Positions 1 through 48,632 of a stretch of 48,632 nucleotides of DNA are shown piece by piece (position 1 is the first letter of the stretch; the number at the start of each line of letters is the position of its first letter). Below the pieces are notes generated by a model. It worked only from the letters and a program-made list of their open reading frames with translations, was not told the DNA's origin and searched no databases. The translations under genes were made by a program, and so were the position numbers. Location: positions 1 to 48,632 of IMG/VR virus record IMGVR_UViG_3300009032_000002; one strand, 5' to 3'. This DNA comes from a virus.

Positions 1-294
1 AATGGCCACGAAGACGTCGGGGTTAGATTCGGCCGCGCGGGTGAAGCTATCGGGCAGGGCGGGGGTGCATTGAGTGCATGGGCGCCCGTAGGCTTCCCAC
101 GTTGCCCCAACGAACCCCGCCACGCGCACTTGGTTGACGTCACCCATTTGGGCGTGAATGGCATCTCGGGATTGGAAGGCGATGGAGTCCCCCATTACGA
201 AAACCTTGGGGCCCACGGAGCCGACATAGTCGGTGTCCAGGGACATGCAAGAGGTGGAGATCAAGACGGCCAGAAGGAACAGGAACTTTTACAT
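1..294 (-). pseudogene. SGNH/GDSL-like hydrolase lipoprotein, 5' end disrupted, runs off left edge
   Basis: Reading left from 294 the frame gives a lipoprotein-like signal (KFLFLLAVLISTSC, a lipobox ending in Cys), then a segment containing VFVMGDSI, which fits block I (GDS) of SGNH/GDSL esterases. The gene leaves the window, so the catalytic Asp/His block is not visible. The oddity is the start: a TAGAAT box sits exactly 6 nt before the ATG at 292-294, but the next codon is TAA (289-291), followed by AAG TTC CTG. One base change (TAA to AAA) would give an ordinary MKKFLF signal. Alternatively, one extra A in the run at 287-290 would join the signal to the ATG at 300-302. As written, only an internal start such as 246 is open, and that start has no ribosome site and loses the signal peptide. 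This is either a sequencing or assembly error or a real inactivation. An SGNH lipoprotein could act on cell-envelope esters, but that is inference. Confidence 0.55.
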
Positions 295-300
295 ACGCGC

Positions 301-306
301 ATTCTA
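301..306 (-). promoter_or_regulatory. -10 box TAGAAT of a leaderless-type promoter
   Basis: TAGAAT on the minus strand lies exactly 6 nt before the ATG at 292-294. The same spacing recurs at many transcription-unit heads in this window. No convincing -35 is seen. Confidence 0.5.
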
Positions 307-525
307 CCTTTGGGGGTTTCGTTTCCATTCCGAACAGGACCAACATCGGCATGCCAACTCCACGTAGGCTTCGCGACTGCCGTGCGGAACGTTTGCTGGC
401 CAAACTACCGCAGCCGCAGCCCGGCGCCTAAGTCGGCGGCGAACCCGATACTGTCGATCCGCATCCCTACAGGCATCGCACCGACACTCCCCCTTGACGT
501 AGTTGGAACGGGTTCCGCAGAGCAC
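304..525 (-). CDS. small Cys-rich (zinc-binding type) phage protein with two related Cys motifs
   Basis: The first half contains CGTRSNYVKGECRCDACRDA followed by an Arg-rich stretch. The second half repeats a shorter version, HGSREAYVELACRCWSC. This resembles the small (H/C)GTxxxYxxGCRCxxCR proteins common in actinophages, which are probably zinc-stabilised and of unknown function. I prefer the GTG at 525, which overlaps the TAG of the upstream gene as TAGTG, the same junction as at 13636. An ATG at 573 would add 16 residues but overlap the upstream gene by 49 nt. Neither start has a clear Shine-Dalgarno, which fits translational coupling. The basic middle could contact nucleic acid, but I would not assign a role. 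Confidence 0.6.
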   Translation of the reverse strand: MLCGTRSNYVKGECRCDACRDADRQYRVRRRLRRRAAAAVVWPANVPHGSREAYVELACRCWSCSEWKRNPQR

Positions 526-1253
526 TAGGCAGTCCAGCGGTGATTGCGGGCGGTCGCCTCTCGTTCCCTCCATTGCCAGCCGCTGTAATCAACTGCGGGG
601 TTAAGGGAGTTGCCCGCACGATTATACCGATGTCGACTGAAGGACAACTTGATGAGGGTCCGCCCCACGGGGGAGCCCGTGAGGTTTGTGGCGGCCCTGT
701 GAACACAGTAGGGCGATAGTGCCAAAAGGGTTCGATTCGGGTAAGTGACCACCCTCATGTCCCTGGACTGCTCCTCCATTCTCTCAAGGGCCTCTTGGCA
801 ATCGGCCCCCAAGTCAAATGGGCCCGGCAGGAACTCCGTGGGAAGTGTGTCGCTCCAGAGATAGGTGCGTTCTGCCTCGTCCGACAGTACCGCTCCCGCC
901 ATGCCATCTTGCGCGACGTCACGCCGGGCTCCATCGGGAGAGGCCACCCATGCGTCCCCGTGCAATCCAGCACGACGCTGCGTGGACCAGGGGGCGACCG
1001 GGCGTTGATCGACGGTCACGTAGACATACTCAAGGGGGCTCCGCTTGGCCTCCCAGGAGGCGGCCGAGGCCAACACCCACCCAAATGCCCCCAGGTCCCC
1101 CAGATCGGCCGTAGGGGCCCACCCGGTCCCAGGAGTCCTGATGCAGAGATCCAACAGTCTCAAGCCAACATGGCTTATCTGTAGGTTCTTCGGCATGGCC
1201 CCGACGGGCTCGGGCAGGTTGGTCTGGTTAAAATTCGCAAGGTCAAAGCGCAT
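525..1253 (-). CDS. possible 2OG-Fe(II) oxygenase-like protein
   Basis: 242 residues. The residue pattern suggests a double-stranded beta-helix oxygenase: HGD at 98-100 could supply the H-x-D metal ligands, H185 (in YCVHR) the distal His, and R198 the 2-oxoglutarate-binding Arg, followed by a hydrophobic strand IKLSFS. Metal and cosubstrate binding are inferred from spacing only, and the rest of the sequence is not familiar to me. The start at 1253 is supported by a TATTAT box 8 nt upstream and the absence of a Shine-Dalgarno, so the mRNA is probably leaderless. It is divergent from the terminase genes and is followed by a coupled small Cys-rich gene. Roles could include nucleotide or base hydroxylation or protein hydroxylation. 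It could also be an unrelated structural or regulatory protein. Confidence 0.45.
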   Translation of the reverse strand: MRFDLANFNQTNLPEPVGAMPKNLQISHVGLRLLDLCIRTPGTGWAPTADLGDLGAFGWVLASAASWEAKRSPLEYVYVTVDQRPVAPWSTQRRAGLHGDAWVASPDGARRDVAQDGMAGAVLSDEAERTYLWSDTLPTEFLPGPFDLGADCQEALERMEEQSRDMRVVTYPNRTLLALSPYCVHRAATNLTGSPVGRTLIKLSFSRHRYNRAGNSLNPAVDYSGWQWREREATARNHRWTA

Positions 1254-1261
1254 GGGGGGGG

Positions 1262-1267
1262 ATAATA
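1262..1267 (-). promoter_or_regulatory. -10 box TATTAT for the oxygenase-like gene
   Basis: Minus-strand TATTAT, close to the consensus, is followed by eight C residues and then the ATG at 1253. There is no Shine-Dalgarno, so the transcript would start at or next to the start codon. Confidence 0.55.
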
Positions 1268-1294
1268 GCGGTAGCCCCCCTGGATGGCATCAAC

Positions 1295-1323
1295 TTGCAT
1301 GTTGGTGTTATTTGATGTAGTCT
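1295..1323 (+). promoter_or_regulatory. promoter of the terminase operon (TTGCAT-17-TAGTCT)
   Basis: The -35 TTGCAT (1295-1300), a 17-nt spacer and the -10 TAGTCT (1318-1323) are followed by exactly 6 nt and the ATG of the small terminase gene at 1330. No Shine-Dalgarno precedes that ATG, so a leaderless mRNA is predicted. This is the best two-box promoter in the window. Confidence 0.6.
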
Positions 1324-1329
1324 TAATCT

Positions 1330-1920
1330 ATGTCAGAACGTGCCCCCCTGGACCCCCGCGGCCGGTTCAACCAAGACCGAGCCGAAACCCTGCTGAACAT
1401 GATTCGTGGCGGGAACACCCTGAAGGTGGCATGCGGGTTCGCCGGGATCGACTACACCACTTTGCGCCGCTGGGTTCTGAAGGCCGATGACCCCACGGCC
1501 CCACAGGAGTATGTGGACTTCAAGGCGGAACTGGAGAAGGCAAGGGCTCAGGCTCAGGTGGTGGCGGTGGCGCAAATCCGTAAGGCCGCCAGTGACGGTT
1601 CCTGGCAGGCGGCGGCCTGGTTTCTGGAGCGATCTTTCCCGGAGGACTGGGGGCGCCGAGACACCAACCGGGTAGAACTGGTTGGCGATGGTGGCGGGCC
1701 CGTGCGGGTAGTGGCGGGCATGGAGCTGGACGCAGAATCCATGACGGCACTGGCGCAACGCCTAGCTGGCGTGATCGTCAAGCGAGACGAGGACGTGGCG
1801 GATGCCGAAGTCCTGGAGGACCCTCGGGCACTAGCGGCCGCACCAGTGGAACGGGAGGGAGCGGCATGGTGGGGCGGGGCGGACCCCAAAGAACAGGAAG
1901 GACAGGACCATGAGGACTGA
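1330..1920 (+). CDS. terS: terminase small subunit
   Basis: 196 residues. The N-terminal half has a helix-turn-helix look (ACGFAGIDYTTLRRWV, about residues 35-50). It is followed by a charged helical segment with QIRKAASDGSWQAAAWFLER (about 82-101) and then FPEDWGRRD, a combination typical of small terminase or DNA-packaging HTH proteins of actinophages. It would recognise phage DNA and regulate the large subunit during packaging. The C-terminal third is acidic and low in complexity. The stop lies 11 nt inside the start of the large subunit gene, so the two are coupled. The start is fixed by the promoter spacing (TAGTCT plus 6 nt). It is an isolated plus-strand pair between minus-strand blocks. 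Confidence 0.85.
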   Translation: MSERAPLDPRGRFNQDRAETLLNMIRGGNTLKVACGFAGIDYTTLRRWVLKADDPTAPQEYVDFKAELEKARAQAQVVAVAQIRKAASDGSWQAAAWFLERSFPEDWGRRDTNRVELVGDGGGPVRVVAGMELDAESMTALAQRLAGVIVKRDEDVADAEVLEDPRALAAAPVEREGAAWWGGADPKEQEGQDHED

Positions 1921-3517
1921 TCTTCCCACGAACAAGCTCGCTGAAGCGGGTGTGGTGGTGATCCCTCCGGAGTCATTGGCTACGGCCAGTCCAGAAGAGA
2001 AGGAGGCCTATTACCAGTACCTCATTCAAGAGGCGAAGCGGATTGACGACTGGGAAGTTTGGCTGAAACTTCTATTCGCGAACGTGGCAAACAAACCCTT
2101 CTCTAAAGGACATGAGGAATTGTGGAAGTGGGTTTGGGCCATAGAAAAGAACTCCAAACCCAAGCCCTACATTGCTGTTCTCCCTCGCGGCCACGGGAAG
2201 AGTAGCTCAACCGAATTGGCAGTTGTTGCAACTGCCGCACGGCAAACAAGAAAGTATTGCCTATACATTTGCGAGACCCAATCTCAGGCAGATGACCATG
2301 TTGCGAACATAGCTGCACTGCTGGAATCCAATTCCCTAGAACTCGCCTATCCCAACTTGGGCGAGAAACTGCTGGGAAAGTTTGGCAACGCCAAGGGCTG
2401 GCGACGAAATCGCATCCGAACCCGCACGGGCTTTACCGTTGATGCCATGGGGCTTGATTCCGCCGCTCGCGGGGTCAAGCTAGAGGACCAAAGGCCAGAT
2501 TTCTTGGTGCTCGATGACGTGGACGGCGAGCTGGACACGGAGCACGAAACCGGCAAGAAGATCAAAACCATAACCCAGAAAATCTTTCCGGCAGGAAGCC
2601 AAGATTCTGCCGTTCTAATGGTACAGAACCTCGTGCACGAGAACTCCATCTTCGCTCGACTCGTAGATGGCCGCGCCGACTTCCTGAAGAACAGGATTGT
2701 CCTGGGGCCCATCCCCGCCATTTGGAACATGGAGTATGAAGAGCAGAATGGCCAGTTCGTCATCACCGCCGGATCGCCCTCTTGGCCAGAAGGCTTCCCC
2801 GTCGATTCCTGCCAAGACTTGATGAACGAGATCGGGCTGACGGCCTTCTTGGCGGAGTGCCAGCACGAGACCAAACCTCCCTCGGGCGACATCTTCAACC
2901 ATTTGATCTTCCAGCACGCAGACTTTGAGATGCTGCCTCGCATGCGCAAGACCGTGGTTTTTGTAGACCCTGCCGTCACCTCCACGGATACATCGGACAG
3001 CATGGGCATACAGGTGGATTCCCTGGGGGCAGATGGGAAGATCTACCGCCTCTGGAGTTGGGAGCAGCGCTCCACCCCCAAGGTGGCCATCCGCAAGGCC
3101 GTCGAGAAGGCCATTGAGCACAACGCCGACATTGTTGGGGTTGAGACCAATCAGGGGGGGATCCTTTGGAGGGACGTCTACGACGATACCGTCGAGGAGA
3201 TCCGACGAGAACGGGCCCAGAGGGGGGAGGACTTCTTCTCCGCCATGCCTCGTTACAAAGAGATCAAGGTCTCCAAGGACTCTGGCTCAAAGGTGGTGCG
3301 AGCCCAAAGGATGTTGGTTGACTATGAACGCAATAAAATTGTTCACGTTAGGGGCACCCACCTCACCCTAGAGACATCCTTGCGAAGGTTCCCTCGCGTC
3401 AAACCATACGACTTGGTAGATGCTTGTTTCCATAGCTGGAATGAATTGGCAGGAAGGGGTGCATCTCGAAAGAGTTCAGTATCCTCAGCGGCTAGGCGAA
3501 TCTTGGCGTCCCACTAG
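1910..3517 (+). CDS. terL: terminase large subunit (packaging ATPase/nuclease)
   Basis: 535 residues, a usual length. The ATPase domain has a Walker A at 92-99 (PRGHGKSS), a Walker B at 198-205 (FLVLDDVD) and a coupling region after it. The RNase H-like nuclease domain has candidate metal ligands D353 (FVDPAV), E412 (VETNQ) and D501/D504 (YDLVDA). It cuts concatemeric DNA and drives it through the portal. It overlaps the small subunit gene by 11 nt. Its 3' end overlaps the convergent zinc-protein gene by 33 nt, and no terminator is visible between them. The portal gene normally follows the terminase, but here the next genes are on the opposite strand and no portal is seen in the window. Confidence 0.95.
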   Translation: MRTDLPTNKLAEAGVVVIPPESLATASPEEKEAYYQYLIQEAKRIDDWEVWLKLLFANVANKPFSKGHEELWKWVWAIEKNSKPKPYIAVLPRGHGKSSSTELAVVATAARQTRKYCLYICETQSQADDHVANIAALLESNSLELAYPNLGEKLLGKFGNAKGWRRNRIRTRTGFTVDAMGLDSAARGVKLEDQRPDFLVLDDVDGELDTEHETGKKIKTITQKIFPAGSQDSAVLMVQNLVHENSIFARLVDGRADFLKNRIVLGPIPAIWNMEYEEQNGQFVITAGSPSWPEGFPVDSCQDLMNEIGLTAFLAECQHETKPPSGDIFNHLIFQHADFEMLPRMRKTVVFVDPAVTSTDTSDSMGIQVDSLGADGKIYRLWSWEQRSTPKVAIRKAVEKAIEHNADIVGVETNQGGILWRDVYDDTVEEIRRERAQRGEDFFSAMPRYKEIKVSKDSGSKVVRAQRMLVDYERNKIVHVRGTHLTLETSLRRFPRVKPYDLVDACFHSWNELAGRGASRKSSVSSAARRILASH

Positions 3518-3715
3518 ATCCTCTCGACATTCCTGGCAAATCCTCGTAGTGGCCCTGTTGCCGTCCTGCTGGAGAGTGACCAATTGAAAGGCGCTGTAGT
3601 GGAGGTGACGTTGGCACCGGATGCATTCACGCATCAACTCCACCCGAGTGGTGTAGTGGAGAGGGTTCTTCTTTACCCGAATGGCGTGGCGTTCCCCGAG
3701 CCAACGATCACCCAC
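3485..3715 (-). CDS. small zinc-ribbon-like protein
   Basis: 76 residues with two CxxC pairs (ECIRCQR and RICQECRE) about 24 residues apart, the usual pattern of a treble-clef or zinc-ribbon fold. No HNH or other catalytic residues are apparent. The GTG start at 3715 overlaps the stop of the 54-residue gene upstream. Its 3' end overlaps the terminase gene tail to tail by 33 nt. Small proteins of this kind in phages may be DNA-binding or may modify host complexes. No specific role is assignable. Confidence 0.6.
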   Translation of the reverse strand: MGDRWLGERHAIRVKKNPLHYTTRVELMRECIRCQRHLHYSAFQLVTLQQDGNRATTRICQECREDLVGRQDSPSR

Positions 3716-3872
3716 GAGGACGCGTCCTCGGTTGAGCCAAATAGGACTCTATCTCAAGCCTAAGGGCCTTGGAGTTGGCCTTGCGCTCCAACTCCTGATG
3801 GATCTCCAAGAGACCCAGGTCAGCGGAGCGGCGCCCCTCTAGGGCGTCCTGGATGGCTTGGGCAATCTGCAT
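3708..3872 (-). CDS. 54-residue hypothetical protein
   Basis: A short open frame from an ATG at 3872 to a TGA at 3708-3710. The product is a charged, helix-prone protein (ends RPRG) of unknown function. Support for it being real is its promoter: TAGGTT stands exactly 6 nt before the ATG, inside CCGATAGG, a form shared with the promoters at 15721 and 21690. Its stop overlaps the GTG of the zinc-ribbon gene, so the two form a small operon. It sits 20 nt after the endolysin stop codon. Confidence 0.55.
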   Translation of the reverse strand: MQIAQAIQDALEGRRSADLGLLEIHQELERKANSKALRLEIESYLAQPRTRPRG

Positions 3873-3878
3873 GCCCTC

Positions 3879-3884
3879 AACCTA
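3879..3884 (-). promoter_or_regulatory. -10 box TAGGTT (in CCGATAGGTT)
   Basis: Minus-strand TAGGTT with 6 nt to the ATG at 3872. The extended form CCGATAGGNT recurs at 15721 and 21690. Confidence 0.5.
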
Positions 3885-3892
3885 TCGGCCAG

Positions 3893-4897
3893 CTAGTCGG
3901 TTAGCCGCTTCGCCAGCTCATCCGCAAGAGAATCGGCCAACTCTTCCGTATTGACGGCGAAGTCAGATACTTCAGGGGCCTGCCCCTTGAGTTCCTTGAC
4001 GACGTTAATTCCGACCGCCATACTCCCGGCGTTGACCGCAGCCACGGAATCCGGGAGAGTGTCGTAGGGAACCGTCTTGGCGTCGTCGGCAAAGGCCCAC
4101 GCCTGACCCTGCACCTTGGCGCGGCCAGAGAGCAGCTCCCCTACCTTGCGGGCCACATCAGACGCCATGGCCTCTTTGTCGTCCTGGTTCCAGTCCTTGT
4201 ATGCGGGCATGTCATCCTCCGTGGGGGAGTTGCTTACTGTACGATTGTACCACTCTAGGGTCGCTACGTTTTGATCGCATGGCTGTTGAACCCCAGCCAC
4301 CCGCCCATCTCCACCATTGCACTGCCAGATGCTCCAAATGGGCCACGGGGCGCAAGCGGGAGGGAGGGAGAGGTTTTGGGGGGGAGGGCCTGGGTTGGGG
4401 TACTTGGGGTTAGTGTAGGCGGGCAACCACAAGTCCATGCGGGCCCATGAGGACGGACGTGGGCCCATATTGAAGAAGGCGCCGATGTAGATGTTGCACG
4501 CCACACTCTCGCCGGTTGGCCCTCTCCAGGGGGTTCCAATGGCGGCCTCGATGCGAGCAATGAAGTCCTCTACGGTGCGAACCGTGAGTCCCGCCTGCTC
4601 CACGTCAACCGCTACGGGAAGGTTCATTCCAGCGTATCCGTTTGTTGCGTTGAGAAAGTTGTCCGCCTGAGTGGCCCCGTTGCCCGGATGCAGGTAGTGA
4701 TAAGCCCCCAGGGGCATCCCGACAGCACGAGCCCCGGCGGCATGGCGCTCAAACCAGGGGTCCCGATAGCCCGAGCCTTCAGTGGCCTTCACGTAGGCAA
4801 AGTCCCTTGCGCCGCGAAGGGTCCCCCAGTCGATGTTGGGCTGATACATCGCGACGTCTACGCCCATCAGGCATTCACGTCCACCAATTTGCACCAT
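3893..4897 (-). CDS. endolysin, GH25 lysozyme-like muramidase
   Basis: 334 residues. The N-terminal catalytic domain (about 11-220) has the GH25 hallmarks: GVDVAMYQPNIDW at the start, FAYVKATEG, GAYHYLHPG, and DVE at 98-100, which supplies the catalytic Asp/Glu pair on the conserved strand. A WSIWQC segment and a late Asp (CDQN) close the barrel. It would cleave the MurNAc-GlcNAc bond of host peptidoglycan. The region from about 228 onward is acidic and helical and probably serves wall binding or oligomerisation. The start at 4897 has a good Shine-Dalgarno (GGGAGG, 5 nt spacing) behind a TAGAAT promoter. No signal peptide is present, so export needs the holin, whose likely gene lies at 22373. 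Confidence 0.9.
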   Translation of the reverse strand: MVQIGGRECLMGVDVAMYQPNIDWGTLRGARDFAYVKATEGSGYRDPWFERHAAGARAVGMPLGAYHYLHPGNGATQADNFLNATNGYAGMNLPVAVDVEQAGLTVRTVEDFIARIEAAIGTPWRGPTGESVACNIYIGAFFNMGPRPSSWARMDLWLPAYTNPKYPNPGPPPQNLSLPPACAPWPIWSIWQCNGGDGRVAGVQQPCDQNVATLEWYNRTVSNSPTEDDMPAYKDWNQDDKEAMASDVARKVGELLSGRAKVQGQAWAFADDAKTVPYDTLPDSVAAVNAGSMAVGINVVKELKGQAPEVSDFAVNTEELADSLADELAKRLTD

Positions 4898-4917
4898 AGG
4901 GACCTCCCGTTGTCCCT

Positions 4918-4923
4918 ATTCTA
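4918..4923 (-). promoter_or_regulatory. -10 box TAGAAT of the endolysin gene
   Basis: Minus-strand TAGAAT (in GGTAGAAT) lies 20 nt before the endolysin ATG. Unlike the leaderless examples, a short leader with GGGAGG follows, so this gene can be initiated by a normal ribosome site. Confidence 0.5.
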
Positions 4924-4925
4924 CC

Positions 4926-5186
4926 CTATTGGCCGAGGCTGCTGAAGGATTCCAGGACCTTCAAGCAAGGTTTGCAAACGTTCTTTGGATCGGGGGTCTT
5001 GGACGGCACCCAGACGCGACCACACAGGGCGCGGACGGGAGTTCCGAGGACAAAGCCCTTCAGGTCATCCCCCTTGAACACCACGTGAGTGAGGTTGTCC
5101 TCTTGTGGGTCTGCATCCTCAAGGGAGTAGGAGATCTCCTCCGTTGGGCCTGTCGTCAGGGGCTCAGTCGTCGTCGTCGTCGTCAT
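4926..5186 (-). CDS. DUF3039 family protein
   Basis: 86 residues. After a Thr-rich N-terminus, the segment HVVFKGDDLKGFVLGTPVRA and then LCGRVWVPS and VCKPCLKV match the conserved core I know from DUF3039 proteins of actinobacteria and their phages. The CxxC and single Cys suggest a metal-binding fold. Function is unknown. The ATG at 5186 is chosen over a TTG at 5192 because GGGAGG is 6 nt upstream of it. The gene overlaps the acidic-tail gene upstream by 23 nt and precedes the endolysin promoter. The family points to an actinobacterial host. Confidence 0.75.
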   Translation of the reverse strand: MTTTTTTEPLTTGPTEEISYSLEDADPQEDNLTHVVFKGDDLKGFVLGTPVRALCGRVWVPSKTPDPKNVCKPCLKVLESFSSLGQ

Positions 5187-5427
5187 TCTCAACCTCCCAT
5201 TCGTTCACGATGCGAGGGTCGGGGTAGCCGGAAGCCATAAGGGCGTCGGCCCATGCGGGGTCTCGAAGCCCGTAGTCCCAGATTTCCTCAAGAGCGTCGC
5301 AATCCTCGTCCTCGAAGAGGGAAATCCACTTCTCAAGCAGTGCCTGCCGGGATTCGTGGGAGGGGACGTGGGGGAGGATGTCTTTGGCGATCTCGTAAAG
5401 TATGTTGCCGCCGCTATTCCAGCCCAT
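5164..5427 (-). CDS. hypothetical protein with polyaspartate tail
   Basis: 87 residues with a natural-looking helical middle (DILPHVPSHESRQALLEKWI) and an acidic C-terminus ending in a run of six Asp. I do not recognise a family. It overlaps both neighbours (23 and 14 nt) in the same operon, so it is probably translated by coupling. The acidic tail could mimic nucleic acid, but this is only suggestive. Confidence 0.6.
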   Translation of the reverse strand: MGWNSGGNILYEIAKDILPHVPSHESRQALLEKWISLFEDEDCDALEEIWDYGLRDPAWADALMASGYPDPRIVNEWEVENDDDDDD

Positions 5428-5674
5428 TTTGCACCGTCGTTCCGATAGTGAGGCGCAGATCCTCCGCTGCCAACATGGCGAACTCCTTGAGGTTATCTAC
5501 TACCTCGCGGGCGATTCCCAGTTCCACTGCGCCCGCGCAGTAGAGGGTCACCAAGATGGTCACCTCCTCCTCGGAACTCGCCTGCTCGTCTTTGGCGATT
5601 AGTTTCTTGCTTGTGGCATCCTCCACAGAGGGCCTCCAATTCTGATAAGTGGTGCAGGCATCCGAACTCAGCAT
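5414..5674 (-). CDS. hypothetical protein, start uncertain
   Basis: Up to 86 residues, helical, with a C-terminal part (GIAREVVDNLKEFAMLAAED) that looks like real protein. The ATG at 5674 would overlap the upstream HNH gene by 182 nt. A TTG at 5554 preceded by GAGGAGG at good distance would reduce the overlap to 62 nt and is a reasonable alternative. No family is recognised. It lies between the HNH gene and the acidic-tail gene in one operon. Confidence 0.45.
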   Translation of the reverse strand: MLSSDACTTYQNWRPSVEDATSKKLIAKDEQASSEEEVTILVTLYCAGAVELGIAREVVDNLKEFAMLAAEDLRLTIGTTVQNGLE

Positions 5675-6182
5675 GCCTGCCCAGTATGGGTTCTTTGTGA
5701 TTTACCTCAAGGCGATAATCCGTAGTGACCTTAAAGACGAGTTTTTGGAATTCGCGGCTCCAGACGAGGCGCCAATCGCCAGTTTCTCGGGCAAACAATC
5801 GCTCGTCCGCTGCCGATGCAGAAGTGTAGCCGCCGCTAGTCCGTTTAGTCAGTCGTCGCTCTCGACTCCACGTCCTGAAGGTCTCTCGTGGCGGGTCACT
5901 GTAGTTCTCCACCGTCAGGGTACGACAGAAGGCCATCCATGCCATCAGATCTTCCGGTACAGATCCGTCACGGCCACACCTTACACACCGGGCGTCTCGC
6001 TTGAGCGCAGCGGAGCGGGCGGCCCCCCAGGAGTGATTCTGTAGGAACGCCTGTTCGCACTCTTGACTGCACCAACGCCGGGTCCGGCCCGTCAAGCCAA
6101 CTCCGCACCAACCACAAGTGCCCGCCCCCGTCCACCGAGCGATGCGGCACGTCTTGAGAATCCGCTCCGTTTTAGAGGCCAT
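5493..6182 (-). CDS. HNH endonuclease-like protein
   Basis: 229 residues. It starts with zinc-binding motifs (CGWCGVGL, WCSQECEQAFLQNH) and has CVRCG in the middle. The C-terminal part has LEVNHKEPI (about 165-173), the core HN of a beta-beta-alpha-metal nuclease, then CLHHLSELEALCGGCHKQET, which gives the second zinc pair and final His. Such proteins are free-standing homing nucleases or packaging-associated HNH nucleases. Here it is next to nucleotide-metabolism genes and not terminase, which favours mobility. The start at 6182 is supported by TACCAT exactly 6 nt upstream. The last 25 or so residues are low complexity and overlap another frame. Confidence 0.75.
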   Translation of the reverse strand: MASKTERILKTCRIARWTGAGTCGWCGVGLTGRTRRWCSQECEQAFLQNHSWGAARSAALKRDARCVRCGRDGSVPEDLMAWMAFCRTLTVENYSDPPRETFRTWSRERRLTKRTSGGYTSASAADERLFARETGDWRLVWSREFQKLVFKVTTDYRLEVNHKEPILGRHAEFGCLHHLSELEALCGGCHKQETNRQRRAGEFRGGGDHLGDPLLRGRSGTGNRPRGSR

Positions 6183-6199
6183 GCTGCTATGGTAGCCTC
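6183..6199. promoter_or_regulatory. 17-bp bidirectional promoter between two start codons
   Basis: The whole intergenic space is GCTGCTATGGTAGCCTC. On the plus strand TATGGT (6188-6193) is 6 nt before the ATG at 6200. On the minus strand TACCAT (6194-6189) is 6 nt before the ATG at 6182. The two -10 boxes overlap in TATGGTA inside the inverted repeat GCTA-TGG-TAGC. Both transcripts would be leaderless and mutually exclusive. Confidence 0.55.
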
Positions 6200-6808
6200 A
6201 TGACGTCACCCTATCGCATCTTGCCGCCCCAGAACCATCAAGCCCCCATCCTTCTGGTGGACATGGACGGAGTCTTGGCGGACTTCGTCGGAGGGGTTTA
6301 TCGGGACTGGGATCACATAGGACACCACAAGGAGATGCCCCTCAAGTCCCGAGAGGAACTGACGAGCTTCTGGCTCCACCACGACCACCCCGTGCACTAC
6401 GGCGACCCCCTCCATGACCTTGTGAACACCAAAGGGTTCTTCGCTTCCCTGGATCCCATCCCTGGGTCCCTTGAGGCCCTTGAGGAACTTGAGCGAATCC
6501 CCCACCTCGTGATCCGACTCTGCACCGCCCCCCTTTTCGGGAACCCCACGTGCATGGACGACAAGGGCGCTTGGGTAGGTTGGTGGCTAGGTAGGGAGTG
6601 GCAGGAACGGATCGTGATGACGAAGGACAAAACCCTAGTGAGGGGAGATTGGCTCATTGACGACAAGCCCAAGATTGAGGGGCAGCTTGAGCGCCAATGG
6701 GAGCACTTGGTATTTCCCCAGCCCTACAACAAGGTTCACTGGGGCGACCGAAGGGCCGATGGAGGCTGGCCAGAGATTGTGACGGCAATTCAAGAGGCAT
6801 GCGGGTAG
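6200..6808 (+). CDS. 5'(3')-deoxyribonucleotidase-like HAD phosphatase
   Basis: 202 residues. LLVDMDGVLADF at 18-29 is HAD motif I in the form typical of the NT5C family, with nucleophile D21 and acid/base D23. LCTAPL gives motif II, the Lys near KDKTLVRGD motif III, and LIDDKP (about 155-160) motif IV. It would hydrolyse deoxynucleoside monophosphates. In a phage this trims nucleotide pools, and it fits with the ThyX and MazG-like genes in this window. The start is set by the shared 17-bp promoter. It is followed 9 nt later by a small gene whose -10 box overlaps this gene's TAG stop. Confidence 0.85.
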   Translation: MTSPYRILPPQNHQAPILLVDMDGVLADFVGGVYRDWDHIGHHKEMPLKSREELTSFWLHHDHPVHYGDPLHDLVNTKGFFASLDPIPGSLEALEELERIPHLVIRLCTAPLFGNPTCMDDKGAWVGWWLGREWQERIVMTKDKTLVRGDWLIDDKPKIEGQLERQWEHLVFPQPYNKVHWGDRRADGGWPEIVTAIQEACG

Positions 6809-6811
6809 GAT
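6806..6811 (+). promoter_or_regulatory. -10 box TAGGAT overlapping the upstream stop codon
   Basis: TAGGAT begins with the TAG stop of the nucleotidase gene and is followed by 6 nt and the ATG at 6818, the same spacing as at other leaderless starts. Confidence 0.4.
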
Positions 6812-6817
6812 GGGGGT

Positions 6818-7015
6818 ATGCGATTCATCAAAGTCCACTCACCCACCCGAGAGGCTCACGCTAAAGTGTCACAGGTCCTTTCCACTTCGGGCGCCAGCGT
6901 CTCCAGCTCGAACTCTAGCGCCTTGACCCATACGCTCAACTCCAAACCTTCGGAGGACCTGGTGGGGCGCCTGGAGGCCCTCGGGGCTGCCTTGGAGATC
7001 CACAATGCAAACTAA
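6818..7015 (+). CDS. 65-residue hypothetical protein
   Basis: Starts MRFIKVHSPTREAH and is Ser-rich in the middle. The C-terminal part (DLVGRLEALGAALEIHNAN) looks helical. No family is recognised. It begins 9 nt after the nucleotidase gene and overlaps the next gene by 11 nt, so it sits within the same plus-strand run. A TAGGAT box at leaderless spacing could give it its own transcript. Confidence 0.55.
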   Translation: MRFIKVHSPTREAHAKVSQVLSTSGASVSSSNSSALTHTLNSKPSEDLVGRLEALGAALEIHNAN

Positions 7016-7373
7016 CACGGAGATCCTAAGGGGTTACAGGCCAAAGAAGTGGGAGTCCCATGAGGTTACGCCCAAGGAGGCGCTCGATCTGCCCACTAGG
7101 GTTTGTCAGGACTTGATTGCCGCCACTTCCGACAGTTCAGAGGTTGCCCTGTTGGCCATGGGGAATGACTACGACCCCAACCGCTACTTGTTCACAAATG
7201 TGGAGCAAATGGCAGCCGGGCGCACGCCATATCCCTGCGGGCCACTCTTGCGACTCACCGAACCCCTGTGGGGCCATCCGGCCGATTCCTTGGCCTTCGC
7301 CACCTATGAACTGATGGGAGAGGACCCTCCGGCACTGTTGCTCCTGGTGGAGAGTCCTAGCGAAACACCTTAA
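7005..7373 (+). CDS. hypothetical protein, 122 residues
   Basis: A soluble, mixed alpha/beta-looking protein with CQDLIAATSDSSEVALLAMG and a C-terminal TYELMGEDPPALLLLVESP. No motif is known to me. GGAG lies 7 nt before the ATG, and the gene overlaps its upstream neighbour by 11 nt. It ends overlapping the convergent metalloprotein gene by 17 nt. Confidence 0.6.
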   Translation: MQTNTEILRGYRPKKWESHEVTPKEALDLPTRVCQDLIAATSDSSEVALLAMGNDYDPNRYLFTNVEQMAAGRTPYPCGPLLRLTEPLWGHPADSLAFATYELMGEDPPALLLLVESPSETP

Positions 7374-7755
7374 GGGCGCAACGGTAACGGCGCTGAGCAT
7401 CTGCCCCCATGAAGCGCCCGACCAACTCCAGGTGGGCTGCTTGGAAGAGTGCCCCATGTCCGCCCTGCCCCTTGTCCCCCTGGGAGCAGAAATGAGCGAT
7501 CTCGTGCAAGATCGTTAGGTCCGCTCGGGTCCACGGGGGAAGCCAGATGGTTCTTGTGGCATATTCGCTCCAGCCGCACTGGTGGTTGGAAAGTTTGATG
7601 CAAATGGGGCGGCGGGCCTGCTGAGGCCATCTTGCCTGAAACCACCGAGTCCCCCAGATGTGGTCCAGAAGTTCCTGGGGGTTCTCTACGCGGACAGGGA
7701 TTTGCTGAATCTGGATGCATCTCTCTGCCTCGTAGACAACGTCGGAGTCTTTCAC
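7357..7755 (-). CDS. HExxH metallopeptidase-like protein (TIGR04338-like)
   Basis: 132 residues. HEIAH at 84-88 is a zincin HExxH motif and H100 (GGHGALF) is a plausible third ligand, an arrangement I associate with the small actinobacterial and phage metallohydrolases annotated as TIGR04338. WTRADLTILHEIAHF has the helix expected for the active site. Substrate is unknown and no signal peptide is present, so it acts inside the cell. The GTG at 7755 is chosen because TAGAAT lies 7 nt upstream and no Shine-Dalgarno exists. An in-frame ATG at 7764 overlaps that box. It is divergent from the NAD+ salvage operon, with only 37 bp between the start codons. Confidence 0.7.
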   Translation of the reverse strand: MKDSDVVYEAERCIQIQQIPVRVENPQELLDHIWGTRWFQARWPQQARRPICIKLSNHQCGWSEYATRTIWLPPWTRADLTILHEIAHFCSQGDKGQGGHGALFQAAHLELVGRFMGADAQRRYRCALKVFR

Positions 7756-7762
7756 CCCCCCC

Positions 7763-7786
7763 ATTCTACCGCCTTGGCGGTATACT
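7763..7786. promoter_or_regulatory. divergent leaderless promoters around a palindrome (candidate operator)
   Basis: The minus-strand -10 TAGAAT (7768-7763) serves the metallopeptidase-like gene (7 nt to GTG) and the plus-strand TATACT (7781-7786) serves the NAD+ operon (6 nt to GTG at 7793). Between and overlapping them is TACCGCC-TT-GGCGGTA (7767-7782), arms of 7 perfectly matched. A protein bound there would cover both -10 boxes. The operator role is inference. Confidence 0.55.
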
Positions 7787-7792
7787 CCACTT

Positions 7793-7987
7793 GTGCTAAA
7801 CCAGATTCTGCTCCCGCGAGGGAGTCGCCGGGTGAGAGATACCCCAGTTAGGTCCGCTGTCGTTCACCTCCACATGGAAGATGGGACCGAAACTCTGATC
7901 CCCTTAGTGGATTTGACGGTAGGATTTCGTACCCTAGAGGGTACGCTTCTACGAGAAAACACCTACGTGAGAAAGATCGAGAGTTGA
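7793..7987 (+). CDS. 64-residue hypothetical protein heading the NAD+ operon
   Basis: First gene behind TATACT (GTG start, no Shine-Dalgarno, leaderless spacing). The sequence (VVHLHMEDGTETLIPLVDLTV) looks like a small beta-rich domain with no recognisable motif. It ends in a TTGA overlap with the PRPP synthetase gene, so translation of the two is coupled. It might be regulatory, being leaderless and next to the palindrome, but nothing in the sequence proves DNA binding. Confidence 0.55.
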   Translation: MLNQILLPRGSRRVRDTPVRSAVVHLHMEDGTETLIPLVDLTVGFRTLEGTLLRENTYVRKIES

Positions 7988-8862
7988 CCACAGAAACCGA
8001 GATACGTCTAAACGGTCACAAAGTCTCCTTCGGCCAATACCCCAGTGGGGAGCCATTACTGCACTCAAGGGATCTGCCCCCGTGGGCGGAAGGGGAAATC
8101 ACCGTCAGGACCACCACCCTTGAGGGCATTATGCAGATGGCCCTCCTGGTAGACGCCTTGTGGACTCAGGGCCTTGAGCCCTCCCGCCTTCGTCTTCCCT
8201 ATGTGCCGGGGGCACGGCAGGACCGGCAGAACTTCTCCGGAGGTGACGTACTCTACACCATTAAGACGGTGGCCAAATTGATCAACTCTTGCCAGTTTGA
8301 AAGGGTGGAGATTTTGGACCCCCACTCCATCGCCACGACGGCCCTAATCGACCACTGCACCCCCACCACCATCCCCTGCGAGGCAATGAATTATCTCACT
8401 CCCCCCTATGGGGCCGTAGTGGCCCCAGATGCTGGAGCGGAGAAGCGGGCAGCCGCCATGGTGGCCCACTTGAATCGGGATTTGCTGAAGGGACAACATG
8501 CGCTCCAGGAGAGAGAGGTCCATCCCCCGATGCTTCTCCAGGGCTGGAAGCGACGCGACGCTACAAACGGACGGCTTTCGGGCTTTGGCATTCAACCCCC
8601 AGGAGATCCGGCTCCTTCGGGCCCCATCTTGATGATGGATGACATCTGCGACGGAGGAGGCACCTTCTTGGGGCTAGCCGCAGCCATGAGGGAAGCGGGT
8701 TACCAAAACCCCCTCCACCTCTATGTCACCCATGGTCTGTTCAGCAAAGGGACGGCCGAACTTCTTGAGGTGTTCGAAGCCATCCATTGCACCGACTCCA
8801 TCCTTTGTGAACGCCCCGGCGTCACAGTCATTCCACTCTTCCCCACCCAAGGACCAACATGA
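7984..8862 (+). CDS. prs: ribose-phosphate pyrophosphokinase (PRPP synthetase)
   Basis: 292 residues, slightly short for the family. Key elements are present: RQDR at 78-81 (ATP-site loop), LDPHS at 111-115 (catalytic His), VVAPDAGAEKRA at 145-156 (flexible loop with Lys/Arg) and MMDDICDGGGTF at 217-228 (the PRPP-binding loop). It converts ribose 5-phosphate and ATP to PRPP and AMP. The start is a TTG overlapping the previous stop. The next gene, overlapping by 4 nt (ATGA), is nicotinamide phosphoribosyltransferase, which consumes PRPP, so the pair feeds NMN synthesis. PRPP could also support nucleotide synthesis. Confidence 0.9.
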   Translation: MTTETEIRLNGHKVSFGQYPSGEPLLHSRDLPPWAEGEITVRTTTLEGIMQMALLVDALWTQGLEPSRLRLPYVPGARQDRQNFSGGDVLYTIKTVAKLINSCQFERVEILDPHSIATTALIDHCTPTTIPCEAMNYLTPPYGAVVAPDAGAEKRAAAMVAHLNRDLLKGQHALQEREVHPPMLLQGWKRRDATNGRLSGFGIQPPGDPAPSGPILMMDDICDGGGTFLGLAAAMREAGYQNPLHLYVTHGLFSKGTAELLEVFEAIHCTDSILCERPGVTVIPLFPTQGPT

Positions 8863-10337
8863 AGCCCCCAGTGCTCTTCTCGACCGATTGCTACAAGCTC
8901 GGCCACTCCCAACAGTACCCCCAGGGAACTGAGTACGTCCAATCCAACCTGACGGCTCGCACCTCACGAGTGGAGGGGCAGGGGTCCGTTGTGTTCTTTG
9001 GCCTTCAATACTTCCTCCACGAGTATCTGGGCGCCGCATTCGACACCTTCTTCAATGCCCCTCTGGACGACATCCTACGGGATTACCAAGCCAGAACGAC
9101 CGCCATCTTGGGCCCTAACGGCATTGGGACATCACATATTGAGGCACTGTGGCGCCTCCAATACGTCCCGATTGTCATTCGTGCCTTTCCTGAGGGTTCC
9201 GTGGTCCCCATCGGGGTTCCCCTGCTGACCATCGAGAACACCCATCCGGGGTTCGGGTGGTTGGTGAACTACCTCGAAACCCTCCTGTCCGCTACGACAT
9301 GGCTCTCCATCACTACTGCCACTTCCGCCATGAGAATGCGGCGCATCTTGGAGTCCGGAGCCAAGGCAACGGGGGTGGCTCCAGAGTTTGTCGATTGGCA
9401 AGCCCACGACTTCAGCTTCCGTGGGATGGGGGGCCTGGAAGCTGCCCAGATGAGCGGGGCTGCCCATTTGGTGTTCTTCACCGGCTCCGACACCATCCCC
9501 GCCATGGACTTCCTCCAGCAAAACTACGAGATCCACCCCGACACTCTCATCATGGGCAGCGTTGCAGCTACTGAGCATTCCGTCATGTGTGCCGGTGGAG
9601 AACTGACGGAGATGGAAACGTTCGACCGGCTCCTGGACACCTACCCAACGGGGATTGTGTCCATTGTGAGCGACACATGGGATCTGTGGAAAGTGCTCAC
9701 GGGCATTCTCCCCGCTCTCAAGGACAAAATTCTTGGACGAGAGGGCAAGCTCGTCCTGCGTCCGGACAGCGGAGATCCGGTCAACATCATCTGCGGCAAC
9801 CCAGATGCCCTGGTGGCGGGCTCCCCCGAGAGCAAGGGCGTCATCCAGCTCCTTTGGGATGAGTTTGGTGGGACTACCAACGCTGCTGGATTCCGAACCC
9901 TGGACGCTCACGTGGGTGCCATCTACGGCGACAGCATCACCCACGACAGGGCCAAGCGCATCCTCTCGCGTCTCAAGGATGCGGGGTTCGCATCGGACAA
10001 CATCATCTTCGGCGTGGGAAGCTTTACGTACCAATTTGTGACCCGCGATACCTACGGCATGGCCGTAAAGGCCACGTGGGCGCAAGTAAATGGCGAGGGT
10101 CGGGATCTTTACAAGGACCCCGTGACGGATTCTGGCATCAAACGTTCCGCCAGGGGTCGGCTAGCTGTGCTCCCAAACGAAGTTGGTCGTCCCACGCTAA
10201 TCAACCAAGCCACCCGCTCCCAGGAGAACGAATCTCTCCTGATCGAAGCTTGGCGCGATGGCATTGTCTCGTCGGCGCTTTCCCTAGAGGGCGTACGGGG
10301 CCGGGCGCGCAAGGAGATGGAAGCCTCGTGGGCCTGA
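8859..10337 (+). CDS. nadV: nicotinamide phosphoribosyltransferase
   Basis: 492 residues, full length for NAMPT/NadV. The N-terminus STDCYKLGHSQQYPQGTEYV is the family signature. HDFSFRGM (183-190) matches the HDFGYRG active-site segment, AATEHS (236-241) carries the catalytic His at 240, and RPDSGDP (301-307) matches the RPDSGNP phosphoribosyl-binding loop. It joins nicotinamide and PRPP to give NMN. Together with the upstream PRPP synthetase it rebuilds NAD+ from nicotinamide, provided the host supplies NMN adenylyltransferase, which I do not see here. Phage genes of this type are known to restore NAD+ after NAD+-depleting defence systems act. The ATGA overlap with prs indicates tight co-expression. 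Confidence 0.95.
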   Translation: MKPPVLFSTDCYKLGHSQQYPQGTEYVQSNLTARTSRVEGQGSVVFFGLQYFLHEYLGAAFDTFFNAPLDDILRDYQARTTAILGPNGIGTSHIEALWRLQYVPIVIRAFPEGSVVPIGVPLLTIENTHPGFGWLVNYLETLLSATTWLSITTATSAMRMRRILESGAKATGVAPEFVDWQAHDFSFRGMGGLEAAQMSGAAHLVFFTGSDTIPAMDFLQQNYEIHPDTLIMGSVAATEHSVMCAGGELTEMETFDRLLDTYPTGIVSIVSDTWDLWKVLTGILPALKDKILGREGKLVLRPDSGDPVNIICGNPDALVAGSPESKGVIQLLWDEFGGTTNAAGFRTLDAHVGAIYGDSITHDRAKRILSRLKDAGFASDNIIFGVGSFTYQFVTRDTYGMAVKATWAQVNGEGRDLYKDPVTDSGIKRSARGRLAVLPNEVGRPTLINQATRSQENESLLIEAWRDGIVSSALSLEGVRGRARKEMEASWA

Positions 10338-10762
10338 TAGCCCATCGGGACATCTACAACGACAGTAGCGGCAAGCTTTACATGCGCCGCTGGTTCCTGT
10401 TGCCTGTGGGGCGAGACCAGGAGTGGCCCTTCAGCATCAAACTGCACAAGATTTGTCGGTCCGACGCGGACCGAGACCTTCACGATCACCCATGGAGTTT
10501 CATTTCCCTGATCCTCAAGGGTCAGTATTTGGAAGTTCTGGTAGACCCCCAAGGGGATTGGCCCGATAGGATCGTGGTGCCCCGTGGACGATTTTCTGCG
10601 AGGTGGCGCTCGGCCAAATCTCTGCATCAAGTCCTACTGCCTGAGGGCCCCGTCTGGACGTTGGTCTTTACGGGACCGCGCCGTAGGGTGTGGGGGTACA
10701 GAACCGACAATGGATGGATCCCTTGGGACCAATACCATGAGGAGCAAACGTGGTCGCAGTAG
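10328..10762 (+). CDS. cupin-like small protein
   Basis: 144 residues from a GTG at 10328, supported by AAGGAG 11 nt upstream. LHDHPWSFISLILKG and the later KSLHQVLLPEGPVWTLVFTG give the two-motif pattern of a single cupin barrel, with HDH and a later His as candidate metal ligands. Similar small proteins with a DHPW segment occur in many phages without a proven function. It overlaps the NAMPT gene by 10 nt and the next gene by 13 nt, so it belongs to the same operon. Confidence 0.6.
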   Translation: MGLIAHRDIYNDSSGKLYMRRWFLLPVGRDQEWPFSIKLHKICRSDADRDLHDHPWSFISLILKGQYLEVLVDPQGDWPDRIVVPRGRFSARWRSAKSLHQVLLPEGPVWTLVFTGPRRRVWGYRTDNGWIPWDQYHEEQTWSQ

Positions 10763-11166
10763 AACTTGAGGAAGAGGAACTGGCTCTTCTGGTAAAAAGA
10801 ACCCCCCCCAGCACGGAGGCCCACTCCAACATGGACCCAGGCCTGCGTGACCGCTGGATCGAGGCACTGGAATCCAAGAAATACAAGCGGTGCAAGAACC
10901 GACTGCGGGACGGCGATGCCTACTGCCCCCTGGGGGTCCTGTGCGACCTAGTAGACCCTAAGGGCTGGAAACGGGAAGGCCCCATGCACTTTCGCGGAGA
11001 AGGGTGGTTTCATCAAAAGCGCCGCGGCAAGCCCTCGGCGGATATTCTGCGGACCATTGGCCTTTCCTCTTGGGCTTGTGGGAAGCTGGAAGATGTAAAT
11101 TGGCTCCGAGTTTCGCCACCCAACTCATTTGCTCGATCTATCGAATGGATAAGGAACAACCTTTGA
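10750..11166 (+). CDS. hypothetical protein with YCPLGVLCDL motif
   Basis: 138 residues. The segment WIEALESKKYKRCKNRLRDG followed by AYCPLGVLCDL is a pattern I know from widespread phage hypothetical proteins of unknown function. The C-terminal part carries SWACGKL and FARSIEWIRNN, where helical packing is likely. GAGGAG stands upstream of the GTG start. It overlaps the ThyX gene as TTGA. Confidence 0.65.
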   Translation: MVAVELEEEELALLVKRTPPSTEAHSNMDPGLRDRWIEALESKKYKRCKNRLRDGDAYCPLGVLCDLVDPKGWKREGPMHFRGEGWFHQKRRGKPSADILRTIGLSSWACGKLEDVNWLRVSPPNSFARSIEWIRNNL

Positions 11167-12119
11167 CTTACACCGAGGTCCCCCCATGGCACGAGGGTCC
11201 ACTGCCCCATAGGCCTTGTGCCAGGATCATTCAGGACTCCATTGCGGAGAACGGACTCAGGGCCACTACCTTTGAAGTCAAGGTACATCGCTTCATTCTT
11301 GCGGAAGTCAACACCCACACACTGTTCTCACGCAACAGTGCATCGAGCCGCGCCATTCCGCTTCGCAGCAAGGACCGTCCCGACGGCTCCAACCCCCGAA
11401 TGGGCACGCTGGACCGTCTGGAAGACCTGGGGCCCGCTTTCCCAATCCGCTGGCCACTTGAGCAGCCGGGCATGCAGGGAGGGGATGAGGAAGCCGACGT
11501 CCTCCAAGCTCGTTTGGCCTGGAGCCATTCCATGCAGGACGCCATCGAACATGCGGAGCAACTTGAAAGCCTGGGGGTACACAAGAGCATTGCCAATCGT
11601 GTTCTTGAACCCTATGGCTATCATGTCGCCACAATCACTGCCGTAGACTGGGTAGGGTTTTTCCGCCAGCGCTCTTGGAATCACACCAAGTTGGTCCAGC
11701 CGGAGTTTGGGCTCGTAGCCACTCTAGTGGAAGATCTCTACATGACCTCCACTCCCAGCCCCGTGGGGGCAGGGGAATGGCACACCCCCTACATTCGTCC
11801 TGACGAGATGGATGAGTTCCCCCTGTGGGATCGTCTTCGCATTAGCGCTGCACGAACGGCTCGCACCAGTTATCTCACTCACGATGGCAAGCGAGACCCC
11901 CAAGCGGACCTTAGCCTCTACGGAAACCTGACTTCGGCCGAGCCCCCCCACGCCAGTCCCCTCCAGCACGTCATGACGCCAGACCCAGAGAATGAGTTCA
12001 ATTGGCGAGTAGACCCTGCCGATTATGGACTGCCCGGCGAGCCAAGCGAATACTGGGTCCCCATTGTGGGGAATTGTCGCGGGTGGATGCAAATGCGCCA
12101 CCTGGTGCTAGGATTCTGA
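11163..12119 (+). CDS. thyX: FAD-dependent thymidylate synthase
   Basis: 318 residues from a TTG at 11163 (overlapping the previous TGA as TTGA, AAGGA 7 nt upstream). An ATG at 11145 would add 6 residues but has no ribosome site. RFILAEVNTHTLFSRNSASS (43-62) followed by RAIP is the ThyX signature in the long phage form, and NRVLEPY plus FFRQRSWNHTKLVQPEF match further conserved blocks. It methylates dUMP to dTMP with methylene-tetrahydrofolate, FAD and NADPH. The signature has THT where many family members have THR. Dependence on NAD(P)H and folate links it to the NAD+ pair in the same operon. Confidence 0.9.
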   Translation: MTYTEVPPWHEGPLPHRPCARIIQDSIAENGLRATTFEVKVHRFILAEVNTHTLFSRNSASSRAIPLRSKDRPDGSNPRMGTLDRLEDLGPAFPIRWPLEQPGMQGGDEEADVLQARLAWSHSMQDAIEHAEQLESLGVHKSIANRVLEPYGYHVATITAVDWVGFFRQRSWNHTKLVQPEFGLVATLVEDLYMTSTPSPVGAGEWHTPYIRPDEMDEFPLWDRLRISAARTARTSYLTHDGKRDPQADLSLYGNLTSAEPPHASPLQHVMTPDPENEFNWRVDPADYGLPGEPSEYWVPIVGNCRGWMQMRHLVLGF

Positions 12120-12121
12120 TC

Positions 12122-12250
12122 ATGTCCGAACCAAAAGGCCCCTACAGCCACGAATCCCTAATGGCCCCCAAGGAACAGGTGCCCGATTGGGTCCTGAGGG
12201 GGATGGCGAAGTCCAAGCAGGTACCTTCCGAGGAGCCCAGTGGACACTGA
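12122..12250 (+). CDS. 42-residue hypothetical protein
   Basis: A short frame between ThyX and the methyltransferase, starting MSEPKGPYSHESLMAP. It begins 2 nt after the ThyX stop and overlaps the next gene by 11 nt. It is basic and Pro-rich with no motif. It is included because the tight spacing mirrors other small genes in this operon. Confidence 0.45.
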   Translation: MSEPKGPYSHESLMAPKEQVPDWVLRGMAKSKQVPSEEPSGH

Positions 12251-12980
12251 GCCCCTCAGGGTACATGCTGCGCGCATGGCCCTCCAGGATGCTGAGGTAG
12301 CCCTTACGCTGGCCCTCTTGGTCGATGAGACGAGAGACCCATTCGGCCCCGTTCTCCTGGATGGGTCTCCCCCCGTTCTGGCGGCTCAACCCTGGCCCAC
12401 CAACGCCCACTTGATTGCCGATTGTGCCCGGCTGGGCTATATCTGCAAGGATTCCCTCACATTGGATCCCACCTACGGGCGAGGGACCTGGTGGAGCATT
12501 TGGCGCCCCGACCGGCTTGTTTGGTACAAAGACACTATAGATTTTCGTGATATTCCACACCCTGATGGCACATTTGATGTCATTGCGTACGACCCCCCCT
12601 TCGTGTCCGCAGGAGGTCGATCCACGACAGGGCTACCGAACATGCACGATCATTACGGCATGCGAGACGCCCCACGAACCCCAGCGGCCCTACAGGGTCT
12701 GATGAACAAGGGCTTCGAAGAGTGCGTCCGCGTCGTCAAGCCGGGCGGGTTGGTCCTATTCAAATGTCAGGACTACATCTCCAGTGGCAAGTTGTGGCCC
12801 GGCACCTTTCTTACGCAATTCCACGCACTCCATCTCAACCTGGAGATGGTGGATCGCATGGAAATGGTGACCAAGCCCCGCCCGCAGCCGCAACGCAAGC
12901 GCCAGGATGGCAGCCACAGCACTCAACAGCACGCCAGGCGCAACCTCTCCACCCTACTTGTCTTTAGAAGGCCTAAATGA
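12240..12980 (+). CDS. DNA methyltransferase (DPPF type)
   Basis: 246 residues. YDPPF at 117-121 is motif IV of amino-group (N6-adenine or N4-cytosine) methyltransferases, LDPTYGRGTWW at 75-85 resembles the SAM-binding motif I, and CVRVVKPGGLVLFKCQDYI fits the strand and helix that follow motif IV. It probably methylates phage DNA to evade host restriction. No cognate endonuclease is visible. The GTG start lies within the previous gene, and the end overlaps the next gene as ATGA. It is small for a site-specific enzyme and has no clear target-recognition domain. Confidence 0.8.
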   Translation: MDTEPLRVHAARMALQDAEVALTLALLVDETRDPFGPVLLDGSPPVLAAQPWPTNAHLIADCARLGYICKDSLTLDPTYGRGTWWSIWRPDRLVWYKDTIDFRDIPHPDGTFDVIAYDPPFVSAGGRSTTGLPNMHDHYGMRDAPRTPAALQGLMNKGFEECVRVVKPGGLVLFKCQDYISSGKLWPGTFLTQFHALHLNLEMVDRMEMVTKPRPQPQRKRQDGSHSTQQHARRNLSTLLVFRRPK

Positions 12981-13180
12981 ACGTTACCCACCTCGCCCTT
13001 GAGTCCGCTGGACTTGTAGTGGCCATCCTGGAGACCCAGACGGGCGACATTCTCTGGATTGACGAACTCATCCCAGAGTGGCACCATCAGGCCATCCACC
13101 AGATGCCCCGATATGACCTCAGCCGACAACGGCATCTTCTTGAGCGTCCCCCTCGGGTAAAAGCGGCAACCAAACGATAG
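12977..13180 (+). CDS. 67-residue hypothetical protein
   Basis: It overlaps the methyltransferase stop as ATGA. LALESAGLVVAILETQTGDI suggests a beta hairpin, and the C-terminus is basic (PRVKAATKR). No family is recognised. It is the last gene of the plus-strand operon, and its last 62 nt overlap a convergent minus-strand frame. I see no terminator hairpin here. Confidence 0.5.
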   Translation: MNVTHLALESAGLVVAILETQTGDILWIDELIPEWHHQAIHQMPRYDLSRQRHLLERPPRVKAATKR

Positions 13181-13319
13181 TTCCGAGCGGCACAAAGGTC
13201 GCAACGGTAGCCGTTATGCCGTGTTGGGCCAAAAGGGTTTCTAGCTCAGTCGGGCCCGCACGGGCTCGTTTGGGTTCGCGTGGCGGAGGCGCCTTTCGTC
13301 GGAAAGGATGATGCCTCAA
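13119..13319 (-). CDS. 66-residue hypothetical protein, start inferred
   Basis: A TTG at 13319 with GGAGG 7 nt upstream gives a protein with a basic, Pro-rich N-terminus and a hydrophobic C-terminal half (ITATVATFVPLGTIVWLPLL). It ends the minus-strand nuclease operon and overlaps the convergent plus-strand gene by 62 nt. The hydrophobic stretch is interrupted by Pro and is not a clear membrane segment. One of the two overlapping 3' ends may be spurious. Confidence 0.4.
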   Translation of the reverse strand: MRHHPFRRKAPPPREPKRARAGPTELETLLAQHGITATVATFVPLGTIVWLPLLPEGDAQEDAVVG

Positions 13320-13321
13320 CC

Positions 13322-13636
13322 CTAACCCTCCAGGTTTGAGGCCTGGGTGCCCCAATGGCCAAGGCACTCACTTGAGCAAAAGTGCAGGATGACATCAATC
13401 GCCATCGCACGGATTACCTCTTGTAGTTCCTCCTCCTCCAACTCTTCAAAATCTTCTTCATCCAAGTCTCCCGCCGCAACTGTCGCGACGGAATACAGGT
13501 GGCTGGGGACGATCGACCTGCCGGGTTCGGATACAAAAGCGATGGGCTGGCGCTCAAGACGCCACCATGCTGCCATTTCGTCGTCCTTCTCGGCGCACGT
13601 GGCGCCACATTGATCGCATCGCAGGCAAACAGCCAC
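13322..13636 (-). CDS. Cys-rich zinc-binding-type protein
   Basis: 104 residues from a GTG at 13636 that overlaps the TAG of the nuclease gene (TAGTG). CLRCDQCGATC at the N-terminus and FCSSECLGHW at the C-terminus would form a zinc site joining both ends. Between them is a very acidic segment (residues about 60-75). The overall plan is common in phage proteins of unknown function. The frame extends further upstream, but that part lies inside the nuclease gene and is not protein-like. Confidence 0.55.
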   Translation of the reverse strand: MAVCLRCDQCGATCAEKDDEMAAWWRLERQPIAFVSEPGRSIVPSHLYSVATVAAGDLDEEDFEELEEEELQEVIRAMAIDVILHFCSSECLGHWGTQASNLEG

Positions 13637-13995
13637 TAGGCCCAGTCCTCCTTGGACATCTCTACCCGTAGGGCCGTTGAGAGGTCCGGGGCATAAGGGG
13701 CATCTCTCCTCCAAACCCGACCCAGCCACCGACCGAAATGATCGCCCTTCTGGGTTTCTAGGATGAAGGGCCACGTCCCTGGGGCGTCAAAGGCAAGCCA
13801 ATCCTGGGTAAACCCTTTGGCCCTCTTGGCCAAGATGCGGACGCCGGGAGAACTGGACCGCATCTCGGGGGTATCGACCTCCAAGAGCCTCACGGTCTGA
13901 AGGCACTCCAGATGAAAGCCCATGTCGATGCGAAATACAACCGTGTCTCCGTCCACGACCCTCTCGGGCCTGGCCTGATAGAAGAATGGGTTCAT
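13636..13995 (-). CDS. staphylococcal nuclease-like (SNase) protein
   Basis: 119 residues, a compact OB-fold nuclease. VVDGDTVVFRID at 13-24 and VRLLEVDTPE at 35-44 provide the expected Asp residues, R36 and E39 or E44, and GDHFGRWLGRVW at 84-95 the second catalytic Arg (R89). It would cut DNA or RNA using calcium. No signal peptide is present, so it is cytoplasmic, perhaps for host DNA breakdown. TAGAAT lies exactly 6 nt before the ATG, predicting a leaderless mRNA. The box overlaps the TAG stop of the upstream helicase gene. Confidence 0.8.
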   Translation of the reverse strand: MNPFFYQARPERVVDGDTVVFRIDMGFHLECLQTVRLLEVDTPEMRSSSPGVRILAKRAKGFTQDWLAFDAPGTWPFILETQKGDHFGRWLGRVWRRDAPYAPDLSTALRVEMSKEDWA

Positions 13996-14001
13996 GGATT
14001 C

Positions 14002-14007
14002 ATTCTA
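14002..14007 (-). promoter_or_regulatory. -10 box TAGAAT made from the helicase stop codon
   Basis: Minus-strand TAGAAT (GGTAGAAT) has 6 nt to the nuclease ATG at 13995. Its TAG is the stop codon of the helicase gene. Confidence 0.5.
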
Positions 14008-15714
14008 CCGCTTTTGAGCACGTTCTCGTTCGATCTTGCGCTTAACCCAATCGGGGGTCTCGCGGGTGCGCCCCTTGGCCGTCTTGGCTTCGATGTGCGC
14101 CCCCAGGGCGTCCGAAAGCTCCCCGGCATTCCATTTGCGGTCAACGGGAAAGCGCCACTTCTCCGCTGCCGATAGTTGCTTCGGGGTAGGGGGGCGCTGG
14201 CGCCACGGGGCATCGCGGTTCACGAGCCCCACTACTCCATTCTTGCGGACATAATCCTCCCCCATCCCTTGGGCGGTCTCAAGATCAATGTCCTCCATGA
14301 GGACCCGATAGGGGTCGCCGTTAGGATACTTGAGGGTGCCGGTGGGGCCGTTGCCCGCACGCCAACGCACCAGGGAGCGCCATTTGCCGTCAGCCTCCAT
14401 GGCCTCCAGAGTGACGGTCCCGGCGTCGGGGGAGCCGAGCGAGCAAGAGTAAGAGTTCTGACCATCAGGGGCCTGGAAAGTCACCCATGCGATGGGGGAC
14501 TCCAGGACCTTGCGGAACAGGTCAATCTCGGCCGCCACGATGGCGCCCTTGCGAATGGCCTCTTCCTCTTGCTCCATAAGCACCTGAGCTACACCGGAAC
14601 CGCCATCTTCAAACTCTTGCGGATTCTCGATGCCGAACAATGACGGTACGGAAATGAGGGAGTGTTGCGTCGCCCCACAGACGTCCAGAATCAAACAATT
14701 CTGTTTTCCGGGATGCTTGCGAGTCCCTCGGCCTATGGCTTGAGAGTAAAGCGCCCGAGACTTGGTGGGCCTAGCCATGACAATGCAGGACACCGATGGC
14801 TCGTCGTAGCCTTCGAGGAGTATGGCGCAGTTGGCAAGAACCTTGATTTCGTCACGGGCAAACCGACGAAGGGTCTCTCGTCGCTCCTCCTGTGGGGTTT
14901 CCCCCGAGATCCAAGCGGCGTTTACTCCAACCTTGTTGTATTCGTCGGCGAACGCCACGGCCGTAGCGACCGTGGGGGTAAAGACGATCGTCTTGCGATC
15001 TTCCCCATGCTCAAGCCACGCCTGCACCACCACCTCTGGAGCATGAGCCTCTTCCAGCATGCGCCCGGTTTGTCCTGCGTCAAAGTCGCCTTGCCGTACC
15101 TTCGCCTTAGAGAAATCTACCCCTTGAAGGGTAATTCGTTTGCCCTTGAGGTCGCAAAGGTAGCCCGCACGGATGCCCCACAAGATGTCGTAGTTGAAGA
15201 CGATTTCGTCGTAGACGTCATCCAGGCCCTTGCCGTCCCCTCGGTCGGGGGTGGCGGTTACTCCCAGCAATAGAGGGGGGTTGATTTCCCTGTTAGCTCC
15301 AAAGTATTCAAAGATGTTCTGATAGCTGGGGGACTTGGAGTGGTGCGCTTCGTCACACACAATGGCGGTGAAGTGGTCCCGCGGGATCCTCTCCCGACGG
15401 CTTTCCCTCGCCAGTGTTTGGACGGACGCCACCACGACGTCATGCTGGTATTCGTTGCGCTCCGCCTTCACAACCCCCACGTCCGCTTCGGGCCAGCTTT
15501 GCAGAAGCTTGTCTACCGCCTGAGAAATCAGCTCATCCCGGTGGGCCAAAATGAGAGTCGTGCCCTTATTCTCTTTGGCCACAAAAGAGAAGCAAACGGT
15601 CTTTCCCAGTCCCGTGGCCGCCACCCCCAACTGGCGAGTGACCCCATCGGCGTAGCGAGACCAAACCTTGTCTACGGCTTCTCGTTGGTATGGGCGGAGT
15701 TGAACGTCAGGCAT
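14005..15714 (-). CDS. SF2 DEAH-box helicase
   Basis: 569 residues. Motifs in order: RPYQREAV Q-like motif (about 7-14), AATGLGKT Walker A (32-39), DEAH (121-124), GVTATP motif III-type, and AIGRGTRKH motif VI (about two thirds in). This is the architecture of DEAD/DEAH restriction-type or RecG/UvsW-like phage helicases. The C-terminal 150 residues look like a separate domain and end in a basic tail. It probably remodels replication or recombination intermediates. TAGGCT with 6 nt to the ATG suggests a leaderless mRNA. It stands next to the two ParB-like genes on the same strand. Confidence 0.9.
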   Translation of the reverse strand: MPDVQLRPYQREAVDKVWSRYADGVTRQLGVAATGLGKTVCFSFVAKENKGTTLILAHRDELISQAVDKLLQSWPEADVGVVKAERNEYQHDVVVASVQTLARESRRERIPRDHFTAIVCDEAHHSKSPSYQNIFEYFGANREINPPLLLGVTATPDRGDGKGLDDVYDEIVFNYDILWGIRAGYLCDLKGKRITLQGVDFSKAKVRQGDFDAGQTGRMLEEAHAPEVVVQAWLEHGEDRKTIVFTPTVATAVAFADEYNKVGVNAAWISGETPQEERRETLRRFARDEIKVLANCAILLEGYDEPSVSCIVMARPTKSRALYSQAIGRGTRKHPGKQNCLILDVCGATQHSLISVPSLFGIENPQEFEDGGSGVAQVLMEQEEEAIRKGAIVAAEIDLFRKVLESPIAWVTFQAPDGQNSYSCSLGSPDAGTVTLEAMEADGKWRSLVRWRAGNGPTGTLKYPNGDPYRVLMEDIDLETAQGMGEDYVRKNGVVGLVNRDAPWRQRPPTPKQLSAAEKWRFPVDRKWNAGELSDALGAHIEAKTAKGRTRETPDWVKRKIERERAQKR

Positions 15715-15720
15715 GCAGGC

Positions 15721-15726
15721 AGCCTA
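15721..15726 (-). promoter_or_regulatory. -10 box TAGGCT (in CCGATAGGCT)
   Basis: Minus-strand TAGGCT with exactly 6 nt to the helicase ATG at 15714. It shares the extended form CCGATAGGNT with the boxes at 3879 and 21690. Confidence 0.5.
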
Positions 15727-15737
15727 TCGGCTGGAGT

Positions 15738-16547
15738 TCAGCTCCAGCTCTCTTGGCCCTCTGGACTCGCTACCCGCACGTCCTGTTCCACCAGGCCTAG
15801 CTGAACAGCCGCCGCCACTCCTGCGGCATTTGTGTCACCCCCGTTGAGTGCCACCCACTCACGAAAGTAACCCTCATAGGCCCCACGGGACACTTTGGCG
15901 CGTAGTTCCCCAAAGCGGAAGAGAACCCAATCGCTGGGAGCATGCTTGGGTGCCCGTTTGGGCCCTAGGGGCTCACCCGCCGAGACGGGCATGTCCAGGT
16001 CCCTCAAGACCCCCTCGGCTTGGTCAGCCGCCCCCCTGAGGGCATTGGCTGCCGGGAACAGGCGATCCAGCACCCTCAGGGCCGTAACGTTTGCCTCCCT
16101 GTCGCTCTCATCCATGTCCGGCAGTTGGATCAGGGCATCGGCCAAGAGTTCATCCACGTCCTCGGCGCTATAGCCCGTCCCCGCCAAGAGGGCTTCGTCC
16201 TCCTCGCGAATTTCCCCCAAGAGGGCCGCCAGGGTGAACTCATCGTAGCCACCCAGGTCCGCCGTCCTGTTGGCTGCCAACAGGATCTTGGTTGCCGCAT
16301 CGGCCTCCACGTCCACATAAACCACGTCAATGGTGTCCCACTGAAGGGAACGTGCGGCCAAGTAAGTATGATTGCCCGCCAAGATGTAGTTGGTTGATGC
16401 CTGCACCACGATGGGCTGAAACTGCCCATTGGCCGAAAGGGACTCCGCTATGGCGGCCACGTCCCCCCGACGAGGGTTCTGTGGGTGTGTCTCCAGGTCC
16501 TCCAGGGGGACTTGAAGTATGCGACCGAGTAGGCTGTTGGACTTCAC
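15738..16547 (-). CDS. ParB/Srx-fold protein, paralogue of the next gene's N-terminus
   Basis: 269 residues from a GTG at 16547, overlapping the upstream stop as GTGA. The first 140 residues form a ParB-like domain: HPQNPRRGDVAAIAESLSAN, QPIVVQ, ILAGNHTYLAARSL, then KILLAANRTADLGGYDE and a helical DEALLAGTGYSAEDVDELL. The order matches residues 10-135 of the adjacent fused protein (NPRRGNIAAVAASL, ILAGNHTWRAAKSLGW, DNRTSDLGEYD, AYSEEDILALL), so this is a tandem duplication. The C-terminal half has no recognised domain. ParB/Srx domains of this type accompany phage methyltransferases and may bind DNA or nucleotides. Plasmid-type partitioning is unlikely because no ParA is seen. Confidence 0.75.
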   Translation of the reverse strand: MKSNSLLGRILQVPLEDLETHPQNPRRGDVAAIAESLSANGQFQPIVVQASTNYILAGNHTYLAARSLQWDTIDVVYVDVEADAATKILLAANRTADLGGYDEFTLAALLGEIREEDEALLAGTGYSAEDVDELLADALIQLPDMDESDREANVTALRVLDRLFPAANALRGAADQAEGVLRDLDMPVSAGEPLGPKRAPKHAPSDWVLFRFGELRAKVSRGAYEGYFREWVALNGGDTNAAGVAAAVQLGLVEQDVRVASPEGQESWS

Positions 16548-18829
16548 GGGGCCTCCAGGGCCACTATGGGGCCGCACTTGAGCGTGGCCAACTTGGCATC
16601 CCCCTTGAGGAATACCTGGACGTACTGGTGTGCCATCCCAAGCTTGCGGGTGGCGTCAAACTGGCGCCCCACCCGCAGGGGAAGGCTCGTGAGCCTCATG
16701 GTCAAGATGGCTTCGTTGTGGAGGTGGAGCCCCAGATCCTGCATGATGGAGACGTTGGCGGCGGGGAAGCCACGCAAATTGCCGCGCTGATCGCGGAAGT
16801 CTCCCACCACCATGACGGCGAAGCTATTGGGCTCCAGTAACTCGACCGATTCCCGCATGATCTCTCGTAGCTCCGTAAGGAACTCCTCGTAGCCCATGGT
16901 GGAGAGGTCACGCGGGTCGTCGCTGTAGACCTCTAGGTCCCCATAGGGGGGGCACGTGAGGATGGCGGAGGCTTGACGCTCGCCATGGGGCCAAACGGAA
17001 CGTACGTCGATGCCGTCGGCTGCAACCCAAATGGGCTCGGGGGCATCAGCCGCTATGGCGGACGGTCGAATGGCTGAAACCCACAAGAGATCTCCCTCTT
17101 GGAGGTGGGGGATGCACTTAGCCTCATACCAGGCGTCAAGTTGGACGTCGCCCAACATGACATCGTCCGTTGGGACGTGGTAGTCGGACGGGTGATCCAG
17201 GATCTCCACGGTCTCACGCCAATCCGTAGGGGCCCATTTGTCGAGGCGTTCTTCCGGGACATGGCCTACGCAAACGGCCAGAACGGGGATCTTTCTGCCC
17301 GCTTCCTTGAGGCCCCAGAGGATGCCCGCCAGGGTCATGCCGGAGCCGCATGCGTTTACGATGCGACTAACCCCCTCGGGGATGTTGGCCACCTGGGGCT
17401 TGGTGAAGGTAATGGCTTCCTGGGATTCCATTCCGTAGGGAATCTCTACGTGACTATTCGCCTGAGCATCCTCGCGTGCATGCTTGATGATGACGGTGTT
17501 GTAGCCGTATTCGTGCTGCACCAACGTGGCTCCTGCCGCCTTGGCGGCAATCAACTCTGGAGTCAATTCCCCAGAGGGAACGTGCACCCGACAGGGCACG
17601 CCAAGGCGATGGGCGATTTGAGCAACGAAGTTCACCTGGGGGGATTGGCGACTACCCGCCGTAACAACCCCACAGCCCCGCTCCTTTGCTTGCTCGATGA
17701 AGTGACGGCACGTACGAACCTTCGCCCCACGGACCCCAGCGAAGGCGTAAAGGTCTTCCCGCTTTAGCCAGATCCCTCGATCCTCTAGCCGCTCCACGGG
17801 GGTAACGTCCGGAAGGTTGTCTTTGGGGATCTCCGGCACAAGGGCCTTACGGTCCCCCATGACGGCTTCCACTTGAGAGCGATTGGATTCGATTTGGTTG
17901 GGCCGGATGTCCGTGCCGAAGTATTCACGGCCCATGAGGGCAGAGACCAGCCCCCTACTGGATCCACCAGCGAAGGGGTCCAGGACCAATCCAGCCGAAG
18001 GGGAGAACCAGCTCAGGAGGATCTCGCAAAGAACGGGATCGAAGACACTTGTGGATCCAGCCCCATAGAGAAGAGGATCCCCCGCTGGGTCACGTTCGGC
18101 CTTGTCCTCCGTGCCAACCTCTAGGTGGCGGGGCGGGGGGGCGAGATACCAGGTTCGAGGCTTATCGTCACGCCCCAGTTCGCCCAGGAGGCCCATCTCC
18201 ATCCATCGCTGCTTGCGGTCCATCCACCAATTTTCCCTCCCGTTCAAGACGGTGAAGGGGGGGACCCCAAAGCGATCCGACAGGGAAAGGCGAGTGCGCC
18301 TTTGTCCTCCCTCAGGGGCCCCCTCAGGGGCGGCCGGGGGGGCTGGGGGGAGCGAGGAAGGACTGGTGGGGCCCAGGGGGGCTGGTGGGCCCTCAGGGGC
18401 CTCCAGGGAGGGCACGGGGGCATCCAGGAGGGCCAGAATGTCCTCCTCGCTGTAAGCGGTTGCGGCCAATAGCTCCAAATCCGCATCCGCCACGTCCGCC
18501 AGAAGGTTTAGAAGGTCCTCTTGATCGTATTCACCCAAATCGGAGGTGCGATTGTCTACCAATACGATGGCCTTGGCGGTAATTTCATCCACGTCAAGGC
18601 TGGAGATGGCAATGTGAGTCCACCCGAGAGACTTGGCCGCCCGCCAGGTGTGGTTCCCCGCTAGAATCTCCCCCGTTTGGGCACGAACCACGATGGGCTT
18701 GATCTGGCCGAATTCAGTCAAGGAGGCCGCCACCGCCGCAATGTTGCCGCGGCGAGGATTGCCCTCCAGGGGATGGACTTCATCAATCGGAACCGCTAGA
18801 GCCTGAAGGCTCGCAGGAATATGGATCAT
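16544..18829 (-). CDS. ParB domain + DNA methyltransferase with an embedded PLP-enzyme domain
   Basis: 761 residues. Residues 10-135 are a ParB/Srx-like domain (ILAGNHTWRAAKSLGW). Residues 136-180 are a Pro-rich linker. Residues 185-325 start a methyltransferase: FGVPPFTVLNGRENWW, the SAM motif LDPFAGGSSRG (283-293) and YFGTDIRPNQIESN. The chain then enters a fold-type-II PLP enzyme (about 335-590): WLKREDLYAF, a candidate Schiff-base Lys at 370 (RGAKVRT), TAGSRQSPQVNF (390-401) and a Gly-rich phosphate loop ACGSGMT (493-499), closest to ACC deaminase, D-cysteine desulfhydrase or Trp synthase beta. Methyltransferase sequence resumes at about 598 with IWVAADGIDVR and LTCPPYGDLEVYSDD (624-638, motif IV). 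In related phage proteins I know, motif I leads directly to motif IV, so the PLP part looks nested. No intein motifs are seen. It overlaps both neighbours by 4 nt. Confidence 0.8.
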   Translation of the reverse strand: MIHIPASLQALAVPIDEVHPLEGNPRRGNIAAVAASLTEFGQIKPIVVRAQTGEILAGNHTWRAAKSLGWTHIAISSLDVDEITAKAIVLVDNRTSDLGEYDQEDLLNLLADVADADLELLAATAYSEEDILALLDAPVPSLEAPEGPPAPLGPTSPSSLPPAPPAAPEGAPEGGQRRTRLSLSDRFGVPPFTVLNGRENWWMDRKQRWMEMGLLGELGRDDKPRTWYLAPPPRHLEVGTEDKAERDPAGDPLLYGAGSTSVFDPVLCEILLSWFSPSAGLVLDPFAGGSSRGLVSALMGREYFGTDIRPNQIESNRSQVEAVMGDRKALVPEIPKDNLPDVTPVERLEDRGIWLKREDLYAFAGVRGAKVRTCRHFIEQAKERGCGVVTAGSRQSPQVNFVAQIAHRLGVPCRVHVPSGELTPELIAAKAAGATLVQHEYGYNTVIIKHAREDAQANSHVEIPYGMESQEAITFTKPQVANIPEGVSRIVNACGSGMTLAGILWGLKEAGRKIPVLAVCVGHVPEERLDKWAPTDWRETVEILDHPSDYHVPTDDVMLGDVQLDAWYEAKCIPHLQEGDLLWVSAIRPSAIAADAPEPIWVAADGIDVRSVWPHGERQASAILTCPPYGDLEVYSDDPRDLSTMGYEEFLTELREIMRESVELLEPNSFAVMVVGDFRDQRGNLRGFPAANVSIMQDLGLHLHNEAILTMRLTSLPLRVGRQFDATRKLGMAHQYVQVFLKGDAKLATLKCGPIVALEAP

Positions 18830-19032
18830 GACTGGTCAGATTTCCAGTAGTGGAAGGCCTCCACGAGAGCATTGGCGACGAACTCAGCACATTCCTGGCG
18901 CTGCTGCGGCTCGTTGATGTTCCATGCCTGCCCCCATAGGGTACAGTGCTGAGCCGCCAAGTAGGCCTCTAGGGCGGAGGTGACTTTGGGGAGGAACTCC
19001 TCATCGAGGACTGCTGTCGTTGGCATCGGCAT
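18826..19032 (-). CDS. 68-residue hypothetical protein
   Basis: Overlaps the fused methyltransferase gene as ATGA and the exonuclease gene by 32 nt. EEFLPKVTSALEAYLAAQHC and ECAEFVANALVEAFHYW suggest two amphipathic helices. No family is recognised. Tight coupling to the fused methyltransferase makes it a candidate accessory subunit, but that is only positional evidence. Confidence 0.55.
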   Translation of the reverse strand: MPMPTTAVLDEEFLPKVTSALEAYLAAQHCTLWGQAWNINEPQQRQECAEFVANALVEAFHYWKSDQS

Positions 19033-19606
19033 CTAGCCTTTCTATCTCTTCGAATACGACGGCGTAGTGCCGCCATTCATTTAGGTGGTCTCGGACGTCC
19101 GCTAGGCCCCTGTGGGGCTTATCGGCCCCATTGAAGGTCATACCAAAGCCATCGAGGTCCTCACGCCCGGAGAACTTGAGGGCGCGACGGATCGTCCCAA
19201 CGTCCAAGGAGGGGTGCTGGAGCCATTTGTCCATGCCTCCCATCTGGGTCTTGATGAAACGCCGATCGAAATGGCTGACTCCGCTGCCCGCCAACATGAA
19301 CTCATGGGGGCGCCCAACCACGTGGAGGGCGTTGATGATCTCCAGTTCAATGTCGCGAATGGAACGCCCGTGGTCGTGGACCTCCTCCAGGAGCCCATTT
19401 TGGGAATGCATCCGCTCCACCTGTAGGCCCATGCGGGATTCCCAATCTAGGTCTGGGGGCATGGCGCAAGAGGAAAGGCTCCAAATCTCGTCAAACGGCG
19501 ATGATGCCGTCGTCAAGACAAGCCCCACCTCAATGATGTCATGGTGGTCTGGATCTAGGCCAGTAGTTTCCAAGTCTACCCAAACTAGGTATTTGACATG
19601 CCTCAC
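19001..19606 (-). CDS. DEDDh 3'-5' exonuclease (oligoribonuclease-like)
   Basis: 201 residues from a GTG at 19606 with AAAGGAT upstream. WVDLETTGLD gives ExoI (D11, E13), SHFDRRFI gives ExoII (D114), and HRGLADVRDHL gives ExoIII of the h type (H165, D170). Spacing and overall length match oligoribonuclease or small DnaQ-type enzymes. It could degrade short RNA or DNA ends or proofread. It follows a small gene by 2 nt and precedes the gene coupled to the ParB-methyltransferase. Confidence 0.85.
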   Translation of the reverse strand: MRHVKYLVWVDLETTGLDPDHHDIIEVGLVLTTASSPFDEIWSLSSCAMPPDLDWESRMGLQVERMHSQNGLLEEVHDHGRSIRDIELEIINALHVVGRPHEFMLAGSGVSHFDRRFIKTQMGGMDKWLQHPSLDVGTIRRALKFSGREDLDGFGMTFNGADKPHRGLADVRDHLNEWRHYAVVFEEIERLDADANDSSPR

Positions 19607-19608
19607 GG

Positions 19609-19845
19609 CTATCCTTTCTGCGCAGCCCCACAAAGAGCCATGCGCCACAACCGCAGGGGAGGGACCCCCACTTGGGTTGCATACGATCGTATCAGATCAG
19701 ACGACAGGGTAGCGAGCGCCATGGGCACCAAGGGCTCCCCCATGTCTTCCAAAATGACATCAAGCAGGGCCTGGTCCTCCGCCAGAATGGCCGTTACTAG
19801 TGCCTTGCTTGTTTCTGTGGCCTGATCGGTCTGGGTTGGGTTCAC
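19609..19845 (-). CDS. 78-residue hypothetical protein
   Basis: GTG at 19845 with GGAGG 9 nt upstream. A helical protein (SKALVTAILAEDQALLDVIL, then DLIRSYATQVG), with no motif recognised. It shares its first 86 nt with the 3' end of another frame. A run of seven G on the plus strand at 19863-19869 could hide a frameshift joining the two into one gene. Confidence 0.55.
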   Translation of the reverse strand: MNPTQTDQATETSKALVTAILAEDQALLDVILEDMGEPLVPMALATLSSDLIRSYATQVGVPPLRLWRMALCGAAQKG

Positions 19846-19945
19846 TGCTGGATTCCTCCGAAGGGGGGGCGGCCGCGATATGCCCAATGTCCTCTAGACA
19901 TCGGTCAATTAGGTTGATGATCTCATCCGCTCGGCTCGACCTCAT
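19760..19945 (-). CDS. 61-residue hypothetical protein behind a TAGAAT promoter
   Basis: The N-terminus MRSSRADEIINLIDRCLEDI looks real and has TAGAAT exactly 6 nt before its ATG. The C-terminal half is Ser/Pro/Gly-rich and overlaps the next gene in another frame by 86 nt, so the true end is doubtful. One base removed or added in the seven-base homopolymer at 19863-19869 would redirect this frame into the following gene. Confidence 0.4.
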   Translation of the reverse strand: MRSSRADEIINLIDRCLEDIGHIAAAPPSEESSSEPNPDRSGHRNKQGTSNGHSGGGPGPA

Positions 19946-20258
19946 CAGTTAATTCTACAGCCGCCGAAGCCCTCATGGGGTCGCTTTCGAGAATTTCCAA
20001 GGCCTCCCTGAGGGATCGAATGCGCTTCCCGTCCTCGCCCACGCGAGCGTGCGAGAACCTCCCGTTAACGTAGTAAATGTGGATAGGAGAAAGAGGGATC
20101 GAGACGACTCCATCCCAAAGGGAATCCACCCTCACCTTTGATTGATTGATGTCCAAACTAAACACCACAGTTCTGGCGAGTTGGGGGTAGCGTCCCTCCG
20201 GCTCATAGGCGGCCTGGAGAATGCGGCTTCCGGAACGGGGCGGGATTAGGCCACCCAT
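19923..20258 (-). CDS. 111-residue hypothetical protein
   Basis: The ATG at 20258 gives MGGLIPPRSGSRILQ followed by a beta-rich middle (VVFSLDINQSKVRVDSLWDG) and an acidic end. The open frame extends far upstream, but that part is antisense-like and overlaps other genes. It overlaps its neighbours by 13 and 23 nt. A weak AAGG lies upstream. No family is recognised. Confidence 0.5.
   Translation of the reverse strand: MGGLIPPRSGSRILQAAYEPEGRYPQLARTVVFSLDINQSKVRVDSLWDGVVSIPLSPIHIYYVNGRFSHARVGEDGKRIRSLREALEILESDPMRASAAVELTDEVEPSG
19952..19957 (-). promoter_or_regulatory. -10 box TAGAAT
   Basis: Minus-strand TAGAAT with exactly 6 nt to the ATG at 19945, inside the 3' end of the upstream gene. 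Confidence 0.45.
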
Positions 20259-20452
20259 AGAAGGCCTTGAGACCGACACGGGGTAACGGGCCCCCTGGAA
20301 TGCAGATAGAGGCCCTCCCTGTAGCGCGTTTCTTCCACTAGAATCTGCACCATCCTGGAACGTATGGTGTCCGTGAGGAAAGGGAGCGCCATGTCCCTCT
20401 CCAGGGCATCGCAGATGAACCCTAGTTCTTCTTGCTCTTCTGTTGTTGACAT
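20246..20452 (-). CDS. 68-residue hypothetical protein
   Basis: ATG at 20452 with GGGAG at good distance. MSTTEEQEELGFICDALERD is acidic and helical, and the middle (IRSRMVQILVEETRYREGL) is helical as well. The last 15 residues are of uncertain quality. It overlaps the zinc-ribbon gene upstream by 31 nt. No family is recognised. Confidence 0.5.
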   Translation of the reverse strand: MSTTEEQEELGFICDALERDMALPFLTDTIRSRMVQILVEETRYREGLYLHSRGPVTPCRSQGLLWVA

Positions 20453-20742
20453 GACTCTCCCTCGACTCGGTCTCGAAGCACCCACAGGGAGGGCACATCA
20501 CGGGTATCGTATGAGCCCCATTCGGTATCGCACGTGGGGCACCATGCCACCCACCCATAGTGGCGGGTTTGATGAATGCCCCTATCCCTGTCCAAGGGGC
20601 CTCGTCGGAAGTTCAGTACCTCCAACACTACCTGGCAGGTCGGGCATTTCATCAAGGTCTTATCGCCAGCGTCCCCGGGCGCATCCAGGACGCTGTAGAG
20701 CTTACGTGCTTGGACCAACGAAGCCGCTACCGACTTAGCCAT
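20422..20742 (-). CDS. zinc-ribbon-like protein
   Basis: 106 residues with KCPTCQVVLEVLNF and WCPTCDTEWG about 35 residues apart, which form a two-knuckle zinc ribbon. The C-terminus is Lys/Gln-rich. It overlaps the MazG-like gene by 8 nt. Ribbons of this type are usually nucleic-acid or protein-binding. The partner is unknown. Confidence 0.6.
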   Translation of the reverse strand: MAKSVAASLVQARKLYSVLDAPGDAGDKTLMKCPTCQVVLEVLNFRRGPLDRDRGIHQTRHYGWVAWCPTCDTEWGSYDTRDVPSLWVLRDRVEGESCQQQKSKKN

Positions 20743-21220
20743 TGAGGCCCACCTGGGTCAGGTCTCGGCCGGACTCAAGCGATTGTCGGATCCGTGGGGG
20801 TTTCCACCCCTCTGGCTTGAGAATCTTGCCGTCGTGTCGCACCAGGGGCACGCCCTCGGGCCCCAGCTTCCCCATGTTGGATTTGTGGACCTCTGAGAAA
20901 ACCTCATCCAGGTCTACCCCGTAGGCGAGGGCAGCTCCATAAATTACGTACATCATGTCCGCCAGGGCGTCCGCCACGTCCACAATGGAGGGCTGACTGA
21001 AGGTTTGGGATGCCGGGTTGGTTTCAATCCAAACAATTGCTTCTTTGCCCGTGACGGCCTTGCAGAACTCCTCGAACTCCTCACGGATCAGTTCAATCCG
21101 CAAATCCCTCAGACTTTTGGTTACCCCAACGGTTGTAGCCTGTTTGGCGACAGGATGCCCAAAGGCCCTGTGGAAGTCCAACACCATCTCCAGGGGGGTT
21201 TGATTACTTTGGTGTGTCAT
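20735..21220 (-). CDS. MazG/HisE-like NTP pyrophosphohydrolase
   Basis: 161 residues from an ATG at 21220 (AGGAG upstream). Residues DLRIELIREEFEEFCKA supply the ELxxEExE metal site and IVDVADALADMMYVIYGAAL the second ED/DxxxD helix, the four-helix pattern of all-alpha NTP pyrophosphatases. VHKSNMGKLGPEGVPLVRHD near the C-terminus is also typical of the phage group often labelled phosphoribosyl-ATP pyrophosphohydrolase-like. It probably hydrolyses (d)NTPs to monophosphates and helps shape nucleotide pools with ThyX and the deoxyribonucleotidase. Confidence 0.85.
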   Translation of the reverse strand: MTHQSNQTPLEMVLDFHRAFGHPVAKQATTVGVTKSLRDLRIELIREEFEEFCKAVTGKEAIVWIETNPASQTFSQPSIVDVADALADMMYVIYGAALAYGVDLDEVFSEVHKSNMGKLGPEGVPLVRHDGKILKPEGWKPPRIRQSLESGRDLTQVGLNG

Positions 21221-21227
21221 GGCTCTC

Positions 21228-21683
21228 CTAAGTGAGGTTGCGAAGATTGCTCGCCAGGGTTTGGAAGGCCGAGAGCCTGGACTCAAGGGCTCGCATGGCC
21301 CTGGCGCTAGAGGCGGTGGCGGCCTCAGCAATCAAATAGGTCTCGTAGAGTTCCTCCCCCTTCTGGCCGGACTTCACATCCACCACCTGCTTGGCCTTTG
21401 CCTCGCGGGTATCGGCCGCCCCCTTTTCCCCGTTGGCCACAATTGCGATAATGACTCGGTCCCGGTGGGCCTTCCATGTGGCCTCTGCCCGAGCGGACAT
21501 GTCCGCCAGTTCCATGTGGGACTCCGTCAGGCGCGTCAACTCGTCATCCGCTCGCATGATGCGCTCCTCCACCTCCACCATGGAAACGGGGCGTCCGGGC
21601 TTCCAGTCGGAAGGCTGCGGGGCAACCCCTTCCTGAAGGTCCTGGAGGGTCTGGGGCTTACGGAGAGAGGGTCTGGGTGCCAT
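21228..21683 (-). CDS. coiled-coil phage protein of unknown function
   Basis: 151 residues. After a basic N-terminus the protein is nearly all helix (MVEVEERIMRADDELTRLTE, then an Ala-rich YLIAEAATASSARAMRALES). I recognise the general form from many phages, where it is annotated only as hypothetical. TAGGAT with 6 nt to the ATG at 21683 indicates that it heads a transcription unit that includes the MazG-like gene 7 nt downstream. Confidence 0.65.
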   Translation of the reverse strand: MAPRPSLRKPQTLQDLQEGVAPQPSDWKPGRPVSMVEVEERIMRADDELTRLTESHMELADMSARAEATWKAHRDRVIIAIVANGEKGAADTREAKAKQVVDVKSGQKGEELYETYLIAEAATASSARAMRALESRLSAFQTLASNLRNLT

Positions 21684-21689
21684 GGGGGC

Positions 21690-21695
21690 ATCCTA
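21690..21695 (-). promoter_or_regulatory. -10 box TAGGAT (in CCGATAGGAT)
   Basis: Minus-strand TAGGAT with exactly 6 nt to the ATG at 21683. It is the third CCGATAGGNT promoter in the window. Confidence 0.5.
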
Positions 21696-21718
21696 TCGGA
21701 CGGCAACCCATTTGGACC

Positions 21719-21919
21719 CTAGAGGAGCTTTACCCACCTATTCTCCATCATGGACTCCCACCCGTCCCCAATGCCCCAGAAGGTCTGGCCACTACGGATG
21801 CCCATCAGGGACACAGATGCGGTCATTTGGCGAGCCACTGACCAATCCCCCAGGAGGTCCCCCATTTTAAAGGGGGTCGCTTGGGAGAACTGATTACTTT
21901 TGTTGCACCCACAAGCCAT
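21719..21919 (-). CDS. 66-residue protein with CGC N-terminus
   Basis: Begins MACGCNKSNQ and ends FWGIGDGWESMMENRWVKLL. Small proteins with an N-terminal CGC and a short C-terminal strand-helix are frequent near actinophage structural genes, with no known function. AAGGGA stands 5 nt before the ATG. It lies just before the promoter of the MazG-like unit. Confidence 0.55.
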   Translation of the reverse strand: MACGCNKSNQFSQATPFKMGDLLGDWSVARQMTASVSLMGIRSGQTFWGIGDGWESMMENRWVKLL

Positions 21920-21920
21920 T

Positions 21921-22373
21921 TCAGTCCCTTCTATTGCTCTTGGACGGGCCCTTGCGGCGGAAGAGTTCTTGCTCGACCTCAGGAACGGGTTCTTGTTTGT
22001 CCCTGGATTTGACGGGCTGCTCGGGCTCGGGCTCGGGCTCGACCTTCTGATCTTCTAGCTCACGGGACGACACCTCGGGGGCATCTCCAGTTGAAGCCGG
22101 GGTTGGGTCTGCCTGCGGGTCCTCCTCGACCGTCACTCCGGCGGCATCGGCGGCCGCTCGGGCCTTAGCAATGGCATCGCGAACGGCGTCCCGTGCGGGC
22201 TTTGGCGTCTCGACCGTGAATGGGTACTCTTGGGCCGACTTGGCGATGTCGTCCACGGGGACAAGGTGTCGTGCCGCAACAAGGCGCTGTACGCCCAGGT
22301 CTCCATCATCAAACCAGGCGGTCTCATGTAGCCTGCACCCCGACATGTTCAGCATGGCTCGGTAGAGACCCAT
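21921..22373 (-). CDS. hypothetical protein with acidic Pro/Glu-rich tail
   Basis: 150 residues from an ATG that overlaps the holin stop as TAATG. The N-terminal 60 residues (GLYRAMLNMSGCRLHETAWF, VQRLVAARHLVPVDD) look folded, and the rest is low complexity, rich in Glu/Pro and ending in basic KGPSKSNRRD. It may be structural or lysis-related by position. No family is assigned. Confidence 0.55.
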   Translation of the reverse strand: MGLYRAMLNMSGCRLHETAWFDDGDLGVQRLVAARHLVPVDDIAKSAQEYPFTVETPKPARDAVRDAIAKARAAADAAGVTVEEDPQADPTPASTGDAPEVSSRELEDQKVEPEPEPEQPVKSRDKQEPVPEVEQELFRRKGPSKSNRRD

Positions 22374-22627
22374 TACTTCCCCTCGTAAGTGGGGGTCTTG
22401 GGGGTACCTAGAAGCCAGCCCACTCGTGGCCATTTGACCTCAAGGGACCGCACTACTGCATACCAGATGGAACCCAGAAGAGGCACAATGGCTTGGCTCA
22501 CCTCGCCGGAGTCCATGGTGACTCCCCTTTTGGCCAATTCAACGACAATGAGAGCAGTCAAGTAGGGGGTTACGGTGCGAATTACGGAAACCCCCACATC
22601 TGTACTTGGCTTAGAATCTTCAGACAC
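22373..22627 (-). CDS. holin-like membrane protein
   Basis: 84 residues from a GTG at 22627 with GGAGG 6 nt upstream. A hydrophobic segment (VIRTVTPYLTALIVVELAKRG) is followed by a second moderately hydrophobic one (AIVPLLGSIWYAVVRSLE) and then KWPRVGWLLGTPKTPTYE. This C-terminal signature is one I know from small actinophage membrane proteins called as holins. It would open the membrane for the GH25 endolysin, although that gene is 18 kb away in the window. It overlaps the PAS-protein gene by 8 nt. Confidence 0.7.
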   Translation of the reverse strand: MSEDSKPSTDVGVSVIRTVTPYLTALIVVELAKRGVTMDSGEVSQAIVPLLGSIWYAVVRSLEVKWPRVGWLLGTPKTPTYEGK

Positions 22628-23300
22628 TTTGTTCCTCCAGGGGATCCAATGTTCCCACCCATCCAACAATATCAGAATTTGCGCCATAGAGCGGCGCTCC
22701 GGCAGCTCGAACCTCAAAAACGTGCCCCGTCGTGGCATTGCGGATCCGAAAGAGGGAGCCGAAATGATGGTGCCCATCCACGGAAGAACCCCACGAGGCG
22801 AACACGCGAGAACGGTCATCCGCGTGGATGGCCTCAAACCAGCCCTCCCCGAGAGCATCCGTGTGTTGCATGCCGATAAGGCGAGAAAAGGCGGGGTTGA
22901 TGTAAGTCAAATGTCCATCTGGCCCGGCTTCGAAGATGGGGGTATCGAGAGTCCGGTAAAGCTGACGAAGACGTTGTCGCGACCCAGCAGAGTCCACGAG
23001 GACCTGCTCGGTCAAATCTTGCAACTTGGCTATGAGGGCGTGGGTGTCGGTGAACCGTCTGTCGATGCACTCGTGGATATTGCTTAGAGACGCCTTTATC
23101 TCCAAAACCTCGCCCTGAATGACTTCAGTCGTTACCTTTCTCATGCCTTCTCGCATGGGATCAGTTACTAGGTTCTTGCCAATAAACCGCACCGGCGTGA
23201 ACTTGATGATGATTCCAAGGGCCGTCAAGACGCCCGCTATCCAAATGGTGCCCTCGGCTAGGTTTTGCCACCATGCCTCTGCCGCCAATAGGTTCCACAT
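22620..23300 (-). CDS. membrane-anchored PAS-domain protein
   Basis: 226 residues. One N-terminal membrane segment (about 14-36) is followed by a long helix with coiled-coil character (about 50-113), then a PAS domain (about 115-222): LYRTLDTPIFEAGPDGHLTY, INPAFSRLIGM, and a final WVGTLDPLE. PAS folds sense ligands, redox state or light, but the ligand cannot be told from sequence. No kinase, cyclase or DNA-binding output domain follows. The gene overlaps the holin-like gene by 8 nt, so the two proteins are made together in the membrane. A regulator of lysis timing is a reasonable hypothesis. Confidence 0.8.
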   Translation of the reverse strand: MWNLLAAEAWWQNLAEGTIWIAGVLTALGIIIKFTPVRFIGKNLVTDPMREGMRKVTTEVIQGEVLEIKASLSNIHECIDRRFTDTHALIAKLQDLTEQVLVDSAGSRQRLRQLYRTLDTPIFEAGPDGHLTYINPAFSRLIGMQHTDALGEGWFEAIHADDRSRVFASWGSSVDGHHHFGSLFRIRNATTGHVFEVRAAGAPLYGANSDIVGWVGTLDPLEEQSV

Positions 23301-23302
23301 GA

Positions 23303-23602
23303 CTACTGGGGCACGTGGCTGGTGAGGATAGTGGCGGTGTCGCCCGACATGCCGCCTTCCGTCAGTTCATCCCATGCCCTCTTGGCCTTGAGGGCGTCCT
23401 CTTCGGCGGCCCTCTTGGCGACAACCTCGTTGCGATGACGCGCCGTGCTGGCGGCCTGGGGGGTGGTCTCTCGCCAGCCATCAATAGGGGCACTCCCGGC
23501 AGGGTCTTGGGGGTCCTGTAGGACGTGTGGGTTTGAGGTGGAGACCTTGTCCCACGAGACTGCCAACACGGCCGAACCATTTGTGAAGTGTCGAGTATTC
23601 AT
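23303..23602 (-). CDS. hypothetical protein, 99 residues
   Basis: The N-terminus (HFTNGSAVLAVSWDKVSTSN) is beta-like, and the C-terminal half is charged helix (RNEVVAKRAAEEDALKAKRA). It starts as TAATG on the stop of the fibre-like gene upstream and ends 2 nt before the PAS gene. A tail or virion accessory protein is possible from position alone. Confidence 0.5.
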   Translation of the reverse strand: MNTRHFTNGSAVLAVSWDKVSTSNPHVLQDPQDPAGSAPIDGWRETTPQAASTARHRNEVVAKRAAEEDALKAKRAWDELTEGGMSGDTATILTSHVPQ

Positions 23603-24267
23603 TAGGCTAGCGCCACCGACCAGTTGAAGATGAAGGTATCACGGAAGATCGCATTGGTAATGGACCCTGCTGTGATCTGAAGCCGCCGCTGAAAGGCGAA
23701 TATGGCGGAAGCGCCAGCCGGGATGGTCGTGCCGCAAGAAGGAATGGCGGCCGCATGAGGGGGCCACGCATGCTCCAGGGCGGCACCGGCGGGGTTCTGG
23801 AGAACCGCATACCCTCCGTCGATCAAGGGGTTAGGAAAAATGCCAGTCGCATAACTGTAGACGGCACGACCCCCGGGACTCATTCCGGTGATCTGAAGGG
23901 TCCCGTATAGCTCCGTGCGCATGTAGACGGCGGCGACACAGTCGGACGGATTCTCGAAGATGAGAGTTCCGGACTGCCAAACCGTATCAATCCCGACCCC
24001 AAGAATCCCCGTGGAAACAGACTCGAAGGAAGAACACTGCACATTTTGGGCCTGTTGACCGGCCCATAGGCCGCCATCGGCCCCCAGCACGATGGCGTTG
24101 CAGGGGTCAGTGGAGAGGTCCCCGCAGGGGACGTATAGGCCATCCGCCCGACATTCGACACAATTGCCCGCATCGTCGGAGACGATCAGATCCGCTCGCA
24201 AGTTGCTATTGGGCTGCACGGAGAGGTCGATGCAGGAGGAGTCCTCGATGCAGGGGCTAATGGCCAT
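23602..24267 (-). CDS. fibre-like virion protein with DGLYVPC module
   Basis: 221 residues. The N-terminal part contains SSCIDLSV and NCVECRADGLYVPCGDL, the same Cys-plus-DGLYV module found in the proteins at 24643-25569 and 45125-46045. The C-terminal part is beta-rich and Ala-rich, ending FIFNWSVALA. It is probably a tail or fibre component. GGAGG lies 6 nt before the ATG. It overlaps the helical gene upstream by 11 nt. Confidence 0.65.
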   Translation of the reverse strand: MAISPCIEDSSCIDLSVQPNSNLRADLIVSDDAGNCVECRADGLYVPCGDLSTDPCNAIVLGADGGLWAGQQAQNVQCSSFESVSTGILGVGIDTVWQSGTLIFENPSDCVAAVYMRTELYGTLQITGMSPGGRAVYSYATGIFPNPLIDGGYAVLQNPAGAALEHAWPPHAAAIPSCGTTIPAGASAIFAFQRRLQITAGSITNAIFRDTFIFNWSVALA

Positions 24268-24643
24268 TTTGGACCTCCTGGATGGCTTGATCTAATAGCA
24301 CTAGCGCCTGCTCTCCTCTGTCACGGGCACCCAAGGCCCTTGAGGCCTCGACCACGGAACCGTAGGCCAATTCGGCCAATTCCGGTTCCTCTAGGTTGAT
24401 GCGGAAAAACTCCAGTTGCTCCTGGGCGGCTTGTCGCATCTCCTCAAGTCGCTCCTCCACCCGAGCCCCTGTTCCCTCGGGCTCCGTTTCCAGCTTGGCC
24501 AGCTTGGCCAGTCTTTCCGTGGACGCCCGTTGGGCTGCCAGTTGGGGTTCCAGATCGGAACCCTCCCGCTCTGCCAGCAATACACCAAATGCCGCGAAGA
24601 TTTCGAAGAGGCGTGCCTCTGTCCATAGCTTTGAGAAATCCAT
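24257..24643 (-). CDS. helical hypothetical protein between fibre genes
   Basis: 128 residues, almost wholly alpha-helical and Glu/Ala/Leu-rich (AERLAKL-type heptads, EERLEEMRQAAQEQLEFF). It is coupled to the fibre-like gene upstream as TAATG. It may be a chaperone or a trimerisation partner for the fibre proteins, by position only. Confidence 0.55.
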   Translation of the reverse strand: MDFSKLWTEARLFEIFAAFGVLLAEREGSDLEPQLAAQRASTERLAKLAKLETEPEGTGARVEERLEEMRQAAQEQLEFFRINLEEPELAELAYGSVVEASRALGARDRGEQALVLLDQAIQEVQNGH

Positions 24644-25569
24644 TAGACACCAATCCGTGCGGCGTAAAGAGATGGGCCCACCACGGAAGTGGCAGGAAAG
24701 GCCACGCCCGTGTCTGACGTCAGGACAACGCTGGCGCTAATGGAATCTCCGGGGAAGAGCTGAACCAGGGTTTGAACGATGCTATAGAAACCCAGGGAAG
24801 AATACTTCTCAAGAGTGAGACGCACTAGGCCGGGGTCCCCGCCGGTGTGGAGTTGATGGCGCACCTGAAAGCCATTGGCGGTGCCGCGGGAGAAGGGCAA
24901 CCCCGACGAATACTCAATGAGAGATTGGGCCCAATACCAGCCACCCCCCCCCAGGGGGACAAGGAAACGGTTATTGGCTGGGTCGGCAATGCCCCCCACG
25001 TTCGTTACGGTGAGATCCTGAATGATTGGGGCCGTCACGACCCCCACGCCTGCCGGAACAATCGTGGGGACGGTAGCGGCCAGTTCTCCGTAGTGGGTAA
25101 CGGATCCGGTTGCCACCGAAGGCACGTAGAGGCCGTCGCTATGGCACTCCACCACATTGCCCGTGTCGATGGACAGGGGGATGGTGGCCACCAGGGGGTT
25201 CCCGGTAGTCCCGCACCCCGTCAACTCAATGCAGTCGGTGTCCTGAGTGAAAAGCTGGGTAAGAAGCCCCCCGCCGGGGGCGCAATCGGAGAGATTGCAT
25301 GCATCCCCGTTGAGAAGGAGTTCCACCGTGACGGGATCTCCGGGGAAGCCCGTTCCTGAGATGTTGATGCAGTCTGAGTCCAGCACCCCGATACTGGGGG
25401 GCGGAACGTATGCGCCGTCGTCAAGACAACTTAGCTGGTTGTTTGCAGCGGGGTTGACCTGGAAGGAAACCGTATAGGGCAGGCCAGGGTTCCCGTTGCC
25501 GGAGACCTCGATACAGTCCCCCGCTACAGTCAAACACGCACATTCGTTTTGGCAACCACAGCGACTCAT
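24643..25569 (-). CDS. fibre-like minor tail protein with Cys/SGxG repeats
   Basis: 308 residues from an ATG at 25569 with AGGAG upstream. The N-terminus MSRCGCQNECACL is followed by three repeats of about 45 residues: DCIEVSGNGNPGLPYTV, DCINISGTGFPGDPVTV and DCIELTGCGTTGNPLVA, each leading to a (D)DG-x-YVP element. This is a beta-structured shaft of the type seen in actinophage tail fibres. The C-terminal 150 residues are a different beta-rich domain, perhaps receptor-binding. Related repeats occur at 45125-46045. A TAGGCT box at 25598-25603 might give it a promoter. Confidence 0.75.
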   Translation of the reverse strand: MSRCGCQNECACLTVAGDCIEVSGNGNPGLPYTVSFQVNPAANNQLSCLDDGAYVPPPSIGVLDSDCINISGTGFPGDPVTVELLLNGDACNLSDCAPGGGLLTQLFTQDTDCIELTGCGTTGNPLVATIPLSIDTGNVVECHSDGLYVPSVATGSVTHYGELAATVPTIVPAGVGVVTAPIIQDLTVTNVGGIADPANNRFLVPLGGGGWYWAQSLIEYSSGLPFSRGTANGFQVRHQLHTGGDPGLVRLTLEKYSSLGFYSIVQTLVQLFPGDSISASVVLTSDTGVAFPATSVVGPSLYAARIGV

Positions 25570-25600
25570 TTTTTCTCCTAGCCTTTCAGCCAAGTTTAGC

Positions 25601-25789
25601 CTATTTGGTACCAATGACGGGACCTGCGGCCCCCGTGGGCACATATAGGTACAGAAGTTCCCCCGACACCTCCCGCAAGACCCACCCGGGGTCAGGTGGG
25701 CGAGCCCCCGGCTGCTCAATGAGCCGTACCCGTCGTTCTAGGTCGGCCAGGCGCTTGGCTAGCGTGTCTTGATCGTCTCGGTAACTCAT
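25601..25789 (-). CDS. 62-residue coiled-coil protein
   Basis: RDDQDTLAKRLADLERRVRL is a clear coiled-coil heptad stretch, followed by a short beta segment ending VIGTK. It overlaps the minor tail gene upstream as ATGA. Small proteins of this kind often accompany fibre proteins as trimerisation or assembly partners. No family name can be given. Confidence 0.6.
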   Translation of the reverse strand: MSYRDDQDTLAKRLADLERRVRLIEQPGARPPDPGWVLREVSGELLYLYVPTGAAGPVIGTK

Positions 25790-27105
25790 CCGCTCTCCGT
25801 TGACTCAATCGTCCCCAGGGGTTGCAGGTCAATGGAGACGCTCCCGTCGAAGTTCACGTCTACCTTCTGGAGACGGAAATCCGCCACCACCTTGTAGCAG
25901 GAGGCTTGGGTGTCCACCCGAACGCGAGTGCCGGGGATCAATTGATCAAGCCGTACGCCCGCCGTTGTCTTAAGCCTAGCCCCCACGGGGGTTTCGATAT
26001 AGAGGGGGTCCTTAAGAATGTCCAAGCGAGTCTGAGCGGCACGATCACACGAGGCCTGGTCCACGATGGTGTCTTCCGTAAAGGTCCTCACTAGGATGCC
26101 GTAGTAGGAAAGGTACTGGGCCGATGCGGTCACTATCGACTGCACCCCGTTCCCCTTCACCACCACCACGGTTGCCTGCTCGTTGCCTCGCTTGCGGATC
26201 GAGGGCGGGGCAGTCCAATCGTCATCCAAAAGAGTCAGCAGGGGGGCGGTATCAACCTCAATGCCTCGCACAATGATGGTTCGCCCAAATGCAGTATAGT
26301 CCAATCCCGTTTTGGCCAATTCGTCAATCAGGTCTGCCGCATAGACAAACTCGGACGTCAAGACCGAACGAGACCCAAACAGTCCGCTTGGGTCGAGATC
26401 AATCTGGATGTTAGGGGATGGATCAGGACTCATTGCGGAGTCATGAATTGTCATGAAAATGGTTGAAAGATCTACCCCCTCCAGGGAGAAGGCTCCCACT
26501 AGGCGCCGATCCCACCAAGAAGTCAGATCATCCGCCTCAACTCGGATGGATCCATATTCAAACAACACGTCCGTGACGGGACCGCACCAGGCATCTCGTC
26601 CGTCCCGATAAACGATTACTTCTGTCGCCCAAGGGTCCACATCTTCCCAGCCGTCACAGCAGACGTCGCCCAAACGTCCCGACACCAGTCCCTCCATGGC
26701 GAGAGAAGATGTCCCGTCCAGCTCACGAGTAAAGTTGCCGCTGATGGGGTTCAACTCCGCCATCACGGCGCCTCCGCCGCGAGTCATCAAGAGAACACGG
26801 AGATCGGCCCCATCTCCCAAGCTGGCCTCGTCCCTACAGGCAATGAGCCCGGCGGGCCGATAGGTTTCTGGCGGCGCATCTGGCCCACAACAATCCACGT
26901 TGACATTTACAGAAACATCATCCCCATTGGCCGTAACGGGGATGATGAAAACCCCGCAGGGGAAGTCCGTGAATTGGAACCCTAGTGGCCCATCCCCGGG
27001 GTTCATTGAAACGAGCGTTACCGCAAAGGTCACGGGATTGGTCAGGACGTAATTGATGGGAATTAGACCACCCAAGTGGGACAGGGTGATAAAGACGGAG
27101 GCCAT
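25786..27105 (-). CDS. minor tail protein (tail hub type)
   Basis: 439 residues, beta-rich. The central section (GRLGDVCCDGWEDVDPWATE, VIVYRDGRDAWCGPVTDV, RVEADDLTSWWDRRLVG) is characteristic of actinophage minor tail or hub proteins next to the tail tip, as is the repeated IVRGIEVDTAPLL region. Its position after the large Cys-rich tail protein and the BNR protein agrees. It overlaps its neighbours as TAATG and ATGA. Confidence 0.7.
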   Translation of the reverse strand: MASVFITLSHLGGLIPINYVLTNPVTFAVTLVSMNPGDGPLGFQFTDFPCGVFIIPVTANGDDVSVNVNVDCCGPDAPPETYRPAGLIACRDEASLGDGADLRVLLMTRGGGAVMAELNPISGNFTRELDGTSSLAMEGLVSGRLGDVCCDGWEDVDPWATEVIVYRDGRDAWCGPVTDVLFEYGSIRVEADDLTSWWDRRLVGAFSLEGVDLSTIFMTIHDSAMSPDPSPNIQIDLDPSGLFGSRSVLTSEFVYAADLIDELAKTGLDYTAFGRTIIVRGIEVDTAPLLTLLDDDWTAPPSIRKRGNEQATVVVVKGNGVQSIVTASAQYLSYYGILVRTFTEDTIVDQASCDRAAQTRLDILKDPLYIETPVGARLKTTAGVRLDQLIPGTRVRVDTQASCYKVVADFRLQKVDVNFDGSVSIDLQPLGTIESTESG

Positions 27106-28283
27106 TATGACGACCCACCTGGGTCGCAGTCATAGGAGACGCTAACCCCCGGGGTAAGGGTGGTGAAGGGCACGACCCCGTTGTTGCGGATGAGTGCCGC
27201 ATATCCGGCCCCCAGGGGCTGCCATATAGTCCTTCTGTCCAGCAGGTGCTGTCCTGCCGTTGACGTATAGGTGGCCTGTAGGGTCCAATTGTTCGCCACG
27301 ATGGCACCGCATGGCGTCAGAGGGTCCTGTTGGGAAGCGGTCCATAACTCCACGCCCGAACCTGACGACAACGACAGCGCCATCTGGGATTCATTGTTGA
27401 GCGTGTTGATGGACCCCGCCCCCTCAAACTGGCATCCGCCGCCGAGGGGCATGGCCTGCCATAAAGAGAAGGAAGTGCCATTGTTGTTGGATTCCAGGAA
27501 GCCAGTAGGGAATCCAGGGCCCCCTCCACTCATTTGTCCCCCCTTGATCTCTCCGTTGAATCGGGAGAATTGCCTCTGGAGCGACCCTCCATTAAAGGAG
27601 CCGTAGGTGTACTGGAGCGACCACGATGCCCCCTGGTTGTCGCTGACGAATATGCCCCCAGCAGGTACGTTGTTCGCGATAAAGAAGTTACTCCAAACGC
27701 CATTCATCACAACCCACCGACCACTAGGCATTTCCAAAATATCCCCAGGGATGCAATCCTCCCCCAGACCCGACTCATTCTGGAGGGTTTCCAGGTTAGA
27801 TAAAGACCAGGGCATCTCGGAGACATAGTCCCACGTTGCCCCCTCGTCGCTACTCTTCCAAGAGTGGGAACCCCAGGGGTGCCCCACTGTGGGTTGCTGG
27901 ATTGAACCATCCCACACAAGGTTGGCGGCGGAGCTTGAGTTGTTTGCAACCAGCCAAATGTCCCCGTCGGGGCCATGACAGATGGATCCCCACACTCCGC
28001 TGGACGCCCGAACGCCCAAGACGTGGGTTGAGGCAATCAAGGAGGTGATGGGAACAACTGAATCCGTCACGGTCAGAAAATCAAAGACAGATGGCGCCAC
28101 ACCCAGCCAAAGTGTTTGAGTGTTTGCCGTATTGAGGCTTTCGGACCAGCAGACCAAGACGGTCCCGTCAGAACGCACAACAGCGGAACCGCCGCGAATT
28201 TGATAGTCGTTGGCCCCGCCGTTGCTTTGAACGTACCGGACGAACGACGTTGAGGGGGTTATGGGGTGAGCGAAGTCGGCCAC
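27105..28283 (-). CDS. BNR-repeat (sialidase-like beta-propeller) tail protein
   Basis: 392 residues from a GTG at 28283, one base after the upstream TAA. Asp-box-like motifs recur: SSDEGATWDYV, SDNQGASWSLQ and SNNNGTSFSLW, along with DGDIWLV and GRWVV blades, which fit a six-bladed propeller as in sialidases and polysaccharide-binding proteins. I cannot see a full sialidase catalytic set (Arg triad, Tyr/Glu), so binding is as likely as hydrolysis. By position it is a tail-tip adhesin or depolymerase that contacts host surface sugars. Confidence 0.7.
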   Translation of the reverse strand: MADFAHPITPSTSFVRYVQSNGGANDYQIRGGSAVVRSDGTVLVCWSESLNTANTQTLWLGVAPSVFDFLTVTDSVVPITSLIASTHVLGVRASSGVWGSICHGPDGDIWLVANNSSSAANLVWDGSIQQPTVGHPWGSHSWKSSDEGATWDYVSEMPWSLSNLETLQNESGLGEDCIPGDILEMPSGRWVVMNGVWSNFFIANNVPAGGIFVSDNQGASWSLQYTYGSFNGGSLQRQFSRFNGEIKGGQMSGGGPGFPTGFLESNNNGTSFSLWQAMPLGGGCQFEGAGSINTLNNESQMALSLSSGSGVELWTASQQDPLTPCGAIVANNWTLQATYTSTAGQHLLDRRTIWQPLGAGYAALIRNNGVVPFTTLTPGVSVSYDCDPGGSS

Positions 28284-28284
28284 G

Positions 28285-30756
28285 TTACCATCCTGACGCC
28301 AGGTAGCGGCTAATTGCCCCAATGGATACGGTGGCGTTGTCTGCCACAAATTGAGCATCCACCGAAACCACGATACAGAAGGTGGAGCACTGAGCAAGAT
28401 CAAACCACCCGAAAGGGGACCCGTCAGAGGAGAAAATGTATCGCATGGCAGATACGGAGCGCCCGCCAGGAAGGATCAGTTGGGCCTGTCGGGTTCGGGA
28501 GTCGATCACCAGACGAGCCCCTGATGGCAATTGAGGCACCAAGAGGGTAGAGCATGGCACCCGACAGGCCCAGAAGTCATCCTGGGGGTCGCACGGACAC
28601 GGCACCCTATCCCCAAAGGGATTCTGATAAGCCTCTATCTTGAGACGGCGCATCTCCGTCGATCCCGTGTTGACCTCAATGTAAGTGGTGGCGTCATTCC
28701 AATCGCCAGGGTTACTCAGAGTGCAACAAATCTTCCGACTTACCCATGGGTCGCAATAGCACTGAATGGGGACGAGGAAGGGAGGAGGGGGGGCGACGGG
28801 AAGGGGGCCGCAATCAGGAACGAACTCGTCCGCCGGGATCTCCACCACTTCCGTCAAGGGGGTAGTGTCTTGGCCTGGGATGGAGAAGGTGCAGCCCGGC
28901 GGGGGGAAGATGGCCGTGGGGTCCAGAACCCAATCCACGGGAGCCCAAGATCCATCACAATCAACCGTAATGGGACAGTCCCGCGGGACGACGCAATCGT
29001 CAGCCCCAGGGACTACGGTGTCGCATTGGATGAAACAGGTTTCAGCAATCTCCACACAAGGGCAATCGGCGGGGAAGGGAACAGTACCGTCCCATCGGAG
29101 TGGCTCCCACGTACGGGTGTTGGTGCACTCATTGTAGGTAAGGCGGATAAGGCACGGTTCCTCTGGCGGCATGGCGGCCGTATCGCACTCGCCAGAACCA
29201 TCAACCGAAAGGTTGCAGAAGGGTGGAGGGAAACCGTCCACGACGTTCCAGCCATTTTCCGCCCAGGATCCATCCCCCAGAAGCGAAACCAGGCAACTAT
29301 CGTTCGTGGCACTGGCGGCAGCACATGGGGATGTGGTCGTGGTGGCCTCGGGGGTGAACTCGACCGCCTCGGCCACATACAGAGTGCAGTCCACTGGGGG
29401 ACAGGCTTCTTCGGGGTCCCAGCCGGTTGGGCACCAAGTCCCATCATGGCGCACCTGAATGCCGCACGATGGACGTGGTATTTGTCGCTCGTATGCTTTC
29501 GTGGCTTGCTGGCCCTGACACTGAGGGCAAATGCCGCGCAAGTCGAGACAGTATTCCTCTGGAGCAAAGTTCTCACACTGGGCACACCATTCCACATCCG
29601 AAAAGATGTAGGGAAGCTCGGAGCACAACGTGAACTGCACCTTGAGATTCGTGCAGCCACAAGACGAGCAGCACGTGGACATGCGATCCGTTACCTTTGG
29701 GCCGTCGGTCAACCCAACCCTGTGAAACAACCGAGCATAATCAAGGGGGCTAATGCCGGGCACGGCCGCATAGCCGTACCCTAGGCCCGCAACGGACATG
29801 AAGGTCAAGACGGTATCGCCATTGATGGCTATGAAGTTATCCAGGTCGGCCTTGAGTTCCGTGATCCACTGCTGCTCTTCCTCGCATTCGACCGTAACGT
29901 TCAGGTCAATGTCAATGGCGGCTATCTGGCCTGGCCCCAAGGCCAGGTAGGCGGCATTCGCTACGGCACCGGGGGGAATCTTGAACTCACTTTGAGCTGC
30001 TCCCCCAAGAATGTCAGTAACGTAGAACAGGGGCGTTTGGCCTAGCGCCCAGTTGGCGGGCAACAAGCCATCGAGGTTGTTGGGGAGCCCCAGGGGGTTC
30101 GACAAGACCCCCACTTGATTCCCGTCCTCAATGTAGACCTGATAGAGTCCTCCTCCCAGGTTCGTCACTCTCACGCCAACAGTAATGCCGTTCGTGAGAG
30201 GACGCTCCTCTACAAGCTGACACGAACATACGTCAGATTCGGGGGGGCAGCACTTGAGCATATAGAGGTCCCCAAGGGCACAATCGCTACAGGAGTTGTC
30301 CCCCAAGAGGGACTCCTGGAGCCAGCGAAGGCCATATTCGGCAGCGCAGCACGTCTTGGCACGGAGCCACCCCGTGACGGTAATGCAGCGGCCGCGAAGA
30401 CGCAGGGGGCCGAGGGAGGTGCCGGAGATGGCACCATCGGCCGTATCTCGCGACACGACCGAATCAAATCCTTCGATGTCCTCGATGAAGAAGCCAGCAA
30501 ACTCAGCGCTTTCGGGGACGTCGGGGTCATACCAGGGGGCATCGTCCAGGATGGGAGACGTGTAGGCCCCGTTCGTCCCGGCGCCTTGATCCAAGTAGAG
30601 GCATTGGGCGGAATCGCAGCCGCAGCCGGGGGTGATGGAGGTGTTGGATTGACGCAAGCCAGCGAACCCCGAAAGGGGGTCGCCTGTCATGTACTTGAGG
30701 AGACGAGAATGGTTGGCGATTTCTGTCCCCGCAAACCATAAGTAAGAGTTCAACAT
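28285..30756 (-). CDS. large Cys-rich minor tail protein
   Basis: 823 residues directly after the tape measure gene in transcription order, the place of the distal tail protein. The first 250 residues resemble distal-tail proteins (LWFAGTEIANHSRLL, GPLRLRGRCITVTGWLRAKT). The C-terminal half repeats a short beta unit such as CLIRLTYNECTNTRTWEPL and CPITVDCDGSWAPVDWV. By my count it has about 50 cysteines, many in CC and CxC pairs, which suggests disulphides or metal sites in the assembled tail. No function beyond tail structure can be assigned. Confidence 0.7.
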   Translation of the reverse strand: MLNSYLWFAGTEIANHSRLLKYMTGDPLSGFAGLRQSNTSITPGCGCDSAQCLYLDQGAGTNGAYTSPILDDAPWYDPDVPESAEFAGFFIEDIEGFDSVVSRDTADGAISGTSLGPLRLRGRCITVTGWLRAKTCCAAEYGLRWLQESLLGDNSCSDCALGDLYMLKCCPPESDVCSCQLVEERPLTNGITVGVRVTNLGGGLYQVYIEDGNQVGVLSNPLGLPNNLDGLLPANWALGQTPLFYVTDILGGAAQSEFKIPPGAVANAAYLALGPGQIAAIDIDLNVTVECEEEQQWITELKADLDNFIAINGDTVLTFMSVAGLGYGYAAVPGISPLDYARLFHRVGLTDGPKVTDRMSTCCSSCGCTNLKVQFTLCSELPYIFSDVEWCAQCENFAPEEYCLDLRGICPQCQGQQATKAYERQIPRPSCGIQVRHDGTWCPTGWDPEEACPPVDCTLYVAEAVEFTPEATTTTSPCAAASATNDSCLVSLLGDGSWAENGWNVVDGFPPPFCNLSVDGSGECDTAAMPPEEPCLIRLTYNECTNTRTWEPLRWDGTVPFPADCPCVEIAETCFIQCDTVVPGADDCVVPRDCPITVDCDGSWAPVDWVLDPTAIFPPPGCTFSIPGQDTTPLTEVVEIPADEFVPDCGPLPVAPPPPFLVPIQCYCDPWVSRKICCTLSNPGDWNDATTYIEVNTGSTEMRRLKIEAYQNPFGDRVPCPCDPQDDFWACRVPCSTLLVPQLPSGARLVIDSRTRQAQLILPGGRSVSAMRYIFSSDGSPFGWFDLAQCSTFCIVVSVDAQFVADNATVSIGAISRYLASGW

Positions 30757-30758
30757 GG

Positions 30759-33700
30759 CTATTTACGCTTCCTCATTGCGGCTTGGTCCCTGGCTCGTAT
30801 TTCTGCCTTGACTTGTGTCATGTCAACGCCGTTGATGTGATAGGTGTTCCCCGGACCTCCGCCAAGGGGCCCACCATCAAAGCTACCAGATGGGGAGGTG
30901 GAGCGGGGAGAGCCGACTCCGCCGGAACGAGCAGCCCCGGCGGGGGCCACAACCCCGCCAGTGCGAAGATTGCTCGCATTGGCCATTTGGGCGTCAGCCA
31001 GCACTCTGAACAGACCCGACTCGAACGCCAGATCCAGTGCCCGTCCAGGGCTGTCTAGTGGCAGTACCACCTCACGTCCGCGCTCTCCTAGCATGGCATA
31101 AGTGAGCTGATCAATTACTCCCCCATTGGCCAGAGCCGCATGGACGTGATTGTGGTGAGCCGCCATAGTGGCCCCATCGTAAGCCTTGTCGGACACGCCA
31201 CCTGGGCCCGAATAGATCAATTCCGACAACACGCCCAGCATGGGGGCAAATGCGCGGTCGATACGGAGCAATCCGGGGCTATCGTAGTTGGCATCCCCTG
31301 GGGCCCCGAAGTCAACGGCCCTGGAGGATGCGTGATAGCTGGTTCCGCCAGGACGGAAGGTTGAGTTGACCAAGTAGGGGACGCCAGCAGCCTGGAGGTA
31401 CTGCATCAGCAAGGGATAGCTCCCGGGGCGTTTGTTGGCACCAAGAAACTCTCGCCAATGGCCGACATCGAAACCATCAGGAACGGCGCCCTGGAGATCA
31501 AACCCTTCAGGTAGGCCGGGAATGCGCGCTGTCATCTCCCGCTGGATTGCCTCGTTGGCCCCTTCGGAGTAGTCGATGATGCCGGTGTTCAGGCGACGGA
31601 TGCTGGAGTCCCCGATGCGGGCCGAGGCATCGTTGGAGTAACCGGCCATGAGGGCAGCCAACATGGGGGAGACGGTCCCCTCGAAGTCCGTGCGGTACTG
31701 GTCCAAGTTGAGGCGCTTGATGGTAGAGCCGACCGCATCCTTGCGACCCTCCACATGGGCCTTTCCGGTGCTACGGGAGTCCCCGGCGGCCCACCAGCGC
31801 CTTTCTCCGCCGCGGAATGCCTGGAGCTGGCCTTTGGTCATGTTGGCCATCATCTCGCGGCTCATGACACCTTCGCCCCGCTGGAGCTTGGCCATCATTT
31901 CCATGGAGTTGAGATCAGAGGCATCCGTCATGGTGCCGCCCTCCCCCACGACGCCACCAGAGTGGAAGGTGGGAACGGCAAAGCTTGTGGGGATGGCGAT
32001 TCCCACCCCGAAGGAATCTGATACTCGGTTGATCAGGTTGGCGAAGGGGGGCCAGACGGACGAGCCGATGAAAGCAATGGGGTTACGGAAACCGTTGGCG
32101 ATGGATCGCGACACGATCGCCATGGCCGAGGGGATTTGTAGAAACGCGTGAACCATCGCGGTTACATAGTTGACCACATTGAGTGCCATGATGCTTGAGG
32201 CGGATTGGATGGAGTCAAAGGAGAAAGTGGCAATCGCTACGGCCGTCTGGAAGCCAGCGATGACCTCCTCTAGACCAACTATGTGCAGGACAATGGAGAC
32301 GTGTACGTCCCCTACTGCCGGTCCTGCCACTCCGGCCCCTCCGGGGAGTTGGATGGAGCTGCCCGCCGCCCCCCCAACGGAGGGAACGGCCGGGAGGGCA
32401 GCGGGGTCCAGGAAATCACCACTGAAGATCCCAGATGCGGCAAAGGCCACGTCCGTTGGCACCTCTCCGCCCTTGATGGCCGTTCTTACGGCGAACTGGT
32501 AGAGCCCAGACTCCTGGAGGAGCGAGGCCGCTCGGTCGGGCTTGGTTAGGGGGATGATGACCTCAGGACCGGCCTCGCCAATACGGGCGAAGATCTCGCT
32601 CCCAACGATACCACCATCGCTGAAGGCCTTGGCGTTCCCACCCAACCCGGCAGCCGCAGCGATGTTCCCAACCATGATGCTAAGTTGCTTCAGCCCCTCT
32701 ACGTCCAACCCCGTTATGCCAGCGGGGTCCAGCGTGATGGCCGCCTGAATGGCCACGGGGATGTCTATAGCCTTGATGCCTTCCATTTGCATCAGCTTTA
32801 GGACGGAATCAATCACCCCAGGGTTTTGCTCTAGGGTTTTGAATACCAAATCTATCTGCTGTTGACTGGCGTTGTCCTTTAGCAAATCCCCCAGAATGAG
32901 TTGCTTCTGGTCTGCCGTTATCCCAGCAATGGGGCCAACGCTGGGCAAAATCTCCAGAAAGGCCTGGATCTTACCAATTGACACGACCCCAAACGCAATC
33001 AGAGCTGCCACTTGATCGGGAGAAAGTGGCCCCCCGATGGTTTTGCCCAGAATCTCCAAATCGGATTGAAGACTCCCCACCCTAAGGGAACCACCGGCGA
33101 TCAGGGGAGCAATTTGCTCCCAAGTCCACCCTGCGGGCGGGGCCCCGCTGACGACATCAAGCAGGACGTTTAGGTTAGCCTGGGCTTGAACCCCCCCCGT
33201 AAGCTTGGTGATCTGATCGGCCGAAAGGGGCCCCGCTATCCGGCCCTGGATGACAGCCGTAAACTTGGCGGCGTTTTCCTCGGTGCCTTGGCCTGCCTTT
33301 CTCATGATCTCGGCCACTAATTGAGCGTCATTGTCGCCCGTGACGCCCAACCGGAGCGTAGCTTGCAGCTCCATGGCGTTGACCCCCAGTAGCTTGTCAA
33401 CCAATTCCTGAGCTTGCTGATTGGACAAATTCAGTGGACCATCGGGAGCTGTGGCGAATTTGAAAACGCTGTCCCTTAGGGTGGTCCACCGCTTGTTGAA
33501 CTCCTCCACCTTGAAGGCGTCGGACCCGAATAAATCCTTGCCCAGTTCCGCCTTGAGGTCCGCAGCGGATCCCGATATGGCACGAAGGGCATCAAAGGCC
33601 CCCTTGGCCCCTTTCTGATCTGCCCTAATGGCATCTCTGCTGAAGACCACCCCGCCCCCTGCTCCAATTTTGAGGCTGTCGATGTTTTCTTTGATGACAT

Positions 33701-36700
33701 CGAAGAGGGCCGCCGTGCTCTCCTTTGCGTCCTCTTGTCCGGGGATCAGTTCACGCAACCTCCGCTTGGTCTCGTCTAGGACGGCATTCACATCCTCCAG
33801 ACGGTGTAGCCAATCCTTACTACCGCTTGCTAGACTCCGCTGGGCCTCCTCAGACTTTTTGATCAAGGGTTCCATGACGGCAAATTGCGCCCTCGCCCGG
33901 TCCGAATCCTCGGCGAATTTCCTCAGGGCATCACCACCCAACTCCTTGTCAAAGAAAAGCTTGGCGGCCTTCTTGAATCTATCGAGAGAGTATTCCCCCT
34001 TGAGGAAAGCGTCCCCCACCAAATCCGTGAGCCCCGAGAATGCCTGTTGCACGTCATGCCCAAGCGCCAGTCCATCCTTCCGTACAAGCTTGAGCGAGAT
34101 CCCCAGGCCCGCCACCCTATCTATGTCCTTGGGGTCCACAATGTCCCCCACCTTGAACCCCTGCGCCCCAGCCTCATTCAGCATGCGAAGATCGTCCACC
34201 TGGACCAAGAGGCTATTTATGTCCTTCGATGCGGACTTATCCCCATAGGTATCGCGGAGCCTCTCATAAAACTCAACTGCGCTATTGCCTCCCTCAACAA
34301 ATGACTCTCCCAAATCGCCCACATTGGTGCCCAGCAGGGAGAGGGTTGCCCCAATGGATGCCATGTTATTGGGGTCCAGGGCGTCCATCTGGCTTGCAAA
34401 AATTTCAAGGGATCTATCGCCAGAGATCTTGCCGTTTCCGGACTTGATCTCGTCGAAGAGGGTTTCGATCTGACTTCCAATCCCTGCAAATTCGGGGCTA
34501 GCTTGATTCAAGAGCTTTACGGCGGCCCCGGCGGCTATCCCGATAAGAGTCAGAACAACCAGAAGCGGATTCCCCGTGGAGGCAGCTTGGAAGAGGGACG
34601 TAACGGCAATGGCCGTCGCCGTTATCTTCTCCGTCAGGGTATCGGCGCTGGCAGCGAGGGATCCAGCGAAGAACCCCTGAAGGGCCGTTCCCGCATTGGC
34701 GCCAGCATTTCCTATGTCGGCGAATGCCGCCTTCAGTTTGGGACCAATCTTCGATGCAAAGTCAGAAGCCCTGTTGCCGAATTGGAGCACCCTGTCGGCC
34801 ATATTGGCTACGCTGCCTCCGATTGTTGCAAGGCGGGTGCCGAAGTTGCCGTTCGCTAACACCGAGATGAAGTTCTTTAGTCCGTTCCCGGCCATGTTGA
34901 GGCCGCCTCGGCTGGACCCCATCTCCTCTAGCTTCAACCCCAGAGTCCCCACGTTTGTTGCCAGCGCGTTAAGGGACACCACCCTGGCTGCTTGTGAGCT
35001 AAAGTAGCGCAGCCCATCTCCTGCCGTGGCAACCCTTTTCCCAAAGATCTCAAGCCGCCCCCCCGCTCCGTCCGTTCCTACCTTGAGCGCCAACATCCTG
35101 ATAGTCATGAGAAATAGCAAGGGGATAAAAAGGTCACCGAGAATACCCGTCAAGGGCTTGATGACGAGCAAGAGGGATTCAAATACAGATGCCGCCAATT
35201 TCAAAATGCTCCAAAGTGCGAACAGCGTCGCTTTGGCCACATCCAGAACGGGCTCCATTTGCTCCCAGATCTTCAACCCAGCAGCACTTACGGACTCCCA
35301 AAGGGTCATTTGTTCCGTTATGTCGAAAAATCCACGGACAAGGTCAACGATTCCCCTTCCGATCCCCTGTAGGGTCTGGACGAACTTCTGAAGTTCCGCG
35401 TTGCTCCCAAGGCTCTGATAGAACCCCCCCAGGGCACCGACGAGTTCTAGTATTCCGCGAGATGCCTCAATGGCCCCATCGTAAATGGTGGAGAAGAATT
35501 TCAGCATACTGCCGTCGGCAACCCAGTCTCGAATAGAGACCGCTAACTCCAGTATTTTGGGCGCTAGGGTGTCCCCCAGGGCCCCAGCAAGCCCCCCTAC
35601 CACCCCAATAATCCCACCCAAAAGGTCTCTGGCGACCCCCAAGGCTACTGGCAGAACAATGCCGAACAGGTCAACCAACGGGGCAAGAGCAGAGCGCAAT
35701 GCTTCGCTTTGTGCATAGGCCAGTGCCAGGAAGCCGATGAATATGCCCATAGCGGCCACGGCTGCGGCGAAGGGGCTAACTAGTGCCGACAGGGCCGCAA
35801 GGCCAGCCTGAAGTCCCTTGTGAAAGAAACCTAGCAGAATCAAGACGGGGCCAAGAGCAGCGATGAAAGCCCCTACGCCAAATACCAATTTGAAGATCTC
35901 TGGGTTCGTCTCCGCTATAGAGCGAGCGAAACTAGCTAGATTGGTAGCTAGATTGGAGAAGAAGGCCAAAACCCCCGATTCTCCCACCAGGATGAACAGC
36001 TCCTGCATGGCATTCTTGAGCTGGCTGAATTGGAAACTGGCGGTGTTCTTGATGATGTTCGCCATGGCCTCAGAGGCCCCACCGGCGTTTTGCAAGCCCT
36101 TGGTGAGCTTCTCAAGTGCCCCCGGGGTCTGGCCAATAAGGGCCAAGAGTCCAGGTCCGGCCCTTTGGGCAAACAGCTTCATGGCGTCGGCGGTAGAGAT
36201 GCCCTTAGCGTCAAGGAAGGATAGGATTTCCGTAAGGGGCTTCATCTTGCCCGTGCTATCCAGGACCTGAAGGCCGTACTTCACGTGGATTTTAGTCAGT
36301 TCCTCCAGGGAGGTGCCATCCGCCTCCACTTCCCCTCGGGCCTCCTCCATGGAGATCCCCAACTTGGTAAAGATCTCTGCATTTTGCTTGGTGGGGATGA
36401 TGAGGCGGGTGATGATGCCGCGAAGGGCGGTACCGCCAAGACTGGCATCAAAGCCCGCTTGCGCCAAGAGACCAAGAGATGCGGCCGTTTCCTCGAACGT
36501 AAGCCCCACGGCGGCAGCTACGGGACCGGCATAACGGAACCCCGTCACCAAGTCGGTGATGTTGGTGGTGGTCTTGGCCGAGGTGACGGCCAGGATGTCC
36601 CCGGCTCGCTCGAACTCAGACGCTAGCGCATCAGCCGTACCGGGACGAACTCCACCAAAGATGCTCTTGACGTCTAGGCCAGAGGTGGAGAGAGAGCCGC

Positions 36701-37817
36701 CAAAGCCGGTGAAGACCTTGATGAGTCCCTCGGCGACCTGGTTGACTTCGGCGCCCTCCACGGTGGCGACGTTGGCAATCGTCCTGAATACGCCCGACAG
36801 GGTAGATTCTCCCTGGATGCCCGCACGCGCCAACTCCACGAAGGCATCCGCTACCTCATTGGCAGAGAACTTGGTGGTGCGGGAGAACTCAAGAGCCTTG
36901 ACGGATAGTTGGTCGAACGTCTGCTTTGCCTGCTTGCCGAAATCCGCTATGGCCTCGGGCGTATTGCCCGTAAAATCAGCAGCGACGGCCGAAGCGGTTT
37001 TGAGCGAAAGCTCAAATTGGCTGGCCGTCTCTACGATGTTCTTTCCTGCCTGGATGAGGGGGCGGGAGACGCCGTACGTGAGCGCCTGCCCCATGAGCAA
37101 TGCCCGCTCTCCTGAGCGCGACAACGCATGGGACATCTGGTCGAGACGACTGCGGAAGCTGGCCGCCTCGGCTCCGGCGGCCCGCATCTGCCGCGAGGCG
37201 TCCGCCACCCCCACTCCCACAAGTGCCTGCTTGGCTTGTTTGGAAACCCCCACCATGGCACCAGAAACGGCCTTGCCGAATTGGTTCAAGTCTGGGTCGA
37301 TCCTGACCTTGATGTTCTGCGAAACCTTCTTTAACTGATTGCGCAATTCTGTGCTGAAGCCAGTCAGATCTGGCTTGGCCAATACCTTGATGCTGGGGGC
37401 CTTGACCCCGTTGGCAAGACCCCTAAGGGCAGCGTCAAAGCCCTTGAGGTCCGGCTTGGCCTGGATCTGAACGGAACGAAGCTTTAGGCCCTTGGCAAAG
37501 GCATTTAACTCAGATTGTACGCCCTTGGCGCTGACCTTGAGGCCCACGGGGACGGCAGCCGTCTTGATGCCCTTTGCCGCCGCCATGGCAGACTTGTTGA
37601 GGCTAGTGGCGTCCACTGCCATCTTGATCTTGATGGGATTGGCCGAAACCCCCTTCACCGCATCCCGTATGGATGCCGTAAAGCCTATTGGATCTGCCTT
37701 CAACTTGACTTTGACCTCAGGGGTCCGAATGCCCTTCAGTTGAACTCGGAGCGCGGCAGAAAACCCCGACGTGTCGGGAATGATCTTGATCTTGGCAGAA
37801 CCTACTACATCTGGCAC
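30759..37817 (-). CDS. tail tape measure protein with M15-type peptidase domain
   Basis: 2352 residues from a GTG (GAGGT upstream). The first 200 residues hold a repeated unit of about 40 residues (VKLKADPIGFTASIRDAVKG, QAKPDLKGFDAALRGLANG, LAKPDLTGFSTELRNQLKK). Next comes a TP901-type core (SQFELSLKTASAVAADFTGN, KFSANEVADAFVELARAGIQ), then several hydrophobic segments and long helices. Near the C-terminus, SYHASSRAVDF (2160-2170) and HHNHVH (2221-2226) give the H, D and H ligands of an M15 or D-Ala-D-Ala-type peptidase. Two GERGxEVVLPL-type repeats lie near the end. It sets tail length and probably helps DNA pass the cell wall. At about 0.15 nm per residue the tail would be roughly 350 nm. 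Confidence 0.92.
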   Translation of the reverse strand: MPDVVGSAKIKIIPDTSGFSAALRVQLKGIRTPEVKVKLKADPIGFTASIRDAVKGVSANPIKIKMAVDATSLNKSAMAAAKGIKTAAVPVGLKVSAKGVQSELNAFAKGLKLRSVQIQAKPDLKGFDAALRGLANGVKAPSIKVLAKPDLTGFSTELRNQLKKVSQNIKVRIDPDLNQFGKAVSGAMVGVSKQAKQALVGVGVADASRQMRAAGAEAASFRSRLDQMSHALSRSGERALLMGQALTYGVSRPLIQAGKNIVETASQFELSLKTASAVAADFTGNTPEAIADFGKQAKQTFDQLSVKALEFSRTTKFSANEVADAFVELARAGIQGESTLSGVFRTIANVATVEGAEVNQVAEGLIKVFTGFGGSLSTSGLDVKSIFGGVRPGTADALASEFERAGDILAVTSAKTTTNITDLVTGFRYAGPVAAAVGLTFEETAASLGLLAQAGFDASLGGTALRGIITRLIIPTKQNAEIFTKLGISMEEARGEVEADGTSLEELTKIHVKYGLQVLDSTGKMKPLTEILSFLDAKGISTADAMKLFAQRAGPGLLALIGQTPGALEKLTKGLQNAGGASEAMANIIKNTASFQFSQLKNAMQELFILVGESGVLAFFSNLATNLASFARSIAETNPEIFKLVFGVGAFIAALGPVLILLGFFHKGLQAGLAALSALVSPFAAAVAAMGIFIGFLALAYAQSEALRSALAPLVDLFGIVLPVALGVARDLLGGIIGVVGGLAGALGDTLAPKILELAVSIRDWVADGSMLKFFSTIYDGAIEASRGILELVGALGGFYQSLGSNAELQKFVQTLQGIGRGIVDLVRGFFDITEQMTLWESVSAAGLKIWEQMEPVLDVAKATLFALWSILKLAASVFESLLLVIKPLTGILGDLFIPLLFLMTIRMLALKVGTDGAGGRLEIFGKRVATAGDGLRYFSSQAARVVSLNALATNVGTLGLKLEEMGSSRGGLNMAGNGLKNFISVLANGNFGTRLATIGGSVANMADRVLQFGNRASDFASKIGPKLKAAFADIGNAGANAGTALQGFFAGSLAASADTLTEKITATAIAVTSLFQAASTGNPLLVVLTLIGIAAGAAVKLLNQASPEFAGIGSQIETLFDEIKSGNGKISGDRSLEIFASQMDALDPNNMASIGATLSLLGTNVGDLGESFVEGGNSAVEFYERLRDTYGDKSASKDINSLLVQVDDLRMLNEAGAQGFKVGDIVDPKDIDRVAGLGISLKLVRKDGLALGHDVQQAFSGLTDLVGDAFLKGEYSLDRFKKAAKLFFDKELGGDALRKFAEDSDRARAQFAVMEPLIKKSEEAQRSLASGSKDWLHRLEDVNAVLDETKRRLRELIPGQEDAKESTAALFDVIKENIDSLKIGAGGGVVFSRDAIRADQKGAKGAFDALRAISGSAADLKAELGKDLFGSDAFKVEEFNKRWTTLRDSVFKFATAPDGPLNLSNQQAQELVDKLLGVNAMELQATLRLGVTGDNDAQLVAEIMRKAGQGTEENAAKFTAVIQGRIAGPLSADQITKLTGGVQAQANLNVLLDVVSGAPPAGWTWEQIAPLIAGGSLRVGSLQSDLEILGKTIGGPLSPDQVAALIAFGVVSIGKIQAFLEILPSVGPIAGITADQKQLILGDLLKDNASQQQIDLVFKTLEQNPGVIDSVLKLMQMEGIKAIDIPVAIQAAITLDPAGITGLDVEGLKQLSIMVGNIAAAAGLGGNAKAFSDGGIVGSEIFARIGEAGPEVIIPLTKPDRAASLLQESGLYQFAVRTAIKGGEVPTDVAFAASGIFSGDFLDPAALPAVPSVGGAAGSSIQLPGGAGVAGPAVGDVHVSIVLHIVGLEEVIAGFQTAVAIATFSFDSIQSASSIMALNVVNYVTAMVHAFLQIPSAMAIVSRSIANGFRNPIAFIGSSVWPPFANLINRVSDSFGVGIAIPTSFAVPTFHSGGVVGEGGTMTDASDLNSMEMMAKLQRGEGVMSREMMANMTKGQLQAFRGGERRWWAAGDSRSTGKAHVEGRKDAVGSTIKRLNLDQYRTDFEGTVSPMLAALMAGYSNDASARIGDSSIRRLNTGIIDYSEGANEAIQREMTARIPGLPEGFDLQGAVPDGFDVGHWREFLGANKRPGSYPLLMQYLQAAGVPYLVNSTFRPGGTSYHASSRAVDFGAPGDANYDSPGLLRIDRAFAPMLGVLSELIYSGPGGVSDKAYDGATMAAHHNHVHAALANGGVIDQLTYAMLGERGREVVLPLDSPGRALDLAFESGLFRVLADAQMANASNLRTGGVVAPAGAARSGGVGSPRSTSPSGSFDGGPLGGGPGNTYHINGVDMTQVKAEIRARDQAAMRKRK

Positions 37818-37838
37818 AATTCGACCTCGTTGGCCATT

Positions 37839-38156
37839 TTAGCGCATCTTTGTCCCCGGCGCTAACGTTTCCGTCTTACTCCAGGGGTCATAGTCGGCAT
37901 CCCACCAGGAGGGGGCTTCCTTGCCCTGAAGTTCGGCCGGTAGGGTGGGGTCGTCCACGATGATTCCGCCACCTTCGCCAATACGTCCACGAAGAAGCGC
38001 CTGTACGCGTTGGCGCCCCTCCATGTCGTGCCCCTCAAGGAGGTCCGCCAGGACAAAGTTCAGCATGAGAGAAATGGGCAGGTAGGGAAACCTGACGGGG
38101 TGCCCTGATTTAGCCCATTTGCCATCCAGCTCATCCAGGTTCGCCAAAATGAACAT
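37839..38156 (-). CDS. second tail assembly chaperone-like frame
   Basis: 105 residues, located between the first chaperone-like gene and the tape measure, where siphoviruses encode the longer chaperone product. ISLMLNFVLADLLEGHDMEG and a closing SWWDADYDPW are compatible with chaperone C-termini. The ATG at 38156 has no Shine-Dalgarno. The frame is open upstream, through the stop of the first gene, to 38210. A -1 frameshift could therefore fuse it to the first gene, or it may be translated by re-initiation. Confidence 0.55.
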   Translation of the reverse strand: MFILANLDELDGKWAKSGHPVRFPYLPISLMLNFVLADLLEGHDMEGRQRVQALLRGRIGEGGGIIVDDPTLPAELQGKEAPSWWDADYDPWSKTETLAPGTKMR

Positions 38157-38173
38157 GGTGAGGTGGATGGCTA

Positions 38174-38210
38174 CTACGTAGGGCGGCCAGCCACCTCTGT
38201 GATGAGCGTC
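38174..38210 (-). other. candidate -1 frameshift window joining the two chaperone frames
   Basis: This is the only stretch where the first frame (stop TAG at 38174) and the second (upstream stop TGA at 38211-38213) are both open. I find no classical X-XXY-YYZ heptamer. The only re-pairing that looks possible is CCT to CCC two codons before the stop (C-CCT-ACG). The claim is positional and weak. Confidence 0.3.
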
Positions 38211-38557
38211 TCAATCACCTTGTTCAGCTCTTCCATCTCAATGACCGGCTGAGCACGACGCAGGTAGACCTCGAATCGGGCAATATCGTCGGGGTGGATG
38301 GCGGCCTGAAGGAACTGCCTCATGGCGCGAAGCTGTTCTCCCTGGGTGGCCTCGGGGTCTGAAGCCAAGCCGAGATCCAAGAGGACAATGCCAGGGAGCC
38401 TCTCGGCCGTCTTGAAGTTTTGGTCGCGGACCTCAATGCTGCGGGGCTTGATTTCTTCCTCAGCGCGGATGGTGTCCAGAACTTCGCCCTGGAGGGGCTG
38501 TTGGGCTGCTGTTGGGGCCGCACTGACTACTGGCTGCCCTGGGGTTAGATCACTCAT
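38174..38557 (-). CDS. tail assembly chaperone-like protein
   Basis: 127 residues. Residues about 35-125 (SIEVRDQNFKTAERLPGIVL, LRAMRQFLQAAIHPDDIARF, VIETLITEVAGR) look like the N-terminal product of a tail chaperone pair: a helical protein with IHPDD followed by a long C-terminal helix. It stands directly before the tape measure region in transcription order. Such proteins coat the tape measure until the tail tube assembles. The start at 38557 follows an AGAG-type ribosome site. Confidence 0.65.
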   Translation of the reverse strand: MSDLTPGQPVVSAAPTAAQQPLQGEVLDTIRAEEEIKPRSIEVRDQNFKTAERLPGIVLLDLGLASDPEATQGEQLRAMRQFLQAAIHPDDIARFEVYLRRAQPVIEMEELNKVIETLITEVAGRPT

Positions 38558-38614
38558 GTGTTCTCTTTTCGTGAGGCGGGAGCAAGCTCAACCGCATTAC
38601 CACTTTAGCATACT

Positions 38615-38995
38615 CTAGATAGATCGTATAGCCTCTACCAAGGCTCGTACCAAATAGGGGTTGGGCCGACTGGCAGGCTGATTTGTCTGGTTGGTCACGA
38701 TAATGCGGGGCCTGCCTCGGCTTGCAGGGAAGGCCTGGATGCCCTTGCGCACATAGGCGGGATGCCCCTCGTGGATGGAACGCGCATACGCCGTATTGGC
38801 CACAATCGCCACCCCCCCATCGGCAAGAAGTTCCATGTAGAGCGAATTCCTAAGGGCCCCCGACCTGACCGGCACCTGGCGCTTAGCGTCAGCCAGAACG
38901 CGCCCCCCTAGTCGCTTGATGTAAATCCCCACGGGCCCCGTAGGGGAGTGCATCAGAGCAGAGATCAGAGCGGGGTTTAGTTCAATGTCCTTCAT
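38615..38995 (-). CDS. HK97 gp10-like head-tail/tail completion protein
   Basis: 126 residues from the ATG at 38995, which overlaps the upstream stop as TGATG. ADAKRQVPVRSGALRNSLYM, then VAIVANTAYARSIHEGHPAY, is the recognisable core of HK97-gp10-like proteins (a basic helix, RSGxLRxS, then YAxxxHxG). It probably joins or completes the tail at the neck. The next gene in line would normally be the major tail protein, but here only about 57 nt of leader separate it from the chaperone gene. Confidence 0.75.
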   Translation of the reverse strand: MKDIELNPALISALMHSPTGPVGIYIKRLGGRVLADAKRQVPVRSGALRNSLYMELLADGGVAIVANTAYARSIHEGHPAYVRKGIQAFPASRGRPRIIVTNQTNQPASRPNPYLVRALVEAIRSI

Positions 38996-39534
38996 CAACA
39001 ACAAGCCTCAAGTTCCACAGTGAAGCGCCATGTCCAACCGGCACACCCGCCGTCAGGGCATTCGGGAGTCAAGTCGCCCCAGCCGATTTCCAGACAGTTG
39101 GTATTGGATGGGAACAGATCGCCAGCGCACGAGGCCTGCTGGAGGCAACACATCAGAATCCTGGCATCCACCATCAACAGCTCCGTGGCGGCCTGTTGAT
39201 CGGATGCGGAGGGGAATGGATTGAAAGCATCATCCACCAGGGTGGGGTAGCAGGGGCGTACTAGCGTGAGACCAAAATCCACCACACTCCCAAGATTGCA
39301 GCAACGATCCCACAGGCGTCCGCCCGTAGGGTAAGCGGCGTCCTGGAAGCCCCTGGAGGGACGAATGCGCTCAATCCAAAGGGCCAGGAAATCACAGCAG
39401 TCGAAGGCGGGCAGGCAATGGGAAAGGAAGCAGTCCGCCGGTTGGCCCAATGGGGTCTCAAGCAAACACTCGCATGCCACATCCAGGATGGACTGCGATA
39501 CCTCTTGGAGGTGTGTGGCTGTAAGGATCGGCAT
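38995..39534 (-). CDS. head-tail connector / tail terminator-like protein
   Basis: 179 residues, Cys-rich. DCCDFLALWIERIRPSRGFQ and later LMVDARILMCCLQQASC match the plan of actinophage connector proteins that lie between the head-tail adaptor and the gp10-like protein. The ATG follows the adaptor gene by 1 nt. The many cysteines (CC pairs) resemble those in the tail proteins of this phage. Exact ring position cannot be told from sequence. Confidence 0.6.
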   Translation of the reverse strand: MPILTATHLQEVSQSILDVACECLLETPLGQPADCFLSHCLPAFDCCDFLALWIERIRPSRGFQDAAYPTGGRLWDRCCNLGSVVDFGLTLVRPCYPTLVDDAFNPFPSASDQQAATELLMVDARILMCCLQQASCAGDLFPSNTNCLEIGWGDLTPECPDGGCAGWTWRFTVELEACC

Positions 39535-39535
39535 G

Positions 39536-40345
39536 CTACCCCGTGTAGGTTACGCGCTTGCCGGGGCGATCGGGACGATGAACCCTAGCGCGACGCTTCA
39601 GTTTGGATGGGTTGACGCTGGCGAGCCAGAGATCGACAAGATAGATTCCCGTCTTGCCGTTGTCCAGGAAATCCAGTGGGTCGGCAAAGTCCAGAGAAAC
39701 GCCTTGGCGGTCAATGTGCTTTAGGCGGGCGGGGAGGCAGTTGTCTCGACCACAACGAGACTTGGCTAGTTCGCAGGCGAAGGCGGCGGCGGCGATTTGT
39801 CCGTCAATCGGCACGGGTTTGCCGTACTCGTACTCCACCGTGAAGACGCCAGGGTCCCCCGGATCCCCAACCAGATTACTGCTGCACGGCCAGTGCTCCC
39901 CGTCGGTTCGCACCAGCCACCGATAGGCCTCGATCCGATAGGACGTGGGGGGCACGATCGCTCCGTCGGCCGTTACCTCGATGATGTTGTTGACGGTTGC
40001 GGGCAACTTGACCCGTTCCAGGCTACATCGGTCGTTGCATGTCCCAACGTTGATCCAGTCACCGTTGGCTGTCGGGACGGGGTAGCTGGGGTAGGGGTTG
40101 AACAGCCAAAACCAGTTGTTGCCCCCCCAGGCCACATCGCAACAGCCGCACGTGTCGGAACAAATCCATACCGTACGGGTGCAAATGCCGGGGAATTGGC
40201 GCCCCGAGAGTCTGTAGAGGATGGCGGTAGCGAAAGCTATGTCGTCCGTAAGATCGTACAGGGGGTCAAGGCCCACGCAGCATTCCCTTACGGAAGCATC
40301 GTCGGTCCATAGACTACAGGGGACATCAACGGGGGGGGCGGCCAT
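39536..40345 (-). CDS. head-tail adaptor protein
   Basis: 269 residues. YRLSGRQFPGICTRTVWICS, VDG-like GAIVPPTSYRIEAYRWLVRT, VFTVEYEYGKPVPIDGQIAA and DRQGVSLDF followed by DFLDNGKTGIYLVDLWLASV form the chain of conserved blocks that I know from actinophage head-tail adaptors just after the capsid genes. It heads the tail operon here: TAGAAT lies exactly 6 nt before the ATG at 40345, so a leaderless mRNA is predicted. The capsid genes that normally precede it are absent, replaced by a 200-nt non-coding gap and the RNA ligase unit. Confidence 0.8.
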   Translation of the reverse strand: MAAPPVDVPCSLWTDDASVRECCVGLDPLYDLTDDIAFATAILYRLSGRQFPGICTRTVWICSDTCGCCDVAWGGNNWFWLFNPYPSYPVPTANGDWINVGTCNDRCSLERVKLPATVNNIIEVTADGAIVPPTSYRIEAYRWLVRTDGEHWPCSSNLVGDPGDPGVFTVEYEYGKPVPIDGQIAAAAFACELAKSRCGRDNCLPARLKHIDRQGVSLDFADPLDFLDNGKTGIYLVDLWLASVNPSKLKRRARVHRPDRPGKRVTYTG

Positions 40346-40351
40346 CCCTCC

Positions 40352-40357
40352 ATTCTA
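40352..40357 (-). promoter_or_regulatory. -10 box TAGAAT of the tail operon, with CTGACA -35
   Basis: Minus-strand TAGAAT with 6 nt to the adaptor ATG. CTGACA lies 18 nt further upstream and fits a -35 element, making this one of the stronger promoters here. It probably drives the long unit from 40345 downward. Confidence 0.55.
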
Positions 40358-40394
40358 GACTACTTTTTGCCCGCATGTCAGCCATCCCCTCCGT

Positions 40395-40490
40395 GGGCCT
40401 GCATGGCCCTCCAGGAACCTTATAGCCAATTCGGGCACCAATGGACAACCTCAAGGGCCTCATGGCCCACAGGAGGGCCCCTGGGGGCCC
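40395..40490. repeat. cluster of GGGCC/GGCCC hairpins in the intergenic gap
   Basis: The gap 40346-40553 has no convincing gene. Three GC hairpins lie close together: GGGCC-TGCAT-GGCCC (40395-40409), GGGCC-TCAT-GGCCC (40455-40468) and GGGCCCC-TG-GGGGCCC (40475-40490, approximate centre). The first two are parts of an imperfect direct repeat (GGGCCT..ATGGCCC..CAGGA) about 60 nt apart. They may end the RNA ligase transcript or bind a regulator. Confidence 0.4.
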
Positions 40491-40553
40491 CGTGGGCGCA
40501 TGGCCAGCCACCCAGGCAAACCCCCGAGAGGCAGCCAACCGGATCCCATTGGG

Positions 40554-41618
40554 CTATTCGAACTCGGTTGTTTCACCTTTTCGAAGAAGGTAGCGGGGGG
40601 AGATGAACTTGGCAATCCTGCGGCCCCCGTGAGGGCCACTCTGGTCTCCACCCCTGGGGCGGACCACGAGACCTTCTCGTAGGTGAAGATCTCGACCCGA
40701 GAGGGTTTCTTTCCCGGTAGCGAGTTCTTCTAGGAGGCCATAGTTGTAAGGCCCACTATGAAGCAAGGGCACCATATGTACCCCATTGGGCACAAGGCAG
40801 AGGCGCGCCTCTCTGGGAGGAGACCACTGGCGACCATTGTAGAGATCAAAGGCACGAAACCCAGGCTCTCCTTGGCGGGATCCCTCGTGACCATAATGGA
40901 GGTCTTGGATGCCGGACCCATACACCTCCCCCGCTATCGCCCACACACCAGAACGATCCATGTGCCGTATGACATGCAGCTTCTCCTTTAGATCGTGGTG
41001 GTGGACGGCACGCCAATAGACGTTGCTTTCTGATTCCTCCAGAACTAAGCCCTTTGCCCCCATGCCCTTGCTTGTCGCCACGAAGGTGTCATCCGGCAAT
41101 AGCGCCACCATGCAGAAGGTGCCATGAAGTTTCTCCGTCGCCTCCACCATCTCCCCTGACTCGAACATGTCCATGTGGGCCTTGATGTTTTCAATGTCAC
41201 TCCAGTGAGGGAGTTCCTCGCATGGCTTGACCATCCCCGACATACTGACAGGAACCTCTGGCACCCACTTGGCCACTCCCAGAAGTGCCGCCAGATCTTC
41301 GCCTAGATGTTCGGGGGTCAGCAGGTGACGTATCCCTTCGGGGCGACACACAATCCCCTGAGAAAGTTCACCGCGGAGCCGGACGGCCTTTACTCGGTTA
41401 GACTTGGAGCCGGACAGAAGTCTTTCCAGGCCCAACTCAACAATCAGGGCGTCTGGCAACACGGACGCTTCCGGCAAGTAGAGGCAGATGTCGCCCGACC
41501 GATACTCCCCCATCCGTACGACGGCCCGATAGCCCCCTACGGTCGCCAGCTCAAGAGCATCGGCGTTAGGGTGAGGCTCGATCCCGATTTGGACTATTGG
41601 GACGGCAAAGGTGCTCAC
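40554..41618 (-). CDS. RNA ligase (DRB0094/Rnl5-like)
   Basis: 354 residues. The N-terminal OB-like domain (VQIGIEPHPNADALELATVG, then GDICLYLPE) is typical of the DRB0094 (TIGR02306) group. The nucleotidyltransferase domain starts with motif I EKLHGT and its lysine K163, the site of AMP attachment. EGLVVRP near 318 and AKFISPRYL near 338 are motifs IV and V. It would seal RNA nicks, for example after host anticodon nucleases cut tRNA. It follows the HNH gene as ATGA. No end-healing kinase/phosphatase is seen in the window, so it may act on ends already healed. Confidence 0.88.
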   Translation of the reverse strand: MSTFAVPIVQIGIEPHPNADALELATVGGYRAVVRMGEYRSGDICLYLPEASVLPDALIVELGLERLLSGSKSNRVKAVRLRGELSQGIVCRPEGIRHLLTPEHLGEDLAALLGVAKWVPEVPVSMSGMVKPCEELPHWSDIENIKAHMDMFESGEMVEATEKLHGTFCMVALLPDDTFVATSKGMGAKGLVLEESESNVYWRAVHHHDLKEKLHVIRHMDRSGVWAIAGEVYGSGIQDLHYGHEGSRQGEPGFRAFDLYNGRQWSPPREARLCLVPNGVHMVPLLHSGPYNYGLLEELATGKETLSGRDLHLREGLVVRPRGGDQSGPHGGRRIAKFISPRYLLRKGETTEFE

Positions 41619-42130
41619 GCTGACTCCTGTGGTCTAGTGGGGAGCCATGGCTCCCAGTCGGGGTTGGTGGACTGAGTCATCACAAGACGACGGTTGCCCT
41701 CGGGGCGGTAGGGACGGTAACGCAAGGTCCAGCCCAGATCCCCCAGGGTGCGGTTGGCCTTACGCTGGTTGCACTCATAGCAGCAAGCTACCACGTTCTC
41801 CCAGACGTTGCGCCCCCCCAGACTGCGGGGGCGGATGTGGTCGATCGTGTTGGCCACCCCCCCACAATAGGCACATTCGGAGTCGTCTCGGGCCAAAACT
41901 GTCCGACGAGACAAGTAAGCCTTGCGGAACTTGGGAACGTTCACGTATCGAAGGAGCCGGATGACGGTCGGCATGGCCATCTTGGCGCTTTCGGAACGCA
42001 CCTGCTCGGTCGGGTGGTGAGAGACCACATCGGCCTTGCCTTGGAGGACTAGTACGATGGCGCGCTTGGCCCCCACGACAGCGAGGGGCTCGTAGGAGGC
42101 GTTCAGCAATAAGACGGGGTTGGTCCGCAT
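41615..42130 (-). CDS. HNH endonuclease
   Basis: 171 residues. LLLNASYEPLAVVGAKRAIV is the usual N-terminus of this HNH group, and CAYCGGVANTIDHIRPRSLG with ENVVACCYECNQRKANR gives two zinc CxxC pairs flanking the catalytic DH and N. Free-standing HNH nucleases of this type are widespread in actinobacteria and their phages. TAGAAT lies exactly 6 nt before the ATG. It sits at the junction between the RNA ligase and a plus-strand accessory block, so it may have carried this segment in. Confidence 0.85.
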   Translation of the reverse strand: MRTNPVLLLNASYEPLAVVGAKRAIVLVLQGKADVVSHHPTEQVRSESAKMAMPTVIRLLRYVNVPKFRKAYLSRRTVLARDDSECAYCGGVANTIDHIRPRSLGGRNVWENVVACCYECNQRKANRTLGDLGWTLRYRPYRPEGNRRLVMTQSTNPDWEPWLPTRPQESA

Positions 42131-42136
42131 GCCATC

Positions 42137-42142
42137 ATTCTA
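42137..42142 (-). promoter_or_regulatory. -10 box TAGAAT of the HNH/RNA ligase unit
   Basis: Minus-strand TAGAAT with exactly 6 nt to the ATG at 42130. No Shine-Dalgarno is present. Confidence 0.5.
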
Positions 42143-42169
42143 ACTGGAGCAAAATGGTTTAGCTGGTGA

Positions 42170-42175
42170 TATGGT
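42170..42175 (+). promoter_or_regulatory. -10 box TATGGT of the accessory plus-strand block
   Basis: TATGGT, the same hexamer as at 6188, lies about 30 nt before the TTG start at 42207. A leader with AAAGGA follows. It is divergent from the HNH promoter 28 nt away. Confidence 0.35.
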
Positions 42176-42206
42176 GAGGGCTCCCCATCTTCCCGAAAGG
42201 AATCCT

Positions 42207-42563
42207 TTGAACCTCCCATCCAAAATCGTACTGGGGGCGCTGGCCCTAGTGGTCGCCATCGCCCTGGCCGTAGGGGCTTGGCACCTAGGTTGGCTTGCCC
42301 AAAGCGCCAACCAGGACCGGCGCACTGAGATCAATGACCGTAGCTACGCTCGCCAGCAGGCCCTCTTGGTGGAATCCACCCGCCTGGTCTCGACGGTGTC
42401 GGAGATTGACTCTCAGATCGAAGCGTCGCCCGACTCCACCAAGACCCTTTCGGCGCAGCGACGAGCCATCGTTGCTCAGGCGTGCGAAATCGCCTTGAAG
42501 CTCACGGCCGAGACCACCCAACCTCAGGCCCTCAAGGCCTTCATCTCCAAGGAATGTTCATGA
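42207..42563 (+). CDS. small single-pass membrane protein
   Basis: 118 residues from a TTG at 42207 preceded by AAAGGA at good distance. An N-terminal membrane segment (IVLGALALVVAIALAVGAWH) is followed by a helical periplasmic-type domain with paired Cys near the end. It overlaps the lipoprotein gene as ATGA-type coupling. It may be a signal-anchored partner of the lipoprotein, for example in superinfection exclusion or envelope modification. That is inference from position. Confidence 0.65.
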   Translation: MNLPSKIVLGALALVVAIALAVGAWHLGWLAQSANQDRRTEINDRSYARQQALLVESTRLVSTVSEIDSQIEASPDSTKTLSAQRRAIVAQACEIALKLTAETTQPQALKAFISKECS

Positions 42564-43141
42564 AGAAAGTCATCAAGACCGTCTTGGCGATTGGGTCCTC
42601 TGCCGTCCTGGCGGCCGGGTGCGCCAAGCCTACCAGTCCCGCCGCCGAGGCAGACCGGCATGCGTCAGAGCAGCTTCTCCAGACCTATCAGAAGTCCCAG
42701 CCCGTACCCTCGTTTGACTGGTCCCAGTTGCGGCAGAACCTCATCGAGATCGAGACGGCCCAAGTGCGGACCACTCAGACCACTAGCTTCTTCTTCAACG
42801 CCGGGAGCACGGACCCCATCCAGGCATGTCCCTCAATTGGGTTCCCCATCCCCTCCAGCTACCAACTGAGCAACCCCCAGCAGATCGTGGGGGCGCCCGT
42901 AGGGGGGGGGACCGGCTGGAGCAATGAGGTCATCCCCCAGTTGGAGCCCAACGGCGTCTTCACGGGCGACTCCAGCGCCACCTATGTCATGTGCGTCAAC
43001 GGCAGCGGCAAGACTTATGCGGCCTACTGGGAGGGGTTTGTCCTCACGATCTCGGGCCCAGCCCAATGGGATCGCTCTCTCCATGAGGTAAAACTCACGG
43101 GCGACCCCACCTTCGACTTCTCGGCCAAACGGGAGAAGTGA
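42560..43141 (+). CDS. lipoprotein
   Basis: 193 residues. The signal MKKVIKTVLAIGSSAVLAAG ends at a lipobox Cys (LAAGC, residue 21), so the mature protein is anchored to the membrane outer face. AAGGA precedes the ATG, which overlaps the membrane-protein gene. The mature part (ASEQLLQTYQKSQPVPSFDW, then a beta-rich region with VMCVNGSGKTYAAYW) has no family I recognise. Phage-encoded lipoproteins often block superinfection, which is a reasonable but untested idea here. Confidence 0.75.
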   Translation: MKKVIKTVLAIGSSAVLAAGCAKPTSPAAEADRHASEQLLQTYQKSQPVPSFDWSQLRQNLIEIETAQVRTTQTTSFFFNAGSTDPIQACPSIGFPIPSSYQLSNPQQIVGAPVGGGTGWSNEVIPQLEPNGVFTGDSSATYVMCVNGSGKTYAAYWEGFVLTISGPAQWDRSLHEVKLTGDPTFDFSAKREK

Positions 43142-43329
43142 TGGGGGTCGGTTACCAAATGGCGATTCGGCGCCTCCCTCCAAATAGTACGGAGGGGCGA
43201 TGGTGGTGGAGGGTTCAGCTCACGGGCCGTTACGGCTGGAGAACCGTCCAGGAGGGCCCCGCCCGCACCCGTTGGGGGGCACGCCATCAAGCGGCGCGGA
43301 GCGCCAAGCACCTGGGTGCGGGGGAATAG
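43141..43329 (+). CDS. 62-residue basic hypothetical protein
   Basis: It starts as TGATG on the lipoprotein stop. It is Arg- and Trp-rich (EGRWWWRVQLTGRYGWRTVQ) and may be a small beta-hairpin protein. No family is recognised. It is the last gene before a strong terminator. Confidence 0.5.
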   Translation: MGVGYQMAIRRLPPNSTEGRWWWRVQLTGRYGWRTVQEGPARTRWGARHQAARSAKHLGAGE

Positions 43330-43330
43330 C

Positions 43331-43360
43331 AACGGGGGGCCGGAAATCCGGCCCCCCGTT
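43331..43360. terminator. strong bidirectional terminator
   Basis: A perfect 13-bp inverted repeat, AACGGGGGGCCGG-AAAT-CCGGCCCCCCGTT, lies between the end of the plus-strand block and the converging major tail gene. The arms end in AA/TT, so only a short T tract follows on either strand. It is the only strong factor-independent terminator I see in the window. Confidence 0.8.
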
Positions 43361-43395
43361 TGGGATCTTGCATTAAGCCCCTCGGGCCACTTCTG

Positions 43396-44190
43396 CTACG
43401 AGGAAGTGATGAAGGATTCGTCGTAGTTGCATTCCGACGTGACTGGGATATTCCCAACACAGCGCATGAAGAGGGGACCGCCCGCCTGTACGGCGGCTTG
43501 GTCGGAAAGCGTCCAGGGGTCGGCCGTGATCTGGGGAGGAAGGACTGGCGGAGGTGCGCCCGTGGGAACACCGGAAGGATCGCCGCCTCCGGGGGTCCAG
43601 GAGGGGAAGGTGGTGCCGGGGTAGCTGGGGAACCACAGTGGGTTGTTCTCCGCATAGCCCGAAAGCGTCACCTCAAGGGGGCCTGTGGTGAAGTTAAGTC
43701 CACCCGACAGTTCCCAGTTGATCGAACGGGGGAGGACCCAGTGGATCCAAAGGTTCTGGGTGGTCCCGTCCACGGAACAAGCACCCTTGTCAGCGTTCTT
43801 GCTCCAGAACTCAACCATCTTGGAGGGCTCGCAAGCGGCCGCCTTGGACTCCCGCATGACAAGACCGGAGAACCCTCCGGCGCCGTCAGAGAGCAGGGTG
43901 GCGCCCGTGAGCATCTCGATGACCGTAAGGGGCACGCCGCAGAGCTTTAGCTCTACCTCAAAGCCCTTTAGCCGGTCGCAGTCCTTGTCGCGGATGCAGA
44001 TGTCGCCGCAAGCGTTCTTGGTGGTGATGTCCTCACCGGCTTCAACGTCCGGGGAGAGGTTTACCTCCATGAAGGCGCTCGTGGTAAGGCGGCTATTTGG
44101 CGTCAAGGGATCAAGGGCAATGTCGCAATCGCTCTGACGAGTGATGCGAAGAGCGCATGCCTTGATGGAGCTTGGGCAGCAAATCGTCAT
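43396..44190 (-). CDS. major tail protein
   Basis: 264 residues. TTSAFMEVNLSPDVEAGEDI followed by KNACGDICIRDKDCDRLKGF and LCGVPLTVIEMLTGATLLSD is the recognisable pattern of actinophage major tail proteins, and the later LWIHWVLPRSINWELSGGLN and VTLSGYAENNPLWF agree. AGGAG lies 8 nt before the ATG. Its usual place is between the connector genes and the tape measure. Here it is upstream of them, separated by the terminator, the accessory plus-strand genes, the HNH gene and the RNA ligase. The Pro/Gly-rich segment before the C-terminus may be a flexible linker. Confidence 0.85.
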   Translation of the reverse strand: MTICCPSSIKACALRITRQSDCDIALDPLTPNSRLTTSAFMEVNLSPDVEAGEDITTKNACGDICIRDKDCDRLKGFEVELKLCGVPLTVIEMLTGATLLSDGAGGFSGLVMRESKAAACEPSKMVEFWSKNADKGACSVDGTTQNLWIHWVLPRSINWELSGGLNFTTGPLEVTLSGYAENNPLWFPSYPGTTFPSWTPGGGDPSGVPTGAPPPVLPPQITADPWTLSDQAAVQAGGPLFMRCVGNIPVTSECNYDESFITSS

Positions 44191-44210
44191 GGAGTGTTCT
44201 CCTGTGGTGG

Positions 44211-44230
44211 GATTCGCCCTTATGCGAATC
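44211..44230. promoter_or_regulatory. leader hairpin before the major tail gene
   Basis: GATTCGC-CCTTAT-GCGAATC is a perfect 7-bp stem with a 6-nt loop just upstream of the ribosome site of the major tail gene. There is no U tract, so it may stabilise the mRNA or mark the end of the upstream transcript. The role is inferred. Confidence 0.4.
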
Positions 44231-44231
44231 T

Positions 44232-44260
44232 TCCATACTTCACAAGATTACTCCACCCAA
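44232..44260 (-). promoter_or_regulatory. candidate promoter of the major tail gene
   Basis: Minus-strand TTGGGT (44260-44255), a 17-nt spacer and TATGGA (44237-44232). Each matches the consensus only partly. Transcripts would start in the leader hairpin region. Confidence 0.3.
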
Positions 44261-44283
44261 CACCCTCGCGGGTGAATGGGAAG

Positions 44284-44616
44284 CTAGCCTTTACGCTTTG
44301 AGCCCCTAAGGATGCGACTTTCTAGTCTCGAAATAAGCCCTTTCCGATTGCGCCCATTGCGCTCTTCGTCAAGAGCTTGGCGGGCTCGGCTCTTGTTGTA
44401 CCCCACCCACTTGATGATCTCGTCGGCAGTCATATCCCCCAGGGGGGATTCTGGGGCCGTGGGGGTGGTAGCGCTATCCACCAGGGATGCCAGAGGGACC
44501 CGTTGGACATCTTCAAGGAAGGTAAGGGGCGGGGATACCGGGGAGGTGGGAGTATCCCTTGAGGGTACGTCTCGGTTTACGGCGGGGTAACGACTAAAAC
44601 GTCCCATATCAGTCAC
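44284..44616 (-). CDS. hypothetical protein resembling capsid-associated small proteins
   Basis: 110 residues from a GTG at 44616 that overlaps the TAA of the upstream gene. The last 45 residues (ADEIIKWVGYNKSRARQALD and RNRKGLISRLE) resemble a C-terminal helix pair (VLDWVGDDxxRAxxALxAE, RxxLxxxLE) found in actinophage proteins encoded next to the major capsid gene. The N-terminal half is Pro/Ser-rich. It is placed one gene before the major tail gene. Confidence 0.55.
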   Translation of the reverse strand: MTDMGRFSRYPAVNRDVPSRDTPTSPVSPPLTFLEDVQRVPLASLVDSATTPTAPESPLGDMTADEIIKWVGYNKSRARQALDEERNGRNRKGLISRLESRILRGSKRKG

Positions 44617-44869
44617 TTATGTCCTTGGGGATTGGGGCTTCGGTCTCCACGTGAGTTCCGCGAGTGATGCGAACGTGAGAGGCTTCGGGGTCGAGATTCA
44701 TGCTGCACGAATACTCTCGATTGCCTTCCAACTCAACCGAAACGGGGGGCACGACCCCTTCCAGCCGAAAGGCAACAGGGCGGCTGCTCCCGTTACGGAA
44801 GTGCATTCCCACTCGTGTAGAATTGATCCCAATGGGGTCCACTTGTGCCCAAATGGCAGGTTTCAGCAT
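44609..44869 (-). CDS. 86-residue hypothetical protein
   Basis: GGAGA stands before the ATG. The protein is beta-rich (VGMHFRNGSSRPVAFRLEGV, SVELEGNREYSCSMNLDPEA) and might be a small decoration or virion protein by position. It overlaps the next gene by 8 nt. No family is recognised. Confidence 0.5.
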   Translation of the reverse strand: MLKPAIWAQVDPIGINSTRVGMHFRNGSSRPVAFRLEGVVPPVSVELEGNREYSCSMNLDPEASHVRITRGTHVETEAPIPKDISD

Positions 44870-44882
44870 AGTTTCTCCAGTC

Positions 44883-45128
44883 TTACCCTGGAGTATAGCC
44901 GGTCAAGCGAGCAGCCGTAGCCTCCGGGATCCTAAGGGCCACCAGGGCTTCATAATCACAGCGGGCCACAAGGGACCTTTCGGCCAGATAGACCAAGATG
45001 GCCGCCTCGCCCACGCTCGTCCACCTGGCGTTAAGGTCCTCGTAAACGGCCTGAAGGATTTCAACCGCATCAACAGGTAGATCCGTTCCTCGCCCAAATG
45101 ACCCATCGTTTGCTTGCCAATAGATCAT
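44883..45128 (-). CDS. 81-residue hypothetical protein
   Basis: The start at 45128 overlaps the fibre gene stop as ATGA. MIYWQANDGSFGRGTDLP, then an Ala-rich helical part (AAILVYLAERSLVARCDYEA), is unlike anything I know. It may be a small chaperone or assembly factor for the fibre upstream, by coupling only. Confidence 0.5.
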   Translation of the reverse strand: MIYWQANDGSFGRGTDLPVDAVEILQAVYEDLNARWTSVGEAAILVYLAERSLVARCDYEALVALRIPEATAARLTGYTPG

Positions 45129-46045
45129 GCTTGGGTGAACCCCCACAGGGATGACGTGACAGACATGAGGCTAGCGGAGTCCCCCGCCCCCCACACTCCC
45201 GTGTAGGACAAAAGGAGCCTATAGGCGATCGTGAAGGCGGCCCCAGGCGCCACCGTTATCCCAAAGTTGGACACGATAGAGTCGTCCAGGTCGATTTGGA
45301 AGCCCCCCGTTGGTGCAAAGAAGCTTTCGCCGCTCAAAGCACCGAACGCACCCCCATTTATGCTTATTTCCGATTGGATGGTCATGGATGTCGTGGTGAC
45401 CATCGTGGCATGTGCCTTCCACGCCACTCGGGCCAGTAGTACCATCGAAAGCGCGCAAGAGGGGTTAGTGATGGTACTTGTGGCGGTGGAGCCCGGTACC
45501 GCCACAAGTGCCCCAGCGGCACCCAAGGGGACCCCCACGATGGCTGGCACATTGGTCACCTGTTGGCCCGCAACGGCACCCCCGCGCTCCACAAAGAGGG
45601 ATCCGTCGCCGCCGAAGCCCAAGTCGTTGCAGGGGTCGGCGGACAGAAGCAAGTCGGGCGTATAGGGTAGGGCGGGAGTGCCGTTTCCAGACATCAGGAT
45701 GGACCCCCCCGATGTCACAACAGTGTCTTCGACGTACAGACATGAATCCAGACCATACTCGACAGTGTTGTTTGCGTCAGTGGAGATACAAGCCTCAACG
45801 GCGTAAGGATCGCCAAAGACGCCCGTGCCCGTGACCTCCACCCCCTGACCGGCAATCAGCTCCGTCGGGGTCGCTCCCACGTAAAGACAGTCGTCCGTTC
45901 CCATCTGGACTTGGTTGCCCAGGTCGGTGGAAAGACAGGCGGAGACAACCCATGGGTCGACCCCCGATCCCGTTCCTGCGATGTCAATCCCATCACCGGA
46001 CGCCACCCCGCAGGTGCATCGGCCCGTACAATTTACGCAAGCCAC
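45125..46045 (-). CDS. fibre-like protein with Cys and SGxG repeats
   Basis: 306 residues. The N-terminus MACVNCTGRCTCG is followed by three units of about 40 residues: GIDIAGTGSGVDPWVVSACL, GVEVTGTGVFGDPYAVEACI and SILMSGNGTPALPYTPDLLL, each ending in a D-x-CLYV or DGSLFV element. These are related to the repeats at 24643-25569. The C-terminal half is a separate beta-rich domain ending near VTSSLWGFTQA. It is probably a tail or head fibre. Confidence 0.7.
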   Translation of the reverse strand: MACVNCTGRCTCGVASGDGIDIAGTGSGVDPWVVSACLSTDLGNQVQMGTDDCLYVGATPTELIAGQGVEVTGTGVFGDPYAVEACISTDANNTVEYGLDSCLYVEDTVVTSGGSILMSGNGTPALPYTPDLLLSADPCNDLGFGGDGSLFVERGGAVAGQQVTNVPAIVGVPLGAAGALVAVPGSTATSTITNPSCALSMVLLARVAWKAHATMVTTTSMTIQSEISINGGAFGALSGESFFAPTGGFQIDLDDSIVSNFGITVAPGAAFTIAYRLLLSYTGVWGAGDSASLMSVTSSLWGFTQA

Positions 46046-46509
46046 TAGGCCTCCTCAAGTATGACTCTGGAGGCCTCGTGCTCAGAACGACCAGCCAGCA
46101 CGGCCGCTTCACACACGATCATGGCCACCGTGGAGGCCTCGACCTGTTCGGGCGAAACGGCAAGCTCGACATGCATGGCGTGCTGAGCGTGTTCAGTCTC
46201 GACTGACGGAAGCCAAGCTTCGAGCTGGGTCGTACGTTGCCTTGCGTAGTCCTCGTTTGTCAGCCGCCTCGCCATCCTGTCGTTGCGGTCGGACGCAACG
46301 ACAGCGGCCTTGTCGGCGCTATCGGCGGCAGCGTCGCGCAGAGCATCAAGCTCAAAATCGCGCTCCTTGCCGTCGGCCACGCGCACACCCTGGCAGAACT
46401 CGCACTTGGCGACTTCGATGGTGTTGGCAAGTGCGTCTAGATCGGCCTCGATGGCCATCTGGCGGAGCAGAGCGTCCTTGGCTGCGTCGGCGTCGATCGT
46501 GTAGTCCAT
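46045..46509 (-). CDS. helical hypothetical protein
   Basis: 154 residues from an ATG at 46509 with AAGGA 7 nt upstream. It is mostly helix and Ala/Glu/Asp-rich, with a single CEFC motif (AKCEFCQGVRV). It overlaps the fibre gene downstream by 1 nt. A much longer open frame continues upstream to 47352, but that part is an out-of-frame reading of the fibre gene. It may be a fibre assembly partner by position. Confidence 0.55.
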   Translation of the reverse strand: MDYTIDADAAKDALLRQMAIEADLDALANTIEVAKCEFCQGVRVADGKERDFELDALRDAAADSADKAAVVASDRNDRMARRLTNEDYARQRTTQLEAWLPSVETEHAQHAMHVELAVSPEQVEASTVAMIVCEAAVLAGRSEHEASRVILEEA

Positions 46510-46826
46510 GATGCAATCCTTGGTTAGGTGAGAATGCCGACTTGGATCAGGGCGGCGGCAATCTTGCCGATGGTGTAGCCGCCGAAGGTGGCGGTGTCGT
46601 TGGCGATAGCGGAGGTGTTCGCAACGAACGCCGACGCGGCAATGGCGTTGGTCGGCTGTATGACTGGCGTCTTGTTCCAGAAGGCCAGCTTCTGTGATGT
46701 CGCAGTGCCGATTCTGGTGCCGGTGGTGGTGTTGACGGCGATGTTTGCGCCGTCGGCCATCGTGATTAATCCAGCGGAACTGACGGAAAACTGGGTGGTG
46801 CCGCCTGAGTTCGTCGCATTGATGAG

Positions 46827-46952
46827 TGTGGCTGTTTGGGCAGCGGCGCCCTGAATCACCAGCGGCCGGTCGGCAGAGGCATTCGCCGCCAACATGACGT
46901 TGGCGGTGTTGTCGGCCGTGACGGGCGTGTTCACGCGCAGGCGTTCGACGGT
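46827..46952 (-). repeat. fibre repeat module, copy 2
   Basis: Encodes TVERLRVNTPVTADNTANVM to AAAQTAT (42 residues), homologous to the copy at 47388-47513. Confidence 0.6.
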
Positions 46953-47384
46953 GCCGGGCGTGCCCGCTGCGGAGTTGACCATGAAAGACGCGCTGCGCAT
47001 CCGAGCCACTTCGACCCCGCCCACGGCAAACCCAAGAGACGGGCCAGTCGCCGACCGAAACATGCCCATCGAAGACGTAGCGAAAGCGTAAGTAGGAAGG
47101 GCCGCCGAGCCGTTGCCCCTGGCCGTGATGGTCGCCGACGAAAAATCGAGAGCCGTCGCGTCCGTGTAGAGAGAACCCGCCAATGAGCGCCCAAGGGTTA
47201 CATCGCCGGAGACAGCACCAGCGCCCCAGGTTTGAGTCCCATCTGTGAAGATCTGGAACCGATCGGCGGCGTCTCCTGTGACCCTGCTTGTGAGTGCTGG
47301 AATGGACGACGCCTGCGTAATGGCCGTCGAGCCGGTACTCGTGACGGCCCAACGTATTGCGCCAGCCGAAGTTTGGGCTGTGAT

Positions 47385-47387
47385 TTA
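47385..47387 (-). other. in-frame TAA within the fibre gene
   Basis: The stop lies at the end of repeat copy 1 (QTAN-stop-ITAQTSAG), where the second copy has QTATLINATNSG. The frame is open and protein-like for more than 280 codons after it. Confidence 0.65.
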
Positions 47388-47513
47388 GTTCGCCGTTTGG
47401 GCCGCGGCCCCCTGGACCACTAGCGGATGGGCGTTGGCGGCCAAAGTTGCGAGCATGACGGTCGCCGTGTTGTCGATCGTGGTGGGGGTGCCGACCCTGA
47501 ACCGTTCGACTGC
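47388..47513 (-). repeat. fibre repeat module, copy 1
   Basis: Encodes AVERFRVGTPTTIDNTATVM to AAAQTAN (42 residues), immediately before the in-frame TAA. Confidence 0.6.
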
Positions 47514-48115
47514 GCCGAGCGCCCCGACAGTGGCGATGGACTGGAATGCCGAGATGGAAACCCGCCCAGCACCACTGATGATCATCTGCTGCGTTAGCGC
47601 ACCAGCGCCACTACGCGTAGAAAAGGTCAAGCTGGTGCTGTGTTCCACCGCCGAAAAGTTCTGCTCGGCAACGGCCCCCATCGTTACTCCGGGGACATAT
47701 GCCACGCCGTCGTAGCCTTGGTACTCGAATGAGCCCAAAGCGTGTCCGGCGAGCAGCGGCGTGTTGGCGCCGATCGCTCCTCGCGACTTGCCTGCGATGT
47801 ACGAAGCGGTGGTGGCGATGTTGTCGTCCGCCGCCAGCAGCGAATAGGCAACGCCGCCCGGCGTCAGCCGGAGCTGCGCCAGCGATCCGGGGGCAGCTCG
47901 GGCAACCAACGTGTCGGGAGCCGACGCTCCGTCTCCGAATGTGAGGCCGTACACCCCGAGCGGGCCACCGACCTCCAGGCGGTTGAACGCCTCGGCTTGC
48001 ACCTTGGTCGACAGAGCAAGCGTGGCGATCGAGGCGGCATTGACGACCAGCGGACCCGTCATCGTGTCGCCGGTCGTGCGGACCCCCGGTGCGGATTCGA
48101 TCTCGATTCCCACGG

Positions 48116-48631
48116 CTACACCACCTCGACTACGGCGACGGACGAGCTGACGGCGCCCTCACGGATCGCCCGCACAATCAATACCGGAACGTACGGCTGG
48201 GTGAGGCTGACGGACTGCCCCGGTTGCAGTTGCAGCCCGCGGGTTGCCGTAGGGGCTGTGCCGTCAAGGGTGACGCGCACCGGGCCGGTTCCAACGTTCT
48301 GGATGATAGCGGACTTGCGCGCAGGGTTCGCCGCCAGGACCGACACGGCCACGGCGGCCACGGCCACGTCGTCAAAGTTGGTGGCGACGCCCGTCGTCGC
48401 TGCGTCATGCACTGCCAAGGCGAGGTCGGCGCTGGTAATGTTGGCGGGCAGGTCCACGTCCGTGCGGTTGTCGTTGGTGCCAGCCTTGATTTCAACGGCG
48501 CCAATGGAAATGTCGCCCCCGTCAAGCGCCACCGGCAGCGGATTGGCCGCCGTAACGCCCGTGCCGTCAAAGGTCAGATCGCAACAAGGGTCAGTGCCGC
48601 CAGGACAATTGGGAATGGGGGCTCCTTGCAT
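48116..48631 (-). CDS. fibre- or virion-associated protein
   Basis: 171 residues. The N-terminus has PCCDLTFDGTGVTAANPLPV, like the Cys-plus-GTG modules in the other fibre proteins. The C-terminal 70 residues (ARKSAIIQNVGTGPVRVTLD, then LQPGQSVSLTQPYVPVLIVR) form a small beta-sandwich resembling collar or spike domains. The ATG is at 48631, one base from the window edge, so an upstream extension cannot be excluded. It precedes the interrupted fibre gene by 2 nt. Confidence 0.6.
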   Translation of the reverse strand: MQGAPIPNCPGGTDPCCDLTFDGTGVTAANPLPVALDGGDISIGAVEIKAGTNDNRTDVDLPANITSADLALAVHDAATTGVATNFDDVAVAAVAVSVLAANPARKSAIIQNVGTGPVRVTLDGTAPTATRGLQLQPGQSVSLTQPYVPVLIVRAIREGAVSSSVAVVEVV

Positions 48632-48632
48632 G

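Follow-up and report, generated by a model that had tools for sequence, protein, structure and literature searches.

A phage ParB-transferase polypeptide with a nested PLP-dependent domain suggests DNA hypermodification with the amino-acid part of SAM

Introduction

Why would a phage place a PLP-dependent domain inside a ParB-DNA methyltransferase? The question is raised by a 761-residue reading frame in the window, by which we mean the whole 48,632-nucleotide stretch of viral DNA that was analyzed. The original prediction, made from the letters alone, described this nesting and proposed that the PLP domain alters a modified base or a small molecule that regulates the methylase. In the literature that we consulted, phage hypermodifications begin at 5-hydroxymethyl bases or, since 2025, at carboxymethylcytosine. 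Comparison of the protein described here, P0001, with hundreds of relatives suggests that it is a self-contained DNA hypermodification enzyme, one that would leave a small amine-bearing side chain instead of a methyl group.

Results

The frame was confirmed at its predicted position and lies on the minus strand, which had not been stated (Table 1). All four of the motifs that had been quoted are present (LDPFAGGSSRG, RGAKVRT with K370, ACGSGMT, and LTCPPYGDLEVYSDD), and Pfam, PHROG, and AlphaFold2 all bear out the order ParB_N, first methyltransferase half, PLP domain, second half with motif IV. Each Pfam match exceeds its cut-off: the protein is a member of ParB_N (PF02195; residues 13 to 93, 34.3 bits versus 26.3) and of PALP (PF00291; residues 343 to 523, 4.5e-16, 59.5 bits versus 35) and matches the family N6_N4_Mtase (PF01555) in two stretches (1.8e-10, 41.6 bits versus 26.7). 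The DNA methyltransferase family phrog_498 likewise matches in two stretches (1.2e-86), the best of which spans residues 259 to 754, across the PLP insert. Motif IV departs from the usual amino-methyltransferase form, (D/N/S)PP(Y/F/W), in that Cys replaces D/N/S. The product of the second ParB-like gene is 49% identical to the ParB domain of P0001.

Table 1. Positions in the window of the fusion gene, its domains and motifs, and the overlapping gene
Feature	Position	Strand	Evidence or remark
P0001, 761-aa ParB/class I transferase/nested PALP polypeptide	16544..18829	(-)	
ParB N-terminal-like domain, residues 10-138	18416..18802	(-)	Pfam ParB_N 2.4e-8; phrog_723 6e-44
First half of the transferase, residues 182-334; contains N-terminal segment FGVPPFTVLNGRENWW and motif I	17828..18286	(-)	Pfam N6_N4_Mtase, phrog_498, profile MTn
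Motif I DPFAGGSSRG, residues 284-293	17951..17980	(-)	SpeD-linked relatives carry Asp for G289 and Phe for R292
Nested fold-type-II PLP (PALP) domain, residues 337-591	17057..17821	(-)	Pfam PALP; Z 25.8 to 1j0a
Predicted PLP Schiff-base lysine K370	17720..17722	(-)	82/82 aligned transferase-linked PALP domains and ViI orf00226
PLP phosphate-binding loop CGSGMT, residues 494-499	17333..17350	(-)	G495, S496 in 83/84; G497 in 81/84
Transferase second half, residues 596-756	16562..17044	(-)	phrog_12517 5.5e-79, phrog_498; phmmer match to 2zie
Motif IV CPPY, residues 626-629	16943..16954	(-)	Nearly all members have it, whether PALP-linked, SpeD-linked, or unpartnered
Second ParB-like gene	15738..16577	(-)	phrog_723 2.6e-43; overlaps fusion gene 3' end by 34 bases

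Structure prediction, one of the checks that had been proposed, gave a confident PLP fold at the insert (pLDDT mostly 90 to 98 in the AlphaFold2 model), flanked on either side by confident methyltransferase strands and helices; the insert comes after the helix that follows strand beta2 and before strand beta3. The nearest solved folds to the insert are D-cysteine desulfhydrase and ACC deaminase (Z 23.6 to 25.8), the ACC-deaminase homologue 1j0a aligning over 254 residues with an rmsd of 2.7, and the model also matches TrpB, as expected of the tryptophan-synthase-beta fold. For the transferase core, the nearest solved folds are the tRNA guanine-N2 methyltransferases TrmN, Trm11, and Trm14 (Z 18 to 19); many generic class I methyltransferases, and no aminopropyl transferase, are among the Foldseek matches listed for the transferase model. 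Sequence and model together confirm the architecture as that of a fold-type-II PLP enzyme with an intact predicted PLP site, nested in an otherwise complete transferase. That the insert might be an ordinary target-recognition domain is ruled out by the Pfam assignment, the K370 site, and the structural match to 1j0a.

A homologue search found the same nesting in isolated phages, namely, Pseudanabaena phage Pam4 (96% coverage and 40.5% identity to P0001) and Erythrobacter phages ZS04 and R6L, and in a collection of 83 frames, a redundant set in which some contigs are double-counted. In all 83, the PLP domain begins 11 to 34 residues past the first methyltransferase half. The recurrence of an identical nesting in isolated phages and many contigs rules out an assembly chimera. 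The PALP domain also occurs as a C-terminal fusion to the transferase or as the product of an adjacent gene, and the domains linked to the transferase fall into two subfamilies that differ in their active-site loops. Mycobacterium phages Vincenzo and AlanGrant are further examples of the PALP type, the PALP gene of Vincenzo being gp2. In PALP-anchored scans, the CPPY transferase was nested, C-terminally fused, or adjacent at 72 of 80 and 74 of 80 viral loci (146 of 160). Clustering of the gene neighborhoods returned mostly terminase and portal genes, and the usual place of the transferase beside terminase is uninformative about its chemistry.

Homologues of the PALP domain are also found in ViI and M6-type phages, within cassettes for thymidine hypermodification. 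A plain tblastn search with the window domain reached Vibrio Ackermannviridae phages at 3e-6, and the domain profile, which already included close Ackermannviridae relatives, matched ViI orf00226 at 5.9e-48; further kin are the SN1 PLP enzyme and Montesquieu gp41, which adjoins aGPT-Pplase2. These hypermodification PLP enzymes are reportedly decarboxylases. PF18723, the marker of the other route by which amino acids are known to reach DNA, was present in 3 of 3 positive controls but not in the window, and 20 of 21 PALP-transferase records lacked it; judged by this marker, the 5-hmdU/aGPT-Pplase pathway of the ViI-type PLP enzymes is missing from the window and from nearly all of these records. 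What had been read from the letters thus holds as far as a nested fold-type-II PLP enzyme, its catalytic Lys proving invariant wherever aligned (82/82), and a tie to DNA modification, the tie being supported by this homology and by the frequency of the transferase at PALP-anchored loci.

Some members of the transferase family carry SpeD in place of the PLP domain. At SpeD-anchored loci, the same transferase family lies upstream of SpeD, usually overlapping it, in 72 of 80 cases. The two partners were never found together: PALP occurred at 0 of the 80 SpeD-anchored loci and SpeD at 0 of the 160 PALP-anchored viral loci. Both ES...HTFP processing and the AdoMetDC signature are retained in 72 of 73 transferase-linked SpeDs. 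Spermidine synthase was absent from 21 SpeD-transferase records (the same family was detected in 11 of 14 control genomes). One of these SpeDs, from Croceibacter phage P2559S, has been published as a genuine SAM decarboxylase that restored spermidine in an Escherichia coli speD mutant (PMC9992855); we found that its gene overlaps one encoding a ParB-CPPY transferase of the family described here. The exchange of PLP domain and SpeD points to a transferase whose cargo is the amino-acid or aminopropyl portion of SAM, in which case the PLP domain would have an amino-acid substrate. It thus points away from the proposal that the PLP domain alters a methylated base or regulates the methylase, for which we found no support.

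The transferase itself differs with its partner. Motif I reads G..R in 130 of 133 PALP-anchored proteins and D..F in 59 of 64 SpeD-anchored proteins, and motif III changes alongside it, from G to D, in the SpeD-linked transferases. These counts and those of the scans establish both that the transferase pairs with a PLP domain or with SpeD and that its SAM-binding motif changes to match. Gly/Arg in PLP-linked and Asp/Phe in SpeD-linked proteins would fit donors that differ by a carboxylate, and R292, from its position in motif I, may contact the carboxylate of SAM. An Arg binds the extra carboxylate of Cx-SAM in phage CmoX, which moves a carboxymethyl group from that donor (PMC12783734).

Discussion

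The explanation that we favor, and to which we would give about an even chance, is that the phage protein is an acp transferase with SAM as its donor, coupled to PLP-dependent decarboxylation of the attached amino acid, producing aminopropylated bases on the phage's own DNA. The ParB domain would assist in positioning the enzyme on DNA; the CPPY class I transferase would move the 3-amino-3-carboxypropyl (acp) group of SAM, not the methyl group, to a base, probably to an exocyclic amine; and the nested PLP domain, by homology, would decarboxylate the DNA-attached amino acid to leave a 3-aminopropyl base. In relatives that use SpeD, the order would be reversed, SAM being decarboxylated first and the aminopropyl group then moved directly, with the same product. 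We infer this chemistry of transfer and decarboxylation, and some observations count against it. The SpeD-linked transferases form one clade, so that the motif I switch was a single event and could reflect ancestry instead of adaptation. In the family sample, 83 of 245 members have no partner nearby and share the G..R motif, and simple methylation by the family is possible. The nearest folds of the transferase, the tRNA guanine-N2 methyltransferases, transfer methyl groups, and those of the PALP domain, D-cysteine desulfhydrase and ACC deaminase, do not decarboxylate.

Alternative explanations draw on some of the same evidence. The transferase could be an ordinary DNA methyltransferase, with PALP or SpeD altering free pools of SAM or amino acids, for example, by depleting SAM so that restriction-modification in the host is starved as the phage protects itself. 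Phage enzymes that destroy SAM exist, many family members have no partner, and the transferase fold is that of a methyltransferase, but there would be no need to insert a free-metabolite enzyme into a transferase (nesting, C-terminal fusion, and adjacency are all seen) and the donor-site motif varies with the partner; we think this unlikely. It seems quite unlikely, too, that acp is attached to DNA and the PLP domain then deaminates, eliminates, or replaces, in the manner of ACC deaminase, D-cysteine desulfhydrase, or threonine synthase, to give another side chain. The nearest solved folds to the insert and the two PALP subfamilies, whose different active-site loops may mean different products, would suit such chemistry, whereas both SpeD as the alternative partner and the homology to hypermodification PLP enzymes favor decarboxylation.

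We see only a small chance that free SAM is the substrate of the PLP domain, which would decarboxylate it in place of SpeD, and that the transferase then uses decarboxylated SAM to make the same product, in the order of the SpeD-using relatives. PALP and SpeD would then be alternative partners of one transferase family, as observed, and fusion would channel an unstable donor. However, the PALP-linked G..R, set against the SpeD-linked D..F, suggests a donor site unlike that of the presumed decarboxylated-SAM users, and the related PALP enzymes of ViI and M6-type phages belong to cassettes whose substrates are amino acids carried on DNA. Homologous PALP genes in such cassettes could also mean that the PLP domain works within the known 5-hydroxymethyluridine pathway, its substrate being an amino acid that alpha-glutamyl/putrescinyl-thymine pyrophosphorylases have attached, but the distribution of PF18723 makes this very improbable.

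Returning to acp transfer followed by decarboxylation, we judge it slightly more probable than the contrary that these phages make a new DNA modification, 3-aminopropyl or acp bases derived from the amino-acid part of SAM, through one transferase family that has recruited two or more mutually unrelated decarboxylases (SpeD, a pyruvoyl enzyme, and a PLP domain that often lies within the transferase itself), with the order of steps switched and the switch recorded in the SAM-binding motif. We found no description of DNA aminopropylation, acp-DNA, or a PLP-methyltransferase fusion in the open-access literature searched, although earlier mention in Lee 2018, Lee 2021, or Iyer 2013 is possible. If true, hypermodification could start from the amino-acid half of SAM, a new point of entry that requires no modified nucleotide precursor, and a single polypeptide might install a side chain on DNA and also trim it. 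This would also account for a working SAM decarboxylase without spermidine synthase in P2559S, and a widespread phage "ParB/DNA methyltransferase" family would be reassigned. Positive charge on a base could protect the DNA from restriction and CRISPR nucleases, and the modification would provide an amine handle on DNA.

Among known systems, the CmoX/CmoA cytosine carboxymethyltransferase of Synechococcus phage S-B43 (PMC12783734) resembles the one proposed here in being a DNA transferase that uses a SAM derivative and leaves a charged handle for further chemistry, and ParB-domain neighbors are common. CmoX, however, is of the C5-cytosine type and takes Cx-SAM from CmoA plus a ligase, whereas the window enzyme is of the CPPY amino type with a PLP domain or SpeD. 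TrmN, Trm11, and Trm14 share with the window transferase the placement of motif I before motif IV but act on tRNA, carry (D/N)PPY, and transfer methyl, whereas the window protein has CPPY, a ParB domain, and a nested PALP domain. ACC deaminase and D-cysteine desulfhydrase have the fold and PLP lysine of the insert (22 to 24% identity over the aligned structures) but, unlike the nested domain, are free-metabolite enzymes. The SpeD of P2559S is paired with the same ParB-CPPY transferase family, the PLP domain being absent, and its description presents it as a polyamine enzyme, with the transferase link unmentioned in the text searched (PMC9992855). ViI orf00226 (Vi01_182) and the M6-type SN1_023 share the Lys, glycine loop, YEGK/YEAK, and W signatures of the PALP domain and, like it, are genetically tied to DNA base modification. 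Whereas ViI orf00226 is a stand-alone gene whose genome also carries 5-hmdU and aGPT-Pplase genes, the window PALP domain is nested in a SAM-dependent transferase and those genes are absent.

A PLP domain nested in a ParB-linked transferase

In the 761-residue protein from the window, an IMG/VR virus record with a length of 48,632 bases, Pfam recognized ParB_N, PALP and N6_N4_Mtase domains, the last of them split, and PHROG family phrog_498 (DNA methyltransferase) matched in two stretches, one of which spans the insert. All of the motifs listed in the original prediction were found in this protein. An AlphaFold2 model, made from an alignment of the window protein and 35 relatives, had a mean pLDDT of 83.5, with values of mostly 90 to 98 in the PLP domain, confident transferase halves on both sides and disordered linkers at residues 138 to 181 and 220 to 260. 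The PLP fold that had been proposed for the insert was borne out in this model, in which residues 337 to 591 superposed on the ACC-deaminase homologue 1j0a (Z score, 25.8; rmsd, 2.7; 254 residues aligned) and also matched D-cysteine desulfhydrase. The predicted insertion point lies after the helix following strand beta2 and before strand beta3 of the transferase. When L080, a relative that naturally lacks PALP, was modeled alone, it had the same transferase strands, continuous and unbroken, and its best structural matches were the guanine-N2 methyltransferases TrmN, Trm11 and Trm14 (Z scores of 18 to 19).

Conservation of the active site was counted over 84 transferase-linked PALPs. The predicted Schiff-base lysine, K370, was Lys in all 82 rows aligned at that position, and G368, R357, G495, S496, Y568, K571 and W583 were near-invariant. 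Judged by its sequence, the PLP domain of the window protein is predicted to be intact and linked to DNA modification.

The nesting recurred in homologues: in gp70 of Pseudanabaena phage Pam4 (40.5% identity over 96%), in Erythrobacter phages ZS04 and R6L and in 83 nested frames, some of which are overlapping loci on a shared contig. PALP starts 11 to 34 residues past the first transferase half in these 83 frames, and the second half follows 8 to 29 residues after PALP in most of them; eight carry an extra insert of ~190 to 400 residues. Elsewhere among the viral contigs, PALP is a C-terminal fusion or a neighboring gene, lying downstream of an uninterrupted transferase in Microcystis phage Mae-JY30 and, in Mycobacterium phage Vincenzo, forming gene 2, which overlaps the ParB-transferase gene 1 by 35 bases. 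In loci L003, L004 and L014 to L017, the ParB part and the first transferase part sit on a separate upstream gene, and the gene break falls close to a disordered linker. Well-supported branches of the transferase tree force at least 12 changes in PALP, implying that it was gained and lost or re-plugged repeatedly. PALP-anchored scans placed a CPPY transferase within 4 kb in 72 of 80 viral loci for subfamily A and 74 of 80 for subfamily B.

A Cys-rich domain (CHGxCC...GC...DKPVxCxxYPL...LFG) weakly resembling DUF3109, possibly a third enzyme or a metal domain, accompanies this transferase in at least nine loci. It lies between PALP and the second transferase half (L029, L030, L031), between transferase and PALP (L037, L046), within a PALP-less transferase (L088) or on a separate or upstream frame (L042, L050, L051, L055).

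Coordinates of the window genes and of features in related loci
Locus	Positions	Strand	Feature
Window	7984-10337	+	Ribose-phosphate pyrophosphokinase-like gene (phrog_619, 7.5e-54) adjoining nicotinamide phosphoribosyltransferase-like gene (phrog_448, 7e-180); looks like a phage NAD+ reconstitution pair
Window	11004-12119	+	ThyX-like thymidylate synthase (phrog_85; Pfam Thy1 match weak)
Window	12240-12980	+	Second, small DNA methyltransferase after the ThyX-like gene, unrelated (phrog_24333)
Window	16544-18829	-	ParB/transferase/nested PALP
L003 (Mae-JY30)	7120-7830		Annotated "DNA modification methylase"; PALP enzyme, subfamily B
L004	3295-6183		Helicase gene adjoining nested-PALP relative; apparent intein with homing domain near Walker A (TGLGKAQPISE...VTHNT)
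L012 (Staphylococcus phage Alsa_1)	2957-5717		Stand-alone PALP relative ~1 kb 3' of divergent same-kind transferase with TSPPY instead of CPPY
L023	5527-8427		Intein-like insert (~390 residues) exactly at motif IV (FTC|HPTG...VVSHN|CPPYG), which would put the motif's invariant Cys at extein position +1
L040/G010	25964-26788		PF18723 gene (5-hmdU kinase helical/aGPT-Pplase1); sole PALP-transferase contig with one

SpeD as an alternative partner

In Croceibacter phage P2559S, the gene for SpeD is overlapped by a gene of the same transferase family, and a scan anchored on this SpeD found the transferase directly upstream in 72 of 80 viral loci. The two partners were never found together: PALP was absent from all 80 SpeD-anchored viral loci, and SpeD from all 160 PALP-anchored loci. 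Of the eight SpeD loci without the transferase, three (L127, L133, L151) resemble a phage polyamine cluster in that another, divergent SpeD-like gene precedes SpeD. Complementation of E. coli has shown that the SpeD of P2559S genuinely decarboxylates SAM (PMC9992855), and the ES...HTFP signature of this enzyme is common to 72 of 73 transferase-linked SpeDs. No spermidine synthase was found in any of 21 SpeD-transferase records, the whole P2559S genome among them. Decarboxylated SAM would thus be made beside the "methyltransferase" in records that show no polyamine synthase.

The donor-site motif and the partner

We compared PALP-linked, SpeD-linked and unpartnered transferases, the last comprising 83 of 245 sampled family members. 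In each group, nearly every transferase has CPPY as its motif IV, and two of the sharpest group differences fall in motif I: position 289 is Gly, Asp and Gly, and position 292 is Arg, Phe and Arg, respectively. Position 604, in motif III, changes from Gly to Asp. With identical copies removed, the motif I pair was G..R in 130 of 133 PALP-anchored and 81 of 82 unpartnered proteins and D..F in 59 of 64 SpeD-anchored proteins, although the SpeD-linked transferases form a single clade on the tree, which tempers the reading that motif follows partner. The simplest reading is that Arg is present when the donor has a carboxylate and absent when it does not, a motif I contact being the putative cause; CmoX is a precedent for an Arg that reads the carboxylate of the donor.

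A proposed two-route model and known hypermodification pathways

The PALP domain profile, which already included close relatives of the ViI enzyme, matched ViI orf00226 at 5.9e-48 and also matched the PLP enzyme of M6-type phage SN1. A profile-free tblastn search with the window PALP domain reached Ackermannviridae at 3e-6 and Montesquieu gp41, whose gene adjoins that for aGPT-Pplase2, at 7e-11. The Ackermannviridae and M6-like PLP genes have been assigned to the 5-hmdU modification pathway (PMC6336734, PMC9476957). That the window protein belongs to this known pathway is very improbable; its marker PF18723 had no match in 20 of 21 PALP-transferase records, and all three positive controls matched.

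It seems unlikely that the transferase is a plain methylase and the PLP function unrelated to it; transfer of the 3-amino-3-carboxypropyl (acp) group of SAM to DNA followed by some other PLP chemistry is rather unlikely, and decarboxylation of free SAM by PALP quite improbable, with a small remainder of the probability left unassigned. Two-route aminopropylation of DNA is the simplest way to account for the swapped partners, the switch in the motif and the kinship of PALP. In the SpeD type, decarboxylation would come first and transfer second. In the PALP type, transfer would come first (SAM to acp-DNA) and decarboxylation second (acp-DNA to aminopropyl-DNA), a version to which we give about an even chance. 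Lee et al. reportedly found in 2021 that the Ackermannviridae and M6-like PLP enzymes decarboxylate amino acids attached to DNA.
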